Positions 1-64,000 of a stretch of 64,000 nucleotides of DNA are shown one piece after another. Source of the DNA: Zasmidium citrigriseum (Eukaryota; Ascomycota; Dothideomycetes; Mycosphaerellales; Mycosphaerellaceae); contig NHNW01000052.1 of NCBI GenBank assembly GCA_002786025.1, forward strand, positions 62,001-126,000. The letters are read 5' to 3'. Position numbers and translations under genes: made by a program. Numbering within the stretch: position 1 is the first letter of the stretch; the number at the start of each line of letters is the position of its first letter. The notes below the pieces were generated by a model, which was not told where the DNA came from, searched no databases, and worked only from the letters and a program-made list of their open reading frames with translations.

Positions 1-1097
1 ACTCCTTCCTCGAGCTCCATCCCTCCTCAAATATCTTCAAGTCGGTATTGGTGTGAATCGAAGTCGAATAGTGAAGGTGCGACCGGGAACGCCGTGTCGA
101 TGCAGGAGTGATTGATCATATCGTCATGTCGAAGGAGATTGATTTACTTCTACGACGAGCAAGACTCACACAAATCAGTATCATCCTTTGTCCCGCCACC
201 ATCCTCGGAGTAGGAGACTTACGGAGCAGCTGCAAGAGCCGGGCGAGCAGGAGCAAGAGCTGCAAGAGCAAGAGGCGTTACCGCAGCCACCCATTTTGAT
301 TGTTGTTTGGATTGTGGTGTTGAGTTGATTTGGTAGTCGTTTGAAGGTTGTAATCGTTGTTGTTGCTTGATCTGATAGCGATGAACGAGGGAGAAAGGAC
401 CCCTCTTATAGACACCTCCACCCCACTTTCACGTGACACTCGTCACAAGCAAACGCCGGCGACGTGCCGACCGCACAAGTCGCTCAAAGAACCGCCGCCG
501 CAGAAACCACGCATCTCGCGCCAATCACACCCGCTTGCGTTTCTTTTGCCTGGACCCTCCCTCGTTCCTCTTGTCTCGGCGCGCGCCAGACGCTGGCTAT
601 CTTGGCCACCGCCGACGGGCGCTTACCTCCATCATGCCACGGGCAAAGGCGTTACGTTGGGTGACAGGTGGCGACGTGGGATCGTAGCATCGCAGGCGAA
701 TGAGCAAGATTCCGTCGAATCAGTACTTGCAGGGCAGCTCCACAGCCGAGAGCTGCGAGTGGGAGCTCGAGCGGCGAGAGCGAGACGTGTTCGACGCAGA
801 AGTGCCGCTTGCCGCTGTCGCTCAACGATCGGAGGGCGGGATCCCTCGTACGCACAAAGCGCGCATGACCGAAGGCATCGTGTATCGCGAGGGTGGAAGA
901 AATGTGAGGCTGATGAAGAAGACATGGGGATCAAGGCCAACTAATATTTTCCTGTCATCCATCAAGGTCGTTCTGTGGGTTTGACCGACTCTTTGTTTGG
1001 GATTACGTGACATTGTTTCCCCGAACTGAACTCCTGCTATGCTATGTACACGGTACGAAAGTTGGTATCACGATCAATACGAAAATGCAAAGGCTCC
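1..1097. other. Left-edge intergenic region, no gene recognised
   Basis: No reading frame here looks like a conserved protein. The open frames are short, arginine-, serine- and proline-rich and overlap each other on both strands, as expected of GC-rich noncoding DNA. The stretch may hold the 3' flank of the minus-strand gene that ends at 1098, and the promoter of something beyond the left edge. A CACGTG palindrome is annotated separately. Confidence 0.5.
430..437. promoter_or_regulatory. TCACGTGA palindrome (bHLH E-box-like)
   Basis: A perfect 8-bp palindrome containing CACGTG, the core bound by fungal bHLH factors of the Cbf1/Pho4 type. It lies in a region without genes, so its target is unknown. 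A chance occurrence cannot be excluded. Confidence 0.25.
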
Positions 1098-3128
1098 TCA
1101 CTGCTGCTGCTGTAGCCGCTGCTTCTCTTGATGCTTTTCAGCGTGTTTGGCCGCCACCTTACCAACACCGACGACAACATTGATCCCCACTTTCACACCC
1201 GTAACGATCACAAACGCCGAAGCCTTGAATCCGAAGCCCAGGATAGCAAGCGCACCTTTCGCAAGAGGGCCCATATCATCAATCTCCTCGACAATCTCAT
1301 CCTTCTTCGACTTCTTCTCTTTCTCCTTCTTCGTCGCAGAGCGCTTAAAAGGGTTCTTCGACGTCGTCGTCGTTGAGCTGACAGAGACTCTCCGTTCAGC
1401 TTTCGACGGCGCGAGAGGCGGAGGATCGAAAGTTATCGTCTCGGTCATCAAGGCGTCGTCTTCGATCACGGCGACCGCGAGCATCGTCGAGACGAAAGTG
1501 TCGATGATGTAGTGGCTGTCCAGAGCCAGGAGACCTGGGATGTCGAGAACGCAGGCATCGTGCGCGAAGTCCAGGAAGCAGAGATTGAGTGTGTCGGCGG
1601 AGATGGCAGCGGGGGTTGCGGTTGGGTGGTGGATGCTGATCTTCGCACGAGGACCATTTGATGACAGGGGTGAGAGGGACTTGGTGACTGTCACGGCGCA
1701 AGGTCCTAGAGCTGGATGGATGAGTTCGTATTGTGCTGTGACGGCTCCCAGACTGTCTCTCTTTCGGGTCTTTTTGATAAGGTCGCAGCTGAACATTTTG
1801 TGGGCTTCAGCGACGGCGTCGCGAGCTAGCTGTGCAGCCTCAGGGGACTCAGCTGTTGGATCGAACGTGGCAATATGCTGAGCGCGAGGGGAGCTGGCCA
1901 CTGCTTCGATGGCGTCCATGCCCGCGGCTTGTGGGAAGATTGTCGTCGTCTCCTTGACGCCCTTCGCGGGTGGGGTCTTTCCGGGTAAGACGAGCGAAGT
2001 GGTGGGTAGTGAGCACGGTGCGGTAGGGCAGTATTTCTTGACGCCGAAGTGCTTGGGCGCCAAAGGCTCGTTAGCTTGTGTGCTGGACCTGTCTCTTTCC
2101 ATGGAATAGATGAGGTCTTCCATTGACGTGCCTATTGCAAGACATCGCCCATCGCCAGGAGGCTGGTACAGACCAAACTGAACCTTTCTGCCGGCGACTG
2201 GAAACTCGTGGTTTGCTGCCTTCCAAAGTGCCTCCATATCGGCATGAGCTGCGGCTGGGATATGCTCATATCGGTCGACGAGCCCAACGCCGGAGTCGTT
2301 ACGCTTCATAGCCCATCGCTCCACTGTGGTTGGCACCTTGCTGACCTTGTCACTGCTGTACGAAGGCGGAGGCGGTGAGGCGGCAGAAGGATAGTAGCTT
2401 TGTCGGTCCATTGCTTTCGACGGATCGTAGATGGGAAATATCGACCTCATAGGTGTGATCTGGGTGGGCTTTTCTGGCTGTTTCGAGGGCGCTGGGCTTT
2501 CTGAACGGGAGGTCGATGGGTACTCCGTTGGCGGCGAAGGGGTGACGATCTTGAACGTTGTCCTGTCTGGCAGCGGCGATAGCTTGTCGTCTTCGTTCAC
2601 AGGAGATCTGGTACTTTCGGTTGCTCCTACAGCAACGGTCGTAAAGATTTGTTGCGGTATATTGGGTCTTTGCAGATGAGATGGATTTCGCTTCGAAGGT
2701 GACGAGGAGCTGAAGTTTGTGTTGCGTGGAAGTTCCGATAGTTGGTCTTCGTCTGAGGAGCATGAGTCGTCGTCGTCGTCGTTTTGAGGGAAGCTGCTGG
2801 CTCTGGGGCTGAACTGTCTTGTCGTTCGCTGTTGTCTTTGAATCGGCCCATCCGTGGACGGTTCTGTAGAGACTGGGGTCGAATGAGGTACTGGCGACAT
2901 GTTCTGAGCCTGCGAGGGATCACAAAAGAGCGAATGCTTTATTGTGTCTTGTGCTGGCTGGACCTTTGCTGGGGTTCTTGAAGAAGAGACGACCTGGAAG
3001 GCAACGCCTTTAAAATTGAGCTCGCCAGCGGCGTTTGGCATGTTGTCGGTTCCTTGACGCCGGAGACTGGGCTTGCGCGGCATGCCATTGGACGGAGCAG
3101 GAAATAGAGATAGCTGAGAGGGAGCCAT
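1098..3128 (-). CDS. Conserved-looking disordered hypothetical protein, 676 aa
   Basis: Single-exon gene. The ATG at 3128 (MAPSQLSLF...) was chosen because the frame upstream of it has no ATG, and an A sits at -3. Residues 1 to about 330 are rich in Ser, Pro and Thr with an acidic run (DDDDDSCSSDEDQ) and look disordered. A better ordered region follows (about 330-590), containing the segment CFLDFAHDACVLDIPGLLALDSHYIIDTF. Next come a basic, lysine-rich stretch and a Gly/Val/Ala-rich hydrophobic segment near the C-terminus (GPLAKGALAILGFGFKASAF onward). The protein ends in a charged, glutamine-rich tail. The hydrophobic segment could touch a membrane, but it is broken by glycines and lysines. 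I do not recognise a named family. It is divergent from LNP1, with an 880-bp gap. Confidence 0.75.
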   Translation of the reverse strand: MAPSQLSLFPAPSNGMPRKPSLRRQGTDNMPNAAGELNFKGVAFQVVSSSRTPAKVQPAQDTIKHSLFCDPSQAQNMSPVPHSTPVSTEPSTDGPIQRQQRTTRQFSPRASSFPQNDDDDDSCSSDEDQLSELPRNTNFSSSSPSKRNPSHLQRPNIPQQIFTTVAVGATESTRSPVNEDDKLSPLPDRTTFKIVTPSPPTEYPSTSRSESPAPSKQPEKPTQITPMRSIFPIYDPSKAMDRQSYYPSAASPPPPSYSSDKVSKVPTTVERWAMKRNDSGVGLVDRYEHIPAAAHADMEALWKAANHEFPVAGRKVQFGLYQPPGDGRCLAIGTSMEDLIYSMERDRSSTQANEPLAPKHFGVKKYCPTAPCSLPTTSLVLPGKTPPAKGVKETTTIFPQAAGMDAIEAVASSPRAQHIATFDPTAESPEAAQLARDAVAEAHKMFSCDLIKKTRKRDSLGAVTAQYELIHPALGPCAVTVTKSLSPLSSNGPRAKISIHHPTATPAAISADTLNLCFLDFAHDACVLDIPGLLALDSHYIIDTFVSTMLAVAVIEDDALMTETITFDPPPLAPSKAERRVSVSSTTTTSKNPFKRSATKKEKEKKSKKDEIVEEIDDMGPLAKGALAILGFGFKASAFVIVTGVKVGINVVVGVGKVAAKHAEKHQEKQRLQQQQ

Positions 3129-4009
3129 GGTGCCAGACCAGATAGAACAGAATGTAAATGCAAATCTATGTAAAACAAGTAACACCCAACACCAGGTCAG
3201 GGAGAGACAGACAGCGCAACGAGAACTGAATGCAAGATGGAGTTAAGCTGTACCTACCTTTGATATATCATCAGCTCTATGAGCTCTTCGTAGGTTCCTT
3301 CGTGAGGCGGTAGAAGCGCGTCGTGGTCGCAAGCCGCATGAATCCAATAGCGTCTACACACGAGCACGATTGCTTCGCGCCGTGACTTGGTCGAAAAGCA
3401 GATGCGGTGTGGAAGGCGAGTCAGCCGGACAGTCAAGGCGTGGCGAATGGTATGCTGTGCCGCTGGTCTGCTCGGGTCTTCGCTGCCAGGCCAAGGTGTG
3501 CTTTCAGATGCGTGTGGTGCGCCATCCTAAGCGCCGACTTCCTTTAAGCGCCATAAGCAGTGTGATAGGTCTTCCTTGTTTTTCCAATTGGCTGCCAGAT
3601 GCTATAGAGGACGAAAATAACCATCTACCCGAGACATCGGAACATTCTGTTTGCTGGCGAGCTCGAGGTCGTCACAGGGAGGTGGTTGTCGTAAGGCGTG
3701 GGCTCAAAAGATCGTCGTCCACGTGATGAATGTTCCCAATATGGCATGCATGGTCCCGAGCACCATGATGTCCATTGGATCCTGGAGTTCGTAAAGTCGG
3801 GATGAGTTGAAAAGTGATGTGTGTGATGGAGGTGAAGAAGCAGAGAAGCGTTCGCGAAGTGGTGAAGTGGCAGGCAGGCGCACAGGCCATCGAAGCTCCA
3901 TCATGATGATCGAGCAGGCAAACAATCTCGTGACTGTTCAAGCCACTCCACGTCTGCTTAAGACACTCTCAACTTCGACGATGAAGCGGTAGCACACATA
4001 TTCGGCACG
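3129..4009. other. Divergent intergenic region (hypothetical gene / LNP1)
   Basis: This 881-bp stretch separates two divergent genes and must hold both promoters and 5' leaders. I see no convincing coding frame, RNA gene or repeat. The short open frames on both strands lack recognisable protein character. Confidence 0.5.
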
Positions 4010-5209
4010 ATGGTGTCATTCTGGCCATTCCGCGGCGGCGAGGAGAATGCCGAGTCCTTCGAGAAGGCGCTGAGCAAGCTGTCCACCCAGATCAACAAGT
4101 CCACCGCCCAAAATGAACGGTTCCGCCAGCAGCAGCGTCGCTACAAAGTTCTGTGGACGCTGTATACGAGCTTTGCCTATATTCTGGTTGCGGCCATTCT
4201 GACACTTGTCACTGGGTGGGACCGATGGAGCTACTTTGAATACACCGCCGTGGCTGGAGGACCAGTCCTCATCTACGGCGTGCGAACTGCTCTCGATGCG
4301 TATTTCAACTACCGAATCTCGAATAGCCAAAATCACCTGAACGAGCTGAACAAACAGCGGGATGCGACGATCGAACGATTGAAGACGGCGACAAAGTACA
4401 ACAGTACGCAGCAATTGTTGGAGAAGTATGGAGGGTCACCACCGAGAAAGAGACAGCCTTCGCCACAACCAAAGGGGAAGAGGAAGTCGGAGGCAGGACA
4501 GAGCTTGCAGGGCACACCACAGCAGCCTGGTAGAACCGGTTTTGCTCCACCGCCGACTGCAAACATACCAGGTAGGCAGTCTCCGCCTGCACCAATACCA
4601 CCGCAGGGCGAGCCGGGCTCGGTTCCAGGACAGTCGACAGGCCTTGCACCGCCGAGCCCTCAAGGCCTAATGCCACCTTCGGTTAACGACCAAGGTAGTC
4701 CAGGCGAAGAGTTCGCACCCAATGCTTTCTCAGCACCAACCCGGCCAACGATTCCCCAAATACGCCAACCCTCGCAGTATGCCACTGAGGGACCTAAGTG
4801 GTACGACCGGATTCTGGATGTTGTACTTGGGGAAGATGAGACACAAGCAAAGAATAGGATCGCGCTAATATGTGCGAATTGCAAGCTCGTGAACGGGCAA
4901 GCGCCACCAGGAGCTAGGACACTTGAGGATATTGGCAAGTGGAGGTGTAGTGCCTGCCACGCGTGGAATGGAGTTGAGAGCGAGGAGAAGAGGATACTGA
5001 AGCAAATGTCTCAAGGAGGTCCAGAGAGCCCCATGTCGCCCACGAGCGCTGTGACTGACCCTGGTCTGGCCACGAACTCTATGTCGGAGGAAGTCGGCGA
5101 CGACGATCTAGACGACGATGACATTGACGATGACGAACCTGAAGAAGTGGTTGAAGCACCACCAGCCGGATCGACGCGCAGCAAAGCGCGCCAAAGAAAG
5201 AAGGCATGA
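4010..5209 (+). CDS. LNP1: Lunapark family ER three-way-junction protein, 399 aa
   Basis: Lunapark (yeast Lnp1) stabilises three-way junctions of the tubular endoplasmic reticulum and balances the action of atlastin/Sey1. The protein shows the family order. A short N-terminus is followed by a coiled-coil stretch (residues about 15-45), two close hydrophobic segments (about 48-68 and 76-95) that form the membrane hairpin, and a second coiled coil (about 100-130). Next come a long Pro/Ser/Gln-rich linker and the lunapark zinc finger, with cysteines at C288, C291, C313 and C316 (CX2C-X21-CX2C). The C-terminal tail is very acidic, then basic. The start ATG directly precedes the family-typical WPFRGG segment. 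No intron is needed. The cysteine pattern and hairpin together make the call firm. Confidence 0.93.
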   Translation: MVSFWPFRGGEENAESFEKALSKLSTQINKSTAQNERFRQQQRRYKVLWTLYTSFAYILVAAILTLVTGWDRWSYFEYTAVAGGPVLIYGVRTALDAYFNYRISNSQNHLNELNKQRDATIERLKTATKYNSTQQLLEKYGGSPPRKRQPSPQPKGKRKSEAGQSLQGTPQQPGRTGFAPPPTANIPGRQSPPAPIPPQGEPGSVPGQSTGLAPPSPQGLMPPSVNDQGSPGEEFAPNAFSAPTRPTIPQIRQPSQYATEGPKWYDRILDVVLGEDETQAKNRIALICANCKLVNGQAPPGARTLEDIGKWRCSACHAWNGVESEEKRILKQMSQGGPESPMSPTSAVTDPGLATNSMSEEVGDDDLDDDDIDDDEPEEVVEAPPAGSTRSKARQRKKA

Positions 5210-5288
5210 AAGGTTCACCACCTCCACTGCATGTCCCATGAATGTACCACTAGCTCTTGCTCGACAAGCCAAACCAAATGCATATCAT

Positions 5289-5810
5289 TCATAGCTTCGA
5301 ACCCTGCCTCTTCCTCACCCAAGCATTAATAGCCTCCACGCCCGCCATCGCAACCTCAGTATCCTGCGCCGGCGTCCCTGTACTCACGCCAATAGCCCCC
5401 ACCACCTTTCCCTCAATCTCAATCGGCACCCCGCCGCCAATTAACGTGAACCTCCCACCGTTGCTGTTGTGAATGCTATACCCCGGTCCTCCAGGTATGA
5501 AGTTTTTGGTTTGGGTTGTGTAGGTTGAGGTCGGGACTCTGTGGCCGGCCGCTGTGAAGGCTTTGTTGATGGCGATGTCGATGGAGGTTAGTTTGGCGTT
5601 GGGCATGCGGGTGAAGTGGAGGAGGTAGAGGGAGGCGTCTACGAGGGCGATGTTGAAGTCTACAATGATGCTTCTGTTAGCTGGAAAGACCTTTGCTTTG
5701 GTTGTGGTTGTGTTCTGACCTATTCCCATCGACTTGGCTTTCTCTTGTGCTGCTTGAGCGGCTAGTTGTGCTGCTTCGAGCGAGAGGTTGGGAACTGAAC
5801 GTGTTGCCAT
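5289..5810 (-). CDS. HbpS/GlcG-like (DUF336 family) protein, 153 aa after splicing
   Basis: Exons 5810-5720 and 5659-5289. The 60-nt intron (5719-5660) has GT..AG ends and a GCTAAC branch point 20 nt before the acceptor. It is a multiple of three and stop-free, so an unspliced reading stays open and inserts 20 non-family residues. Splicing joins ...SMGI to DFNIALVDASLYLLHFTRM, which is the family core. The family (Pfam HbpS-like) comprises small alpha/beta proteins related to heme-binding HbpS and to GlcG of glycolate operons. The family signatures visible are SIDIAINKAFTAA, the glycine-rich GGRFTLIGGGVPIEIEGKVVGAIGVST, and a C-terminal helix with DTEVAMAGVEAI. No signal peptide is seen, so it is probably cytosolic. 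Substrate and role in fungi are unknown. Confidence 0.85.
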   Translation of the reverse strand: MATRSVPNLSLEAAQLAAQAAQEKAKSMGIGQNTTTTKAKVFPANRSIIVDFNIALVDASLYLLHFTRMPNAKLTSIDIAINKAFTAAGHRVPTSTYTTQTKNFIPGGPGYSIHNSNGGRFTLIGGGVPIEIEGKVVGAIGVSTGTPAQDTEVAMAGVEAINAWVRKRQGSKL

Positions 5811-6301
5811 TTTAAGGGTTTCGACAGTGGGACTGATGAGAAAGGAAAGGGGAAGTATCCTACGATACGGAAGGTCGAAGTAAAGTGCCTACATTCGCCG
5901 ATCCTTGCGATGGAGCTTGGAGATGAGAAGTAGCTTGACTTTCGCTGAAGTCATACCGAGGGTGGAGCTGTCGGCTATCGCGGATCGGGTGAGCGGGCCG
6001 ATGGAGATTGAATGTGAGTGAACGATGTTGATAGCATTTCTGAAAGGAGATATTTGTTTCAATGCTTTCAAACCAGAGGAAATGTTAGCCCACGTTTGAG
6101 ACGAGTGACAGGAAAGTCCCGAGCCTCGTTTCACATCATGGGTGTCACATGTCAGGGAGTCGGTCTTGGCACGCTAGCTGAGACACTGGGAGAGCTCTGC
6201 GGATAGTCATGCACTGATTGAAGAGATGGTCAGTAGAGGTAACTGAACATGTATATCATATCTCATACCCAAAACCAGAAACTGTCGTCATATATTACAT
6301 C
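5811..6301. other. Intergenic region between two minus-strand genes
   Basis: It contains the promoter and leader of the HbpS-like gene and the 3' flank of the ankyrin gene. An 81-codon minus-strand open frame near 5889-6134 has no family resemblance and is not called. Confidence 0.45.
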
Positions 6302-9019
6302 TTACAAGACCAACTCCCGCAACGAACTCAACGCCTCCTTGATCTGCGGACTCGGCGTCCGACTCGGCCGCTTCGCACTCAAGAGCACCTGCATCTCCTC
6401 CTCCAACCCTCTCTCGGTCATGATGTCCTGGACACTCCGCCCCAGTTCATCTCTGGCCGACAGATCCGGATTGCCCTTGGTCGCGAGCAGTTTCAAGATC
6501 TTCATGTCACCATTGTCGAGAGCTTGTAGCACAGCGTTCCATCCGCGGTACATCAGATTGATATCTGCGCCCATTACGAGGAGGTGCTCGATGTATGACA
6601 TGTCGTCTTCGCGGTGACGACGGATGGCTTTGATGATGGGGAGATGTTCACCAGGGAGGTTGGGGTCTGCGTTGGCTTCATCGATGAGGTAGCGGAAGAT
6701 TTCCTTGCGGTTCTCGCGGATGGAGGTGGTCAGGGGACTGAAGACTCCGCCGTTCTTCTCTTCCACACTCATGCCTTTGCCGATGAGAAGTTTGACGCTT
6801 TCGAGTTGGTTGGCGACGACGGCCATTTCGATGGCGCCTTTGTTAATCATTGAGGTGGAGATGTGTGGAAGGAGTTTGGCCAGGATCTTGGGGTTCTTGA
6901 CTGCCATGCTGATCGGCCAGTCCTGGCCGCGGATTGCTGGGTTTGCGCCGTTGGCGAGGAGGAGGTCGATCATTTCGAGACGATTCTCTTTGATGGCTGT
7001 TGTGAGGGCTGTCTGACCGGTCGAGGCACTGCGGACGTTGACGTCGCAGCCTTGCTTGAGCAGGAACTGCAGTGCTTCTTTGCGGTTGTGCGTGACGGCG
7101 TGTGCGATGATGCCCTTTGGCGTATGAGGGTTGGCGCCGGCTTTGAGAAGACGAGGTAGGAAATGCGCTCGGTCATATGTAATGCACTTGTAGGTGGGGA
7201 ATTCCAGGGCCGTGAGATTGGGGTCGGCGTTGTTCTTGAGCAGCAATTCGACGAAGTCCTCACGGTTGTCACGGATGGCGGAACACAGTGGTGTGTAGAT
7301 GCCATCCTTCTTGGCGTTGACATCGACGTTGTGCTTGATCAAGAGATCGACGGCTTTGCGGGAGTTGATTGAGGTGGCAAGCTCGAGAACCCCAGGGGCA
7401 CGACGGAGGTCCGATCCTCTCTCGAGCAGAACTTCGAGGATCTGTGGATGGTGGACGGCGGGCCAGAGGACGATCTTTGGACCAGGCTGGTTCGGATCCG
7501 CCCCATGGTCAAGAAGCATCGTTACGAGATCGGCTCTGTCGGCGTCGTTGATGGCTTTGAACAAGGGCGTCTCGCCGCGACCATTCTTGTCGTTGGGAGA
7601 AGCCTCATAGACGAGCATGAGTTCAACGAGGCCAATCGGGGTGCTCTTGTTCATTGATTGCGTAAAAGGTGTCTCGCCGTTTGACATAATTCTGTTGGGG
7701 TCGCCTCCGTACTGCAAGTAGAGATGGACAAAGTGCGACTTGGATCCAGTCAACGAGATAGCAAGGGGATTCTCGCCGTATGGACCCGCACAAACATTCG
7801 CGTCGGCCCCGTATTTGGCGAGCAGCTGGGCAGCTTCGAAGAATGAATGTCCAGTTGCGGTGTAGAGCGGGGTTGCACCGTCCTTATCCTTCCCGTTCGC
7901 ATCGGCTCCAAAGAGCAGCAGCAGGCGAAGACTCTCGAGGTCATGGTTGACAATGGCTGTACTGAGATGGCCACTCTCAGGTGGAACGCCACAGTCAAGT
8001 AGCTGCTCGGTCGTCTTGTGGTCCTTCTGTTGCACTGACGTGATGAGGGCGAGCTTTGACTGTTCTGATGCTGGGCCAGTCTTGCGCTTTGGCGTCCACC
8101 TTTGCATTTTCGACGGGTCCACCTTGACGCGAATAGGCTGCTTCGGGATCTTCTCGCCAATGGCATGATACTGCGTGCCATTGTCGTGCGAGAGCATCGA
8201 TGTGATTGATGTAATATCAGAGGCGTTGTCATTCGCTGGGGCCATCATCACTGAAGATCGATCAGAAAACGTCGGCGATCGCATGTGGGTGGTCGTACTG
8301 GTGGGGCTGGTGACTGGTGGGCGATCCAAAAGCGCACCCTCTGGCAGACTTGGAAAGTATCCATCTCGCAGGGAAGATGTCCTCGGACCATATCCGTCCC
8401 CATTTGGCGCAGGTGGGAGAGGTCTTCGGTCGGGCGACATTTCGGCGAGGGCGTGCTCCTGCGGTGACAGGGGAGTGGATAATGACTTTGCCCTTGTTGG
8501 ATCCGAGGTCTCGAGAATGGCTGCGAGTGCAGTGTATCCTATTCCAGCGGCCGCCTCAAGCTTGCCGTCGCCGAGGACAGAGGAGAACATGAGTGCGCTA
8601 ATGCTCAATGCAGCACGGCATTGAGCGAGGCATAGTCTCAGACGTTCAATCTCTCCATCAGCCAGCATCAGCTTCAAGCCTCTCCCAAGCTTTCCAAAGC
8701 CTTGCTTCCTCTCTCCAGCGAGCAGCTTGTTGACCACCTGGTCAAGGACAGTGAATGCATTCCTGGTCTGGTTGAATCGGTCGCGGAGCTCTTGGGATAC
8801 ATCGTTAGGAAACTTGGCAGACGATCTTGCCAGACCAGCCTTCGCGGGAAAGAGTGCTCTCGAGGCCTCGAGGAACTCTATGGCGAGCTCTTTGAAGCCA
8901 TTCCTGGGTCGCTTGGAGATCGAGAGGTACTCAAGGGTGTGGACAGCGATTCCATTGCCAAGGGCGATCGTGTTCGTGCAAAGTTCCAGCAGAGTTTCTT
9001 TAGCCTTGCCGGGAGCCAT
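6302..9019 (-). CDS. Large ankyrin-repeat protein with fungal helical N-terminal domain, 905 aa
   Basis: Single exon. The ATG at 9019 (MAPGKAKETLLELC...) is preferred because the frame upstream of it has no ATG and reads as leader. Residues 1 to about 190 form an all-helical region resembling the N-terminal domain found on many fungal ankyrin and NACHT-type proteins. A disordered Pro/Ser linker (about 190-310) ends in a basic patch (MQRWTPKRKTGP). From about residue 320 to 880 come roughly 15 ankyrin repeats, recognisable by repeated DGATPLYTA, GETPLFKAI and LLLKNNADPN elements. Ankyrin arrays are protein-binding scaffolds. No enzymatic domain is visible, so the partner and pathway are unknown. 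Confidence 0.88.
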   Translation of the reverse strand: MAPGKAKETLLELCTNTIALGNGIAVHTLEYLSISKRPRNGFKELAIEFLEASRALFPAKAGLARSSAKFPNDVSQELRDRFNQTRNAFTVLDQVVNKLLAGERKQGFGKLGRGLKLMLADGEIERLRLCLAQCRAALSISALMFSSVLGDGKLEAAAGIGYTALAAILETSDPTRAKSLSTPLSPQEHALAEMSPDRRPLPPAPNGDGYGPRTSSLRDGYFPSLPEGALLDRPPVTSPTSTTTHMRSPTFSDRSSVMMAPANDNASDITSITSMLSHDNGTQYHAIGEKIPKQPIRVKVDPSKMQRWTPKRKTGPASEQSKLALITSVQQKDHKTTEQLLDCGVPPESGHLSTAIVNHDLESLRLLLLFGADANGKDKDGATPLYTATGHSFFEAAQLLAKYGADANVCAGPYGENPLAISLTGSKSHFVHLYLQYGGDPNRIMSNGETPFTQSMNKSTPIGLVELMLVYEASPNDKNGRGETPLFKAINDADRADLVTMLLDHGADPNQPGPKIVLWPAVHHPQILEVLLERGSDLRRAPGVLELATSINSRKAVDLLIKHNVDVNAKKDGIYTPLCSAIRDNREDFVELLLKNNADPNLTALEFPTYKCITYDRAHFLPRLLKAGANPHTPKGIIAHAVTHNRKEALQFLLKQGCDVNVRSASTGQTALTTAIKENRLEMIDLLLANGANPAIRGQDWPISMAVKNPKILAKLLPHISTSMINKGAIEMAVVANQLESVKLLIGKGMSVEEKNGGVFSPLTTSIRENRKEIFRYLIDEANADPNLPGEHLPIIKAIRRHREDDMSYIEHLLVMGADINLMYRGWNAVLQALDNGDMKILKLLATKGNPDLSARDELGRSVQDIMTERGLEEEMQVLLSAKRPSRTPSPQIKEALSSLRELVL

Positions 9020-10672
9020 AGCGAAGGAGCCGGAGAGCTCTCCGGTGTGACTTGATCGCTTCGATGGCGACGAGATCCGATCGGAATTGCTCGCAACGAG
9101 ATCAGATGGAGAGAAGTCCAACGATCGAAGGCTGAGAGAGGGAAAGCAAATCGAAGATTTAGCAGGTACTGGCAAAGCCCCCCATTTTCAACATGTCAGG
9201 AGTGGCGAGCTCGGTCCAGGCTCGAAACGCGGCAAGTCAGAGGGACAAAGACGCAACACCACCCATGTGGCTCCCTTGTTTGTTCCGCATCGGCGTCGAA
9301 TCCAGATTGGAGGGAACAATAATAAGCCAAGCAACAGTCTAGACCCACTATCACGCCTCGGAGCATGGTTGGTCCTGTGAAGTCATGAGTCGCGTATCTG
9401 TGGCGGCGTCTGGGTTCTATGAGCTGACTCGCGCTGCAGGTTTATGTCGCGAAAAGTATGAGCCTCGCGTGCGGGTTGATATATGTGTCGAGTCGTCACG
9501 GCCAGAAATAGAGTGTTTTGAAGAGAGAATTGATGGGAAATAGAACAGACTCTTGTCATGCCTTAAGAGAAAAGATAGAAGTAAGAGAACTCACGGTTCC
9601 ATAGCTCACTGTCGCAAGATTTCGAATACTGCCAGCAGCAGTCCTGAAGACCACTGACCGGCATCTGCTCGGGAGAGGTCATCCGTACCATTGGTGGGCC
9701 TGGACCTCCTTTTGGCCGGCCATTGACGTCTTGAAGAGTGAGGATTCTTTGTGGCTTCCTCAACCGGAGGCTCCGACGCGACTGGAGAGATAACAATTTG
9801 CTTCGATAGACCAAGTTGTCAAACTGAAATGGAACCAGGGACTTAGAGCAGAGAACCAATATATGTATGACCAAGTTTGAGGATTTTGTGAAGGGATGTT
9901 GATCTGTCAGATGTGATAGACGTGTGCCCAGGAAGAGATTGCGGAAGGAGTGAACAGGGATTGACCCAAGCTCTCGGTCACTCCCGCGACTAGTGAAACC
10001 TTAAACTTCGAACTTCACCTCACTTCCACTTTCACCCTCATACTGCTCTGATGCCATCCTTTTCCAACAAAACATCCGTATGCAAAGCCTGAACAGAATA
10101 CTGCACGATACTTTCACGAGAGTCCTGCCGAGTTGTCTGAAAAATGCGCGGCGATCGAGTGCACTCGATCCTCCCCCACTGATTGTCGATCACAAACAAA
10201 CATTCGTGTTCTCATCGCAGAGGTGTGCACCGTAGTATGCTACGTAAAAGTCAATGTGCCTTGTCGCATTAAGCGTGACCGCGATGTCGTCCTCGACGAA
10301 TCTAGACCCAAAATTGCCCCTTGACCTCACCATAGCTACATGATGCGCCAGCCCAAAATGCCCGCTGCACTGATCTGGTAGTAGTCTTCGTATATCAAGC
10401 TACCTACTCTTTTACCAGGCGAAAGCTCCCAACTACGAGGATACTTCCTTCGGATTCGCGAAGTTTCTAGCAGCATTTCATCATGCAGCTAACCGCCCGG
10501 AGCCCGTAAGCCGTGAGCACAGCAAACCTGACAGCGGGTACCCGCAGCGACCCCTGGACTGCGGCCCGCAGTCCTCAGGAGGCAGCAGCAGCAAACGGAG
10601 CCGAAAATTGAGAAACAGTCGCAGGGAATCCATCCACCTGCGCTGCAAGGCGGCACTTCTGGAACCAACCAA
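9020..10672. other. Intergenic region, 1.65 kb, no gene recognised
   Basis: It separates the divergent ankyrin gene and the first tandem paralogue. The longest frames (for example a 103-codon minus-strand frame at 9563-9874) have no conserved character and no supporting splice pattern. No tRNA or repeat was found. It may hold long 5' leaders, but this cannot be decided from sequence alone. Confidence 0.45.
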
Positions 10673-13092
10673 ATGGCTGCCACCGAACACTCAGCGTACG
10701 ACCACATTTTAGCCACAGAGCTGTCGCTCGGATTCAAGAGCAGTCAAAAGCAACTGATTGCTCATCGACAGAACATATCGGCCTTTCAGGACTTGTTCGT
10801 AGAGATCGTCAAGCTGCACCCCACTTACAAGGGATATGCGGCCACCGACATCTGCGAAATTGGCGCCTTTCAACTGCGTTGCGATGAGATATTTGAGGAG
10901 CTTGGAGAACAACTATGGGAAGGATATGGTGCGCCTTGGCTGATCAAGGCCTCCGATGTAGAATATGGAGAGGGCACCACCTGCAATGCATTCTGGGGAT
11001 CTCCCTTCTTCCGTCGGATGGAGAAACGGTAAGAGGTATTCTTCATGACATCATTTTTGCGACCAGACTGACATCAACAATAGCTTTCGCAACCATTTCC
11101 ACGAGATCGTTGCCCTGTATTTGGAAAACTCCGAGCTCAGCGGGAATGGAGCTCAGTTGCGATTTCGCTGCCAAGATGGAACCTCAATACTGTTTGGCGA
11201 GCAAGATTCGAAATCTCCGGCAAACGCCTCGCGGAAAAGACGGAGACGTCAGTCTGAGCAGCAGGATGAAGACTCACTTGGTGGACAGTCCGATGGAAGT
11301 AGAAAGAGCAGCCGACATGACGTCAATCAAGGTCGAGACACAGAGCTGATATCAATGCCACCAAAGGCACAGAAGCGGAAAACCCAGCGACGTGTAGGTA
11401 CACCCCTGGTATCCATTTGGCGTTCTCTCGACTCGTGCTAACGACTTATTAGCAATCAAACACGGTCCACAGGCGCAAGAAGGGAGACAGTTCCAGCACG
11501 AACCCCTCTTTGGACGCTTCCCGAGCATCTAGAGGCCAGGAAAGAAACCACGTAAGAACTATGCTCCAATTAGGTGCCAGTGCAATCGCTGACGTTAGTA
11601 GACTTCGATCATAGCAGGGACTAGCACTTTGCTGAGTGAAGCGCCACGCCCTGAAGCGGTCTCGACTGCCGACGAGGAGAACCTTTACGACGTGACACCT
11701 GAACGCGATCTGCACCGAAACCGAGCAATGCGAAACAATGTCACCTCCAATCAGACCCGCAATAGTCCTGCAGCTACAACTTCGCCAGCAGCAGTACAGT
11801 CGACACAGAATACCTCTTCTCCCACCAGAGGTGTCCCGAGAGGGCTTGCTCAGGGCGTCCGGGATGAAATGCAAGAGGCGATTCGATCACTTCGCGAAGC
11901 ACCCGAATCTCAGAAAGATGCTATACTGAAGTACTTGGAGTCTGCAGCCACGCTTCTACGAATGCAGAGCGCCGATGCACCGTTACGTATAGAGCAGCAA
12001 TTGTCTACAGAACGCCTAGACATGTTGGACAATTTGGTCAAGAGACGAACGAGAGAGCGCAACACTAGGGTTCCACCGCGGCTTGATGCCATCAACAATG
12101 GCCCATGGAAGTTGCGGCCGGCTATGGTGGCTGCTGTCTTCGGTATCGACTGCTCAGGAACGGACAGCTTTCTGAGAGAACTGGAGAAATGCGCCTCGGG
12201 TGGAGTCGATTTCCGTCGCACCCTGGGAACACTGGTGGGCATTGCTCATCGCCGACGATATATTGCTGCCCACCAGAGCGACAAGATGTATATCAAAGAA
12301 GATATGGTCGAGACAGCCGACCGGCTTCTTCCAGCAGCAAGACAAGAAGGTTTGAACTCCAGCGAGCAAGCACAAACCGCTTCACAAGCCGCAAGTGCCC
12401 AGCAAAATGGTCCGGAAGAAACCATTCAACAAGACGACACTGGCGAAAACAACGGGCCCACAGTCGGTCAACAGTGGAGCGCGCAGTCCGGAGACGCTGC
12501 ACATCCGATTTCGCTTCTAAGTGATGATGAAGAGGGAGACTCAGTTTCACGCCGATCTATCAAGAGCGAAGCACCACAAGCGGCACCACGCTCGCGAGTC
12601 CAATCGCAGCCGAAGAGAGCACGGGTACTATGGGGCCCACTAGAGCGGTACGAGAGCGTGATACGGCTCAAAGATATCCTCGAAAGCCCGAATGGCCAAG
12701 ACTTTACGAATCAAATCGATTCTCTGAAGTTTAGCAGTCCAGTCACCAAACACCGAAAGATTGCTTTCGCTGGAGTCAAGGTCAACGACACACCACGTTT
12801 CCAAGTTCCATGGGTCAAGTATGACGTCGAGCCTGCGCTCGAGGAGCTGAAAGAAACAATTCAAGACCTCATTGACAGTGGTGAGAAGTTTGACCTGAAG
12901 TTCGAGATTGAATGGAAGGAGGAGATGATGGAAGAGGAAATGCCAGAAGAGGAAATTGCGGAAGAGGGTCCAAATGGACAAGGTCCGACTGAGGAGGAGA
13001 TCGTGAGAGACGAGCGACGAGACTCCGTTGTCATGAAGGTTGAAGGTCGGGAGAGTCCCACGCGAAGCCGCAGCGTGACGAGGCAAGGTTGA
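10673..13092 (+). CDS. Tandem paralogue A: unrecognised nuclear-type protein with SUMO-like motifs, 751 aa
   Basis: Four exons: 10673-11028, 11084-11393, 11453-11551 and 11602-13092. All junctions are GT..AG and keep phase; the first intron interrupts a CG|C arginine codon. The N-terminal domain (about 1-150) contains LGFKSSQKQLIAHRQN, QLRCDEIFEELG and PFFRRMEKRFRNHF. A basic, nuclear-localisation-like stretch (SRKRRRRQS) and a long polar linker follow. Then come GDAAHPISLLSDDEE, which resembles a SUMO-interacting motif, and an IKSE site. The C-terminal domain (ARVLWGPLERYESVI to KFDLKFEIEW) is followed by an acidic tail, an MKVE site and an RS tail. The next gene downstream shares domain order, first intron position and tail. 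I do not recognise the family; a chromatin or SUMO-pathway role is inference. Confidence 0.8.
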
Positions 13093-13550
13093 CTTTTGCC
13101 AGACCGAAGCTGAAGCGATCGGGAGGGATGCGTGTTGTTCACCAAGCTCTGAGCTGAAGAGGCAGTGGATTGCGAATCTGTCATGCTGGCGGTATGGCTT
13201 GCAATCTCAATTAATACAGATTGAAAAGATGGGACGCTTGGGAAGATTGGAGAACTGCAGATCAGGTTTCTTGGTCACAGAAGGCGCACAGCATCGCAAC
13301 GCTCCAGCAAGCCATAGCATATTAGAAGGAAGAAAAAACACAGTATGTTCTAAACACATTCCTTTCGTTCTTCTGAACCGTATTCAACTCCTCATGAGCG
13401 CTCGCCATTTCCTCCTCGGCCCCATCCGCCGCTAGCAGGTAGCGTAAACTCTATTCGACGTCACCTTCGTCCGTTTGCTCAAACGGCATCCTTCATGCAA
13501 ATGCAACACAGAGACAAACTTACCTCAAGCCCGAATGAGAAGCCTGCGCT
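13093..13550. other. Spacer between tandem paralogues
   Basis: This 458-bp spacer holds the 3' end of paralogue A and the promoter of paralogue B. No gene or repeat is recognised. Confidence 0.5.
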
Positions 13551-15492
13551 ATGGCCGACGCTCCTGAGCCAGGCACGTCGAACTTGCAACGTATTCTTGA
13601 TACAGAAGTCTACCTTGGTTTCGACAGTGACCACGGCCGCCTGCTCGTCCACCGCCAGAACCACCCACGAATCAAGGACCTATTTACGAAGATCGGAAAG
13701 CTTCGTCCGGACTTTTTGGGATCAACTCCGACTCAAATCTGTGAATCAGGCGACTTTCAGGTCCAATGCGACATCATATTCGATGAGCTGGCGCCAGATC
13801 TCTGGAAGGGAATTCTCACGCCTTGGCTATACACGCCTGATAAACAAAAGCCATGGGACGATTGTGAGCCTGTGGTCCGATTCTGGGATAGGTACAGTAA
13901 GAAAGAGAAGGATCGGTAAGTCTATGGGATATATTCATGTCAAAATGTTTGCTGATGTTCTCTTTAGCTTGCGAAACTACTTCCAGCAGCTGGTGTCTTA
14001 CTACATGGCTATGCCTGGGCCTCTAGAAGGTGCCAACATGGCCTTCACTCGTACCTCTGGAGATCAATCTGTCCCGATCGGCACGCCGTCTACGTTCCAG
14101 TCCAGTTCATCGCGAGAAACCGGCCCACCGAACAAGCGGATACGTATTCTGGGACCACGAAGCAACAACGTTCCCAGTCAGCAGCCGATACAAGCTCAAG
14201 AGGGACAGTTTTGTCAAGAGGAAGAGTACAATAACGGGACCCTGGCTCGAGAGCAGCCAAAGACATCACAACCTACCCCTCCTCCGGAGGTAAGTGTGGC
14301 ACTGGACTGCCCTGTTTTCGAGCATTTGCTAATTGATTCTAAGGAGACTGTGAACCAGTTCGATGTACGCATCAATCACGATGTGACGGGTCCCGCTGTT
14401 CGACTAACTACAACTTCAAACAATTCCATTGCAGCAGCTTCAACGATACTTGCGGATGATGAAGGACGTCAAGCACCTGAAACAGGACGGGATCGTGACA
14501 AACTTCCTCCACACGTAACTCCACCACAACAGCTGGGTAGACGGACTGCTGAAGAGCCACGGCCTACTAGTATACCAGCGGAGGATCCGGACAGATCGCA
14601 CAGCCTGACGCCTCTACACAATACACCGACGGACGTTCCCAGTCCGACACTAGCGGCAAGGTCGACTGATGACATACGACCATCTGCGTCATACATGGTC
14701 ACCACCTCTCGAGTCCCAGACAGTACTGTGAGGAGCAACAGTGCTACAGCCAGACCCACGCCGGCTGATGCACCGGCACATACATATCAAAAAACATTCG
14801 ATGACGACCAGGACGATGACGAGCCGCTGCCACAGCCACAAGCACAACAGAATTTTGTCATCAAGCGAGAGCCAGGAACAACTCAAGGGGATGCAGCACA
14901 TGACCCGATTGAGTTAGACGACGAACAAGACGAAGCGCCAAACCCACAAGGCCGTGTCGACGCCCACGTACCACAGGCTCAGAGAGATCGCAACTCACAG
15001 CTTTCATCACATGAGCAGCAGTCTGAGCAGCAACAGCATCCCTCACCACCTCTAGGCCCCCCTCTAGACGAAGACCAAATCTTCAACGGCAGAAGAGCAT
15101 GTGTGTCATGGGGCTCTCGAGTCAAATACGGCGACGTCATTGCTCTCAAAGGCTGCTCATCAGCCAACGCCTTCATTCGCCGCATTGAAACGGCAAAGCA
15201 AAAGCGGACAGCCATCAAACACATGAAGATCGCTGGCGTTGGCGTGAAGCTGAGTGGACAGCCTTGTTTCCGCATTCCTTGGGACGATGTGGAGACTTCT
15301 GAAGATGCTTTTGCTGAGCTGAAAGACCTCGTGAAAGAAGCTACGGGAAGTGGCGACAAGGTTGATTTGAAGCTGGAGGTCGAGTGGGAGGAAGATGACT
15401 CGGGTGACGAGGAGCGGGCTGATTCAGTTGTAGTGAAGGAGGAGGGGGTACAGGGGAGTATAGGACGCCGCAGTGTGGGAAGCCGAGATTGA
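13551..15492 (+). CDS. Tandem paralogue B: unrecognised nuclear-type protein with SUMO-like motifs, 611 aa
   Basis: Exons 13551-13915, 13968-14289 and 14344-15492. Intron 1 sits at the same phase-2 arginine codon as in paralogue A. Intron 2 (14290-14343, GTAAGT..AAG, 54 nt with GCTAAT before the acceptor) is in frame, so an unspliced form would add 18 residues. The N-terminal domain matches paralogue A (YLGFDSDHGRLLVHRQN, VQCDIIFDELAPDLW). The centre is a polar, Pro/Gln/Ser-rich linker. GDAAHDPIELDDEQDE corresponds to the SUMO-interacting-like motif of paralogue A. The C-terminal domain (ACVSWGSRVKYGDVIALKG to KVDLKLEVEWEED) and the SVVVKEEG tail also correspond. IKRE and VKEE fit the sumoylation consensus. 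Function is unknown. Confidence 0.8.
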
Positions 15493-15743
15493 ATTTCGAA
15501 AAGAGTGTGACGGATCAGCGACAGAGATATGTGGACAGTATTTGGAAGCACAGCACGCGGAAAGGGATGCGGACATATTTTCAACTGACCTCCGCATAAA
15601 GGATCACCAAACAAAAGAGACTGTCCGGAAGTGGAAGCCAGGGATACCCCCCAAAAACAGGATGAAAAGTCCAAAGCCAAATAAGAAAACACAGAGAAAG
15701 CCAGTATAGTCGAGACAGGATACCAATACCATGCTAGCATCTC

Positions 15744-16820
15744 CTATTCATCCTTCCCTGCCCAGCCCCAATCCTTCCAACGTCTAGTATCAACAGCCAA
15801 AACCTGCGCCCCAACCATGTCACTCCCATCAACCGGACTCGCCAACCCACCCGCCGTGACCACATAAAGCACGAACCAATCCTTCTCCGTCCTACCAAAA
15901 GCGCAAGCCGTCGGCTCAGCGATTTCCGTGGAATTCAGACTCCCAGCTATGATCCTCCCTTCATGACTAACGTCTAGGTCGACTTTCTCGATGGAGTTCC
16001 CAGAGCCCGTGACGAGGTACGCTGAGTCTCCCTGGAGGGTGAAGTCGTCGGCATATTGCGTGGTATTTGAGAAGTAGGAGATGACATGCCCTGGACCGGC
16101 TGGTGTGCCGTTAGCGTGTATGGGCATTTGGGCGAAGAGGGCTTTGCCGGTATTGGTTAGGTAGAGAGTCCCATCGTGGACATGGATACCGTTGACACCC
16201 ACTGTGCCAAAGACAGAATTTGGTGCCGTCGCTGTGACATCGTTCTCGACGGCGATGTCGTGTTCTCCTGTGCCGGTGTCCACCCGCCAAATCTTGCCTT
16301 CGTCGATGTCGCCGATGAGGATATTCTCGGGCGTAGAAGGGGAGGGAAGATTGGACATTCCATTTGGAAATATTACGTCGGGAAGGTCGGTGATTTTGTT
16401 GACTGTCTTCTGGTTCTTTGAGAGGTTGATTTTCCAGACACTCCAGCTTCCAGCCTGACTCCCGCCTCCCGAGAGAGAGAAATTCCCAACTGTTGTGGTG
16501 AAGACATCGTGATCGATCTCGGCGATACCTGTGGCACCTGTAGCGTTTGGGAAGGTATAGACTGTCTCTGGTTCTGGATTGGCGTCGAATGGATCAATTT
16601 GGTCAACCCTCGGCGTTGTCAAGAGCGTGAGAAGCAGTTCTCCACTGGGTCGAATGGCGATGTTCTCCACCCAAGTACCGACCGGGTATTGGTAGAGCAG
16701 TCGGACTGGGTCTTCCTCATACTTCCAGCCATTCCATTGTCCGGTCTCATGAGGTGCCGCAAAGACGGATGTGATCCCAACGATTGCAGCCAACGTCGCG
16801 GGAGCTCCTAGCAAAATCAT
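15744..16820 (-). CDS. Secreted SMP-30/gluconolactonase-like six-bladed beta-propeller protein, 358 aa
   Basis: The N-terminus is a signal peptide (hydrophobic residues 3-20, likely cut after VFA at about 22), so the protein is secreted. The mature part has the repeated beta-strand pattern of the calcium-dependent phosphotriesterase/SMP-30 superfold: WVENIAIRPSGELLLTLL, GIAEIDHDVFTTTVG, NILIGDIDEGKIWRVD, VNGIHVHDGTLYLTNTG and DDFTLQGDSAYLVTGSGNSIEKVD. Several N-glycosylation sequons are present (for example NFS, NGT, NTT, NST). Such proteins are common in Pezizomycotina and are sometimes found near secondary-metabolite genes, but none is seen here. Substrate unknown. Single exon; it converges on paralogue B with a 250-bp gap. 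Confidence 0.87.
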   Translation of the reverse strand: MILLGAPATLAAIVGITSVFAAPHETGQWNGWKYEEDPVRLLYQYPVGTWVENIAIRPSGELLLTLLTTPRVDQIDPFDANPEPETVYTFPNATGATGIAEIDHDVFTTTVGNFSLSGGGSQAGSWSVWKINLSKNQKTVNKITDLPDVIFPNGMSNLPSPSTPENILIGDIDEGKIWRVDTGTGEHDIAVENDVTATAPNSVFGTVGVNGIHVHDGTLYLTNTGKALFAQMPIHANGTPAGPGHVISYFSNTTQYADDFTLQGDSAYLVTGSGNSIEKVDLDVSHEGRIIAGSLNSTEIAEPTACAFGRTEKDWFVLYVVTAGGLASPVDGSDMVGAQVLAVDTRRWKDWGWAGKDE

Positions 16821-17525
16821 TGCGGCGAAAGATGGTACTTTCCTTGAACGACAGAGCGTCAGAAGTACGTCTCTTATACTCTGAAGATGTATCCTCTCCC
16901 TTTGACACTCACTTGCTGGGCTGGCAACCGATCAGCGGCTGGTCAATGGCGATCGGACATTAGACGGACTTTGGGGCATTGGGCTCGCTCGGGGACATTT
17001 TGCTTCTGCAAATGATCGTCAGCCTTCGCCGTTGATGCTTCTGTCGATGTTGAGCGCAATCCTATCTGGGTGTGGCTAGCGCATACGAGAGAGAGCGTCG
17101 TCGTGATTCTCTTGGCCAGCTTGGTCGACAATTGTCCTTAGACGGTGAAGGATCTCACCATGCGGCCGCACGTAATCACCCACTCCGAAAACACCGACAG
17201 AAGAAGATGGAAGCCATTCAATGCTGAAAACATAGAACCGAAATTCAATTCGTACGCCGGAAGTGTTGGTCTCACCTCTGACAGCCATGCAAGTACAGAA
17301 TGCGTCGCGCTAATGGGTATCTCTAACATGCTTCACGCCCAATCGCCAGCTCCAAAGTTTCAGACCCAATGTGCAAGCCAAGCGATGCTCCTCAGATTCG
17401 CTAAGCGTCGAACGAAAACGCGCCTTCATGATGAAAAGCCGGAATCGAGGCCGTAATGCGGCTGTATCGTGCAATGTAAAGCGGTGGAAAAGCGAATGTA
17501 AAAGATGGCTCATTCGATCCTGAGA
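16821..17525. other. Intergenic region, promoter of the beta-propeller gene
   Basis: About 700 bp between two minus-strand genes. I see only short, unconvincing open frames, no RNA gene and no repeat. The right part should hold the 3' UTR of the RRM gene. Confidence 0.45.
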
Positions 17526-18895
17526 TCAAGCCTCGCTCTCGGAATCCAGAAAGTCCAATCTCACGCCGTGGCGGCGAGGTTTGATGTCGATGGTATCATC
17601 ATCTGAATCAGCAGCCGTGCCGTTAGGGTCCCGGTTCTCGATGTCAGTGCTCGAGGCGCCGCTGTCGGTTTCGAGCATATCGAATCGATTGGCCAGGGGC
17701 ATTTGCTTCTTCACGGGCTCCTGCGGAACAGCCCTCGGAGCCTGGGCGCGAACAGGCAGTGGAACATCGCACTCGTCGTGGTAGAATTCCACCTTGCATC
17801 CTCTGTAGGTGGTCCTGCTCATCATGCAGGTTCTGGCGAAGAGGGCATTGTGAACCGAGTTCGTGGAAACATAGGCGTGGCCGTTCTGGAAGGTGACATC
17901 GATGATGATGAGGTTGTGAATATGCTCCATATCGTCGCGGATTTGTTCCACCGTAAAGTCTCTGGCGGCAGCGTTGCGGATGAGAATGTTGCGAGTGGCA
18001 CCATTCAATACTTTGTTGTGGATGTGGTTGTTGAGGCGGAATTGACGCTCTGCCCACCTCACCTCGACCTATGACATGATCAGCCGACGAAAACAGATAA
18101 GCTGATATTCATGCTCACCCGCTTGGAGTTCAGATATAGGTCATTGCGCTTCACCCAGGCCAAGAAGTCCGCAGCACCATCGTGGAAAGTCACAGTCGCA
18201 CTGCGGTTGGACTGCAAGTTGATGCTCAAGATCTTGCCACCCTTGAGAACGGAAAGCAGATCTCGATAGGTGGTGTCGGGATGCAGACCGCAGAAGTACA
18301 AAGTACGCATGACCGAGTCTGTCCGCTGGGCTCCAAGCCCCACTTCGGTGTTGCCATCACCAATGGAGCTGATTCCCTCGTCAAAGCCACCGTCCTCGGG
18401 CACAGAGGATGGCATGTAGCCGTTGCTGGTGTGGCGAGCAGTGCTTGGAACACGGAGATTGGCTTGATGGCTGCCATTCCGTGTGCCAGAATTGAAGGCG
18501 CCTTTGAAGTTCGAGGTGTTGGCGCTTGGCTTCCAGGGCATGTCGCTGTACTTACTGGACCCATTGGTGAATGGCTTTGGGAAGTTGATCGTCGATGGAT
18601 GGTCGTTGAAGTCATCAGCCCAGGAGTCGACGGGAGTCTGCTGCTGTTGCTGTTGGCCATTGGCGCCTGAGATCAACAGAGCTAGAGTTTCTGCAGTGAG
18701 GCCGCCCTGGAAGAGAGCATTCTTGAGCAGTTCGTACTCTCTGGAAACTCGTAGCTGGAAGGAAAATCAGCAGTGCTACTTTCAGGACGTCCATGAAGCT
18801 TTCCATACCAAGCTGTCGTACTCAACCCGCGAGATGGAGACATTGGCGGGGTCTGGGCGGCCCAGGATCTGGGAGGCAGTATGCTTGGAGGGCAT
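17526..18895 (-). CDS. RRM RNA-binding protein, Nrd1-like, 421 aa
   Basis: Exons 18895-18809, 18754-18119 and 18068-17526. Introns are 54 and 50 nt with GT..AG ends, all phase 0. Exon 1 encodes MPSKHTASQILGRPD...ISRVEYDSL and continues into LRVSREYELLKNALFQGGLT, a helical N-terminal element resembling fungal Nrd1-type (negative regulator of differentiation) proteins. A polar, Gln/Ser/Asn-rich linker follows. RRM1 spans about residues 180-248 (RTLYFCGLHPDTT, ATVTFHDGAADFLAW) and RRM2 about 268-345 (RNILIRNAAARDFTVEQI, AYVSTNSVHNAL). The second intron falls inside RRM1. The C-terminus is acidic and disordered. The protein probably binds mRNA. The Nrd1 assignment is from pattern recognition; the RRM assignment is firm. 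Confidence 0.82.
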
Positions 18896-19315
18896 GTCAG
18901 TGGTACACGCACAGAAAGACGGGCGATGGGCGGGGTTTTATGCGTACAAAATCTGCGCTGCAACCAAACGACGTGTGTCAGTAAAGGCGGTTATCTGCAG
19001 CGGCTCCCTTTATCGAGGCGGGAGGTTGTGCGACGTACCGACGAAGAAGTGCATCAAAGTAAGACTTGTCGACGGTGACCTGCTCCATGCTCGCCATGGC
19101 GCCGCGTCGGAGGGCGATGCGGTCGACAAAGGACGAGTGTTGACACGCCAAACAGACGACGGCGAGGAAGGGCTGTCGACATGGACTGTGAAGCAGTCGT
19201 GATGGGCGTTGACCAGGGTCCGCGGCTAGCGAGACGCGGCCCGAAACTCTAAATCTGGCTACGATTGGAAGCGACAGATCTTGGCTTCGACTCCTGCATC
19301 TTCCTTTCCCTCTTG
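18896..19315. promoter_or_regulatory. Divergent promoter region, RRM gene / BCS1
   Basis: This 420-bp gap between two divergent start codons must contain both promoters and leaders. No TATA-like box or recognisable factor site stands out. Confidence 0.5.
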
Positions 19316-20767
19316 ATGGACCACAATGCGCCAACTCCGCCCGTCAACGCGATAGCCGGGAATCAAAATGCGAAACAGGATGCTGTCAAACAGCTGGCCA
19401 ACATCGGAAAAGGCGAGGGATCTATCATCTCCCAGCTTCTCGAGAATCCGTTTTTCACGGCTGGCTTTGGTCTCGCCGGTCTAGGAGCCGCTCTTCGGTA
19501 TGGCTCGATTGGTCTCAGGAGGACTGCGGAACTCATTAGACACCGTATGCTGGTTGATCTAGAGATCACGAGACATGATGAGTCCTATCCCTGGGTGCTC
19601 AATTGGATGACCAACCATTATTCGGAACAGCTAGTGGCTCAAGGAAACCGCAAGCAAGTTGGCACGTTGGAGTATCTCCTTCGACGCTTTACACCTGGAC
19701 TCCATCATCTGCAGATAAAGACGCAAGTTTCGAGGACTGCGAGTGGATCTCAGCAGACAGCCTTCGCTCTGGTACCCGGCCATGGACGACATATCCTCCG
19801 ATACAAGAATGCCTTCTTGGCTGTCAACCGAGAGCGAGTCGGCAAAAGCTTTGATTCGAATGGCCAGCCTTTCGAAACAGTCAAGCTCACCACACTGTAC
19901 TACTACCGCCACATCTTCGAGGACATCTTCCGCGAAGCGCACCAAATGGCCCTGCAAAGCACAGAAGGCAAAACCGTTATCTACACAAGCCGAAACGTAA
20001 GCTGGGAGAAGTCGGGCGAACCCAAAAGACGGCGGCCATTCGACTCCGTAGTCCTCGAGAAAGGCCTCAGCGACAAGATCCTAGACGACGTGAACGAATT
20101 CCTGAACGCAAGAACATGGTACCTTGACCGCGGCATTCCCTATCGAAGAGGCTACCTCCTCCACGGCCCTCCCGGCACAGGCAAAACCTCCTTCGTGCAG
20201 GCTTTAGCAGGCGAACTAGACTTTAACATCGCCATGCTCAGCCTGAGCCAACGCGGCCTCACAGACGACTTACTGAACCACCTTCTTCTCAACGTCCCAC
20301 CACGCACAATCGTCCTCCTGGAAGACGCCGACGCTGCATTCGCCAACCGGCGCCAACGCGACGAGGACGGCTACAGCGGCGCCAATGTGACTTACTCTGG
20401 GCTTCTAAACGCCCTGGATGGTGTCGCAAGCGCCGAAGAACGCATCATCTTCATGACCACGAACCACATCGATCGGCTTGACGACGCTTTGATCCGGCCC
20501 GGCAGAGTGGATATGACGGTGCACCTGGGTAACGCTACTGAATGGCAGATGGAGCGTCTGTGGGACCGCTTCTACGCTGAAAAGGATCCTACTGGGGAAG
20601 GCAAGGCTTTGTTCTTGGAGAAGGCAAGAGCTGCCGGCTTGATTGGGAATGTGAGCACGGCAGCTTTGCAGGGACTGTTCTTGTACAACAAGGATGATGT
20701 GCAGGGCGCGATTGCGATGGTGGATCAGTTGGCGGCTATGAAACCGACAAAGGGCGAGGAAAGGTGA
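19316..20767 (+). CDS. BCS1: Mitochondrial AAA ATPase Bcs1, 483 aa
   Basis: Bcs1 sits in the mitochondrial inner membrane and translocates the folded Rieske protein Rip1 into complex III. The ATG at 19316 (MDHNAPTPP...) is chosen because the open frame before it has no ATG. One membrane segment lies at about 46-66 (FFTAGFGLAGLGAALRYG), followed by the Bcs1-specific domain (about 70-245: RRTAELIRHRMLVDLEI, YPWVLNWMT, YLLRRFTPGLHHLQIKT). The AAA domain has Walker A GPPGTGKT at 284-291, Walker B IVLLEDAD with E336 and D337, sensor MTTNH, and arginine-finger segment LIRPGRVDM. Length matches fungal Bcs1. No intron. It converges on RRP3, 161 bp apart. Confidence 0.95.
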   Translation: MDHNAPTPPVNAIAGNQNAKQDAVKQLANIGKGEGSIISQLLENPFFTAGFGLAGLGAALRYGSIGLRRTAELIRHRMLVDLEITRHDESYPWVLNWMTNHYSEQLVAQGNRKQVGTLEYLLRRFTPGLHHLQIKTQVSRTASGSQQTAFALVPGHGRHILRYKNAFLAVNRERVGKSFDSNGQPFETVKLTTLYYYRHIFEDIFREAHQMALQSTEGKTVIYTSRNVSWEKSGEPKRRRPFDSVVLEKGLSDKILDDVNEFLNARTWYLDRGIPYRRGYLLHGPPGTGKTSFVQALAGELDFNIAMLSLSQRGLTDDLLNHLLLNVPPRTIVLLEDADAAFANRRQRDEDGYSGANVTYSGLLNALDGVASAEERIIFMTTNHIDRLDDALIRPGRVDMTVHLGNATEWQMERLWDRFYAEKDPTGEGKALFLEKARAAGLIGNVSTAALQGLFLYNKDDVQGAIAMVDQLAAMKPTKGEER

Positions 20768-20928
20768 GGGTTTGGTGGTGTGTAGATATCCCATTGTACA
20801 ACCATAAGCTTAAAGTCTATTTAATGTTACACGCCAGTGGGTATCTAAAATGCTCAACAAGACAATACAGCCAGCAAGAAAACTTCCTTCCACCATCAGT
20901 AGCAACCGTTTACGCGGGATGGAATGGA

Positions 20929-22464
20929 TCATCCCTCATCAGCATCCATGTCATCCCTCTTCCCCTTCTTCGCTCGTCCTCCACCGATTCCGGAACCCTT
21001 TCCCTTCCCTTTCTTGCCATTCTTATCCGCTTCATTCTTCAACTCCGTGATGGCCACCCTCTGCGCCTCCGCCACTCTAGGCGCAAAGACCATCACCTGG
21101 TCCCTCTCCGTCGCATACTCTTCTAACTTCTTCCCCAAAGCCTTCTCAATCCGCTGGTACACCTCAATATCATACTGTGTCACGAAGGAAATGGCAACAC
21201 CAGACTTGCCCGCTCGTGCTGTTCGACCGACACGATGCACGTAGGTCTTGCTGTCGGGTGGGAGATCGAAGTTGAGGACTAGGTCCACAGAGGGAATATC
21301 GAGTCCTCGAGCGGCGACGTCCGTGGCGACGAGGATATCTTTGCTGCCGCTGCGGAATTTGTGCAGGGCGCCGAGACGGGCGGATTGAGAGAGTTGGCCG
21401 TGCAGAGGGATCGCAGAGCGGCCCAGCGCGCGAAGCATGAATGCTATGCGCTGGGTTTCGTGGATCGTTCGGGTGAAGAGGATGCAAGTCCGGCCGGAGA
21501 ATTCGTTTAGGAGGTAGACCAGGTAGATGTCTTTGAACTTGTGCGGGATGAAGATGTATCGCTGCATGAGGTTCTTGACGGTTTGGTAGCTGCTGCTACT
21601 TATGCTCACGCGGACCGGCTGCTGCAGAGCGGCACGAGTGAGATTGTTAAGCTTCGTGTTCATCGTGGCGCTGAAGAGCATCGTTCGTCGTTCGCGGGGG
21701 AGGACTTGGAGGATTTTGTCGAGGATGGGGCCGAAGTCGAGGTCGAGAAGTCGGTCTGCTTCGTCCATGACCAAGTATTTGAGCTGTCTCAGTGAAAAGC
21801 CCTTGGTGTTTTCCAGATGGTCGAGTAGACGACCTGGTGTGGCAACGACAATGTGCGGCTTCTTCGCGAGAGCTATCGCTTGAGGCACCATATCCATTCC
21901 TCCCACTACCACGGCGCATTTGACGTTGATCAGACTGCCCAAAGCCTCGAATTGCTGCGAGATCTGGTATGCCAATTCACGAGTTGGGGCAAGGACTAAG
22001 CCGAACATAGGCTGCGGCTTGTCCAGCAAGGCTTGCAGTATAGGCAACGCGAATGCCGCGGTCTTTCCACTGCCAGTCTCTGCAAGACCGATGATATCCT
22101 TTCCTTGCAGAGCAATTGGTATTGACTCTCGCTGGATTGCCGTCGGCTTGGTGAAGCCTAACGACGAACATGCATCGCAGAGGGATTCAGTCACGCCCAA
22201 ATCTGCAAATGTCTTGTCTGCTGCCTCGGCTTCTGCTCCGGCTTGCACCTCTTCTTCATCGTTGCCATCGTTCTCCTCCTCCTCGTCGTCATCCACATCT
22301 GAGTGGGATCGTTTCGAGGGCTCGTGAGCAGGAGCAGGTTCGTCTTGCGGTGGCTTCTCGACGACGGGTGCTTTGCCTTTGATCGAAGGCTTCTTCGTGA
22401 GTTGAACTGGGGACGAGTCTTTGCCAGAGCCGGTGTCCAGCTTTCTTCTCTTAGTCGCCGACAT
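20929..22464 (-). CDS. RRP3: DEAD-box RNA helicase Rrp3 (DDX47), 511 aa
   Basis: Rrp3 is an ATP-dependent RNA helicase needed for 18S rRNA maturation in the nucleolus. The ATG at 22464 ([10 protein letters not shown]...) is the first ATG of the frame; an upstream extension would need GTG. An acidic, disordered N-terminus leads to the Q motif ([26 protein letters not shown] in two pieces, FxxLG and GFxxPTxIQ). Motif I AETGSGKT is at 128-135, then motif Ia PTRELA, DEAD at 234-237, SAT at 265-267, DVAARGLD and [11 protein letters not shown] lysine/glycine-rich C-terminal tail follows. DDX47-type features include [16 protein letters not shown] and [20 protein letters not shown]. No intron. It is divergent from SSF1, another ribosome-assembly gene. 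Confidence 0.95.
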
Positions 22465-22664
22465 TGTGCTGGTGTGAGAATCGAAGTTGGAAGTGGCGGC
22501 CAGAAATTGTTGCAGATGGTCGGTGGTGTCGGCCACAATTAGAGTTTCGAGATTATCTTAGCGGCGGATCAGCCGCCGATAGCTTGGCGCGCTAGCGGAA
22601 ATGTCGAAGATCTTTTGGAAGTTCTGCTTGACGTTCTCTGAAAGATCAACTTTTTGAGTACAAC
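22465..22664. promoter_or_regulatory. 200-bp bidirectional promoter shared by RRP3 and SSF1
   Basis: Both start codons face away from this 200-bp gap, so both ribosome-biogenesis genes must start transcription within it. It contains a GC-rich inverted repeat (GGCGG-ATCAG-CCGCC, near 22562-22576) and a TTTTTGAG-like stretch just before the SSF1 ATG. Coordinated control is inferred from the arrangement. Confidence 0.65.
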
Positions 22665-24047
22665 ATGGCCAAGAGGAGGGTGAAGAAGAGAACGCACGTG
22701 GGCGCAAAGCCGGGTCTAGGCGCCGCATCAGCGAATCATGCGGCCTCCAAGGCTGGGTCACGCCCGCCGAAGAGCATGGTCATTCGCGTCGGTGCCAGCG
22801 AGGTTGGGCAGAGCGTGTCGCAGCTGGTGAGGGATATCAGGCAGATGATGGAGCCGGATACAGCGTCAAGACTGAGAGAGCGGAGGAGCAACAAGCTGCG
22901 CGACTACACAACAATGGCTGGACCGCTGGGCGTCACACATTTGCTCCTCTTGAGCAGGAGTAGCAACGGCAACACGAACATGCGACTGGCATTGACACCC
23001 CGAGGACCGACTTTACATTTCCGAGTGGAGAACTACAGCTTGTGCAAGGACATCTATCACAGCATGAAGCGACCGAAGAGCGGCGGCAAGGAATACCTGA
23101 CAGCACCCTTACTCGTCATGAACAATTTCGTTACGAAAGAGGAGGCCAACGGCGAGCAGAAACCAAAGATACCCAAGCACCTGGAGTCTCTGACGACCAG
23201 CATATTTCAATCCATGTTCCCACCGATCAACCCGACCACGGCTACTCTTCAAGGCATGAAGCGTGTGATGCTACTGGACAGAGAACCCGCAGATCCAAAC
23301 TCGGATGCTGCGTCATACGTTCTTAATCTACGACACTACGCGATTGAGACTCGAACAGCGAAATCCGTACCGAAGCCTCTAAGGAGACTAGACGCCGCTG
23401 AGAAACTCACTCATGCCGGCCAGAAACGCAAGCGAGGCGGTCTCCCCAACCTAGGAAAGCTGAATGATGTTGCCGACTACCTCTTGGACCCGCAGGCCGC
23501 GGATGGCTTTACTTCTGGGTCAGAGTCGGAACCAGATACGGACGCCGAAGTCGAGGTCGTGGCGCCGGCAAGGAAAGCTCAGAAAAAGAACCCGAAGAAG
23601 GATGGGTCGGAAAAGAGGAGTGTAGCCGATGTGGAGAAGAAGGCTGTGAAGCTATATGAGCTAGGGCCGAGAATGAAACTACGTCTAACAAAGGTAGAAG
23701 AGGGTCTTTGTGGGGGCAAAGTCATGTGGCATGAGTACATTCACAAATCGAAAGAGGAGATCAAGGAGATGGAGAGGGTGCACGAGGAGCGGAGAAAAGA
23801 GAAGGAGAAGAGAAAGGCCGAGCAGAAGGCGAACATTGAGCGCAAGAAAGCTGAACGTAAGGCGAATGGGCAGAGTGCGGAAGGTGAAGAGGACGAGGAT
23901 GAGGATATGGAGGAGATGAGCGACGACGACGAGTGGGATGATGAAGAGTTGGAAGATGATGAAGATGCGGACGGTGGCGCCCAAGACGATGTAGAAGACG
24001 ATGATATGCAAGACGGTGACTCGGATGATGAGGAAGGGGGCGGATAG
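22665..24047 (+). CDS. SSF1: Ribosome biogenesis protein Ssf1/PPAN (Brix domain), 460 aa
   Basis: Ssf1 (Peter Pan, PPAN) binds pre-60S particles and is required for 27S pre-rRNA processing in the nucleolus. The N-terminus is strongly basic (MAKRRVKKRTH). The Brix domain covers about residues 35-345, with KSMVIRVG, LRDYTTMAGPLGVTHLL, LRLALTPRGPTLHFRVENYSL-type elements and the closing ELGPRMKLRLTKVEEGLCGG block followed by VMWHEYIHKS. A helical Lys/Glu region (about 365-410) and a very acidic C-terminal tail follow, as in the family. No intron. It shares the divergent promoter with RRP3. Confidence 0.94.
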   Translation: MAKRRVKKRTHVGAKPGLGAASANHAASKAGSRPPKSMVIRVGASEVGQSVSQLVRDIRQMMEPDTASRLRERRSNKLRDYTTMAGPLGVTHLLLLSRSSNGNTNMRLALTPRGPTLHFRVENYSLCKDIYHSMKRPKSGGKEYLTAPLLVMNNFVTKEEANGEQKPKIPKHLESLTTSIFQSMFPPINPTTATLQGMKRVMLLDREPADPNSDAASYVLNLRHYAIETRTAKSVPKPLRRLDAAEKLTHAGQKRKRGGLPNLGKLNDVADYLLDPQAADGFTSGSESEPDTDAEVEVVAPARKAQKKNPKKDGSEKRSVADVEKKAVKLYELGPRMKLRLTKVEEGLCGGKVMWHEYIHKSKEEIKEMERVHEERRKEKEKRKAEQKANIERKKAERKANGQSAEGEEDEDEDMEEMSDDDEWDDEELEDDEDADGGAQDDVEDDDMQDGDSDDEEGGG

Positions 24048-24998
24048 AAGCTTCCTCGATCCCATTGTCGACCTGGCGAGCGTACGGATTGCCGAATTCA
24101 TCAGTTGCTACACATTATTTCGCATCGATCACTGTCTGGCATACCCACGAGCGATGAATCCAGAACTTTAATACAACTATCGATTAGTCCGCATACACCC
24201 GTTAGCTCAAGGTCGGTCAAACACACATCGCTTCGAAGACTTTAGACTCTGCTTTCTTCGACATCGTCCACGATGCAACGGAGACAAGTTATCTGGCAAT
24301 TTGTTGATTTGGACGTTTCCGCCACTAGCTTGGGTTTGTTCTCCCATCCGGTTGTCTCCACTTAGGCTGACCATCCGCAACGTTACGACAGGCTCTGTGT
24401 TCTCTCGTGACGTTACGATATCCCTTCTGCAATGCCCTTCAGATCAGGCACACATCAGTACGGCGATTGCATCGATTGGAATTGTTGCCCCCCATTCGCA
24501 ATTTCGTGCTGCACAACACGAATGCTTACGGAGCACTTGAATACCAGAGCCACTCCACGCATTAGGGATCACAGGCACAGTCCTTTGGCGGTACCTCATC
24601 TGCCTGGCTGCACAACATACAAGCGGAAGCTACGGAGAGTTGTGCCAAGCACCACAGGCCACACATCTGCTCGCAATGCCCATTACACCCAGTCCAGTGG
24701 TAGCAGTGGGAATGCCACGCCCATCCTCTACCACTTCTCTGGTCTTGGCATTGCTACTTTGGAGTCACGCAAATCTCTGCTTGTGTGCCTCATCGCTCAA
24801 CGTTCTAGAACCATTCTACCGATACTATCCTAAACCAAAAGCAGGGCAATGTGTGCTGGGCATAGTGGAGGCACCAGGTAATGACGATGACGATGGGGAT
24901 AACAGCAGTTCCTATGACTCCCACGATTTGAGCTGCCAGGTGAGTCTCTTGTTGTATGGTATACTTTCATTCAAACACACTCGTTCCTGTCGGCGATC
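24048..24998. other. Intergenic region upstream of the tyrosinase gene
   Basis: This 950-bp gap has open frames of 133 and 142 codons (24432-24833 and 24640-25068), but their composition is erratic and the second overlaps the tyrosinase start in another frame. I treat it as 3' flank of SSF1 plus tyrosinase promoter. Confidence 0.4.
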
Positions 24999-26265
24999 AT
25001 GTCCATTCTACGAGGACTTGTCGCTGTCCTTTCTCTCCTATCTTTTGCCAATGGCAAGCCTACTTTGAAGAGACAGGGCGGATGTGCCGCGCCTACTCAG
25101 CGGCGGTCATGGTAAGTATTCACCATCTGTACTGAAAGAACAAGCTCTCACCATTCGCAGGTTCGTCCTCAGCAACGAGGAGAAGAAGGCCTATCTCGAT
25201 GCGGAGAAATGCTTGCAGAACACGCCCCCTTCTTATGGAATACCCGGCGCACGCAATGTCTGGGATGAGCTGCAGTATGTCCACATACGGCAAGCTAACT
25301 TCATTCACGGAGTGGTCAGTCGCCTTCTACTTCGATCTACAACCTGAATAGCGTCTGACATCTTCCAGGGCGCCTTTCTACCCTGGCACCGATACTACAT
25401 CAAACTGCACGAGACGCTGCTTTCAAGACACTGCGGCTACAACGGCGGCAATCCGTGAGTCGCCCGCATTGATCAATATGGAACTCACGGATAATAACGA
25501 TACGACAGATACTGGAAAGAGTCGGACCACGCAGATAGCATCTGGGCTACCAACGTATGGGATCCGACCTTTGGCATGGGAGGCAATGGACAGGGTCCGC
25601 AAGGATGTGTTGCAGACGGCCCGTTTGCAGGCTTGACGCTCATATACAATGCTGCTGCTCAGCCTTCTGCTCCTTACTGCTTAGCTCGTGCATTCGATGT
25701 CGAGGACTTTCGGGAAGCAGGACAGAGCCATATCGATGAATGCTTTGCCAAGCAGACTTATTGGGAAGCGATGCAATGCTATGGTAATGCGGTCCATTGG
25801 GCTGGACATGCTGGAGTTGGAAGAGTTGTAAGTTGAGAATCGAAATGGTGGGAGACACCAGCTGACGTTCGTGTTCGCAGATGGAGGATGCAATGCTGGC
25901 GCCTGGAGACCCCGTCTTTTTCCTGCATCGTAAGTTCACTCACCCACGAATATCTGCTTACGCCATTGAGAAGCTTTGCTGACGTCGCATTCACTTTAGA
26001 CGCCAACCTCGATCGTCTCTACTGGGAGTGGCAGGCTGCATCCCCCGGTCGTCTGAACGAAGTCGCCGGGCCCAACACTCCCGGAGGGGAGTTTTCCGCA
26101 GACAGTTGGGGAAGGCCTGGACCAGAGTTCACGGCTTACTCGGGCGACAATGGCGGCGAGACGACGCTTCAGCATGTCCTCTGGATGGCGGATATGCTTC
26201 CAAATGCGACCATCGCACAGGTCTTGGATATCCATAGTGAGACCAACTGCGCGACTTACGTCTAA
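24999..26265 (+). CDS. Secreted tyrosinase / catechol-oxidase-type copper enzyme, 328 aa
   Basis: Six exons: 24999-25111, 25161-25314, 25369-25454, 25509-25827, 25881-25929 and 26000-26265. Introns are 49-70 nt, GT..AG, and all phases agree. The protein begins with a signal peptide (MSILRGLVAVLSLLSFANG). The type-3 copper centre is complete: CuA histidines H79, H87 and H96 (within HGVGAFLPWHRYY), CuB histidines H214 and H218 (HWAGH) and the HH pair 240-241 in FFLHHANLDRLYWEWQ. It should oxidise phenols or catechols with O2 outside the cell. The protein stops soon after the catalytic domain and lacks the long C-terminal lid of mushroom-type tyrosinases. Monophenolase versus catechol-oxidase activity cannot be told from sequence. 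The next gene is a secreted peroxidase. Confidence 0.92.
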
Positions 26266-27227
26266 GAGCATGCATAATTTCATGCATGACGGAGGCAGTG
26301 AGGATCCGGAACCAATCTGCCTTTTTGAGAAGTGTGCTTACATCTTGAGCAGATCTCCTCAGGCACAGCCAAACACCACTCATGACCTGCACGAATACAT
26401 CTCCTGGTTGATACAAAAGTAATACACTTAATGCTCCAACACAATTCCCATCTTCCTCTTCGAATCGAGCGCAGCATTTTACCCAACAAAGCGAAGTCTG
26501 GATTCAAGGTGGAGTCTCGATTCAGTCTTTGCCGGCGACCGGAATCTTGACAGGTCAACTGACATACAGACATGCACTGCCTTTCTTATCGCGAGTCCTC
26601 ACGATAAACGAGACAGCCACGGCGATGTCTCCCCGGCGACGTCTCCGCGGATTGTGACTTAATTAGGCAGCTAGACTAACAGACTAGCATGCAGGGCCAC
26701 GCGGAGAAGTCTAATACACCATACGAAGAAGCGAACTGACGAACCGGGTCTTATCCGATGAGAACAGACGTAAGAATACGCGAGAAGCAATGCTTAATGT
26801 CGAATCCATCAACCCGGGAGCGCAGCATACCGAGTCTCGCAAACTATATCCCTCGAATGAGGGGTTTCGTTTTGGTCAGTCAATTCGCGAAAGCGCATGT
26901 GAGAGGTAGCCAGTTTTGGTGCTTGCAGTGCTGATCCGGGCATTTATCCATATTGCATTTCTAGGCATCGAGAAAGTGTCTTGCTGAGGGCTTTTTTGGT
27001 CTTGGGCTTTGCTGGAGAATTCGGATGTTGGTTTGCCGTTTGTGCAGACAAAGAAGTTTTGGACGTCATGGTGGACCACGCCATCGTGGGGCATTTTCGT
27101 ATTTCGTATTGTTCTCCATGATGGACATCATGAGGAGCAAGGCAAAAGAGAGAGTGTGTCGTATAAATGCTCATGGGGGCCGTTGAAGAACAGGAATAGA
27201 TTACACCCCTGTTTGAATATCATCACC
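26266..27227. other. Intergenic region between tyrosinase and peroxidase genes
   Basis: Nearly 1 kb without a supported gene. Its right end is the peroxidase promoter, with a TATA box annotated separately. Short frames on both strands lack conserved character. Confidence 0.45.
27162..27167 (+). promoter_or_regulatory. TATAAA box of the peroxidase gene
   Basis: TATAAA lies 61 bp upstream of the peroxidase ATG, a plausible distance for a core promoter with a short leader. Few other genes in the window show such a clear box, which would fit an inducible gene. Transcription start data are absent. Confidence 0.4.
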
Positions 27228-28661
27228 ATGAAGCAACCAACAGCCTTCATCGCAGCCTTCCTCACACCCTGCGCCTTGGCCTTCCCTCAACTCCTTGGCC
27301 TAGATCTCCTCCCCATCGCCCCCTCCCAAACAAGTCTCAGCCCAACCCAAACCGCCGAGCTCTCAGACGTGGGCAAAGGAGCCGTCAACGCCCTGTCCCA
27401 AACCCCAGCAGCAACACCCGGCTTCAACGCAGCCTTGCAACGCATCGATGTCAGCGGCATCCACGCCTTTCAAGCACCTGGAGCAAAAGATCAACGAGGT
27501 CCATGTCCTGGACTGAATGCTCTTGCGAACCACGGCTACTTGCCTCGCAATGGCGTCGGATCGATACTGGACTTCATCACGGCTACGAATACTGTCTATG
27601 GCATGGGACTAGACGTCTCCACGATTCTTGCTGTCTACGGAGCTGTATTTGATGGTGCTCTGCCGCTAGGATGGAGTATTGGAGGGGGAGTACATACGGG
27701 GATCGGGGGTAGCCATGGGCATTATGAGACGGATAATTCACCTATGCGGGCGGATCTGAATCAGTATGGGTCGAATACCGAGTTGGTGTTGTCGCAGTTC
27801 AAAGAGGTATGGCCACATCATATAGCAAAGTTGATCAGAGACTAATGGTGGGTTTGCCAGTTCTTCGACCTCCAACCCGATCCAGCGACAGCGAATTACA
27901 ACATCGACGTTTTGTCTCAGTTCAGGGGCATCCGTTTCAATGAGAGCATCGCGAAGAATCCTTACTTCTATTGTAGGCCTCCTATCCCAACGCTCTGACA
28001 AAGTTCTTTTACTAACCGCCACTCTCAGACGGTCCCTTCAGTGGAAATGTGGTCTCCCAAGCCGCCTTCTCTTTCATCTACCGCTTCATGGCCAACCACA
28101 CCGAAGCCAACCCCGAAGGAATCTTGAACCAAGACGTCCTGAAATCCTTCTTCTCCATTTCCGGCGATGATTCGAGTAACTTTACTTGGACGCCGGGACA
28201 TGAGAGAATTCCAGATAGTGAGTGCTGAAACAACTTTGGCCTCAGAGGTGCGCTAACGAGTGTGTGCAGACTGGTACCGCCGCGCCATCGGCGACGAATA
28301 TACCCTCAATGGCCTTGGTGAAGACACGAATACCTTCGCTGCTCAAACACCCCAGATCAACACGCCCGGCTGCAACACCGGGACTGTAAATTCCTACGTC
28401 GACATCTCGAACTCCTACGCGGGTTATGACTTCAGCACCCCGAACCAGGGCGTCTGCTTTGCCGTTGCAGAGATCATTGGAATTACCGACATGATCCCAG
28501 TGGTGGGTATCGTGGTCGACATGCTGATCCTGCCGATTCAGAATGTTTTGGACTGCAGGACTGTACCTGCGAGGAACGATTCAGTTGGTGATGTGTGTCC
28601 GGGATATTCGTTCTATGGAGGACCGACGGGGAAGGTAGCTCCTGGGGCGATTCAGAGCTGA
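27228..28661 (+). CDS. Secreted heme-thiolate peroxidase (chloroperoxidase / peroxygenase family), 423 aa
   Basis: Exons 27228-27806, 27861-27972, 28029-28217 and 28270-28661. Introns are 52-56 nt, GT..AG, phase-consistent, with CTAAC branch points visible. A signal peptide occupies residues 1 to about 18 (MKQPTAFIAAFLTPCALA). The proximal heme ligand is C93 in RGPCPGLNALANHGYLPRNG (PCP motif at 92-94). The distal acid-base segment HYETDNSPMRADL gives E167, D169, S171 and R174 in the family spacing. FFDLQPD, the PYFYYGPFSG region and NWYRR further match peroxidase family 2. Such enzymes use H2O2 to halogenate, peroxidise or oxygenate substrates outside the cell. At 423 aa it is longer than the shortest peroxygenases. 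Substrate unknown. Confidence 0.92.
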
Positions 28662-28809
28662 TTGTTCGGAGATCAGTGATGTGCATAAGTACATTAGAGT
28701 GTCTACCACCACTATCGTTGCATTGGTTCGTTGCTGCGAACGAGCATTTCATGGATTCGACGCTGCATATTTCTATAAGTCTTCCTCGGCTTTTCGTGAC
28801 GTCGTACCA

Positions 28810-31800
28810 TCACAAGAACGAGCACCACCCTAGAACACATCAAGTCAGCTTCTCACTCACTCTCTCACAACCCAAGAAGGGACAAACTTACCAATATACA
28901 TACTCGCCAACCGGAAATGATCCGTAGCCTGGCTGATCAGCGCATCAACATAACCCTCCACACTCAGCGGCACCGTCTCCCCCCTCAACAAACCCTTCAA
29001 CTTGGTCGAGACACTCTCAAGAATTTCAGCTGGAGTCTCAGGCACGCCAGCCGTGGATCGCTTCTTCTTGCTACCGACAAAATCAGTCGTCGGATCGTAC
29101 AAAAACGTCTCGAGGACCGTCATCAGCGTGTCGCGTTCCTGACGGAGGAGTCCTAGAGTCAGTTCGCTAGACTTTCGGAACGGTCCTTCATGGCCGTATG
29201 GGCCCATCGCGTCGGCCATGTTGTGGGTGAGGCGGAAGGGGACTAGTTCAGGTTTCTCGAAAGTAAGGCCTTTGTCGAAGAGGCAGTTGAAGTCGACGTG
29301 GAAGACGCCGCCCGTGCTTTCCTCGAGCAGGATGTTCTCGCCGTGGCGGTCACCAAGGCCGAGGATATGTCCCGTCATGGACATGACCGCTGCTGAACGT
29401 GCATATCTCAGACGAGCTGCATACCACCCATCGGGCTCGGGATAGGTCTCGGTGAACCACTCATGCAGTAAAGGCGGGAACTGGCATAACACCTTGTCCT
29501 GGAAGACATGTGCATGCTCTTGTGCTGATGAAGCCACATCTAGATCTTTCTTGATCTCGTTGTAGTTTGGCCGGATACCCTTGCGATTGTAGAGGTTCAG
29601 CAAGATGTCTCTTATCGGCTTGATGCCCTCCACCCATTCGATAGTACCCGACTCTTCGCTGAGTGGCGTCACGGCGTACGTCTTGATGTACAGGCGTCGC
29701 TTGCTGCTTTCTGTGTTGCGCTTGAGTGCCCGATTGATGATGCCGTTGAACTCCATCAGACGCTGATCCTTTCGCAGGTCGTCCTTGGGCTTGCACAGAA
29801 GCCCATACAGCTTGCCATCAGAGCCTCGTACTGTGATCTTCCGTGGACGCTGCAGTGAGTTGAGCACAAGAACATCGTCCGTGAATGCTTGAATAGTGAT
29901 CTTGTCTTGCGTGAATGCTTTGTGCCGCCGAATCGTCTCGCTGTTGGCATTGCTTGGAGCAGAAGGCGTGAGAGTCGATTCGATCGGTACGACAAGATGG
30001 CTCGGCGCCAGCTTGTGATTGAAATGGAGATCCTTCTGCAAGCTGACCTGCACCTTGCGAGCCTCGACTGGTTGCTCGCACGCCTGCAATAGGCCGTCAG
30101 ATAGCCTCTGCCCCTGCGAGATCAGAGAACGTAAATCAGCCCCTTCCGCACTCTTTGGCCTGTTCTTGGGATCTTGAAGCTTGCTGAGAATCTCCTTCCC
30201 TCGCTCGACTCGAAGCTTGTCCCTTGCCTTGACGACCGCCAGCAGACTCCAAAGAGTCTGACTCGGGTGTGACGAAGCGATTCTTGTAAGGATGTTGCAA
30301 AGTTGCTTCCACACCTCCGGATGAGGATGTGTAATGCGAGAAATCAATTGAGGCAGCGCATGGTAGAACACGTAAGCCGGCACGCGCTCGAAGTACTTCT
30401 GCAACTGTCTGTTGCAAGCCTGCAGAGACTTCGCTCGCTTCTCAAACGTCGCCTGGTCTTCTTTGGCTACCCTCGTGACCGAGTTGGTTCCAAGCTCCAG
30501 CCACAGAGTCAGAATCCTTGGGATCGTCTCGTGCCAGTACTTATTGCCAAATGGGATTGAACGAAGTGAATTGTCAATAACAAGTTTCGTCATCTCGCCT
30601 GTCAAGTAAGCCTGGGACTGCCTGTCGCGCGGCAGCTCCTTTTGAGCATCCATGAGCTTGCTGTAATGCTTGCCAAGATAGTAGTGTCCCTTCTCCCAGC
30701 GTTGGAAGCGCCTCGCTGCGATTTGATATCGATCGGTCATGTCTTTCGTCTGGCTCTGTCCGGAAGCGTCCAACCATTTGGCCAGCATGAGCAGGGCTTT
30801 GCCGGTGAGCGGGTCTTGCTTGTGACCGTTGACCTCGCTGGTAGACATTACGCCAACGCTTCCATTGCCCATGGCTGTGTCTCCGTCTGGTTCGGGTTCG
30901 TCAAAGATGCCAGATTCGATGGCAGCTTCCAGAGATTGTATTGCTTGTCGCTGATGACCATCGTGCCAAAGCAGTCTGGCTTCCTCAAGTTTCGCGCCAC
31001 GATCGCCGCAGTCGAAGGCTTTCAGCACAGCGTTGTAGGCACTGCTAGTGTTTTTGGACTGTCGAGCGAGTCTTGCCGTTGTCAACCAGAGAGCTCCGGC
31101 TTGTGCTTCCTCAAATTCTGCGGGTCGTAGCCTCATCACTGCTCGGCGGAGCCCCAGAATGTACTGCTTGTCTTGTACATTTGATCCAATGGCATTGAGC
31201 CGTTTCTGGAAGGATCTCAGCATCTGCGGCGCCCTAGCTGCATCGACCGTCGTCAAGGCCTCCAGTTCATAAAGTGCGTGGAGCTTGATCAACTCTTCGT
31301 GGCAAACCTGCAGAGAGTCGGTGCCAGCCATGGAGAGGCCTTCGGTGATTCCCTTTCGCAGGCTCTTGATCTCTTCAAGGAAGCCGCCCTCCGATGTACT
31401 CGCTGCCCGAAGCAAGGAGCGCCCGACGCCAACATTGAAGACGGGATTTGCCTGTTCTGGTACCAGAGTCAGGCGCTTCTGAAGGCCATGCATGTCACCA
31501 GCCATCCAACACGCTTCAACTGCCATAGGCAGATGCGTTTCAACCACAGCGCGGTGGTTCTCATCGTCCACTGCAGAGTCGACAAAGCTATCGGCATATC
31601 TCAGCAGCGGCGCATACTGACCTGTCTCTCTCAGACAACTCAATACGTGATACTGTAGCTCAAGATCCAGAGGGTGATCAGCTAGATTAAGTTCATACCA
31701 GGCTTGTGCTGCCGTCCAGCGACCTGATTTCGCGTGGTTCATTGCTTGTTGCTCCTCACTGATGATCGGAAGTTTCGCTGCGATGCCTTCCAGTCCATCG

Positions 31801-34800
31801 GGCTCGTCAATCTGGGAGTAGATATCCTGAAGACGGTCGTACAGCAGCTCATGCTTGTCAGTCAAGCGTCCGGACGGAATGAGGGAGCGCTCTTGGCGTA
31901 TGTGCTGCTCCCAGTGAAATAGCGCACGAGCGTATGAGCGACATTCGACGGCTTGATTGGCAATGACATCCGCAGGAATTGAATCGAGAAAGTTCTCAAC
32001 AGTCTCGATTTGGCCCATGTCTCGGAGCTCGTCGAATTCACTGGGAGAGTGTCCCGTCTTGTATGCGATAGCTCGCGTCTCGGCCAGCTCCTTCCTCTTT
32101 TCGCGCAGCCATGTTGAAAGATAGTCGAGCACAGCAAAGACACTCTCGCTGCAAAGGCGAATGCACTCCTGCTGTGATGGAATCGAGGATGTCGCTTTAA
32201 GCACCGCCAGAAATTCAGCTGTGAGACCTTCAACTTCTTTGACGATGCCTCCGATGACAACGTTCAGTACGATGTAGGGCAAGACGAAGCGCGCCACTGC
32301 AATGTCGTAGCCTTTGACCGCTCTTGCAACGATCGGAAACGCAGCCTTCGCATTATCGCCGTTGGCTTTGAAGGTCAAATCGTAGGTAAGGGACCTTAGC
32401 CATTGGCTATGGCTTGATTCCGGTGAGAATTCCGGGTAGCTTCTATTGGGCGGACTGATGGCGCTGTTGCTTGTCACAACATATCTCGAAGTCAGGAAGG
32501 GGGTCAAAGTCGTGCGAACATGTTCCGGTAAATCGTACCAGCGCTGATTGGCATCTGGTACCTGGGTTCCACGAGGGCGTAGAGCGGGAAGATCGCCGAA
32601 GTTACAGAACTGCAGTAGCTCCTGGATTGTAAACGCCAGAAACCCTTGGGCCCTGGAGTTGTTGACCGATTTGAATGCTTTGACCAAGACGTCCTCGAAC
32701 AGAGCCATGACCCAGTCGATGACCTCGTGGGCGCGCTCGAAGTTCGATAGGACAAGGACTTGCCTCTTCTTCCGCGTTGCCTCCACCCGATTGGGGTCCA
32801 GAGAGCCGATGACACCCAAGGCTTTGCCACAGAGCTCAGCCGCTTTCGGATCGTTGTTGTATTTGACCGTGACGTCCAGCAAGGCACGGAGTAATTCGGA
32901 GAGGATCGCCGATGGATGTTCGCTAGATGCAGTGTCGTGGATGAAGGCTTGCTGGGCTTCAAGAAACGGCACCAGCTCGGCGAGTGCTTGAAAAACAACT
33001 GTGTCGCCATCGACTCTAAGTCGCTTGGTGAACGCTCGGATGTGGCTCTCTACGCTCTCTTGATTCTTCAGCCGATCGAACTCTGCAGCGTACTTCGACA
33101 GCAACGAGATACCCTTTAGCGAAGGCAAGGTCATGATGTTTTCCTGAAGCACTGTATTGTGCGTCTTGACGAGCTCAGAAATCATGACGTGAGTTCGCTG
33201 TTGCAACTCAGGCGACAGTGCTGACCAATGTTGCACAATGACAACGAAGGTCTCATCGACGATGTCAACGATGTCGTCGGCCTGAAGCAGTGGAATCAAT
33301 GACATCCAAGTTGAATATGCAGCTTGGCAAAGCTCAGGTCGCTCAAGCCCAGATTGCAGACAAGCGCGGATCTGTGGCAAGGCGCTGGAAACATTGCCTC
33401 TCGTAAGAGTAAAGATTTCGGCCATGGCCTTCAAGCATCGGACTTTTTCTGAAGTTGGCTCTGCTCCAGGTGCAGTCTCTATCGTGACAGAGAAAAGCGT
33501 CAGGATACCGAGGATGTACGTATCGAAGAAGGCGTTGACAGCTTTGCTGGATCTCGAATGAGCCTTGCGTTGTCCAGGGGCAGCCTGTTCAATGTTGGCG
33601 AAGGTCTGAAAAGCTTGATACGCTCGAGACTTTCTATTCTCGCTCTCTTCGCCGCAGTGCTTGAGCAGCTCACTGGCAACCAAGACGGAATCCACTTTGA
33701 TAAGACCAGCCAGGTTCGTATTTCTGAAGCCTGCATCAACTTCAGTCAGGCACGCAAAAGCAGCATCTTCAGTGTCAGGTCCACACTGGGTAAGGAGTGT
33801 GGCAAGAATGGCTGCAAGATTGGTTCTTGGTTGAACGCACACATCGCGGATGGAGTTGGCGCCACGCGCGTCGACAATTCTTTGTAGGACGTCTTTCCTC
33901 TTGGTCAGCACCAGGGAAGGCAGAGTATGTCGTTGTGTCATGTCCAAGAAGCTGTTAATACCCGTGCCGAGCAGATCGCAGAGCTGTTGCGCTTTATGCG
34001 GCTTCAATTGAAGATCCTGAACCACAGAGACTGCAATCGAGCGCCAGAAGGGTCGGAACAACTCGGTCAAGGATTGCTTCTTTGCAGCTGCGATGGCTTC
34101 GATCTCGGAGAATGCCAGTCCACATACCAGGGAATTGGCATGTCCAAGGTAGTCCACGAGTCGTAGGAGAACGAGATTGAGTTCTCTTTCGCCACAGCAG
34201 ATGGCGACTTGGCCCCATGCAAATATCAATGTCTCCTGCTCGTTTGGAACGTCGCGATCGGAGAGACTGCGCAGGTACTCGAGGGCGACTTGACGGTTTT
34301 CGTCGCGGATTGACTCCGGCAACTCATTCTTTAGGAAAGATGGTAATGCTTGGCCAGCAACCATCCTCAGCTCTCGAATGGAGCTCTGCAGGGAGGAAAG
34401 ACAGTGCTTGCCAAATTCCGAAGTCGCGAGCGAGGTGTATCGAGCGTCAGGCTGCATCCGCTCCAGGCAAGCTCGCATGGCAAGAAGTGACAGGACTCGC
34501 GGACGCTTAGTGTTCGAGAGTTCTGGCAATTCAATCAAGCAAGCGACGGTTTCGATGGCGGAGGAAGTGTCGTACTCGGCCAGGTCTGCCAGTGTCTGCC
34601 AGGCTCGACACTTCTCATGTTCGCTCAAAGCTGCGTAGACCGACGGTGCGACACTAGGCATCGCAGACAAGTCTGTGCCGTCAATGCCCATTAGGAGCAT
34701 CGCAGCCCGTCGGATGACTGCCGTCTTACGATCTTCCGGTTCAGCGGAGATTTTGCGTCGCTTTCGGTGACGTGGACATCTCTCTGGCTGACTCGATGCC

Positions 34801-36075
34801 ACGCTCAAGTGCTGGAAGGCGCCCTGCAGTTCGCTGTCGGTCATGACATTGTCCTGGCGAAGTGCATCCCGCATAGCAGCAACTTGTTCGGGAATGTCGT
34901 CTTCTGGTTCGAAACGACAATACCAGGTCGTTGTCGCGATTCTGAGATCCTCATGCAAGTCAGGCCAGAGATCGGATGCAGCGAGATGTCGTATTGCTGG
35001 CATGAGAACATCCTTGTAAGTGCGGCCTTTGAATCTCAAGGTCTCCAGCAAGGTTTTGGCCAGTGACGATTGCAAATTTGCGGATATCTTTGACTTTGAA
35101 GCTCTCTCAAGCAGGGACACCATGAAGGGCCGGCCTTGAGGCGAGCCGATGAGGAGGAATACCAATTTCTCCCACACATCGTTTTTCTCGAGCTGTTGAC
35201 CGAATTTGGTGGCCATATGTTGAAGTCTGCCGGTAGATTCTTCGCACCACGCCTGATCGAGCCCAGGAACCTGCATGAGCTCAAGAACGACGCTGAAAGC
35301 TCGGGAGAGGTCGCTTAGGCTCGTGGTTGTTCCTTGCGGCATGGTAATGCTGCCTTCTGAATTCGGCCACAACTTGCTGACGCTCCTCGCGGGAGGTAAC
35401 TTGAGGTTGAGCGTCGGAATAGCCCCCGGTAGACCCTCGAGAGTAGAGAGAGTTTCTGTAGTAAGAGAATAAGCAAAAGTCCACTTACCAAGTATCGCCT
35501 TGCCACATACCGTCCACGCATTCTTGGATTACTTCCTGTAATACTTTCGCCTGCTGCCAGAGATGGATGGATGCCTTCAAAGATGCAACGGCAGAGCTCA
35601 GCAAGCCCTTGACATCGCATTTTGGTCTTCCGCAGAGCCCAATCAGGGCGGCCAAGAGCTCGAGGAATAGCAGAGGTCCATCCTGGCTGAGTTGCGTCAA
35701 GAGGACATCCGGCTGCCTCTTGACGGTAGACTCGATCACAGCAAGACTGTTGATCGCCTGCTCGAGCAGCTCGTTTCCGTCCGCGAACGGGTTCTGGGTT
35801 TCTGCGGTGGCAACTGGCAACAGGCATCCTTGAATCAGGACGCTGACAAGTTGCGCATTGACGGTGATGTCAGTCTCCTGGGCGGCGGCTTGGTTGTGAA
35901 GGATTTCTTGTAGAAGATCATGAAATGAGGGCGCTGGTCCAGGGGCTGGTTGTTGCCGCTGGCTCGCGGCCTGTCGAGTTTGATTCTGAACGATCTGGGC
36001 GGCTAAGGTTGAAGGTGGTGGCGCTCCGTCACCATTGACGTGCACGCCATTCGTGTTGGCAGACCGGCGTGCCAT
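28810..36075 (-). CDS. mec1: DNA-damage checkpoint kinase Mec1/ATR (UvsB), 2382 aa
   Basis: Exons 36075-35511, 35455-28892 and 28829-28810. Mec1/ATR senses RPA-coated single-stranded DNA with its partner Ddc2/ATRIP and starts the DNA-damage and replication checkpoint in the nucleus. After a disordered N-terminus come a long helical-repeat region, the FAT region, the kinase domain with catalytic DRHGEN (2224-2229) and the DFN motif (D2243, in HVDFNCLFDKG), and a C-terminal FATC domain. The last exon is only 20 nt; splicing it on gives the FATC ending MYIGWCSFL, while read-through gives a non-family tail. Intron 1 has two possible donors, and only GTATGT at 35510 keeps frame (joining VD to ETLSTLEGLPGA). 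Length fits fungal ATR. Confidence 0.95.
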
Positions 36076-36450
36076 GATAATGTCGAGTCGTCTCCCATCT
36101 CATTCCTTGACTTCAACATCCAGTACACGGGGCAGTAGGCCAATTAGTCATTCAGCTGCCGACGGAAGTCGGGGCGTCAAGTTCTTCGAGGGCCGTCAGT
36201 CTTGTCGCACGAAGGAACAAAGATGCTGGAGACGTCGTCTGGATTACACGAACATGAAAGTCTTGTCGAAATTCATCTGATGTCGAAGCCTTCACTCCCA
36301 AACGCGTCCACGAGAAACGAGGTCGCGACCCGCATCACGCCGCCCCACATCGTGCAAACTCAATTCCGACCTCCATCGCCAAGCCTCCATCACCATCACC
36401 ACCCCATCAACCAACCAACAACCACCTCCTCCCTCCACTCCGTCGCCAAA
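36076..36450. promoter_or_regulatory. Divergent promoter region, mec1 / COX16
   Basis: A 375-bp gap between divergent start codons. The COX16 side has a CA-, CT- and CC-rich run (about 36380-36450) typical of fungal 5' leaders. No individual factor site is recognised. Confidence 0.5.
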
Positions 36451-36876
36451 ATGCCAACCTTCACCTCCAAAAAATTCCGCTCCACCTCCCAAAACAACAA
36501 CATAGCCGCCCGCTACCGGTCCCTCCTCTCCCGACACCCCTTCGCCCTCTTCGGCCTACCCTTCATAGCAACCATGCTCTTGGGGTCATTCTTCCTCACA
36601 CCCGCGACGGCGCTGCGCTACGAGCGATACGATCGGAAAGTACGACAGTTGACGAAAGAGGAGGAGTTGGGGATTGGGAAGGATAGACGGAAGGTGGATT
36701 TGAGAGAGGAGTATTATGTGAGTTTCGTCTGCATATTTTTGTTGGTTTGGAGATTTTGGGATGAGGATGGAGTGCTGATTGATGTGCCTGGGCAGAAACT
36801 CGCGGCCAAAGATCTGGATAACTGGGAGCAGAAGCGGGTAAAGCGACTACCTGGTGAACATGATGGAATCCTCTGA
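36451..36876 (+). CDS. COX16: Cytochrome c oxidase assembly protein Cox16, 115 aa
   Basis: Exons 36451-36717 and 36796-36876; the 78-nt intron is phase 0. Cox16 is a small mitochondrial inner-membrane protein that helps assemble cytochrome c oxidase, acting on Cox1/Cox2 modules. Visible features are a basic N-terminus, one membrane segment (about residues 32-50, FALFGLPFIATMLLGSFFL), the family motif ALRYERYDRKVRQLTKEEEL, and the C-terminal block EEYYKLAAKDLDNWEQKRV that forms only after splicing. Reading through the intron gives a frame of unrelated residues. Confidence 0.93.
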   Translation: MPTFTSKKFRSTSQNNNIAARYRSLLSRHPFALFGLPFIATMLLGSFFLTPATALRYERYDRKVRQLTKEEELGIGKDRRKVDLREEYYVSFVCIFLLVWRFWDEDGVLIDVPGQKLAAKDLDNWEQKRVKRLPGEHDGIL

Positions 36877-37124
36877 TCCCCGCGATTATTCTTGATGAAC
36901 GGATGGATGGGAACAGGAATTAGCGAAGGCGTCAAGGAGTCGTGAACACGTTTTCATTCATGATATATGCTTTTCCCAAAAAGCATTAAGAAAGAAGTGG
37001 AGAGTCTTGGTTCAAGACTCCAAAGTCTCGAGCTGCACCTGCTCGACTATATCCCAAACTCCGCTCAACGCCAGACTCGCACGCTCTAAATCTCTACTCA
37101 TCATCACTGGATATGGTCTACCAT

Positions 37125-39497
37125 CTACTTGCTGGTACCATTCGATAGAGCTGGACTTCCCGGGCTCCCGGCCATGAGTGTGTGCTTCGCCTTCTTCCGG
37201 CCGCTGAGGGTATCGACGATCTGCACCAGAGACATCCAGAACTCGTCCTTTGGACGACGGTCCTTCCAGTCGGTCTCATCCCGCTCGATCTTCTCCATGG
37301 GGCTGAACTTGACTCTGGCGCCACGGATACCGATGACGGCTGCCGACATGGGATCGTTGGCAATCTCGTCCTTGGACTTGCCGAACATGCTCTCCAAGTA
37401 TTGAAGGGATTTGACACCGAAACGTGCCGCGCGAACACGATCCATTGGCGAAGGCACGCCACCCTGCTGCACGTGTCCGGGCACGGCGTATCTCGAATCG
37501 AACTTGCCGCCGCTCTCCTCCTTGATGCAGTCGGCAATGAATTCGGTCGTGTACACGGGGCTTGCCTTCTCGTTGCGGAGGATGATCTTGCCCGAACGCG
37601 TGTGGCCTCTGTCGGCAGCGAACTGCTCCTTGAGGAACTTGATGTCCTCGACTAGCATGTTGAGATGGATGCCTTCTTCGGGGGTGTACACAGCGAGGGC
37701 GCCAATTGAAAGGCCAGCAATAGTGGCAATGTATCCGGAGGCTCCACCCTGGGTTTCTACGACGAACACTCTTCGGCGAGATGCCGATGCAGACTGCTTG
37801 ATGCTGTCGCAGTAGTTGATGAGGGCGTTCAGACATGTGTCGGATCCAAGGGAGAATTCGGTGCCAGGAACGTTGTTGGAGATGGTTGCTGGCAGGCAGA
37901 CCATGGGGATCTTGAAGGCATCGTACTGCTCGCGTGCTTTTCGCAGTTCGGACACAGCTGTAAAGGCCTCGAAACCACCGACAACGAAGAGGGAATCGAT
38001 CTTGTATTTCTCAAAGCAATAGGCAGTCGTCGTGAAGTCTTCAGATGGCAGGCCGCGGTTGGTGCCGATCTCTGAACCACCCCGAGATGCCCAGTTCTCC
38101 GCTTCGAGCCAGCTGACTTCCCTCACGGAACCGAGAGGCTTATCGTCGTGATGACGGCACAATCCGGGAAAGCCGTTATGCAGTGCAACCGGAGTGTGGC
38201 CCTTGGCAAGACAGTATGCCACTGCAGCGCGGGTGGTGGCGTTCATGCCTCCAGCGGGTGCTCCGACGTGGATAATACCAACGCGCATGCGCTTCTCCTT
38301 TGGAAGAAGTAGGTCTGTCTTGTCTGTTGCAGTGGTGATGTTGAAAGCATGCAGGAATTCTTCAAATTCGGCGTCTCTGCCCTTCATTGCTTCGTCGAAG
38401 TCTTTCTTTTCGATATGAGCTGCAACCTCTTTCGTCGCCTTGATTGCTTCCATGAGATCTTTCCGCACGATCTTGTTCTCGACGATGCAAATGACGGGCG
38501 AGGGCGTTTCTGGGGTGGAGTCGAGGACGGCTTTGACTGCCTCGACACCTTGAAGCGTTGCGAGCATACGGTCGTAGGCGCATGGTGCACCACCACGCTG
38601 GACGTGGCCAAGAGTGGTGACCCTGGTATCGAGGCCGACCTTGTTTGTGAGCAGATCCTTGACCATGGTAGGAGTTATGTGGTTGAGCTGTCGGTCGTGT
38701 GCTCCTTCGGCCACAATGACGATGGTCTTTCGCTTGCCCAGTTCACGGTGCTTGCGAACGATCGAGGCCATCTCAGATTCCCAGTTCTCTGAGGGTGGGT
38801 TCTCTGGGCAGAAGATGAAGTCGGCTCCGCAGCTAACGCCAGCCATGAGAGCGAGCCAGCCGCAGTGTCTGCCCATGACCTCGACGACGAAAGCACGTTG
38901 GTGGGACAAGGCGGTGGAGTCGATGTTGTCGATGGCTTCACAAATTCGGTGGAGAGAGGTGTAGCATCCAATGGTAGCGTCGGTGCCGCTGAGGTCGTTG
39001 TCGATTGAGCCAACGAGACCCACAATGTTGAGGTGTCGGTATGGCTTCACGGCATCCTCTGTTCGCTTTCCAGTCGATACAAGCTCATCCAGCAGGCTCG
39101 GCCATTCTGCTCTGAACTTGTCTGCTCCTGTCAATGATCCGTCACCACCGCAGATGACTAGTGCGTCTATCCCCTTCTCGATCATGTTGTTCGCTGCGGT
39201 TAGGCGGCCGGCCCGCTCCATGAAGGCCTTGCATCGTGCGGTGCCAATGAGTGTGCCGCCCTCTGATATCCAACCTCTTACATCTTCCCACTGCATCTCT
39301 TTGATCATGTCGCCGCCGTCCACAAGACCCTGATAGCCTTCGTAGACGGCATATGCTGTGCAGCCGGAGGCCAGCGTCTGCCTCACTACGGCGCGCACTG
39401 CTGCACTCATTCCAGGAGAGTCGCCGCCAGAGGTCATGACGGCGATTCGCTTCTGCCCGTAGGGCATAGCGGGCGGTGTTAGGGTGATTTGAGCCAT
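37125..39497 (-). CDS. pfkA: 6-phosphofructokinase, fungal tandem-domain type, 790 aa
   Basis: Phosphofructokinase makes fructose 1,6-bisphosphate from fructose 6-phosphate and ATP in the cytosol and is the controlled step of glycolysis. The protein has the eukaryotic double structure. The catalytic half (about 15-390) shows [56 protein letters not shown] and LGHVQRGG. The regulatory half (about 400-770) shows the diverged equivalents [54 protein letters not shown] and [15 protein letters not shown]. The start ATG ([20 protein letters not shown]) is well placed and no intron is needed. Allosteric control by fructose 2,6-bisphosphate, AMP and ATP is expected from the family. Confidence 0.96.
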
Positions 39498-40344
39498 TGT
39501 CGTAAATTGGGAGAGGGGGAGGCGAGAAGGGAGGGTCGAGGGAGTGCGTAGGTGTCGAGCTCAAGCAGGTATTAATTTTTATGTCGAGCGGAAGGCGGTT
39601 GCGTATAGAATGTTGGGTGTTGGTAAGAGCTTTTTGCAGACGGCGCCCCACGCTGTGAAGTCACCGGGAGCCACTTGCTCTCAATCGATAAGCGGCCTCT
39701 TCTCGGCAGAATTGCTTGTGACGATGGAGTTGGTCGGGCCCCGCGGCGGCTTGCTGCTATCTGTGATCGTGTAAGTAGGATGTCATATGAAGGTCGTGGA
39801 GAAGTTCTGGTGTTGTGATAAGAGTGAAAAAGCAGGCAACTCACCGATCAACGCCTCGAGGCTCGGCGGCGTTCACGAGCCAACTGACGCACGGCTAAAA
39901 GCAGAGCTCTCGGGAGGGCAACCTTGTTCCTTGAAGCCTATCTGACGTCTTAGCGCGGGAGAGGTGAAGATGAGAAGATGAATGTGGGAGAGAGAAGTCA
40001 ACGTTCAAATATCCCATCAACGAATTTCACCTTGGCGACCGTCGCTGTCCGGATGGCCAAGATGAGTTTGCGAAAGCACAACGCCGCCAAGCCAACAACA
40101 GTCATGTCGGAGACACGGGTCGGCTGCTCAACCGTCCGTGGAACAGCAACATCCATCATCATCCGATTCATCGCTTGACAGCCTTTGCCATCAAGAGGCC
40201 ATGACAGCCAACCTTGCTTCGACGACTCATCCTGTGCTACCAGACCGCGCGCTGCCGCGAGACGGAGGATATTGCCTCGTCTGTTACTTGCTGGACCTTC
40301 AGTCCTACTGAGGCCACCATCTCCCAACATTCTCCATCAGCACC
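39498..40344. other. Divergent intergenic region (PFK / disrupted F-box gene)
   Basis: About 850 bp between divergent start codons, holding the phosphofructokinase promoter and that of the F-box gene. Short open frames occur on both strands but none is convincing. Confidence 0.45.
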
Positions 40345-41759
40345 ATGGCCACTCAACTCGCCATCCCATACGACGTCCTGTTACTCATTTGCGAGCATGT
40401 GAGTCTTGCTCACCGACCGAGTCTTCGCGAATTCGCGTTGGTGTGCAGGTTATGGGCTTCCATCGCTACCACACAGTTGCATCGTAGCATCAGCTTCACA
40501 GTCACTAGTAGACTGCGTCTGGAGCAAGACGTTGACTCTTGTAAGGAAGTACTACAACGGCTTTCTAGTTTCAAACATGTCCGACGTCTGCGCATTGAAG
40601 GTCCGGGCCCCTATGACCCATCGTGCAACTTGAATCGCTCTCTGCCCCGCTGGCGCCCAGCACCGCGTCAAGATCTTGGAGAGGACCGCTATACTATCGA
40701 CAACCATGAGATGGGTCTCTTCGACGACAATGGGAGAATCATACTTATCAATTTGGGACCATGCCCCGAGCAAGCATGGTGGCCCTTGACAGACCTCGTC
40801 TCGCTGCTACCTGCGCTTTCAGATTTTATTTGGAACTCCCCCCAACAGGTGCCTGACAGTCTTCTCCATATTCTGCATGAGTCTCGACCGGAATGCAAGC
40901 TCTGGATCAACGACTGGCGACTGACCTCGCCGCATACTCCTGCTGTGGCCGACAATGAATGGAGCCTCTTGACCTCGCCCTGCCTGCACGCCATCAGAAC
41001 TGTTTACACCAATGGAGGCTATGAAAAAGTCGCCATTATGCAAATGGCTGCTGGCTTGGCTCCAAATCTGAAGAAAGTGTCATTCGTCAACGAGTACGCT
41101 GAAGATGGTCCGGACACCCCTGGAAGGCCTCCGTGGCAGGGCAAGAAGTGGAACAGGCACTCGTTGCCCTTCAGGAAAGGCGCCTTGAAGTCCTTATCAC
41201 TGCATCGAACTCATGACAGTGTGATCGAAACCTGGAGCAACTACACCGACTTTGAAGCGCTGAAGCATTTGTCCATATCTAGCTCACCCTATCGAATCGA
41301 TCTGCCAGTCTTGAGTCGGTACTCCCTTCACAACCTCGAATCTCTGGAGCTGGAGATCCGTAAGGTCAGAAATAAAGATGAACCGTGGTTAGCCACAGTG
41401 CAGCAGTTCCTGCTCCACCTGTCTCCTCTTTCCGCGCTCAAATTAAGAGGTCAACTCCACCTGCTGGTTCTTAACGCGATCCTGAATCATCATGGCCCCG
41501 AGCTTCAAGTTCTGCGGCTACTACAGTCGACTGACCCGCAAGAGCGACCAACGACATCTCTGGACAGGACATTCGACACCTCTTTCCTTATCGAGAACTT
41601 GCCCCGATCATGTCCACACCTACAAGAACTGACGATACCAATACGTCGCTCACGGGGTGACCAGAGCGAAGTCGCTTCCTACAAGTCTCTCGGAGCCTTA
41701 CGCAAACTTCGCCGCCTTGATCTGACACTTGACTGCTCGGACTACTCCGTTCTCTGGGC
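40345..41759 (+). pseudogene. 5' half of a disrupted F-box/LRR gene (codons 1 to about 471)
   Basis: The ATG is in a good context (ACCATGG). The N-terminus (IPYDVLLLICEHV, LREFALVCRLWASI) is an F-box-like segment that would bind Skp1 in an SCF ubiquitin ligase. The rest has leucine-rich-repeat-like stretches (LKSLSLHRTH, LKHLSISSSP, LESLELEI, LRRLDLTLDCSDY), the usual substrate-binding part. At codon about 471 (VLWA) the frame enters the transposable element and ends four codons later at 41773-41775. The missing C-terminal part lies at 54194-54730, in the same frame once the insertion and one duplication copy are removed. This half carries no internal stop, so the insertion is probably recent. 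A truncated protein could still be made. Confidence 0.85.
41752..41759 (+). repeat. Target-site duplication, left copy (CTCTGGGC)
   Basis: Eight bases of F-box coding sequence directly before the element, identical to 54194-54201 after it. An 8-bp duplication is typical of hAT-type and some other cut-and-paste DNA transposons. Confidence 0.85.
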
Positions 41760-41777
41760 CTACCTCCTAAATTAGAC
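41760..41777 (+). repeat. Left terminal inverted repeat (18 bp)
   Basis: CTACCTCCTAAATTAGAC. It pairs with the reverse complement of 54176-54193 at 14 of 18 bases, including the first eight. Confidence 0.75.
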
Positions 41778-42639
41778 AACTGGGGATTGAAAAGGTTGGA
41801 TGGGCTGCGCACGTGATTCAGCTGGCTTCTTCTGTTTTCGGATTAGTGGATTTTTTTCGCCAGCCAATTACAACACACCCTATCCTTTTAATCCCCGAGA
41901 GTCTAAGAATACTCTATATAACTATATTACCCTCGAAAACTAAATCCTTAACTACTATACTTATAACTTAGTAAAGACGTCGAGGCGATAGCGTAGGTAA
42001 TTACGATATTATTACCGTTCTTAGAATTAAAATCTAATAAGCCGCCGTTAAGAAATAAGCGATTACGTATAATAACTCCCCTATAGCCTAGCTAGCTTAC
42101 TATAGGCTAGATAATTACTAAAAATTAACCTCTCTATTTCGATAATCTAATACTTAGAGGCCCTTCTCTTACCTTCTATAGACTTAACTCTAGTTGTCCT
42201 AAAGATCGCCTAACGTCGTTTAGGCCTAATCTAGCGCTAGTAGGTAAAGCGACGATAAGGTCGACCCGAGCTCTATATAGACTAACCCCTAGAGCTTTAT
42301 CTAATACTCTCTACGATTATTTTCTTTACTAGTAACGTAGTCGAGTCTATACTATATAGCCTATAACTAATTTTTAAAGTAAAGCTAACTAGCGGCGACG
42401 ATACTAAGACCCTATTAGGCTACGAAATACTACCTCGAACGTACTAAAACTACCTCGTAGTTATATCTAAGTTAAAGGGAAAGTAGCCTAAGGAGCTATA
42501 GCCCTCGTCGGGCTTATTACTACTACTATCCTCTAGATAGCTAGAGTAACCCGACCTAGAGTAGCCTAAGCCTACGTTATTAGACTAAGCTAAAGCTAGA
42601 GAGCGTCCTAATCTCCGCTCTAATACTAGCCTAGAAATA

Positions 42640-45480
42640 GTAGAGGGCCTCGGTCTCTAGATTAGTCCTAAGGGTACTTAAACCTCGCGCTATCTAAGCT
42701 AGAAGAAGGCTTCCTTTATCGAGCCTAACGAGGAAGATAATAATAATAAAGACGACGAGGATAATAACCTACCTACTAGCCTATTTAGTACGTATAATAA
42801 AGATATATTTAACCTCGAAGAAGAGTAATAGCTTAGCGACGACGAGCTTAGTAAAGAGGAGTAGGATAAGATTAATAGTAAAGGCGCTACTAGAGCTACT
42901 AACGAGTTCTAGTATACTCTAGATATAGACGCTAACGAGGAGTAGAACGACGCTAACTTCCGTAAGATTATACGCCTTATAGCTTACTATAAGATACTAA
43001 TCTAAGAGGTTATACGTCGCTTTATTAAGGATAGTAAGAAGTAGAAGAACTATAAGAAGACGAGGATATACTATCGCCGAGTTAAGATAATCTAGGACTA
43101 CGTATTTAAGGACGAGAAGTTTATATCTATACGTAAGGTTCGATAAGAGCTAAAAGGTCTCGTTAGTATTAGATTCTTCGGCTAGTACTACCTAGGTAAG
43201 ACTAATAAGCCTAAGGACCTTACTAAAATCGACGATATTATCTAGACTAATACTCCGACCTAGTATAACTTAATCTAGGATATATTACCTAACCGTCGAG
43301 CCGGGTAGAAGGACTATAAGTATAAGAACGTACGCGATATAATACGTAAGCGTATAATAACGCTAACGGCTATTATCGTTAACTCGATCGTAACTAATTC
43401 GGCGTCCTAGTAGTAGAAGGCGTTAGGTATCTTCTTAGTAACCTCTAGCGTTAAGCGTCGTATAATTACCGTCCTTAATAATATAGGTATCTATAGCTCG
43501 TACTAATCGATCTAGTATATACTATTAAAGAACGCTAATATATAAGAGAAGCGACTAGCTAAGATCGGTAAGGACCCGTAGATCTACGTCGTATATAATA
43601 ACTTTAACTACTAGTAGAAGCGTCGTAACTAGATTATTAGTAATATTAATTAGTAACTTAATATAACTACCTCCTTCGTAGGTATTTATCTAGAGATTCT
43701 AGAGACTAGGCTAAGTATCGATATATTAGACTATAATAAGTAGCTAGATATCGATAGTATCTTAATAGATATCTATAACGATACTATAAGTAGGGATATT
43801 AATCGCTAGTATATCGACTAGGCTATCGGATATCTATACGATATAGAGGTAAAGGAAGTCTTTATCGACTCTAGTCTCTAGCGCCTATAGTAGCCTAAGA
43901 TTAGTAAGCTCTCCTATAAGAAGACCGAGCTATACTCCCTTAAGATCTCTACCTATAACGAGGTATCCTTATCTAGTATATACGCTATATATAATAATAT
44001 CTAGCTTAACTTTCTTAAGATAGATCGAGAGGCTAACTTTAAGAAGCTACGTATTACTATCGGCGATAATATAACTATTATCCGTATATAGAGTATAAAG
44101 TCCGAGAGCGTCGAGAGCGAGAAGGACTACGATAAGAAGGACTAGCTATTACTAGCTACGACTAGGTAGTTCTATACCTTTATAAATACCTACTTTATCC
44201 TTCTTTCTACCTACTAGGTATCTAATAAGGCTAGAGAGTACCTCGACTACTACTTAGCTAATAATACGGAGTTCTTTACTATAAAGGGTATTACTAACTA
44301 GAAGCCTAAGTACTTCTTAATCTAGGGACTAGTTTACCGTAGCTTCCGTAGCCGAGTTAATAGTCTATTCGTCTAAGAGCTACTAGACTAGAAGCTAATT
44401 ACGTTTAATAGCCTAGTCGATACTAGTAGTAGTCCTCGTAGTAAGGAGAGCCGTATCGATACGGTAAGGACCGCTATTACTAACCTAACGGCCTAATAGT
44501 ATCTCGAGATTATTAACGAGATCTAGTATAAGGCGTTTACTATAGATACGTAGGCTAGTAAGATAACCTCTAAGTTCTCGTAGTAACGTAGTCGTAGCCT
44601 AAATATCCTCTCTAATCCTACGACTAAGCTAGATAACGCTTTTATAACGATAAGTAGGATATTATAGGAAATAAGTCTATTTATAACCGTCTATAAGGTA
44701 GTTCGTATATAAGACGTTAGACACCTCTATCGTACTATCGCCTATCTTATCGTCGCCTTTACTAGTACTAGAAAGACTAACTATACCTAGTAGATAGTAT
44801 ACCTCTACTAGCTTCTTAACGCTATAGACGACGACCTCTATAAAGTAATCTTATCGATAGGATTCGTTAATCCTTCCGGTAAGCGTAGTAAAGCTATAGT
44901 AGCGGACGAGATACTTAAGTTATATAACCTTAAGTACTCTAAGGATTTAAAGTATTCGACTAGCGTTAATTATATCGAAACCCTCCGTAAGTACGCCCTT
45001 AACCGCGAAGCTACTTATATCCTTCGCTCTACTTTTAAGACTAGTATTAGATACTAAGGTACGAATACGTATTCCTATAAGAAGGTATTTATAGACGTAT
45101 TTACGCTTAGTAATAAGATAGTTATTAATAGCCTCGCTCGTTAGTAGAAGTTCGCGGATAGCTAAGATCTAGGTACCCTTTTAGAGGATATCTCGTAGAT
45201 TAGTATCGAGGTACTCTAGGCTAGGGTCGACGCTCTAAATAAGGCGAACTAGCTATACGTAAAGGGCGTAACCTTAGTATCTCGAGACTGTATCGATAGC
45301 GAGGAAGAGTAAGTAGACGCTAGCGACGAGCGTAATAATCGTAGACTAATCGATAAGGCGATTATTAACGACGATAACGACGAGCTAGAGATTACGAGGA
45401 TAGTATAGATAGGCGTTAAGGGCGACGAGGAGATTAGTAAAGTAGAGGCTACTAGTAAACCTAGTACCGACTTTATAAGT
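42640..45480 (+). pseudogene. RIP-killed reading frame resembling DUF6589 proteins
   Basis: Read on the plus strand with TAG/TAA taken as former CAG, CAA or TGG codons, a long frame appears. It starts with an acidic stretch (about 42.7-42.9 kb) and includes a segment reading roughly DPWIYVVYxNFNY (about 43572-43615). A second part (about 44690-45060) reads TSTRKTNY..., then SxGFVNPSGKRSKA, KYSKDLKYSTSVNYIETLRKYAL and STFKTSIRYQ. The order V-Y-D-N-F-N, then a membrane-free helical region, then V-N-x-S-G-K resembles DUF6589, a domain common in fungal mobile elements. Dozens of stops and no ATG mean it is dead. The family call is tentative. Confidence 0.45.
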
Positions 45481-45510
45481 AAGGCGTATTAAGAGGTTAA
45501 TATCTAGGCG

Positions 45511-45688
45511 ATTTAGCTCTACGTAAAGCGTTAAGTAAATTATACTTTATTTACCGTAGAGCTAAATTAATAGCGTAGAGCTAAATTAAGGGTATTAGTA
45601 CTAGAGTATACTATTAGGCGTAGAGCTAAATTATATACGTAGAGCTAAATCGTATACGTAGAGCTAAATCGTATATATAGAGCTAAAT
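45511..45688. repeat. Cluster of 12-bp repeats GTAGAGCTAAAT, block 1
   Basis: Perfect copies at 45556, 45575, 45620, 45639 and 45658, a one-base variant at 45677, and one inverted copy at 45511-45522. Spacing is 19 bp in several cases. Such clusters often mark subterminal transposase-binding regions. This block directly follows the DUF6589-like frame. Confidence 0.75.
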
Positions 45689-46256
45689 CGGTAGCTATTT
45701 AATAGACTTTAATATAGTACTACTAAGACCTCCTTTCGTACGGAGCTATAAACCTAACTTAATTAACTACTTCGCTATCTCTTAAGTACCCTATCTTAGG
45801 ATATAGTATAGCGTCCTTTACGAGAGATATATCTAGCGGCGAGGTAGCGGGCTAGGTATAGTACTAAAGGTACTTATAATAGTCGATCGACTATACGTCC
45901 TATTAAATAAGTAAGATATATATAGGGCGGCTAGTAAGCTTAGTAACGGTCGAACTTATAGCGGTTAGGCTTTTCGGTATAGTAGTAGACGTAGACTTAT
46001 TACTCGACGATAGTAACGCTAACTCCTTATAGTACGAATCCTAGCCTACCTTATTATATCTATCTACCTATAAGACGTCGCTGTAAGTAGTAGTAGTAGT
46101 AGTAGTAATCGCTATAAGTAAGGTAGTTAATCGTCGGCTCCGAGTTAGATAGCTTCGATAGTAATTCTAACTATAGATAAGCTTCGCCTCTACCTCTCGA
46201 GTAATCGCTACTACTCGTACTACCCCTTTAGATATTAACGCCCCCTCTAGAGTAGC

Positions 46257-46330
46257 TTCTAGAGCCGCCTTTTCTAGAGCCGCCTCTTCTAGAGCCGCCT
46301 CTTCTAGAGCCGCCTCTTCTAGAGCCGCTA
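46257..46330 (+). repeat. Tandem array, 15-bp unit TTCTAGAGCCGCCTC, about 5 copies
   Basis: Copies start at 46257, 46272, 46287, 46302 and 46317, with one change in the first and a diverged last copy. The unit is a multiple of three and could once have coded Ser-Arg-Ala-Ala-Ser. Confidence 0.85.
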
Positions 46331-46674
46331 TCGCTACTACCTTAATAACGGAAGCTAGGGCTAAAGGGTCTAACTATAGTAAGACGAGTACCGTAAGATT
46401 CTACGAGGTATTATAGCTAGGTAATTACCTCCTAGATAAGATTAAAACCTAAGGTATAAGCTAAGTATAGTACTATTACGCGTATTAAGGAGATAGACGC
46501 TAGAGTCGAAGTACTAGCCTACGAATAGTATCGACGGCTAGGCTCGATATTTAGGCCTTATTAGAGGTATACTAATCTAGCCCGAGCCTAGTTTAACGGA
46601 AAGAGAGGTAGAAACAAGTATACTCGGTATCGTTATAACGGACAAGAGTACGTATAGTAGGAAATAGAAGTCGC

Positions 46675-46709
46675 CTAGTCGTCTAGTCGTCTAGTCGTCT
46701 AGTCGTCTA
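46675..46709 (+). repeat. Short tandem array, 8-bp unit CTAGTCGT
   Basis: About four copies in a row. CTAG is abundant throughout the RIP-mutated tract, so this may be a product of RIP acting on a simple repeat. Confidence 0.7.
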
Positions 46710-46997
46710 CCGTTAACGCTATCTTAGTACCCTTCTACCCTACTACCCTCTCTAGTACCTTAATCTTAAATATATAGCTAGTACTCGTAGTCTTCTAGGC
46801 CTTAGCTAGCGCGACTTTATCGTCCGCGTGTCGCTAGTATCGTACTATCTACCTATAATTATTAAAGGCCGTATAATCTCTAAGCGAGCTCTATACTCTA
46901 GGCTTTTATATACTAAAGTTTACCTATTACGTTATATTAGCGTAAAAGCTATATATTTTAATTGAAACCTTACCTACTATCCTTTATTACGTCTTAA

Positions 46998-47047
46998 TAG
47001 CGTAGTAGTACCGCGGGTACTAAACGTAAAGTCCCTCGTTCGAATCC
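46998..47047 (+). other. tRNA-like A-box/B-box pair (possible SINE or tRNA relic)
   Basis: TAGCGTAGTAG (46998-47008) fits the Pol III A-box consensus TRGYNNANNNG. GTTCGAATCC (47038-47047) fits the B box, at tRNA-like spacing. The acceptor and T stems do not pair well, so this is not a functional tRNA. A RIP-decayed tRNA-derived sequence is possible, and so is chance. Confidence 0.25.
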
Positions 47048-47660
47048 TAACGTATATACGTAGTACTATAGGTAGGCCTACGTAAAGGGAAGGTATACTC
47101 GTCCTTATTACGACGAGCACCTTAGTACGAAACTTAACTTAGTATATCTATCCTTACTACGACGAGTACCCTCGAAAGAAACTTAGTTTAGTAGCGTCTA
47201 GTCTTAACGTTATACCCTAGAAATAATACTTCCTTTAGGAGGTGTTTCCTTTAAACCGAACTTAATATACTAAATTTACTACCTTTAGGATTAGCGTCCT
47301 TATTAGACGCCCCGTTTATCGTATAATAATTAAAACCGATATAGGATTAGCGTCCTTATTAGACGCCCCGCCTACTATAGAGTAGTTAAAACTAACTAGT
47401 ATAACTTTATAGCTAGGTACTCGTAACTATTACTACTTTAGTAACTAATAAAGGTATAGGCTATAGCTCTTACTAGAGGCCCGTTATTACTATTATACTT
47501 ACTACGGAAATAAAGGTTCGCCCCTTATACTACCCCTCCTTTACCTTATAGTATTATAAGGGTTTATTTTACTCTTTTACTAGATACTAAAGTTCGGAAG
47601 GCGAAGATATAGTTGTTACCGCTAGGCTCGTATATATATAGATCGTTTAATTATAACTCG

Positions 47661-47710
47661 TCTAGTCTAGTATCTAGTATCTAGTCTAGTCTAGTCTAGT
47701 CTAGTCTAGT
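47661..47710 (+). repeat. Tandem array of CTAGT
   Basis: Interrupted run of the 5-bp unit CTAGT with TAT interruptions near 47671-47680. Confidence 0.75.
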
Positions 47711-49400
47711 TACTAGCCTATCGTTAACGCCTCTCTATCCTCTACCCTTCTTACTTTCTATCCCTTCGCTCTACCTCTTCGCTCTACCTCTTTACTCTAC
47801 TACTCTACTACTAGCCCTCCGCCCTTTACTCTCGTAGCTCTACTAGCGGGCCGCTACGTCTTAGTAACTCCCGCTTATTATCGCTATTTATAGTAGTATT
47901 ATCGCTACTAAAACCTTACCTACGCTAATATTATAAGTCGCTACCTACGAATCTTTATATACGCGCGACTATAAATCTTCGCCGCTCGCGCTCTTCTTTC
48001 TTCTTCCTTTTAATAACCTCTATACTAGTATAAGATAATAACTTAGGTTACTACCTCCGTCTCGTTAACGGTAGGTAGTAACTAGCTATAGTAGTTACTC
48101 TATCCTACCTAACGACGTTAAACTAAGCGGTCTAGCTTACGATAAAAACCGAGTAGTCTAGCTTACGATAAAAACCGAGCCGTAGGCTAGCTACTATCTA
48201 CGTTACTAAATAACCGAGTACCTTTAGAACAGCCTATCTCGTCCTTTATAACGTAAAACTAAGTACTACGAAGGTCTAGAAGAGTAGACTACTAGACCGC
48301 TTTACTCTAGTAGAGGTCTAGAAAAGTAGGATACTAGACCGCTTCGTTCTTTCGTCCGCTATAACGGTAAACTAGCCGCTAGCTACGGCGTAATATATCC
48401 TTTATCCTCTATTCGGAATCGATAAGATTCTAGTAGGTAGTAACGCTCTAACTACGATAAGTTACTATTATTATTAGGTTTGCTACTACTAAGCTATAGC
48501 TAAATATACTCTCTCTATCCTTACTAGAATCGATAAGATTCTATCCTATAGTAGGGCGCGCTAACTACGATAAGTTATTATTATCTTCTTATTTAGTCTT
48601 CTTCGCCTACCTAAGCTCTAATTACGCTAGTTATTAACTTAGCGAGTTACCTCTCTTACCTATAAGCTAGCTACTTATAGGCCTAGTATAAGACTATCTA
48701 GCGTTAACTCGCTTAGGCGATCTCTAAGAGGCGTAGGGTTTAGGGGTTTAGCTTAGAGTATCCTTAAGGGAGGCTCTTAATAGCGTAAGGTATACGATAT
48801 ATCTACCTCTTTTAACGCTTATCTTCGTCTAAGGCCCTTAGCTTACTAGGGTTATCTCGATATCGCTCTAAATACTATAACCTAGGCGTACCTTAGAGTC
48901 TACTTATAGGCTTCTAAATCGCGCTAAGGTTAGCTTATTAGATTAATAGCCTCCCTACGCTTAACTTAATACTACTTTAGTTACTAATTAAGAATATTAT
49001 AAAGGCTAATATATAATATACCTTCTACCCCCCCTCTAGGCGAGAGTATTAGTAGATTACTATATACTAATACCTAAGGCCCTTATCTTCCTCCTACTTA
49101 TAGTCTTCTACTTATTATTAAGAGGCGAGGTTGTTTCGGTAGAAGAGGGCTATACGCTATAAAGGACGGAAAGCTTTTTAAGAGCCTATAGGGTTATTAT
49201 ACGATTCGCTCTCTAGTATATTAGCTTTACCTACCTAACGTACGATATAGCTCTATAGAGTATTACTAAGACCCGTACGTTCTAAAAATAAGGCCCTATC
49301 TAACAATTAAGCTATATATATCTTCCTAGGCTTACCTTAGGCGATAAGTACGATATTTAGTAATAGATAGATAGATAGATAGATAAGATAAGATAAAGTC

Positions 49401-49460
49401 GGTAGATTTAGCGGCTTCGTATAGGTAGGCGGTAGATTTAGCGGCTTCGTATAGGTAGAT
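49401..49460 (+). repeat. 30-bp tandem duplication
   Basis: Two adjacent 30-bp units starting GGTAGATTTAGCGGCTTCGT at 49401 and 49431, identical except for the last two bases. A shortened relative (GGTAGCTTCGTATAGGTA) recurs near 49590-49607. Confidence 0.8.
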
Positions 49461-49481
49461 CGAGGATTCTATAGTAGCGAC

Positions 49482-49576
49482 GTAGAGCTAAATCGTTAAT
49501 AGGCGTAGAGCTAAATTAAAGAAGTCTATTATACTAGGGTACGTAGAGCTAAATTATCGTTAGTATAGAGCTAAAT
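49482..49576 (+). repeat. Cluster of 12-bp repeats GTAGAGCTAAAT, block 2
   Basis: Perfect copies at 49482, 49505 and 49543 and a one-base variant at 49565, in the same orientation as most copies of block 1, 3.8 kb away. Confidence 0.75.
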
Positions 49577-49709
49577 CGTAAATATCTTCGGTAGCTTCGT
49601 ATAGGTACGTAGGTACGTAGGCGATAGATTTAGTAGTACTAAACGTATACGGAGGGTAGTAATAGACGCGATAGCGATAATATAAGAAGCTTTAGTAATA
49701 GATATAGGC

Positions 49710-49857
49710 GTTAGCGATAGATTCGGTAGTATATTAATAGTTAGGAAGCGATAGGAGCTAAGATCTAGCTACCCGTAAATTTCGTAGGTAGCTTTAGCTA
49801 CGATCCCGCTAAGTCCTAACTTTAACCTATTAATATACTACCGAATCTATCGCTAAC
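49710..49857. repeat. Large palindrome: perfect 31-bp inverted arms around an 86-bp centre
   Basis: The arm at 49710-49740 is the exact reverse complement of 49827-49857. The centre contains a further small inverted repeat (GCTACC...GGTAGC). Because RIP acts on both strands, perfect pairing after RIP means both arms were hit in the same way or formed later. Confidence 0.85.
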
Positions 49858-50399
49858 TATCTATCGAATCTATCGAGAACGAAGACTAATATATTTATTA
49901 AAAGCGCTTTTAATCCGTCTATCTACTCTATAGCCTACGAACGAGCCTAAGAAGAAGCCTACGATATCTAGCCTCTAACGCCTACTAGTCTATAATAAGA
50001 TACGATTATAAAGAAGCGTATTATATACTATTAGTTACGGCTAAGGATAGTAGCTATCGAGAGGCTATAATATAGTAGACTATAAGCTAGGTCGGCTTAC
50101 TAAAGCTTTTATACGCTATATACTTATAGAGTATAAACCCTTCTACTTACTACTCTAGCTACTAGTACGACTACTAGCGTAACTACTAGCGTCCTTATCT
50201 ATTAGTCTACCTCTCTCTAAGCGAGTACGATCCCTCCTCGTACGTATAGACTAGGTTACGGTAGCGAAGGCCTAGTTAGCGTCCTTAAGGGTTATATCGC
50301 TATAGTCGGATAATAGTTAAGCTAACCGGCGCGCTATTAGAGGAGTACGAGTTAGACGACTAGTAGTAGGCGGTCTAGTCTAACCTTAAGGATTTACTA

Positions 50400-53300
50400 A
50401 TACCTTACGCTTCTAGGTAGCGGTACTACTCTCGGTAACCTACGATTAAGTCTAGTAAGCCTACGAAGGAGACTACTAAGACTAAGCCTAGAGACTACTA
50501 TAAATACTAGCCTATATCCGTAGAGAGATAGTAGTACTACTAGCCTAGATACTATCCTATAAAGCCTATCGACTCTCCTCTTCGACCTCTTCTAGTATCT
50601 TCTATAGCGTCGTAGGTACTAGTACTAGTACTAGAGCTATCTACGAATCGCTAGTAGTAGCGGCGGCCTACTCTACCTACTTAGCTACCTTCTCTCGGGC
50701 CTTCTTCTCCTTACTACGGGCTTTACGTACCGCCTTAATCTTCTCGTACTCGTCGTATATAGTATCCGATATATTAACGATCTCGGTAACTAGATTATCT
50801 ATAACGTTCTAATACTCTTAGATCTACCCCTTAAGTTATATAGGTCTAGTACTATCCTTCGCCTTCTAGACCTTATCGATAATCTCCTCGGCTATAATAG
50901 GAATATCCTAGTTCTACTAGTCGAGGCTAGTCTCTACCTTAAAGATAAGACTAAGGTCCTAGACTAGAGGATCCTTTATAAAGAAGGAAGCTAGTATAAT
51001 AAACGAGCGAGTATTATTATTATTATAGAAGCGCTTTTCTACTATCTCGGAGTACTACTTCTTAATAAGTAGTACGGTAAACGCTAGTCTAGTTCTAGCC
51101 CGTAGCTTCTACGGCTTCTACGATATACGCTTAGGCGGTAGAGTAAAGAAGTCGTCGTTATACTCGTCGTCGTACTTCTTATCGTAGATATTATAGTAGT
51201 CTAGACTACTAACGATAACCTTAACCGCTAGGTAGATCTTCTTATACTCCTAGAGGTAGTCGAGGATAACCTTACGTAGGTATAGGCTAGTACTAGTATT
51301 ATTATAACGATACTCGTTCTATAACTTCTAGAAGATTAACTTAATAGCCTTACGCTTCTTAATCTTGTCCTTAGTCTAGTACTTAGTAGCTACTTAGCTA
51401 TTAATAAGATTATCGTCCTCCTTATCTTTAATAATACCTTTACCTTATACCTTAAAGCGAAGCTAAGATTATAGACGAAGTTCGTAGTCTATAGTAGGAT
51501 AACGAGGATCGTAAGATACTAAACATAGACCCTTACGAGAACCTATTAATAATACTAACGCTAAGCGAGGACGGGTACGAGACTAGCGGCGCGGTACTCT
51601 CGCGCGAGATACGCTAGCGCTACGTAATCTCTATCGACTAGCCTACTATTACTATTACTAAGTATCTATACTAGCCTCTAGTATAGGCTTTAAGCTCTTA
51701 ATAGATTCGTCGATATAGTACGGTATAAAGAAGAAGGCGACGCTCTACTCGTCGCCTAGATTACGCCTACTACGGCCGAGCCGCTAGATTAAATCCTTAA
51801 GATCCTTCGTAATTAGTAGCTTCTACTAGATAACGAACTTAATATTAGGGACGTTAATACTAGTACTTAAAGAGGTAGTAGCGATTATAATTCGAATTAG
51901 GGACTCTAGCGACTTATACTTCTCGTACCTCTTATCCTTATCCTAATCTATAATAGTACTAGTATAGAAGGAAACGATAATCTTAACGTTAAGTTCTCGA
52001 GGCCTACTACCGTCTTCGTAGTACTTCTAGGCGTAGCTAGCTAGTAGATACTTAGTATCGTTAAGGAGCTATTAACGGACGTCCTATACGTTATCCTAGA
52101 CTCTATTACGGCTATCGACGAAGATTAGCGTCTTCTAGATCTTCCGAGGAGTACTAACCTTAACGCCTTCTTTAGTCTTCTCGCTACCCTTCTTAACTAC
52201 GAAGTATAGGTAGTCGAAGTTACTTAAACTACCCTAAGGAATAGTCTTAAAGACGTACTTAGTGTCTAGCCTAAACGATATTAGCTTACTTACTTACTTA
52301 AGAGCTAAACTAGACTAAGACGTACCTATTAACGCTTCTACGGATAATCTTCGTCTAGAATTCCTTAGGCCTAACCTTCCGAAAGCTAGTATACTTAAGT
52401 ATAAACTCTTCTATCTCTACGGATAGTATAGTAGAGTAACTAAGTAAGATAGTATCTATACGAAGGATCTTCCGTAGCTAGGCTATCTAGGTATACTTCT
52501 ATCTAAAGCTCTCGCTCTATTTCTTAACTAAGTAGACCTTATTAATAACTATTAAACTAATACGATCTAAGATATATAGCTTCTATAAAAGCTCGCGGAA
52601 GTTAGGTATAGACGCCTACTCTAGACTAAGGACGATAGTTTAGTATAGACCCTTCTCGATCTTATCGTATATCTCGGGATCTAGCTTCTTCGCTTCTATA
52701 TTAATAAAATAAGTATCGATAGCCTTATTCTTCTTTAGCTACTCGCTTACTCGACGGATATCTTCCTTCTACTCTTTACTAAGATAGTTTAAAGGGACGA
52801 TCTAGAGAATAACCTACCTAGTATTAGTATTATTTATTCCTAGAACTTATTTCGAGATTTCGAATTTATACCTTACTAGTTAATATACTATAGCTATAGA
52901 ATATTAAGCTCTTACTAGTACCTATCTTAGCGGCTATTAGGATATTAGTTTATCCGAAGATAAGTACCTAGGCTATATCTATCTACTATTACATAGGAGT
53001 ATACTTATAGCCGTCGGGATATAGGATCCTTAGGTACTTCTTTAAGCCTAACTTAATAATCTTCCTATAGTAGCTACTAGTATAGGGATTACTACTAGCG
53101 TTATATATAAGCTACTAGACTTCCTTTAAGGACGTAGAAGGACTCGAGATACGGGCGGTATAGTCGCGGAAGTACTTATCGACCTTATTACTTAAGGTAG
53201 TACTTAGTAGCTACGATATATTAGTAACTACCCGCCTTAATAACTACCTACCTCGATAACTACTTACCTCGATAACTACCTACCTCGACGACTACCTACC

Positions 53301-53450
53301 TATATAACTTACTAAAGCGACTAGTATAACGCTAAAGTCTAGCCTCTTACGAGTTACTACTAGACGGGGAATACGAGCCTAAGAGCCCGCCTACTACTTC
53401 TTTAAAGCTTTCGCTACCTTCTCTACTTTCGCCGCCTTCTAGCGTACTTT
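50400..53450 (-). pseudogene. RIP-killed RecQ-like superfamily 2 DNA helicase
   Basis: On the minus strand, with TAG/TAA read as former Gln/Trp codons, the frame shows SF2 helicase motifs in order. Motif I lies at 52930-52908 (AAK-x-G-T-x-KS, where AGT follows T and so derives from GGT under RIP, giving GTGKS). A segment follows with KTLIFVDSRNRVQDNV and ATTSLSTSINVPNIKFVIQ. Motif VI is at 51786-51763 and reads QRLGR-x-x-R; undoing T-A to T-G in two codons gives QRLGRGGR. The two motifs are about 390 codons apart, as in helicase cores. A charged, helical C-terminal extension runs to about 50.4 kb (KIKAVRKARSKEKKARE). Many stops and no ATG: non-functional. Confidence 0.65.
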
Positions 53451-54175
53451 TCTAGGCCCTATTAGATTACCTCTAGTCTAGTATACTACTTCTATAAGGA
53501 GGTAGGTAACGAGGTGTCTAGATAATAGAGTACTAAGGTATTTAGAGATAGAGGCGTCTAGGGGTAGAAGCGTTTATAGTAGATAAGGGACGGAAATAGA
53601 ACTAAAGCTACGCTATACGTTAGTACGGGCCGTTATAGTCTAGTTTATAACTAGAGAGATACGATAGGGGGTTATAAATATAATAAGAGGTCGTAAATAA
53701 GGCTAGTAGTCGTAAATAGACTAGGAGCTTCTAGCTAGATTTGCCCTCTAGCTTTATTATAGTATAATACCTATACTTTATAGTATTAAAATCTATATTA
53801 ATTTATAGAGAGTATTAAGGAGATAGAGCGTATATATTTTATTTACTTAGAAATATCCTATTTAGTTGTAGGTAGACTCTAGGGGGTATATATAGCAATC
53901 CGCTATAGTATACCCCTATTTTACTTAGACTACGTATAACTTTTAAGTATCTATATATTTTACTATATAATATATAAACCAAATATTTATTAAGCTTGTC
54001 CCCGGGTATAAGGCTAACTTTAAGTACGATACGCCCGGTAGTTGTTGTAATATCGCATTTCTAAGATTTAGTGATGGGGTGGATGGTAGCACAGTCGCAC
54101 GTTTTGTCCTCAGGCGCTCCGCAAGAGAGCTTGCCGAACGAGGCTAAACCGAGTTGGGCAAGCGGCTGGAGGAGC

Positions 54176-54193
54176 GCCTGACTTGGGAGGTAG
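54176..54193 (-). repeat. Right terminal inverted repeat (18 bp)
   Basis: The reverse complement reads CTACCTCCCAAGTCAGGC. It matches the left end at 14 of 18 bases; all differences are C/T or G/A. Confidence 0.75.
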
Positions 54194-54201
54194 CTCTGGG
54201 C
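54194..54201 (+). repeat. Target-site duplication, right copy (CTCTGGGC)
   Basis: Identical to 41752-41759. Here it encodes LWA in the same frame as in the left half of the F-box gene. Confidence 0.85.
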
Positions 54202-54730
54202 TGGCGAGGATCCCAGCGAGGAGTATTGGATCAAAGATATGGACGGGACCTGGTCGCCTCCCACCGAACCCGACTTCGATGATTTCGATCAGGAGATCTT
54301 TGAATCCAAATTCGTCGAGGGTCCAGAAGTGCGCAACGGGTATGTCGCCCGTGCCATGGTCAATGCTGCAGTAGACGAGACGCTGGCGAAGTCCATATTT
54401 CAGTGCATCTCGTCTGAGACGTTGCAGAGGCTGAGTGTTAAGACTACACATGGCGCTGTCTTTACTTGTCACGGCGGTCCTCCAAGACATTTGCTCTGGG
54501 TGATGGAACAGATCTCCCGTGACTGGGTGGTGGAGAGGAAGATACGCGACGACATGAGGAGTGAGCTGGTAGTCAGAGACGTCACTCAACCCCTTCCAAG
54601 AGCGCGATTTGAGCTCAAAGGACCGACACTTGAGGTCTTCCAACGGGTATGGCCGGGACTCCCAGAGGAGAAGAAGGAAGATTGGGCAAAGTGGTGGTGG
54701 TCGTATCCCTTGGAGGTGCATTCTTCGTAA
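54194..54730 (+). pseudogene. 3' half of the disrupted F-box/LRR gene (178 codons)
   Basis: The frame LWAGEDPSEEYWIKDMDGTW...DFDDFDQEIFESKF... to ...WWWSYPLEVHSS ends at TAA 54728-54730. Just before it, TAG at 54191-54193 is the last triplet of the element. This half overlaps the left half by the duplicated 8 bp and continues its frame, giving about 647 codons for the intact gene. A start at the internal ATG 54239 would give a 163-aa protein, but nothing suggests that it is an independent gene. It is open throughout, with no sign of RIP leaking in from the element. Confidence 0.83.
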
Positions 54731-54978
54731 GACGCGTGAGCAAAGGCTCCATGTCAAGACCCAACCAGGGCCGTGGGACCCGTAGCGATAAAAGCTCGTC
54801 GAGCGAGTCCACGAATGTTGTGTACAATGCACACACCCGGTGACGTGGATCAGCCGTGGAGATGTGGACAAGCAAACGTCACTCCATCATTCACGTCTCC
54901 CTGTCTATCGCACATAGATGTACTCTGTCTGCACAAAACACCCCTCCACATCCAACTCCGCCGCCATTTGACGTATCC

Positions 54979-56244
54979 ATGTCGACGCCACCTCCTCAGC
55001 AGCAGCGCGCACCCCCAAACACTTCCATCCCGCTCCCATCCTTGCCGCCAGCGTCGTTCGAAGCCTTACCCCCACCCGCGACTTCTCCGCGCATTCAACG
55101 CATCCTCCGCACCCTTCGCGGACTCTATTCGGGCGCCGAACCAATCCAAGACTCACGAATTGCCTTCTCTATCACGCCGGCGGAATTCTCTCACCTGTAC
55201 GAACGTTTTCTCGAGCCGCAGGATACAGCTTGCGAAGACGCCGACTTTCGGCACTGGTGCAGCCGACTCCGCTGGAGCTGGGATCCGCTGGAAGCGCAGT
55301 GTGTGGTTTGCATACCGAATGCCGCGCATCAGCGTTTTGTGAAGTTGGTAAGGGAGGCGGTGTTAAGGAGGCGGGATGTGTTGGCGGCGCAGTGGAGGGC
55401 GAATGGCCAGGAGGATGCGGCGAGGGTGGTGGAAATGATTGGCGATGCGGGCAACCCGACCATATTCTTTGACCACCAGGAAAGGATAATGCACGGTGAC
55501 AGCGGGGAGCGGAGTGGCAGTGAGGAGCGGAGCGGCATGGTGGTGGAGAGCAACGGCGAGGATGAGCCACAGCAGCCCAGCACAGCAACGACCTCCTTCG
55601 ACTCGCGGGAAACGGATGATCCGCCAGCATTCCGGACGGCCGACATCACTTTCTCGCACGATCGCCAAAGGCACTACCCGCCACTAGTGATGGAAGTCGG
55701 TAACTCACAGACTGCCGAATCTCTCGCGAGCACTGGCGAAGCGTACATCCTGGACAGCGACTGTTACATCACCACCGCCGTCGGCTTCGACATTCCCTCC
55801 TATGCTCCCCCGAAGCAACGCACCAAGTCAGGTGGCATAAAGAAGCCGCAAACGCCAAGTCCCGCGGCATACGTTACGCTTTGGCGCTCGGTTTTGAAGG
55901 AAGAAGTGGGCGACGTGGACATTAGCATGGACCGGTTGCCATTTCGCAATGACAGTGGCGACGCGCAGGCAGGCACCCTGGATCTGAAAGTTCACGATTT
56001 CATGCCGCCCCAGATTCTTAACGACGAAGACACCACCTCCCCAACGTTCCTTACCAAAGAGCAACTGGACACAACACTCGCCGAGATCCCATTTGCGGAG
56101 CTAGCGGGCATGCTGCGGGAGGCCGAGAACGTGCAGCGCCAGAGCTGGAAACCGGTTACGCAAAAGTATGGACAAAAAGGCCAGACGCGAACTCGGAAGA
56201 GGAAGCTGACGACTCCGGGCTTTGGGCGTGAGCCTCATGAATGA
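54979..56244 (+). CDS. Fungal PD-(D/E)XK-like domain protein, 421 aa
   Basis: The ATG at 54979 (MSTPPPQQQR) is preferred; ATG 54862 in the same frame would add 39 residues. The N-terminus is disordered. The core resembles a widespread fungal family with a restriction-endonuclease-like fold: an acidic strand ADITFSHD (about 224-231), then PPLVMEVGNSQTAESL (about 236-251), SDCYITTAVGFDIP (about 262-275) and AAYVTLWRSVL. In that family the second strand usually reads E-V-x-x-S-Q-K. Here the expected lysine is replaced by threonine, so nuclease activity is doubtful. The C-terminus is basic (QTRTRKRKLT). Role unknown; such genes often expand next to transposons. Confidence 0.65.
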   Translation: MSTPPPQQQRAPPNTSIPLPSLPPASFEALPPPATSPRIQRILRTLRGLYSGAEPIQDSRIAFSITPAEFSHLYERFLEPQDTACEDADFRHWCSRLRWSWDPLEAQCVVCIPNAAHQRFVKLVREAVLRRRDVLAAQWRANGQEDAARVVEMIGDAGNPTIFFDHQERIMHGDSGERSGSEERSGMVVESNGEDEPQQPSTATTSFDSRETDDPPAFRTADITFSHDRQRHYPPLVMEVGNSQTAESLASTGEAYILDSDCYITTAVGFDIPSYAPPKQRTKSGGIKKPQTPSPAAYVTLWRSVLKEEVGDVDISMDRLPFRNDSGDAQAGTLDLKVHDFMPPQILNDEDTTSPTFLTKEQLDTTLAEIPFAELAGMLREAENVQRQSWKPVTQKYGQKGQTRTRKRKLTTPGFGREPHE

Positions 56245-56627
56245 TTGAGCGTGGTAATGGCAATAGAGCCTGAAAATCCAATGGAACCACAGGACCATGC
56301 CCCCCTACGATCAGAGTGATTGTGAGGGTCACTTCCCTGGTTACACAAAGGTTCACAACGCTCGACTTTTCCCACACAAGTGTTCTTCACGATACAATGA
56401 ACGAAGGACTGCCTTCGTAGGCTTGGAAAACGCCTTTGTCCCTCGAAAACGACGACGCATGGGCCGTTGAGGAGTATATACGTGGACCGGAATCCACCTG
56501 AGACTGTCTCAGCAGATTCCCCCAAGACCCGTTCTCCAACATCACCAGCAACGATCGAACAGCAGGAAACCAAAGACTGGATCAGACACTGTCTTTACCT
56601 TTGAGACACTCCAACGAGACACCAGCC
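56245..56627. other. Intergenic region
   Basis: 383 bp between two plus-strand genes. It contains a GAGTATATACG stretch near 56470-56480 that could serve as a TATA-like element for the next gene. Nothing else is recognised. Confidence 0.4.
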
Positions 56628-57371
56628 ATGTCGCAGCAGGCTCCGACATCTGGCCTCTCTGGCTCAAGTCAGCAGAATGGGAGCGTTGGTCGAGCGATCC
56701 GTGATCGCACTCGAGATGCTCTCCTTACGAGCATACCGAACGCAGACGTCCCAGCTCCGCCGAAACATCCATATGACGCTATGGAAAAGTGGTCAGAGCA
56801 GTCAGAGGCAGGCGCCATCGTGAGACATGAACTCACGCAGGGCATCGTCTCGCCCCTAAGAGTCCCCAATCGATCAGCCTCGGACGGCTCATCTCCTCAG
56901 CTGAACGCCAGTCAAGAGGAGCTTAGGGACTTCGTTTTCTCGACATCTGAGGTCGATTCTCTCGACACATCAGCACCTACAAGCCCAAAGACGACTCCAT
57001 TCCACCCACCAAGCACACCAACCTCAACACAAGTCCCATCACATCCAGCCACCTCCACCTCTGGCATCGTTGTGACCTTAGCCGGTCAAACGAGCGATTT
57101 CGAGTCACCAAGCACTCCTCCCATCCGTCATTGTGGTACCCCAGCCTCCATCCAAGACGTCGCGTTCACTGCTCATGGCGTGGCATTGATCCCGACTTCT
57201 GGTTTGATACTTCACACTGTCCCCGAGTCGCCTGCGCAAGTTGAGAAGAGTAGACCGTCGTCGTCCGCTCACCAGGCCGAGCCCCAAGGCAGACTCAATG
57301 CATGGGTCCGAGCCTACGCTCGTGTTAGGCAATCCATTCGCAGACGTAATCCCGAAGCGGCTTTGTCATGA
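56628..57371 (+). CDS. Hypothetical Ser/Thr/Pro-rich protein, 247 aa
   Basis: The ATG at 56628 (MSQQAPTSGL) is the first ATG of the frame. The protein is mostly low-complexity and probably disordered, with many S/T-P pairs (SPKTTPFHPPSTPTSTQ) that could be phosphorylated by proline-directed kinases. It has a basic C-terminus (NAWVRAYARVRQSIRRRN) that could form an amphipathic helix. No domain, signal peptide or membrane segment is visible. Codon use and the single long frame support a gene, but no family is recognised. Confidence 0.6.
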   Translation: MSQQAPTSGLSGSSQQNGSVGRAIRDRTRDALLTSIPNADVPAPPKHPYDAMEKWSEQSEAGAIVRHELTQGIVSPLRVPNRSASDGSSPQLNASQEELRDFVFSTSEVDSLDTSAPTSPKTTPFHPPSTPTSTQVPSHPATSTSGIVVTLAGQTSDFESPSTPPIRHCGTPASIQDVAFTAHGVALIPTSGLILHTVPESPAQVEKSRPSSSAHQAEPQGRLNAWVRAYARVRQSIRRRNPEAALS

Positions 57372-57696
57372 AAAGGGCCTGAAGAGGTAAATGTACGCAG
57401 TTTCTCATCGATTGCAAGTGGGAAAGATTCGAGTTCGAGACGTGAAATTTGAATCTTTTCGCATTCAGAGAGGCATTTATCACTTCGTACTTTTTCCGTA
57501 CTTTCATGAAACCCCATTTTCGGGGCATCTCCGTCTCCCCAATCCCTATCATTCCTTCAAAAAACGCCTTGCTATGCCTTCCCACGATGCATGATCATCT
57601 CCATGCCCTTCATAATAACACCCATAGCCCCGCTGAACGCCGATCCTTCTCCGCGTGGTGAACTTGGCTCTCCTGCTTACTCTGCGGCTCCGTTCC
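57372..57696. other. Convergent 3' region
   Basis: 325 bp between the convergent ends of the hypothetical gene and the eIF3 gene. No gene is recognised; it should hold both 3' UTRs. Confidence 0.5.
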
Positions 57697-59210
57697 CTAA
57701 TACGTCCTCGCTAGGTTTCGCAGGTACCAGTCCACCAATCTCCTGCCCGTCTTGGTCTCGGATACGTGGATCAAATCGCCTTCCATGGCGTAGTCGAGAT
57801 CGCTCGAGTTGACGACGTCGCCTTCCAGGAGACCGCCCTCGGAGTGTCTGACCTGTCGGCTGCGTTGCTTGTTGACGAGGAGCCAGCTGCGGAGGGTATC
57901 GGCGTCGACCTCGAGGAATCCGGCGAGCTTGGTGAGGTCCATGGTCGTGTAGAGCTTGAGGTAGCTGCGGACGGTGGGTGAGAACATGTTGGTCTTGACT
58001 TCGTTCATGAAGATGGTAAGGTGGTGCTCGATCGGGTCGGGGTTGAGGTGTGGGTTGTCGAAGTCCGGTGGAGTTGGGGAGATGAACTTGGGGCAGGCAG
58101 TGCGGAAGAGCTCCTCGAAGATGGGAAGAGCCTCTGGGCCGCCTCGCTGCATGCGCGTGAGCTGCTCGCCGTACTTCTCGCGCAGGGCGGTGTGGATGGT
58201 GTCGTCCAGGCGAGTTGGGTAGAAGGCAACGCAGATGGCGACGAGAGCATACATCTGGTCGTTCTTCTTGCTGATGCTGTCGTACTGTGCGCCCTTCTGG
58301 AAGTTCTTGGTCCGAGAGACGTAGATGAGGATGTGGTTGAAGGCTCGGAGAGCATCGGCATAGCGGTGCATCATCATGTATGAGAAGCCGATGTAGTAGT
58401 AGGTGGTGAAGTTGGCGGCCATGACACGGGCGAACATGGCCTTCTTGTTAAGCTCGATGTCGTCGAGGGTCTTGAGGGCGAGGCTGAAGTCGCCGAGCAG
58501 GCAGTGTACCCGCAAAAGACCAATGATGGAGAAGTATCCCAGCATCTGATACAGACTCCTGCTGCCATATTCGCCGGCGTATGGTGCTGGGTCCTCGCCT
58601 CTCTTGCGCGCTGCTAATTGCTCGCTGATTTGCGATCGCTGGATGAGGGAGTAGAGGACGTTGAGGACTGAGTAGCAGCCCCAGGTGTTCGGGTTCTCGC
58701 GGAGCACGGCGACCTCGTCTTCGCTGATGTTGGAGTTGGACTGGCCCTGCTGGAAGGCGGCCTTTTGGCGGAAGGCGCAGAAGGAGTTGAACTGGTAGAT
58801 GAACTCGTCGATGACATCCCACGCCCAGTAGTACTATCACGTGAATCAGCAATGTCCCTACCGTTCCATCACATGCTTGTTCCTACCGAAGGCACCTCGA
58901 TATCCACGGGTCCGTCGCTGTTCAGGATGAAATGGAAGAGATTGCAGTAGCTGTCGTAGCTCTGGATCTTCATCTCAATCGATGCGCCGTACTCGAGCGG
59001 TGTCGCGGCGGCCTGCAATTGCGCCTGCAAGTCTTGTGTGCCTGCTCCCAGCGACTGGGTGCGGTCGAGGCCGTAGTCGTCCATGCCATCCTCGTAGCCG
59101 ACCTGCTCGCGGTAGTCGTTGGCGAGCGCCTCCTCCTCGACATCCGAGTCGTCGTCGATGGGCCGCTCGGGCTGGCCCTGCTGGTATGCCGGCGCCTGTC
59201 GTACGCTCAT
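57697..59210 (-). CDS. eif3l: Translation initiation factor eIF3 subunit l, 486 aa
   Basis: Exons 59210-58887 and 58833-57697; the 53-nt intron (GTAGGA..TAG) is phase 0 and joins ...DIEVPS to YYWAWDVIDEFIYQF. eIF3l is a PCI-domain subunit of the eIF3 complex, which loads the 43S ribosomal particle onto mRNA. S. cerevisiae lacks it, while filamentous fungi keep it. Visible signatures are SYDSYCNLFHFIL, WDVIDEFIYQFNSFC, NTWGCYSVLNVLYSLI, SLYQMLGYFSIIGLLRVHCLLGD, FSYMMMHRYADALRAFNHIL and the PCI/winged-helix part YLKLYTTMDLTKLAGFLEVD. The N-terminus is acidic (DDDSDVEEEAL). The length matches other fungal subunits. Confidence 0.94.
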
Positions 59211-59557
59211 GTTGGCGGTGGTGTGGTGGTTGGGGGTGGTGGTGGAGTGGGTGTCGTCGGCGAGGTCCAACAAATTGCGGCGCCCACCAAAAATCCGCGA
59301 ACTCTTGGCGCCGACTGCACTTCACGAGGTGGGGCGAGCACGAGGTGTCTGACTTGCTTCAGGTCTGCACACTACAACGCAATTGAGATACTCTGTCCTC
59401 GCCGAAATTGACTGATCGGATCGGACAAAGCGAATGCGGACAGAAGAATACAAACAAGAGCAACTTGACTCCCATTTCTCCACCTCTTCCAACACCTCAA
59501 GATCGCTCACATCTAATCGAATTCATCGAAGAGACATCAATTGAAGGAGATCCCATC
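59211..59557. promoter_or_regulatory. Divergent promoter region, eif3l / nitrilase-family gene
   Basis: 347 bp between divergent start codons. It must contain both promoters. No specific factor site is recognised. Confidence 0.5.
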
Positions 59558-60551
59558 ATGGCTCCAGTCTATCGAGTAGCAGTTATTCAAATGTGGCCAA
59601 AGGTCTGAACAAAAAACACCTTCCTTTTGTCGAATACTGACGAAAAACCACTGCAAGCCCATGGCCATGGAACGAAACTTCAACGTCGCCGCAGACTTCA
59701 TCCGCGCCGCCGCAAAACAAGGCGCCGAACTCGCAGTCTTGCCCGAATACCACCTGCTCAACTGGATTCCCCACGATCCAAAATTCAAAAAAGCCTGCTC
59801 GCACTGGAAGACCTACGTCGACAAGTACCTCGCCCTGGCCAAGGAGTGCGAGATCAACATCGTTCCGGGGACCATAGTCGAGCTTCACGACGAGGGAACC
59901 AAGGACGAGAGGCTGCTCAATGTGGCTTACTTCATGACTGCGAAGGGAGAGATTGCCGGCAAGTATGTGAAGAAGAACCTTTGGGGGGATATTGAACGTC
60001 TGCATCTCACTTCCAGCTCGGACGATCCGCATCCAGTCTTCGACACCCCTCTTGGAAAGGTTGGTATGCTGATATGTTGGGATCTGGCCTTCCCTGAGGC
60101 TTTCCGGGAGATGATTGCGAAGGGGGCGAAGATGATTATTATCCCGACTTTCTGGACGTTGACGGATTGTTCGAAGAAGGGGCTGGCTGTTAATCCTGTT
60201 GCTGAGGGGTTGTTTTTGGATAGTATGCTTACGGCGAGGTGTTTTGAGAATACTTGCGGTAAGTCTTGTTTTGGCCGGTTTGATCTCCTTTCTGACATGT
60301 GTTACCCAGCCATCGTCTTCGCCAATGCGGGTGGTCCACCAGGGAAGGGCTACGCGGGACTCTCACAAGTTTGTGTTCCATATGCAGGCGCCTTGACACG
60401 CCTTGGCAGTCATGCAGAAGGCATGGCCGTCGTCGACGTGGATATGCAGATCGTCGAAGACGCCGAAGAGAATTATCAAGTCCGATCTGATCTCGCAAGA
60501 AGTGATTGGCATTATGAATACAGACATAGCAAGTCAGATGCTAAGCTCTGA
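59558..60551 (+). CDS. Nitrilase-superfamily carbon-nitrogen hydrolase, 295 aa
   Basis: Exons 59558-59602, 59658-60258 and 60310-60551. Intron 2 (GTAAGT..CAG, 51 nt) is in frame, so unspliced reading inserts 17 residues; spliced, it gives NTCAIVFANAGG. Intron 1 has a weak donor (GTCTGA) and an AAG acceptor, but joining VIQMWPK to PMAMERNFNVAA restores the family N-terminus. The catalytic triad is complete: E45 (VLPEYH), K120 (YVKKNLW) and C155 (LICWDLAFPEAFRE). The family hydrolyses C-N bonds of amides, nitriles or carbamoyl compounds. The form here resembles the uncharacterised fungal amidase-like branch, and the substrate is unknown. No signal peptide, so probably cytosolic. Confidence 0.9.
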
Positions 60552-60769
60552 TCAATGTCAAATTACTCGAACCATGTCTACCAAAGTACGGCACTTCGCC
60601 TTCCGCATTTCTCTGCTTCCGAAAGAATGGTGGTGCTGATCTCAACTTCAAGTCGCCACATGCAACCAAGCCCCCTGATCGTAGCAACATTCACCAACGC
60701 CCTTGACCCCAGCAACAAAAGAAAAGTCCGTCCTATCGCTATCCTCCCCAATACCCTGGGAACCCACCC
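60552..60769. other. Convergent 3' spacer
   Basis: Short spacer between the hydrolase gene and the possible small minus-strand gene; it probably holds 3' UTRs. Confidence 0.4.
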
Positions 60770-61201
60770 TCAACTCCGCAACAATCCCTCATCGCCCTCT
60801 TGCGACCTTACACCGCCCCTCCCAACCCTCCTCCCAACCCACCTCACCGCCCGTCCAAACCAACGCTTGCACGCTTCCCACCTCCTGCACTTCTCCCGCT
60901 GGGGAAGATTAGCCTCGTCATATCGCTCCTTTGGCTTCGGTGGCAGGTCGGCGTCTGAGACAGGGTGCATGCGGAGTGGATGGTGGACTCCGCGAATGGC
61001 GAGGCCGGGGAGTGGCGGTTCTGGGAATTGGGAGAAGCGGTAGGTCGTCGGTATTGGCATGTTGGAGTCGCGGTGGGAAGGAGGTGGAAGAGTGAGTGGG
61101 TGTGGGTGTACGGTTGTGCCGTTTGGAAGTTGGTATACGATTGTGCCGTCTGGGAGTTGGGTGGTTGGCATGGTTTGGTCGTGAGGTTGAGCGGTCGACA
61201 T
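60770..61201 (-). CDS. Possible small proline-rich basic protein, 143 aa
   Basis: An uninterrupted frame with an ATG in good context (ACCATGTCG). The N-terminal part contains the near-repeat LPDGTIVYQLPNGTTVHP. The middle is proline-rich, and the C-terminus is very basic with tryptophans (RRWEACKRWFGRAVRWVGRR), a possible amphipathic helix. I do not recognise a family. The opposite strand is also partly open, so the call stays tentative. Confidence 0.42.
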   Translation of the reverse strand: MSTAQPHDQTMPTTQLPDGTIVYQLPNGTTVHPHPLTLPPPSHRDSNMPIPTTYRFSQFPEPPLPGLAIRGVHHPLRMHPVSDADLPPKPKERYDEANLPQREKCRRWEACKRWFGRAVRWVGRRVGRGGVRSQEGDEGLLRS

Positions 61202-61720
61202 GGTTGTTCGTGGTGGTAATTTGCCGTTATGAATTGTGGCGAGTCCAGCTCAATGATTGAAGGTAGCAATGATGGCTGCAATAATTGTTGATATACTCGC
61301 GAGCAGGACTGATGCTAGAAGTGAGTGAGACTTGTCTTGATCTGAAGCGGTGGTGAGATGAGGTTCAACTTTCGCCATCTGATGGCTCCTGCATTTGAGA
61401 CTCGACATTGACACAGAAAGAGTTGCCCGGGGCCTCGATCTTTCCAATGCTCAGCGGCGCTTGACACAGATCTGTGTTGCAGTGTTGCAGGCCTTGGTGA
61501 GACATGAGACAGAAACGTTTCTCGATAGACGAGCCTCAAGCCTGGCTCTTCATTCGACCTTTCGAGGATTCTGATCTTATGTGAGTGAGTGAGATCGAGT
61601 CTCTGGGTACTGAGCCGGAGTCCTCGTCCTTTCCCCTTGACGCTGGATATGCGTATCTGATCATCGACAGTCGTACGTGTATGCACTCTCCTACCCACGC
61701 ACTTGTAGCAATCCAATAGA
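61202..61720. other. Intergenic region between two minus-strand genes
   Basis: 519 bp. It probably holds the promoter of the possible small gene and the 3' UTR of AAR2. Nothing else is seen. Confidence 0.4.
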
Positions 61721-63139
61721 CTAGAATCGAGCGTCCATCTCATCCAAATCCTGCATCTCCTCATCATCGCTCTCGACCTCTCTTACTCTTGGCTTTTCCT
61801 CATGATCGTCTTCCTCATCATCGCTACTCTCATCTTGCACCGTATCTGCAACCTTTCCTCGATCCGCCAAGCTTGCCCTACTTAGTCCAAGCGATAGGTC
61901 CCTCGCATCTTCTGGCGTAACACCTAACAACCTCGCCTGCTCAGGCGTCAAATCGACAATCTGCGGCGCAAACTCCCCCGTCTCATCATCTTCGTCGAAA
62001 GCAGTGCTCTCCATCTGTACTTGCTCGCCATCCTCCAGCTCCAGAACCCCTGAACGGGCGAAGGCGCCGCCGAACTGCCAGCCATGTTCCTGACGCAGGT
62101 AGTCTTCCAGGTCATCGAGTTCATCGACCACATCTGAGATGCCGGTGCCGGTCATGCCCTCCAGGCCTTTGCGGAAGCGAACGAGGAGATTCTTGAGCAG
62201 AGAACCGCCTTCGTCTGCAAGGTCGATCAGGCCGCCCTCTGCATCCTTGCAGTGTTGGAGTTGGAGCCGCAGGGCGGCGATGGCGTTGATAAAGAAGTCC
62301 GAGTTGTCCGCGACGGCGGCTTTGCAGGTGAAGATCAGCGTGAGGATGCGCTTCCACTGCTCGAGACAGGAGAAGTTGTTGATGGTGAGGACCATGAGGA
62401 AGCAGAATTGGAGTTCGCCGATGAGTTCTTCGGCATCGCCGCCTGTGCAGTGTTCTCGTGCGATGTGCTCGAGAGCCCAGGAGCGGTCTTGGGCGGCTTC
62501 TGTCCGCTCTCTTCCCGTCGCTCCCTCTCGCCATGTCTGCTTGAGGTCGATAGGTAGTAGATGAAGCTCCTTATCAGCCTGCAATTCTTCCTTGTCCTGC
62601 TCGTTCAACCCTGGAATGTCCTCCAAATCCCTTCTCGCCGAGCTTGCGGACGTCAAATGCCAGTGACTCGAGTCTCCTCCCGTGATCCTCGAAAGCAGCG
62701 CCTCACTGATGGCAGATGTCAGACTCGGCCAGTCGTTGACTTCTTCCTCCTCGTCCTCGTCCGCCTCGGGCAGTGTGCTCTTCGAGGTCGTCTGCCGGTA
62801 CGGCGTTAAACCCTCTCGCCAGAAACTTCCCAGGTTGGCTCGCCACCGTAGTCGTTCTGCTTCATCTGTCTCTGCCACTAGAGTCTCTGCTGCGGCGTTC
62901 CATTTCGCGACGAAGAGTGGCGTGCCGTCGGACTCGCTTTTGTTGGGTATCCTGAACCAGAGGCCGTGTCGCTCGGAGAATGCTGTGCTGGTTCCTGCGA
63001 AGGCGAAGTGGAAGCCAGAGGGTAGGTCTTTGACTCCTCGAAATCGCGGGGTGACAGTGAAGGAGAGCAAATCGATGCCGGCTAATGCTGATGCTGGGAG
63101 GCCCAGAAGAAGGAGCGCTGGCGAGTTGGCGGTTTCCAT
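61721..63139 (-). CDS. AAR2: U5 snRNP assembly factor Aar2, 472 aa
   Basis: Aar2 binds Prp8 in the cytosol during U5 snRNP assembly and is exchanged for Brr2 in the nucleus. The ATG at 63139 (METANSPALLLLGLPASALAGIDL) is the only ATG at the head of the frame and gives the family N-terminus. The N-terminal beta-rich domain shows FTVTPRFRGVKDLPSGFHFAFAG and GLWFRI. The linker is acidic, and the C-terminal helical domain shows ELIGELQFCFLMVLTINNFSCLEQWKRIL, the best conserved Aar2 segment. Downstream are helical segments and a strongly acidic tail (DESSDDEEDDHEE) not typical of the yeast protein. No intron, which is mildly ironic for a splicing factor. Confidence 0.9.
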   Translation of the reverse strand: METANSPALLLLGLPASALAGIDLLSFTVTPRFRGVKDLPSGFHFAFAGTSTAFSERHGLWFRIPNKSESDGTPLFVAKWNAAAETLVAETDEAERLRWRANLGSFWREGLTPYRQTTSKSTLPEADEDEEEEVNDWPSLTSAISEALLSRITGGDSSHWHLTSASSARRDLEDIPGLNEQDKEELQADKELHLLPIDLKQTWREGATGRERTEAAQDRSWALEHIAREHCTGGDAEELIGELQFCFLMVLTINNFSCLEQWKRILTLIFTCKAAVADNSDFFINAIAALRLQLQHCKDAEGGLIDLADEGGSLLKNLLVRFRKGLEGMTGTGISDVVDELDDLEDYLRQEHGWQFGGAFARSGVLELEDGEQVQMESTAFDEDDETGEFAPQIVDLTPEQARLLGVTPEDARDLSLGLSRASLADRGKVADTVQDESSDDEEDDHEEKPRVREVESDDEEMQDLDEMDARF

Positions 63140-64000
63140 GTTTGTGGTCGGTGGTGGCGTGACGTCTGTCGAGGTTGGTCTTGCCGGAAGAGCTCGGAGT
63201 TTATTCAACTGCTCATGCGGGTGTTCCTCGTCATGTCTTGTGAAAGCCTCTGCTGGCCGGAAAGTTCTTTTGATGGCAGTTCCTCGAATGGTGACGGGGA
63301 CGGTCTCAGTTTTCAGTGCAAGACTTTCAAGTCGCTCCGTCGTCAAAAAGCAATACTTTCACAATTCGTTTTCCTTCTGTGAAGAACCAGGGGACAAAGT
63401 ATTGTGTCGTAAGGCTCGCGATCTGAAGATGTCTAGTTCTGTTCAGTTCAATCTTCTCCACGCCTGCAAAGTCCATCCGTAGAATGTTCTACCATGTTAG
63501 CTGTCTTCTGTCATCGCCACGTCTCTTTATCCACGCTCTCAATCTCTATTAGCGGAAATTGCAAAAAGTAACAACCCAAATTCCTACGTAGGACTTGGAC
63601 AGAGAAAGCCGAGTCCAAAAAGTTGACAAAAAAAAGTGTTGTGATGTGGACACTGTCTTGAAGATTGTGAGCAATTGTTCGCAGGCTGATTAACTGCGAA
63701 TTACTTACGGGAATTGAACCCACGACCTAAATGGTCGTTAATGTTTGATTGACATGTCAATCGATTGCAGTGAAGCTAACCTTTCACAAGTACGCAGACA
63801 TGCGAAGCGACTGAACGATATTAGAGACGTTCTGACCAAGTCAGGCGCTGAGATACTCACAAATCATACCCCTAGACCAAGTCTAATCGACTAGTTAGCA
63901 TTTGTTGATGCTGGCGAGTCGATCGTGGTCACTTACGCCCTGATTGGTTGGAGATCGAGCATCTGTGGCAGTGATGTAGCTCTGGGACATTTTCCCGGAG
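63140..64000. other. Right-edge intergenic region, AAR2 promoter
   Basis: No protein-coding gene is recognised in the last 860 bp. It holds the AAR2 promoter and leader and, near 63.7 kb, a tRNA-like sequence on the minus strand that is listed separately. Confidence 0.45.
63704..63793 (-). other. tRNA-like sequence with a Pol III B box (doubtful)
   Basis: The minus strand reads GGTCGTGGGTTCAATTCCCG, containing a perfect B box (GGTTCAATTCC). It is flanked by partly pairing ends (TACTTG with TAAGTA), a GAA/TTC D-arm-like hairpin and a 16-bp palindrome GATTGACATGTCAATC where an anticodon arm or intron would be. The T stem pairs poorly and no clean A box or anticodon loop can be assigned. A degenerate tRNA or tRNA-derived element is possible. 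Confidence 0.25.

Follow-up and report, generated by a model that had tools for sequence, protein, structure and literature searches.

A probable DUF6589/helicase transposon with a RIP-mutated interior in a split F-box-like gene of Zasmidium citrigriseum

Two open frames that together resemble a single F-box-like gene lie more than 12 kb apart in the genome of Zasmidium citrigriseum, within a stretch of 64,000 nucleotides (positions 62,001 to 126,000 of contig NHNW01000052.1, assembly GCA_002786025.1). We refer to this stretch as the window, and coordinates are given in it unless a contig or the element is named. What separates the two frames, and what has become of the gene and of the DNA between its halves? 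Our reading, to which as a whole we assign a probability of about 0.88, is that a DUF6589/helicase transposon inserted into the gene, that repeat-induced point mutation (RIP) of its interior followed and spared its ends, and that the gene was truncated.

The ends of the insertion are sharply defined. An 8-bp target site duplication, CTCTGGGC, is present on the forward strand at 41752–41759 and again at 54194–54201, with inverted ends just inside, exactly at the positions that the earlier note had given. Among the lengths of 4 to 11 bp compared at this site, 8 bp is the sole exact duplication length. CTCTGGGC is found five times on the forward strand of the window, and the copies at 41752 and 54194 are those that directly adjoin the inverted ends; that 8 bp should agree exactly at a given site by chance has a probability of ~1.5e-5. 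Between the two copies, the ends, the duplication and the CA/TG content delimit a DNA transposon of 12,434 bp (41760–54193) with a RIP-saturated interior. Its ends start with CTACCTCC, and tip pattern and end-pair comparison define a left terminal inverted repeat CTACCTCCTAAATTAG (41760–41775, forward strand) and a right one CTACCTCCCAAGTCAG (54178–54193, reverse strand). The repeat is 16 bp long and identical at 13 of 16 positions, the three differences all being C/T or G/A, and a match this good or better is expected by chance with a probability of ~4e-6. Past the first 8 bp, the left and right ends have little in common by BLAST. In the right-end sequence, a 10-bp subterminal inverted repeat can be made out by eye, with its inner arm at 54111–54120 and its outer arm at 54171–54180.

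These ends recur at many loci. In the 44.4 Mb of the genome searched (148 contigs), the tip pattern gives 54 matches, against a single one for a reversed-pattern control; one tip variant with up to two mismatches gives 95 against 26, a noisier set. We examined 16 end pairs, made up of 13 that include the window's own, one split pair and two others, while 24 of the 54 tip matches are unpaired and carry no duplication data. The target duplication is exactly 8 bp in 11 of the 16 pairs and matches at seven of eight positions in two; one pair each has 9 bp, 7 bp (on C87) and no duplication (on C101). Two marks of cut-and-paste transposition are present, namely inverted ends that recur at many loci and a duplication of near-constant length. 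The earlier claim of a transposon insertion with an 8-bp target duplication is borne out by these abutting ends and their recurrence across the genome.

The paired copies comprise eight miniatures of 126–1049 bp, elements of 10.9–12.4 kb, and copies of 19.0, 38.6 and 56.6 kb. A DUF6589 match lies 2.0–2.9 kb inward of 13 of the 54 ends, and a helicase-gene region 1.4–1.6 kb inward of 12, in each case on the inward strand; none of the 54 ends has both. The helicase-region query was translated in a different frame from Helicase_C; the conserved stretch that it picks up lies nearby and probably belongs to the same gene. In the seven pairs longer than 10 kb, the window's included, the helicase region is near one end in all seven and DUF6589 near the other in six. 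The exception, on C94, has DUF6589 ~24 kb from the end instead of ~2 kb, which suggests nested insertions, and we therefore do not call the 19.0, 38.6 and 56.6 kb copies giant elements. Genome-wide, a convergent helicase region accompanies 20 of the 47 DUF6589 matches at a distance of up to 12 kb, and 34 of the 47 lie more than 3.5 kb from any matched tip.

Two stretches on other contigs, C1:927940-932209 and C92:311783-319764 (L008, L009, L003), look like the halves of one sister insertion, with the same 9-bp duplication ATATGTCGC on both outer flanks. An LTR retrotransposon, ~8.0 kb long and with ~212-bp LTRs on C92, breaks this copy at a shared 5 bp. The position of the halves on different contigs looks like the outcome of a translocation through the retrotransposon or of an assembly error.

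What does the element encode? We scanned all six frames of the 12,434 bp against Pfam, reading through stops and accepting E values up to 1; DUF6589, Helicase_C and one match below its cut-off were returned. The left part contains a degenerate DUF6589 (PF20231) gene on the forward strand, with approximate limits of 42706–45276 and the domain at ~43789–44952 (E 5.3e-25, stops read through). Differences from the copy on C1 over 42359–45358 fall on codon positions 1, 2 and 3 in a summed ratio of 122/70/197, a skew expected of a gene on which selection acted during the divergence of the copies. The read-through alignment, used as a protein query, had no homologue among 8000 candidates. On the reverse strand, a second degenerate gene carries a Helicase_C domain (PF00271) at 51763–51993 (29.6 bits against a cut-off of 23.5). 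The helicase is assigned from this one 77-residue Pfam match, and PDB gives no strong one (best E 0.05). Upstream, a stretch at 52289–52600, also on the reverse strand and in another frame, is conserved, matches stop-bearing places genome-wide and is probably part of the helicase gene. The DUF6589 gene is thus directed inward from the left end and the helicase gene inward from the right end.

Pfam labels DUF6589 as of unknown function, and the literature searched gave no match to the name. We take DUF6589 as the likely transposase, and the helicase as its probable partner, because of the arrangement of tips plus two genes and on the grounds of position and conservation. The element family offers a lead to the function of DUF6589.

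The middle of the element (45965–49880, limits approximate) has no recognised gene, and parts of it recur at many genomic places. Pfam searches with the frames of 45961–49002 gave solely below-cut-off matches, Helicase_C, found once more, was the one further match of the middle and right part to exceed its cut-off, and Rfam gave 0 RNA matches in the element at gathering score. Compared with the copy on C92, the stretch 45965–47758, which has no recognised domain, shows 0–2 transversions per 300 bp, fewer than most other parts of the element. Repeats with GTAGAGCTAAAT, partly at 19-bp spacing, occur at 45548–45707 and 49497–49578. A perfect 31-bp inverted repeat with arms 86 bp apart is found at 49710–49857, and the stretch around it (element positions 7851–8117) matches several loci on both strands.

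The closest named relative of the element is AcademH, the helicase-bearing lineage of Academ transposons, for which an excerpt of PMC10045372 gives duplications of 9 or 10 bp. AcademH is likewise a DNA transposon with a helicase gene, as Helicase_C above cut-off attests here, and an excerpt of PMC10799480 describes low-copy AcademH elements in Ascomycota among others. Together with the 9-bp duplication of the one sister insertion, these likenesses would fit an AcademH member with a slightly shorter duplication. Against the 9 or 10 bp stated for AcademH, however, 11 of the 16 pairs have exactly 8 bp and one has 9. We consider the odds of membership to be even and, with duplications that are for the most part of 8 bp, do not file the element as AcademH.

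The interior of the element carries the signature of RIP at saturation. RIP acts on CpA in repeats, with CA/TG depletion and TA excess, according to the part of PMC12543289 consulted, and both are seen here. The 12,166 bp of 41878–54043 contain 25 CA or TG dinucleotides in all. The ratio (CA+TG)/(AC+GT) is 0.017 in the element and 1.38 in 11 kb of flank, and TA/AT is 2.24 in the element and 0.44 in the flank, so that CA/TG loss and TA gain, by which RIP is recognised, coincide. All 47 genomic DUF6589 matches have in-frame stops.

The near-complete loss of CpA stops abruptly before the ends. From the positions of CA and TG, the left end is unmutated by RIP, with normal CA/TG, over 118 bp (41760–41877), and the right end is largely unmutated over ~150 bp (54043–54193). 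Eight ends have enough sequence, namely the window's own two, which are unmutated, and six detected by their similarity to these. CA/TG is normal in the first 100 bp of all eight, whereas 200–1200 bp inside the counts are 0–9 CA/TG against 98–121 AC+GT. A run of more than 120 bp free of CA/TG is first encountered 118–451 bp inside these ends, and the host DNA flanking them has normal CA/TG. With normal flanks and tips around a depleted interior, RIP therefore stops abruptly inside the element.

A second set of 12 ends was found by a pattern in which RIP changes are tolerated within the 16-bp tip, tips mutated elsewhere being missed. Summed over positions 17–50, these ends hold 38 CA+TG against 40 AC+GT, two of them being too poor to judge (C96:319670, 0 against 2; C96:308735, 1 against 1). 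Three ends are common to the two sets, giving 17 distinct ends in all. Heavily mutated tips escape such searches, and for this reason the sparing of every genomic end cannot be claimed.

The element provides a clean natural case for the question of why RIP halts abruptly before it reaches the ends of a repeat. RIP at repeat edges is not treated in the excerpted text of PMC12543289, though it may have been described elsewhere. If the pattern is general, transposons killed by RIP would retain functional ends, and a relative could yet mobilise them. A broader picture can be drawn, in which DUF6589 would be the transposase of a helicase-bearing lineage apart from AcademH, with 8-bp duplications and CTACCTCC ends, whose tips systematically escape RIP, so that gene-dead copies stay substrates in trans and miniatures are the surviving mobile form. 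We offer it tentatively, and think it rather unlikely to hold in all its parts.

For the window, the sequence suggests the following course of events. A terminal-inverted-repeat transposon of the DUF6589/helicase family would have entered the F-box-like coding sequence, staggered cuts made by the transposase duplicating 8 bp at the target; DUF6589 would cut and join, and the helicase may assist. RIP would have come after insertion, turning nearly every interior CpA into TpA and inactivating both genes of the element, while sparing the outer ends (118 bp left, ~150 bp right) and the host gene.

Alternatively, the element may have been RIP-mutated already on arrival, its unmutated ends having allowed an intact relative to move it in trans. 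Such a history would agree with the normal CA/TG in the first 100 bp at eight of eight ends and with the near parity at the 12 pattern-found ends (38 against 40), and miniature copies without genes have moved too. RIP after insertion, however, explains the same data with one step fewer, and no helper is now visible, as stops are present in 47 of 47 DUF6589 matches. We therefore regard arrival in a mutated state as unlikely, and retain insertion followed by RIP.

Divergence of the element from its nearest relatives amounts to ~12–13% of aligned bases. Relative to the nearest copies, the left part has 388 transitions and 110 transversions over 4,192 aligned bases, and the right part 684 transitions and 293 transversions over 7,637, with 96 and 937 gap columns, respectively, excluded. 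Because RIP blurs divergence, no insertion date is derived from these values.

Seven of the miniatures (L042, L043, L044, L045, L047, L064 and L065), of 126–610 bp, have the same tips as the large copies, with an exact 8-bp duplication in five and a match at seven of eight positions in two. CA/TG is near normal in the five miniatures measured, and the 1,049-bp L046 is partly mutated. In the broader picture drawn above, the miniatures would be too short for efficient RIP.

Two other classes of transposon resemble the element in single features. Duplications of 8 bp are described for Zisupton, and as usual for hAT, in the excerpt of PMC12730594 at hand, and both groups have terminal inverted repeats as well; the modal duplication of 8 bp would thus suit a hAT or KDZ (Zisupton) element. 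This assignment is nevertheless very improbable, given that the element has DUF6589 and a helicase, and that neither the hAT dimerisation domain nor a KDZ transposase is among the six-frame Pfam matches with E up to 1, in scans whose sensitivity RIP lowers. Starships are giant fungal transposons with DUF3435 as their recombinase. Some copies here are alike in their large end-to-end distance (38.6 and 56.6 kb), but these may merely hold nested insertions, DUF3435 is not among the six-frame matches, and the present family has inverted ends and a duplication of near-fixed length.

We now turn to the host gene. Its left part is an open frame on the forward strand at 40345–41751, comprising 471 codons when counted into the target duplication. 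Translation from the ATG at 40345 continues for five further codons and ends at a TAG (41773–41775) inside the element. The right part, at 54202–54730 on the same strand, has 175 codons and a stop at 54728–54730. As had been proposed, neither half has an internal stop, and removal of the element with one copy of the duplication would restore a frame of 647 codons: summing the coordinates, 40345–41759 and 54202–54730 give 1,944 bases, or 647 codons and a stop.

A protein search with the left half scored the 8000 candidates sharing most words and yielded 60 proteins at E ≤ 0.001. The best homologue, P0001 (662 aa), matches the left half over residues 7–471 with 48% identity, and its own residues 491–662 match the right half with 37% identity. 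The two matches are collinear, and P0001 therefore runs through the insertion point; P0003, a protein of 697 aa from Cercospora beticola, is also collinear with both halves. Nine further loci of this genome match the left half, eight in a single stretch and one in two, with open frames of 605–719 aa. Both halves are present in one open frame at seven of these nine loci (frames of 634–719 aa, one right-half match holding a TGA), and the other two have no right-half match. Stand-alone relatives of the right half were not found in an insensitive protein search of 15 candidates. The earlier note had named, as grounds against a single gene, homologues ending near codon 475 and a separate gene downstream; the continuous P0001 and the single-frame paralogues speak against both. 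Although each half is an open frame of its own, a pair of neighbouring genes with a repeat-rich stretch between them is scarcely credible and we reject it, in view of P0001 being uninterrupted across the junction, the single frames with both halves at seven of nine paralogous loci, and the target duplication being exactly in frame.

The identity of the gene is less firm than its being one gene. The F-box-like region covers residues 7–51, and the N-terminus scores 23.8 bits against F-box-like PF12937 (cut-off 24.3) and 18.2 bits against Pfam F-box (cut-off 20.5). Of the earlier designation as a split F-box gene, the split stands while the F-box label is weak; as the scores are just under the Pfam cut-offs, F-box-like is a fair name, and a role in an SCF complex can be suggested from sequence.

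Loss or truncation of the gene, as first suggested, is upheld, since it is either dead or cut to 471 of its own codons plus five. The product would now be at most 476 residues without the conserved C-terminal part, or nothing, and a truncated product would probably be without full function. The intact frames of the halves fit a young insertion, such as the recent event, perhaps differing between isolates, that the earlier note had suggested, and may also reflect constraint on the truncated product; an allele with the site empty was not seen. Identity of the left half to the genomic paralogues is 26–35%, and at this distance we find no near-duplicate to cover the loss. The genome has at least nine diverged paralogues, and the disruption itself is ordinary; more interest attaches to the transposon family, which is little known and has a helicase as partner gene, than to the broken gene.

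On the reverse strand at 37125–39560 of the window is a long open frame whose sequence resembles 6-phosphofructokinase.
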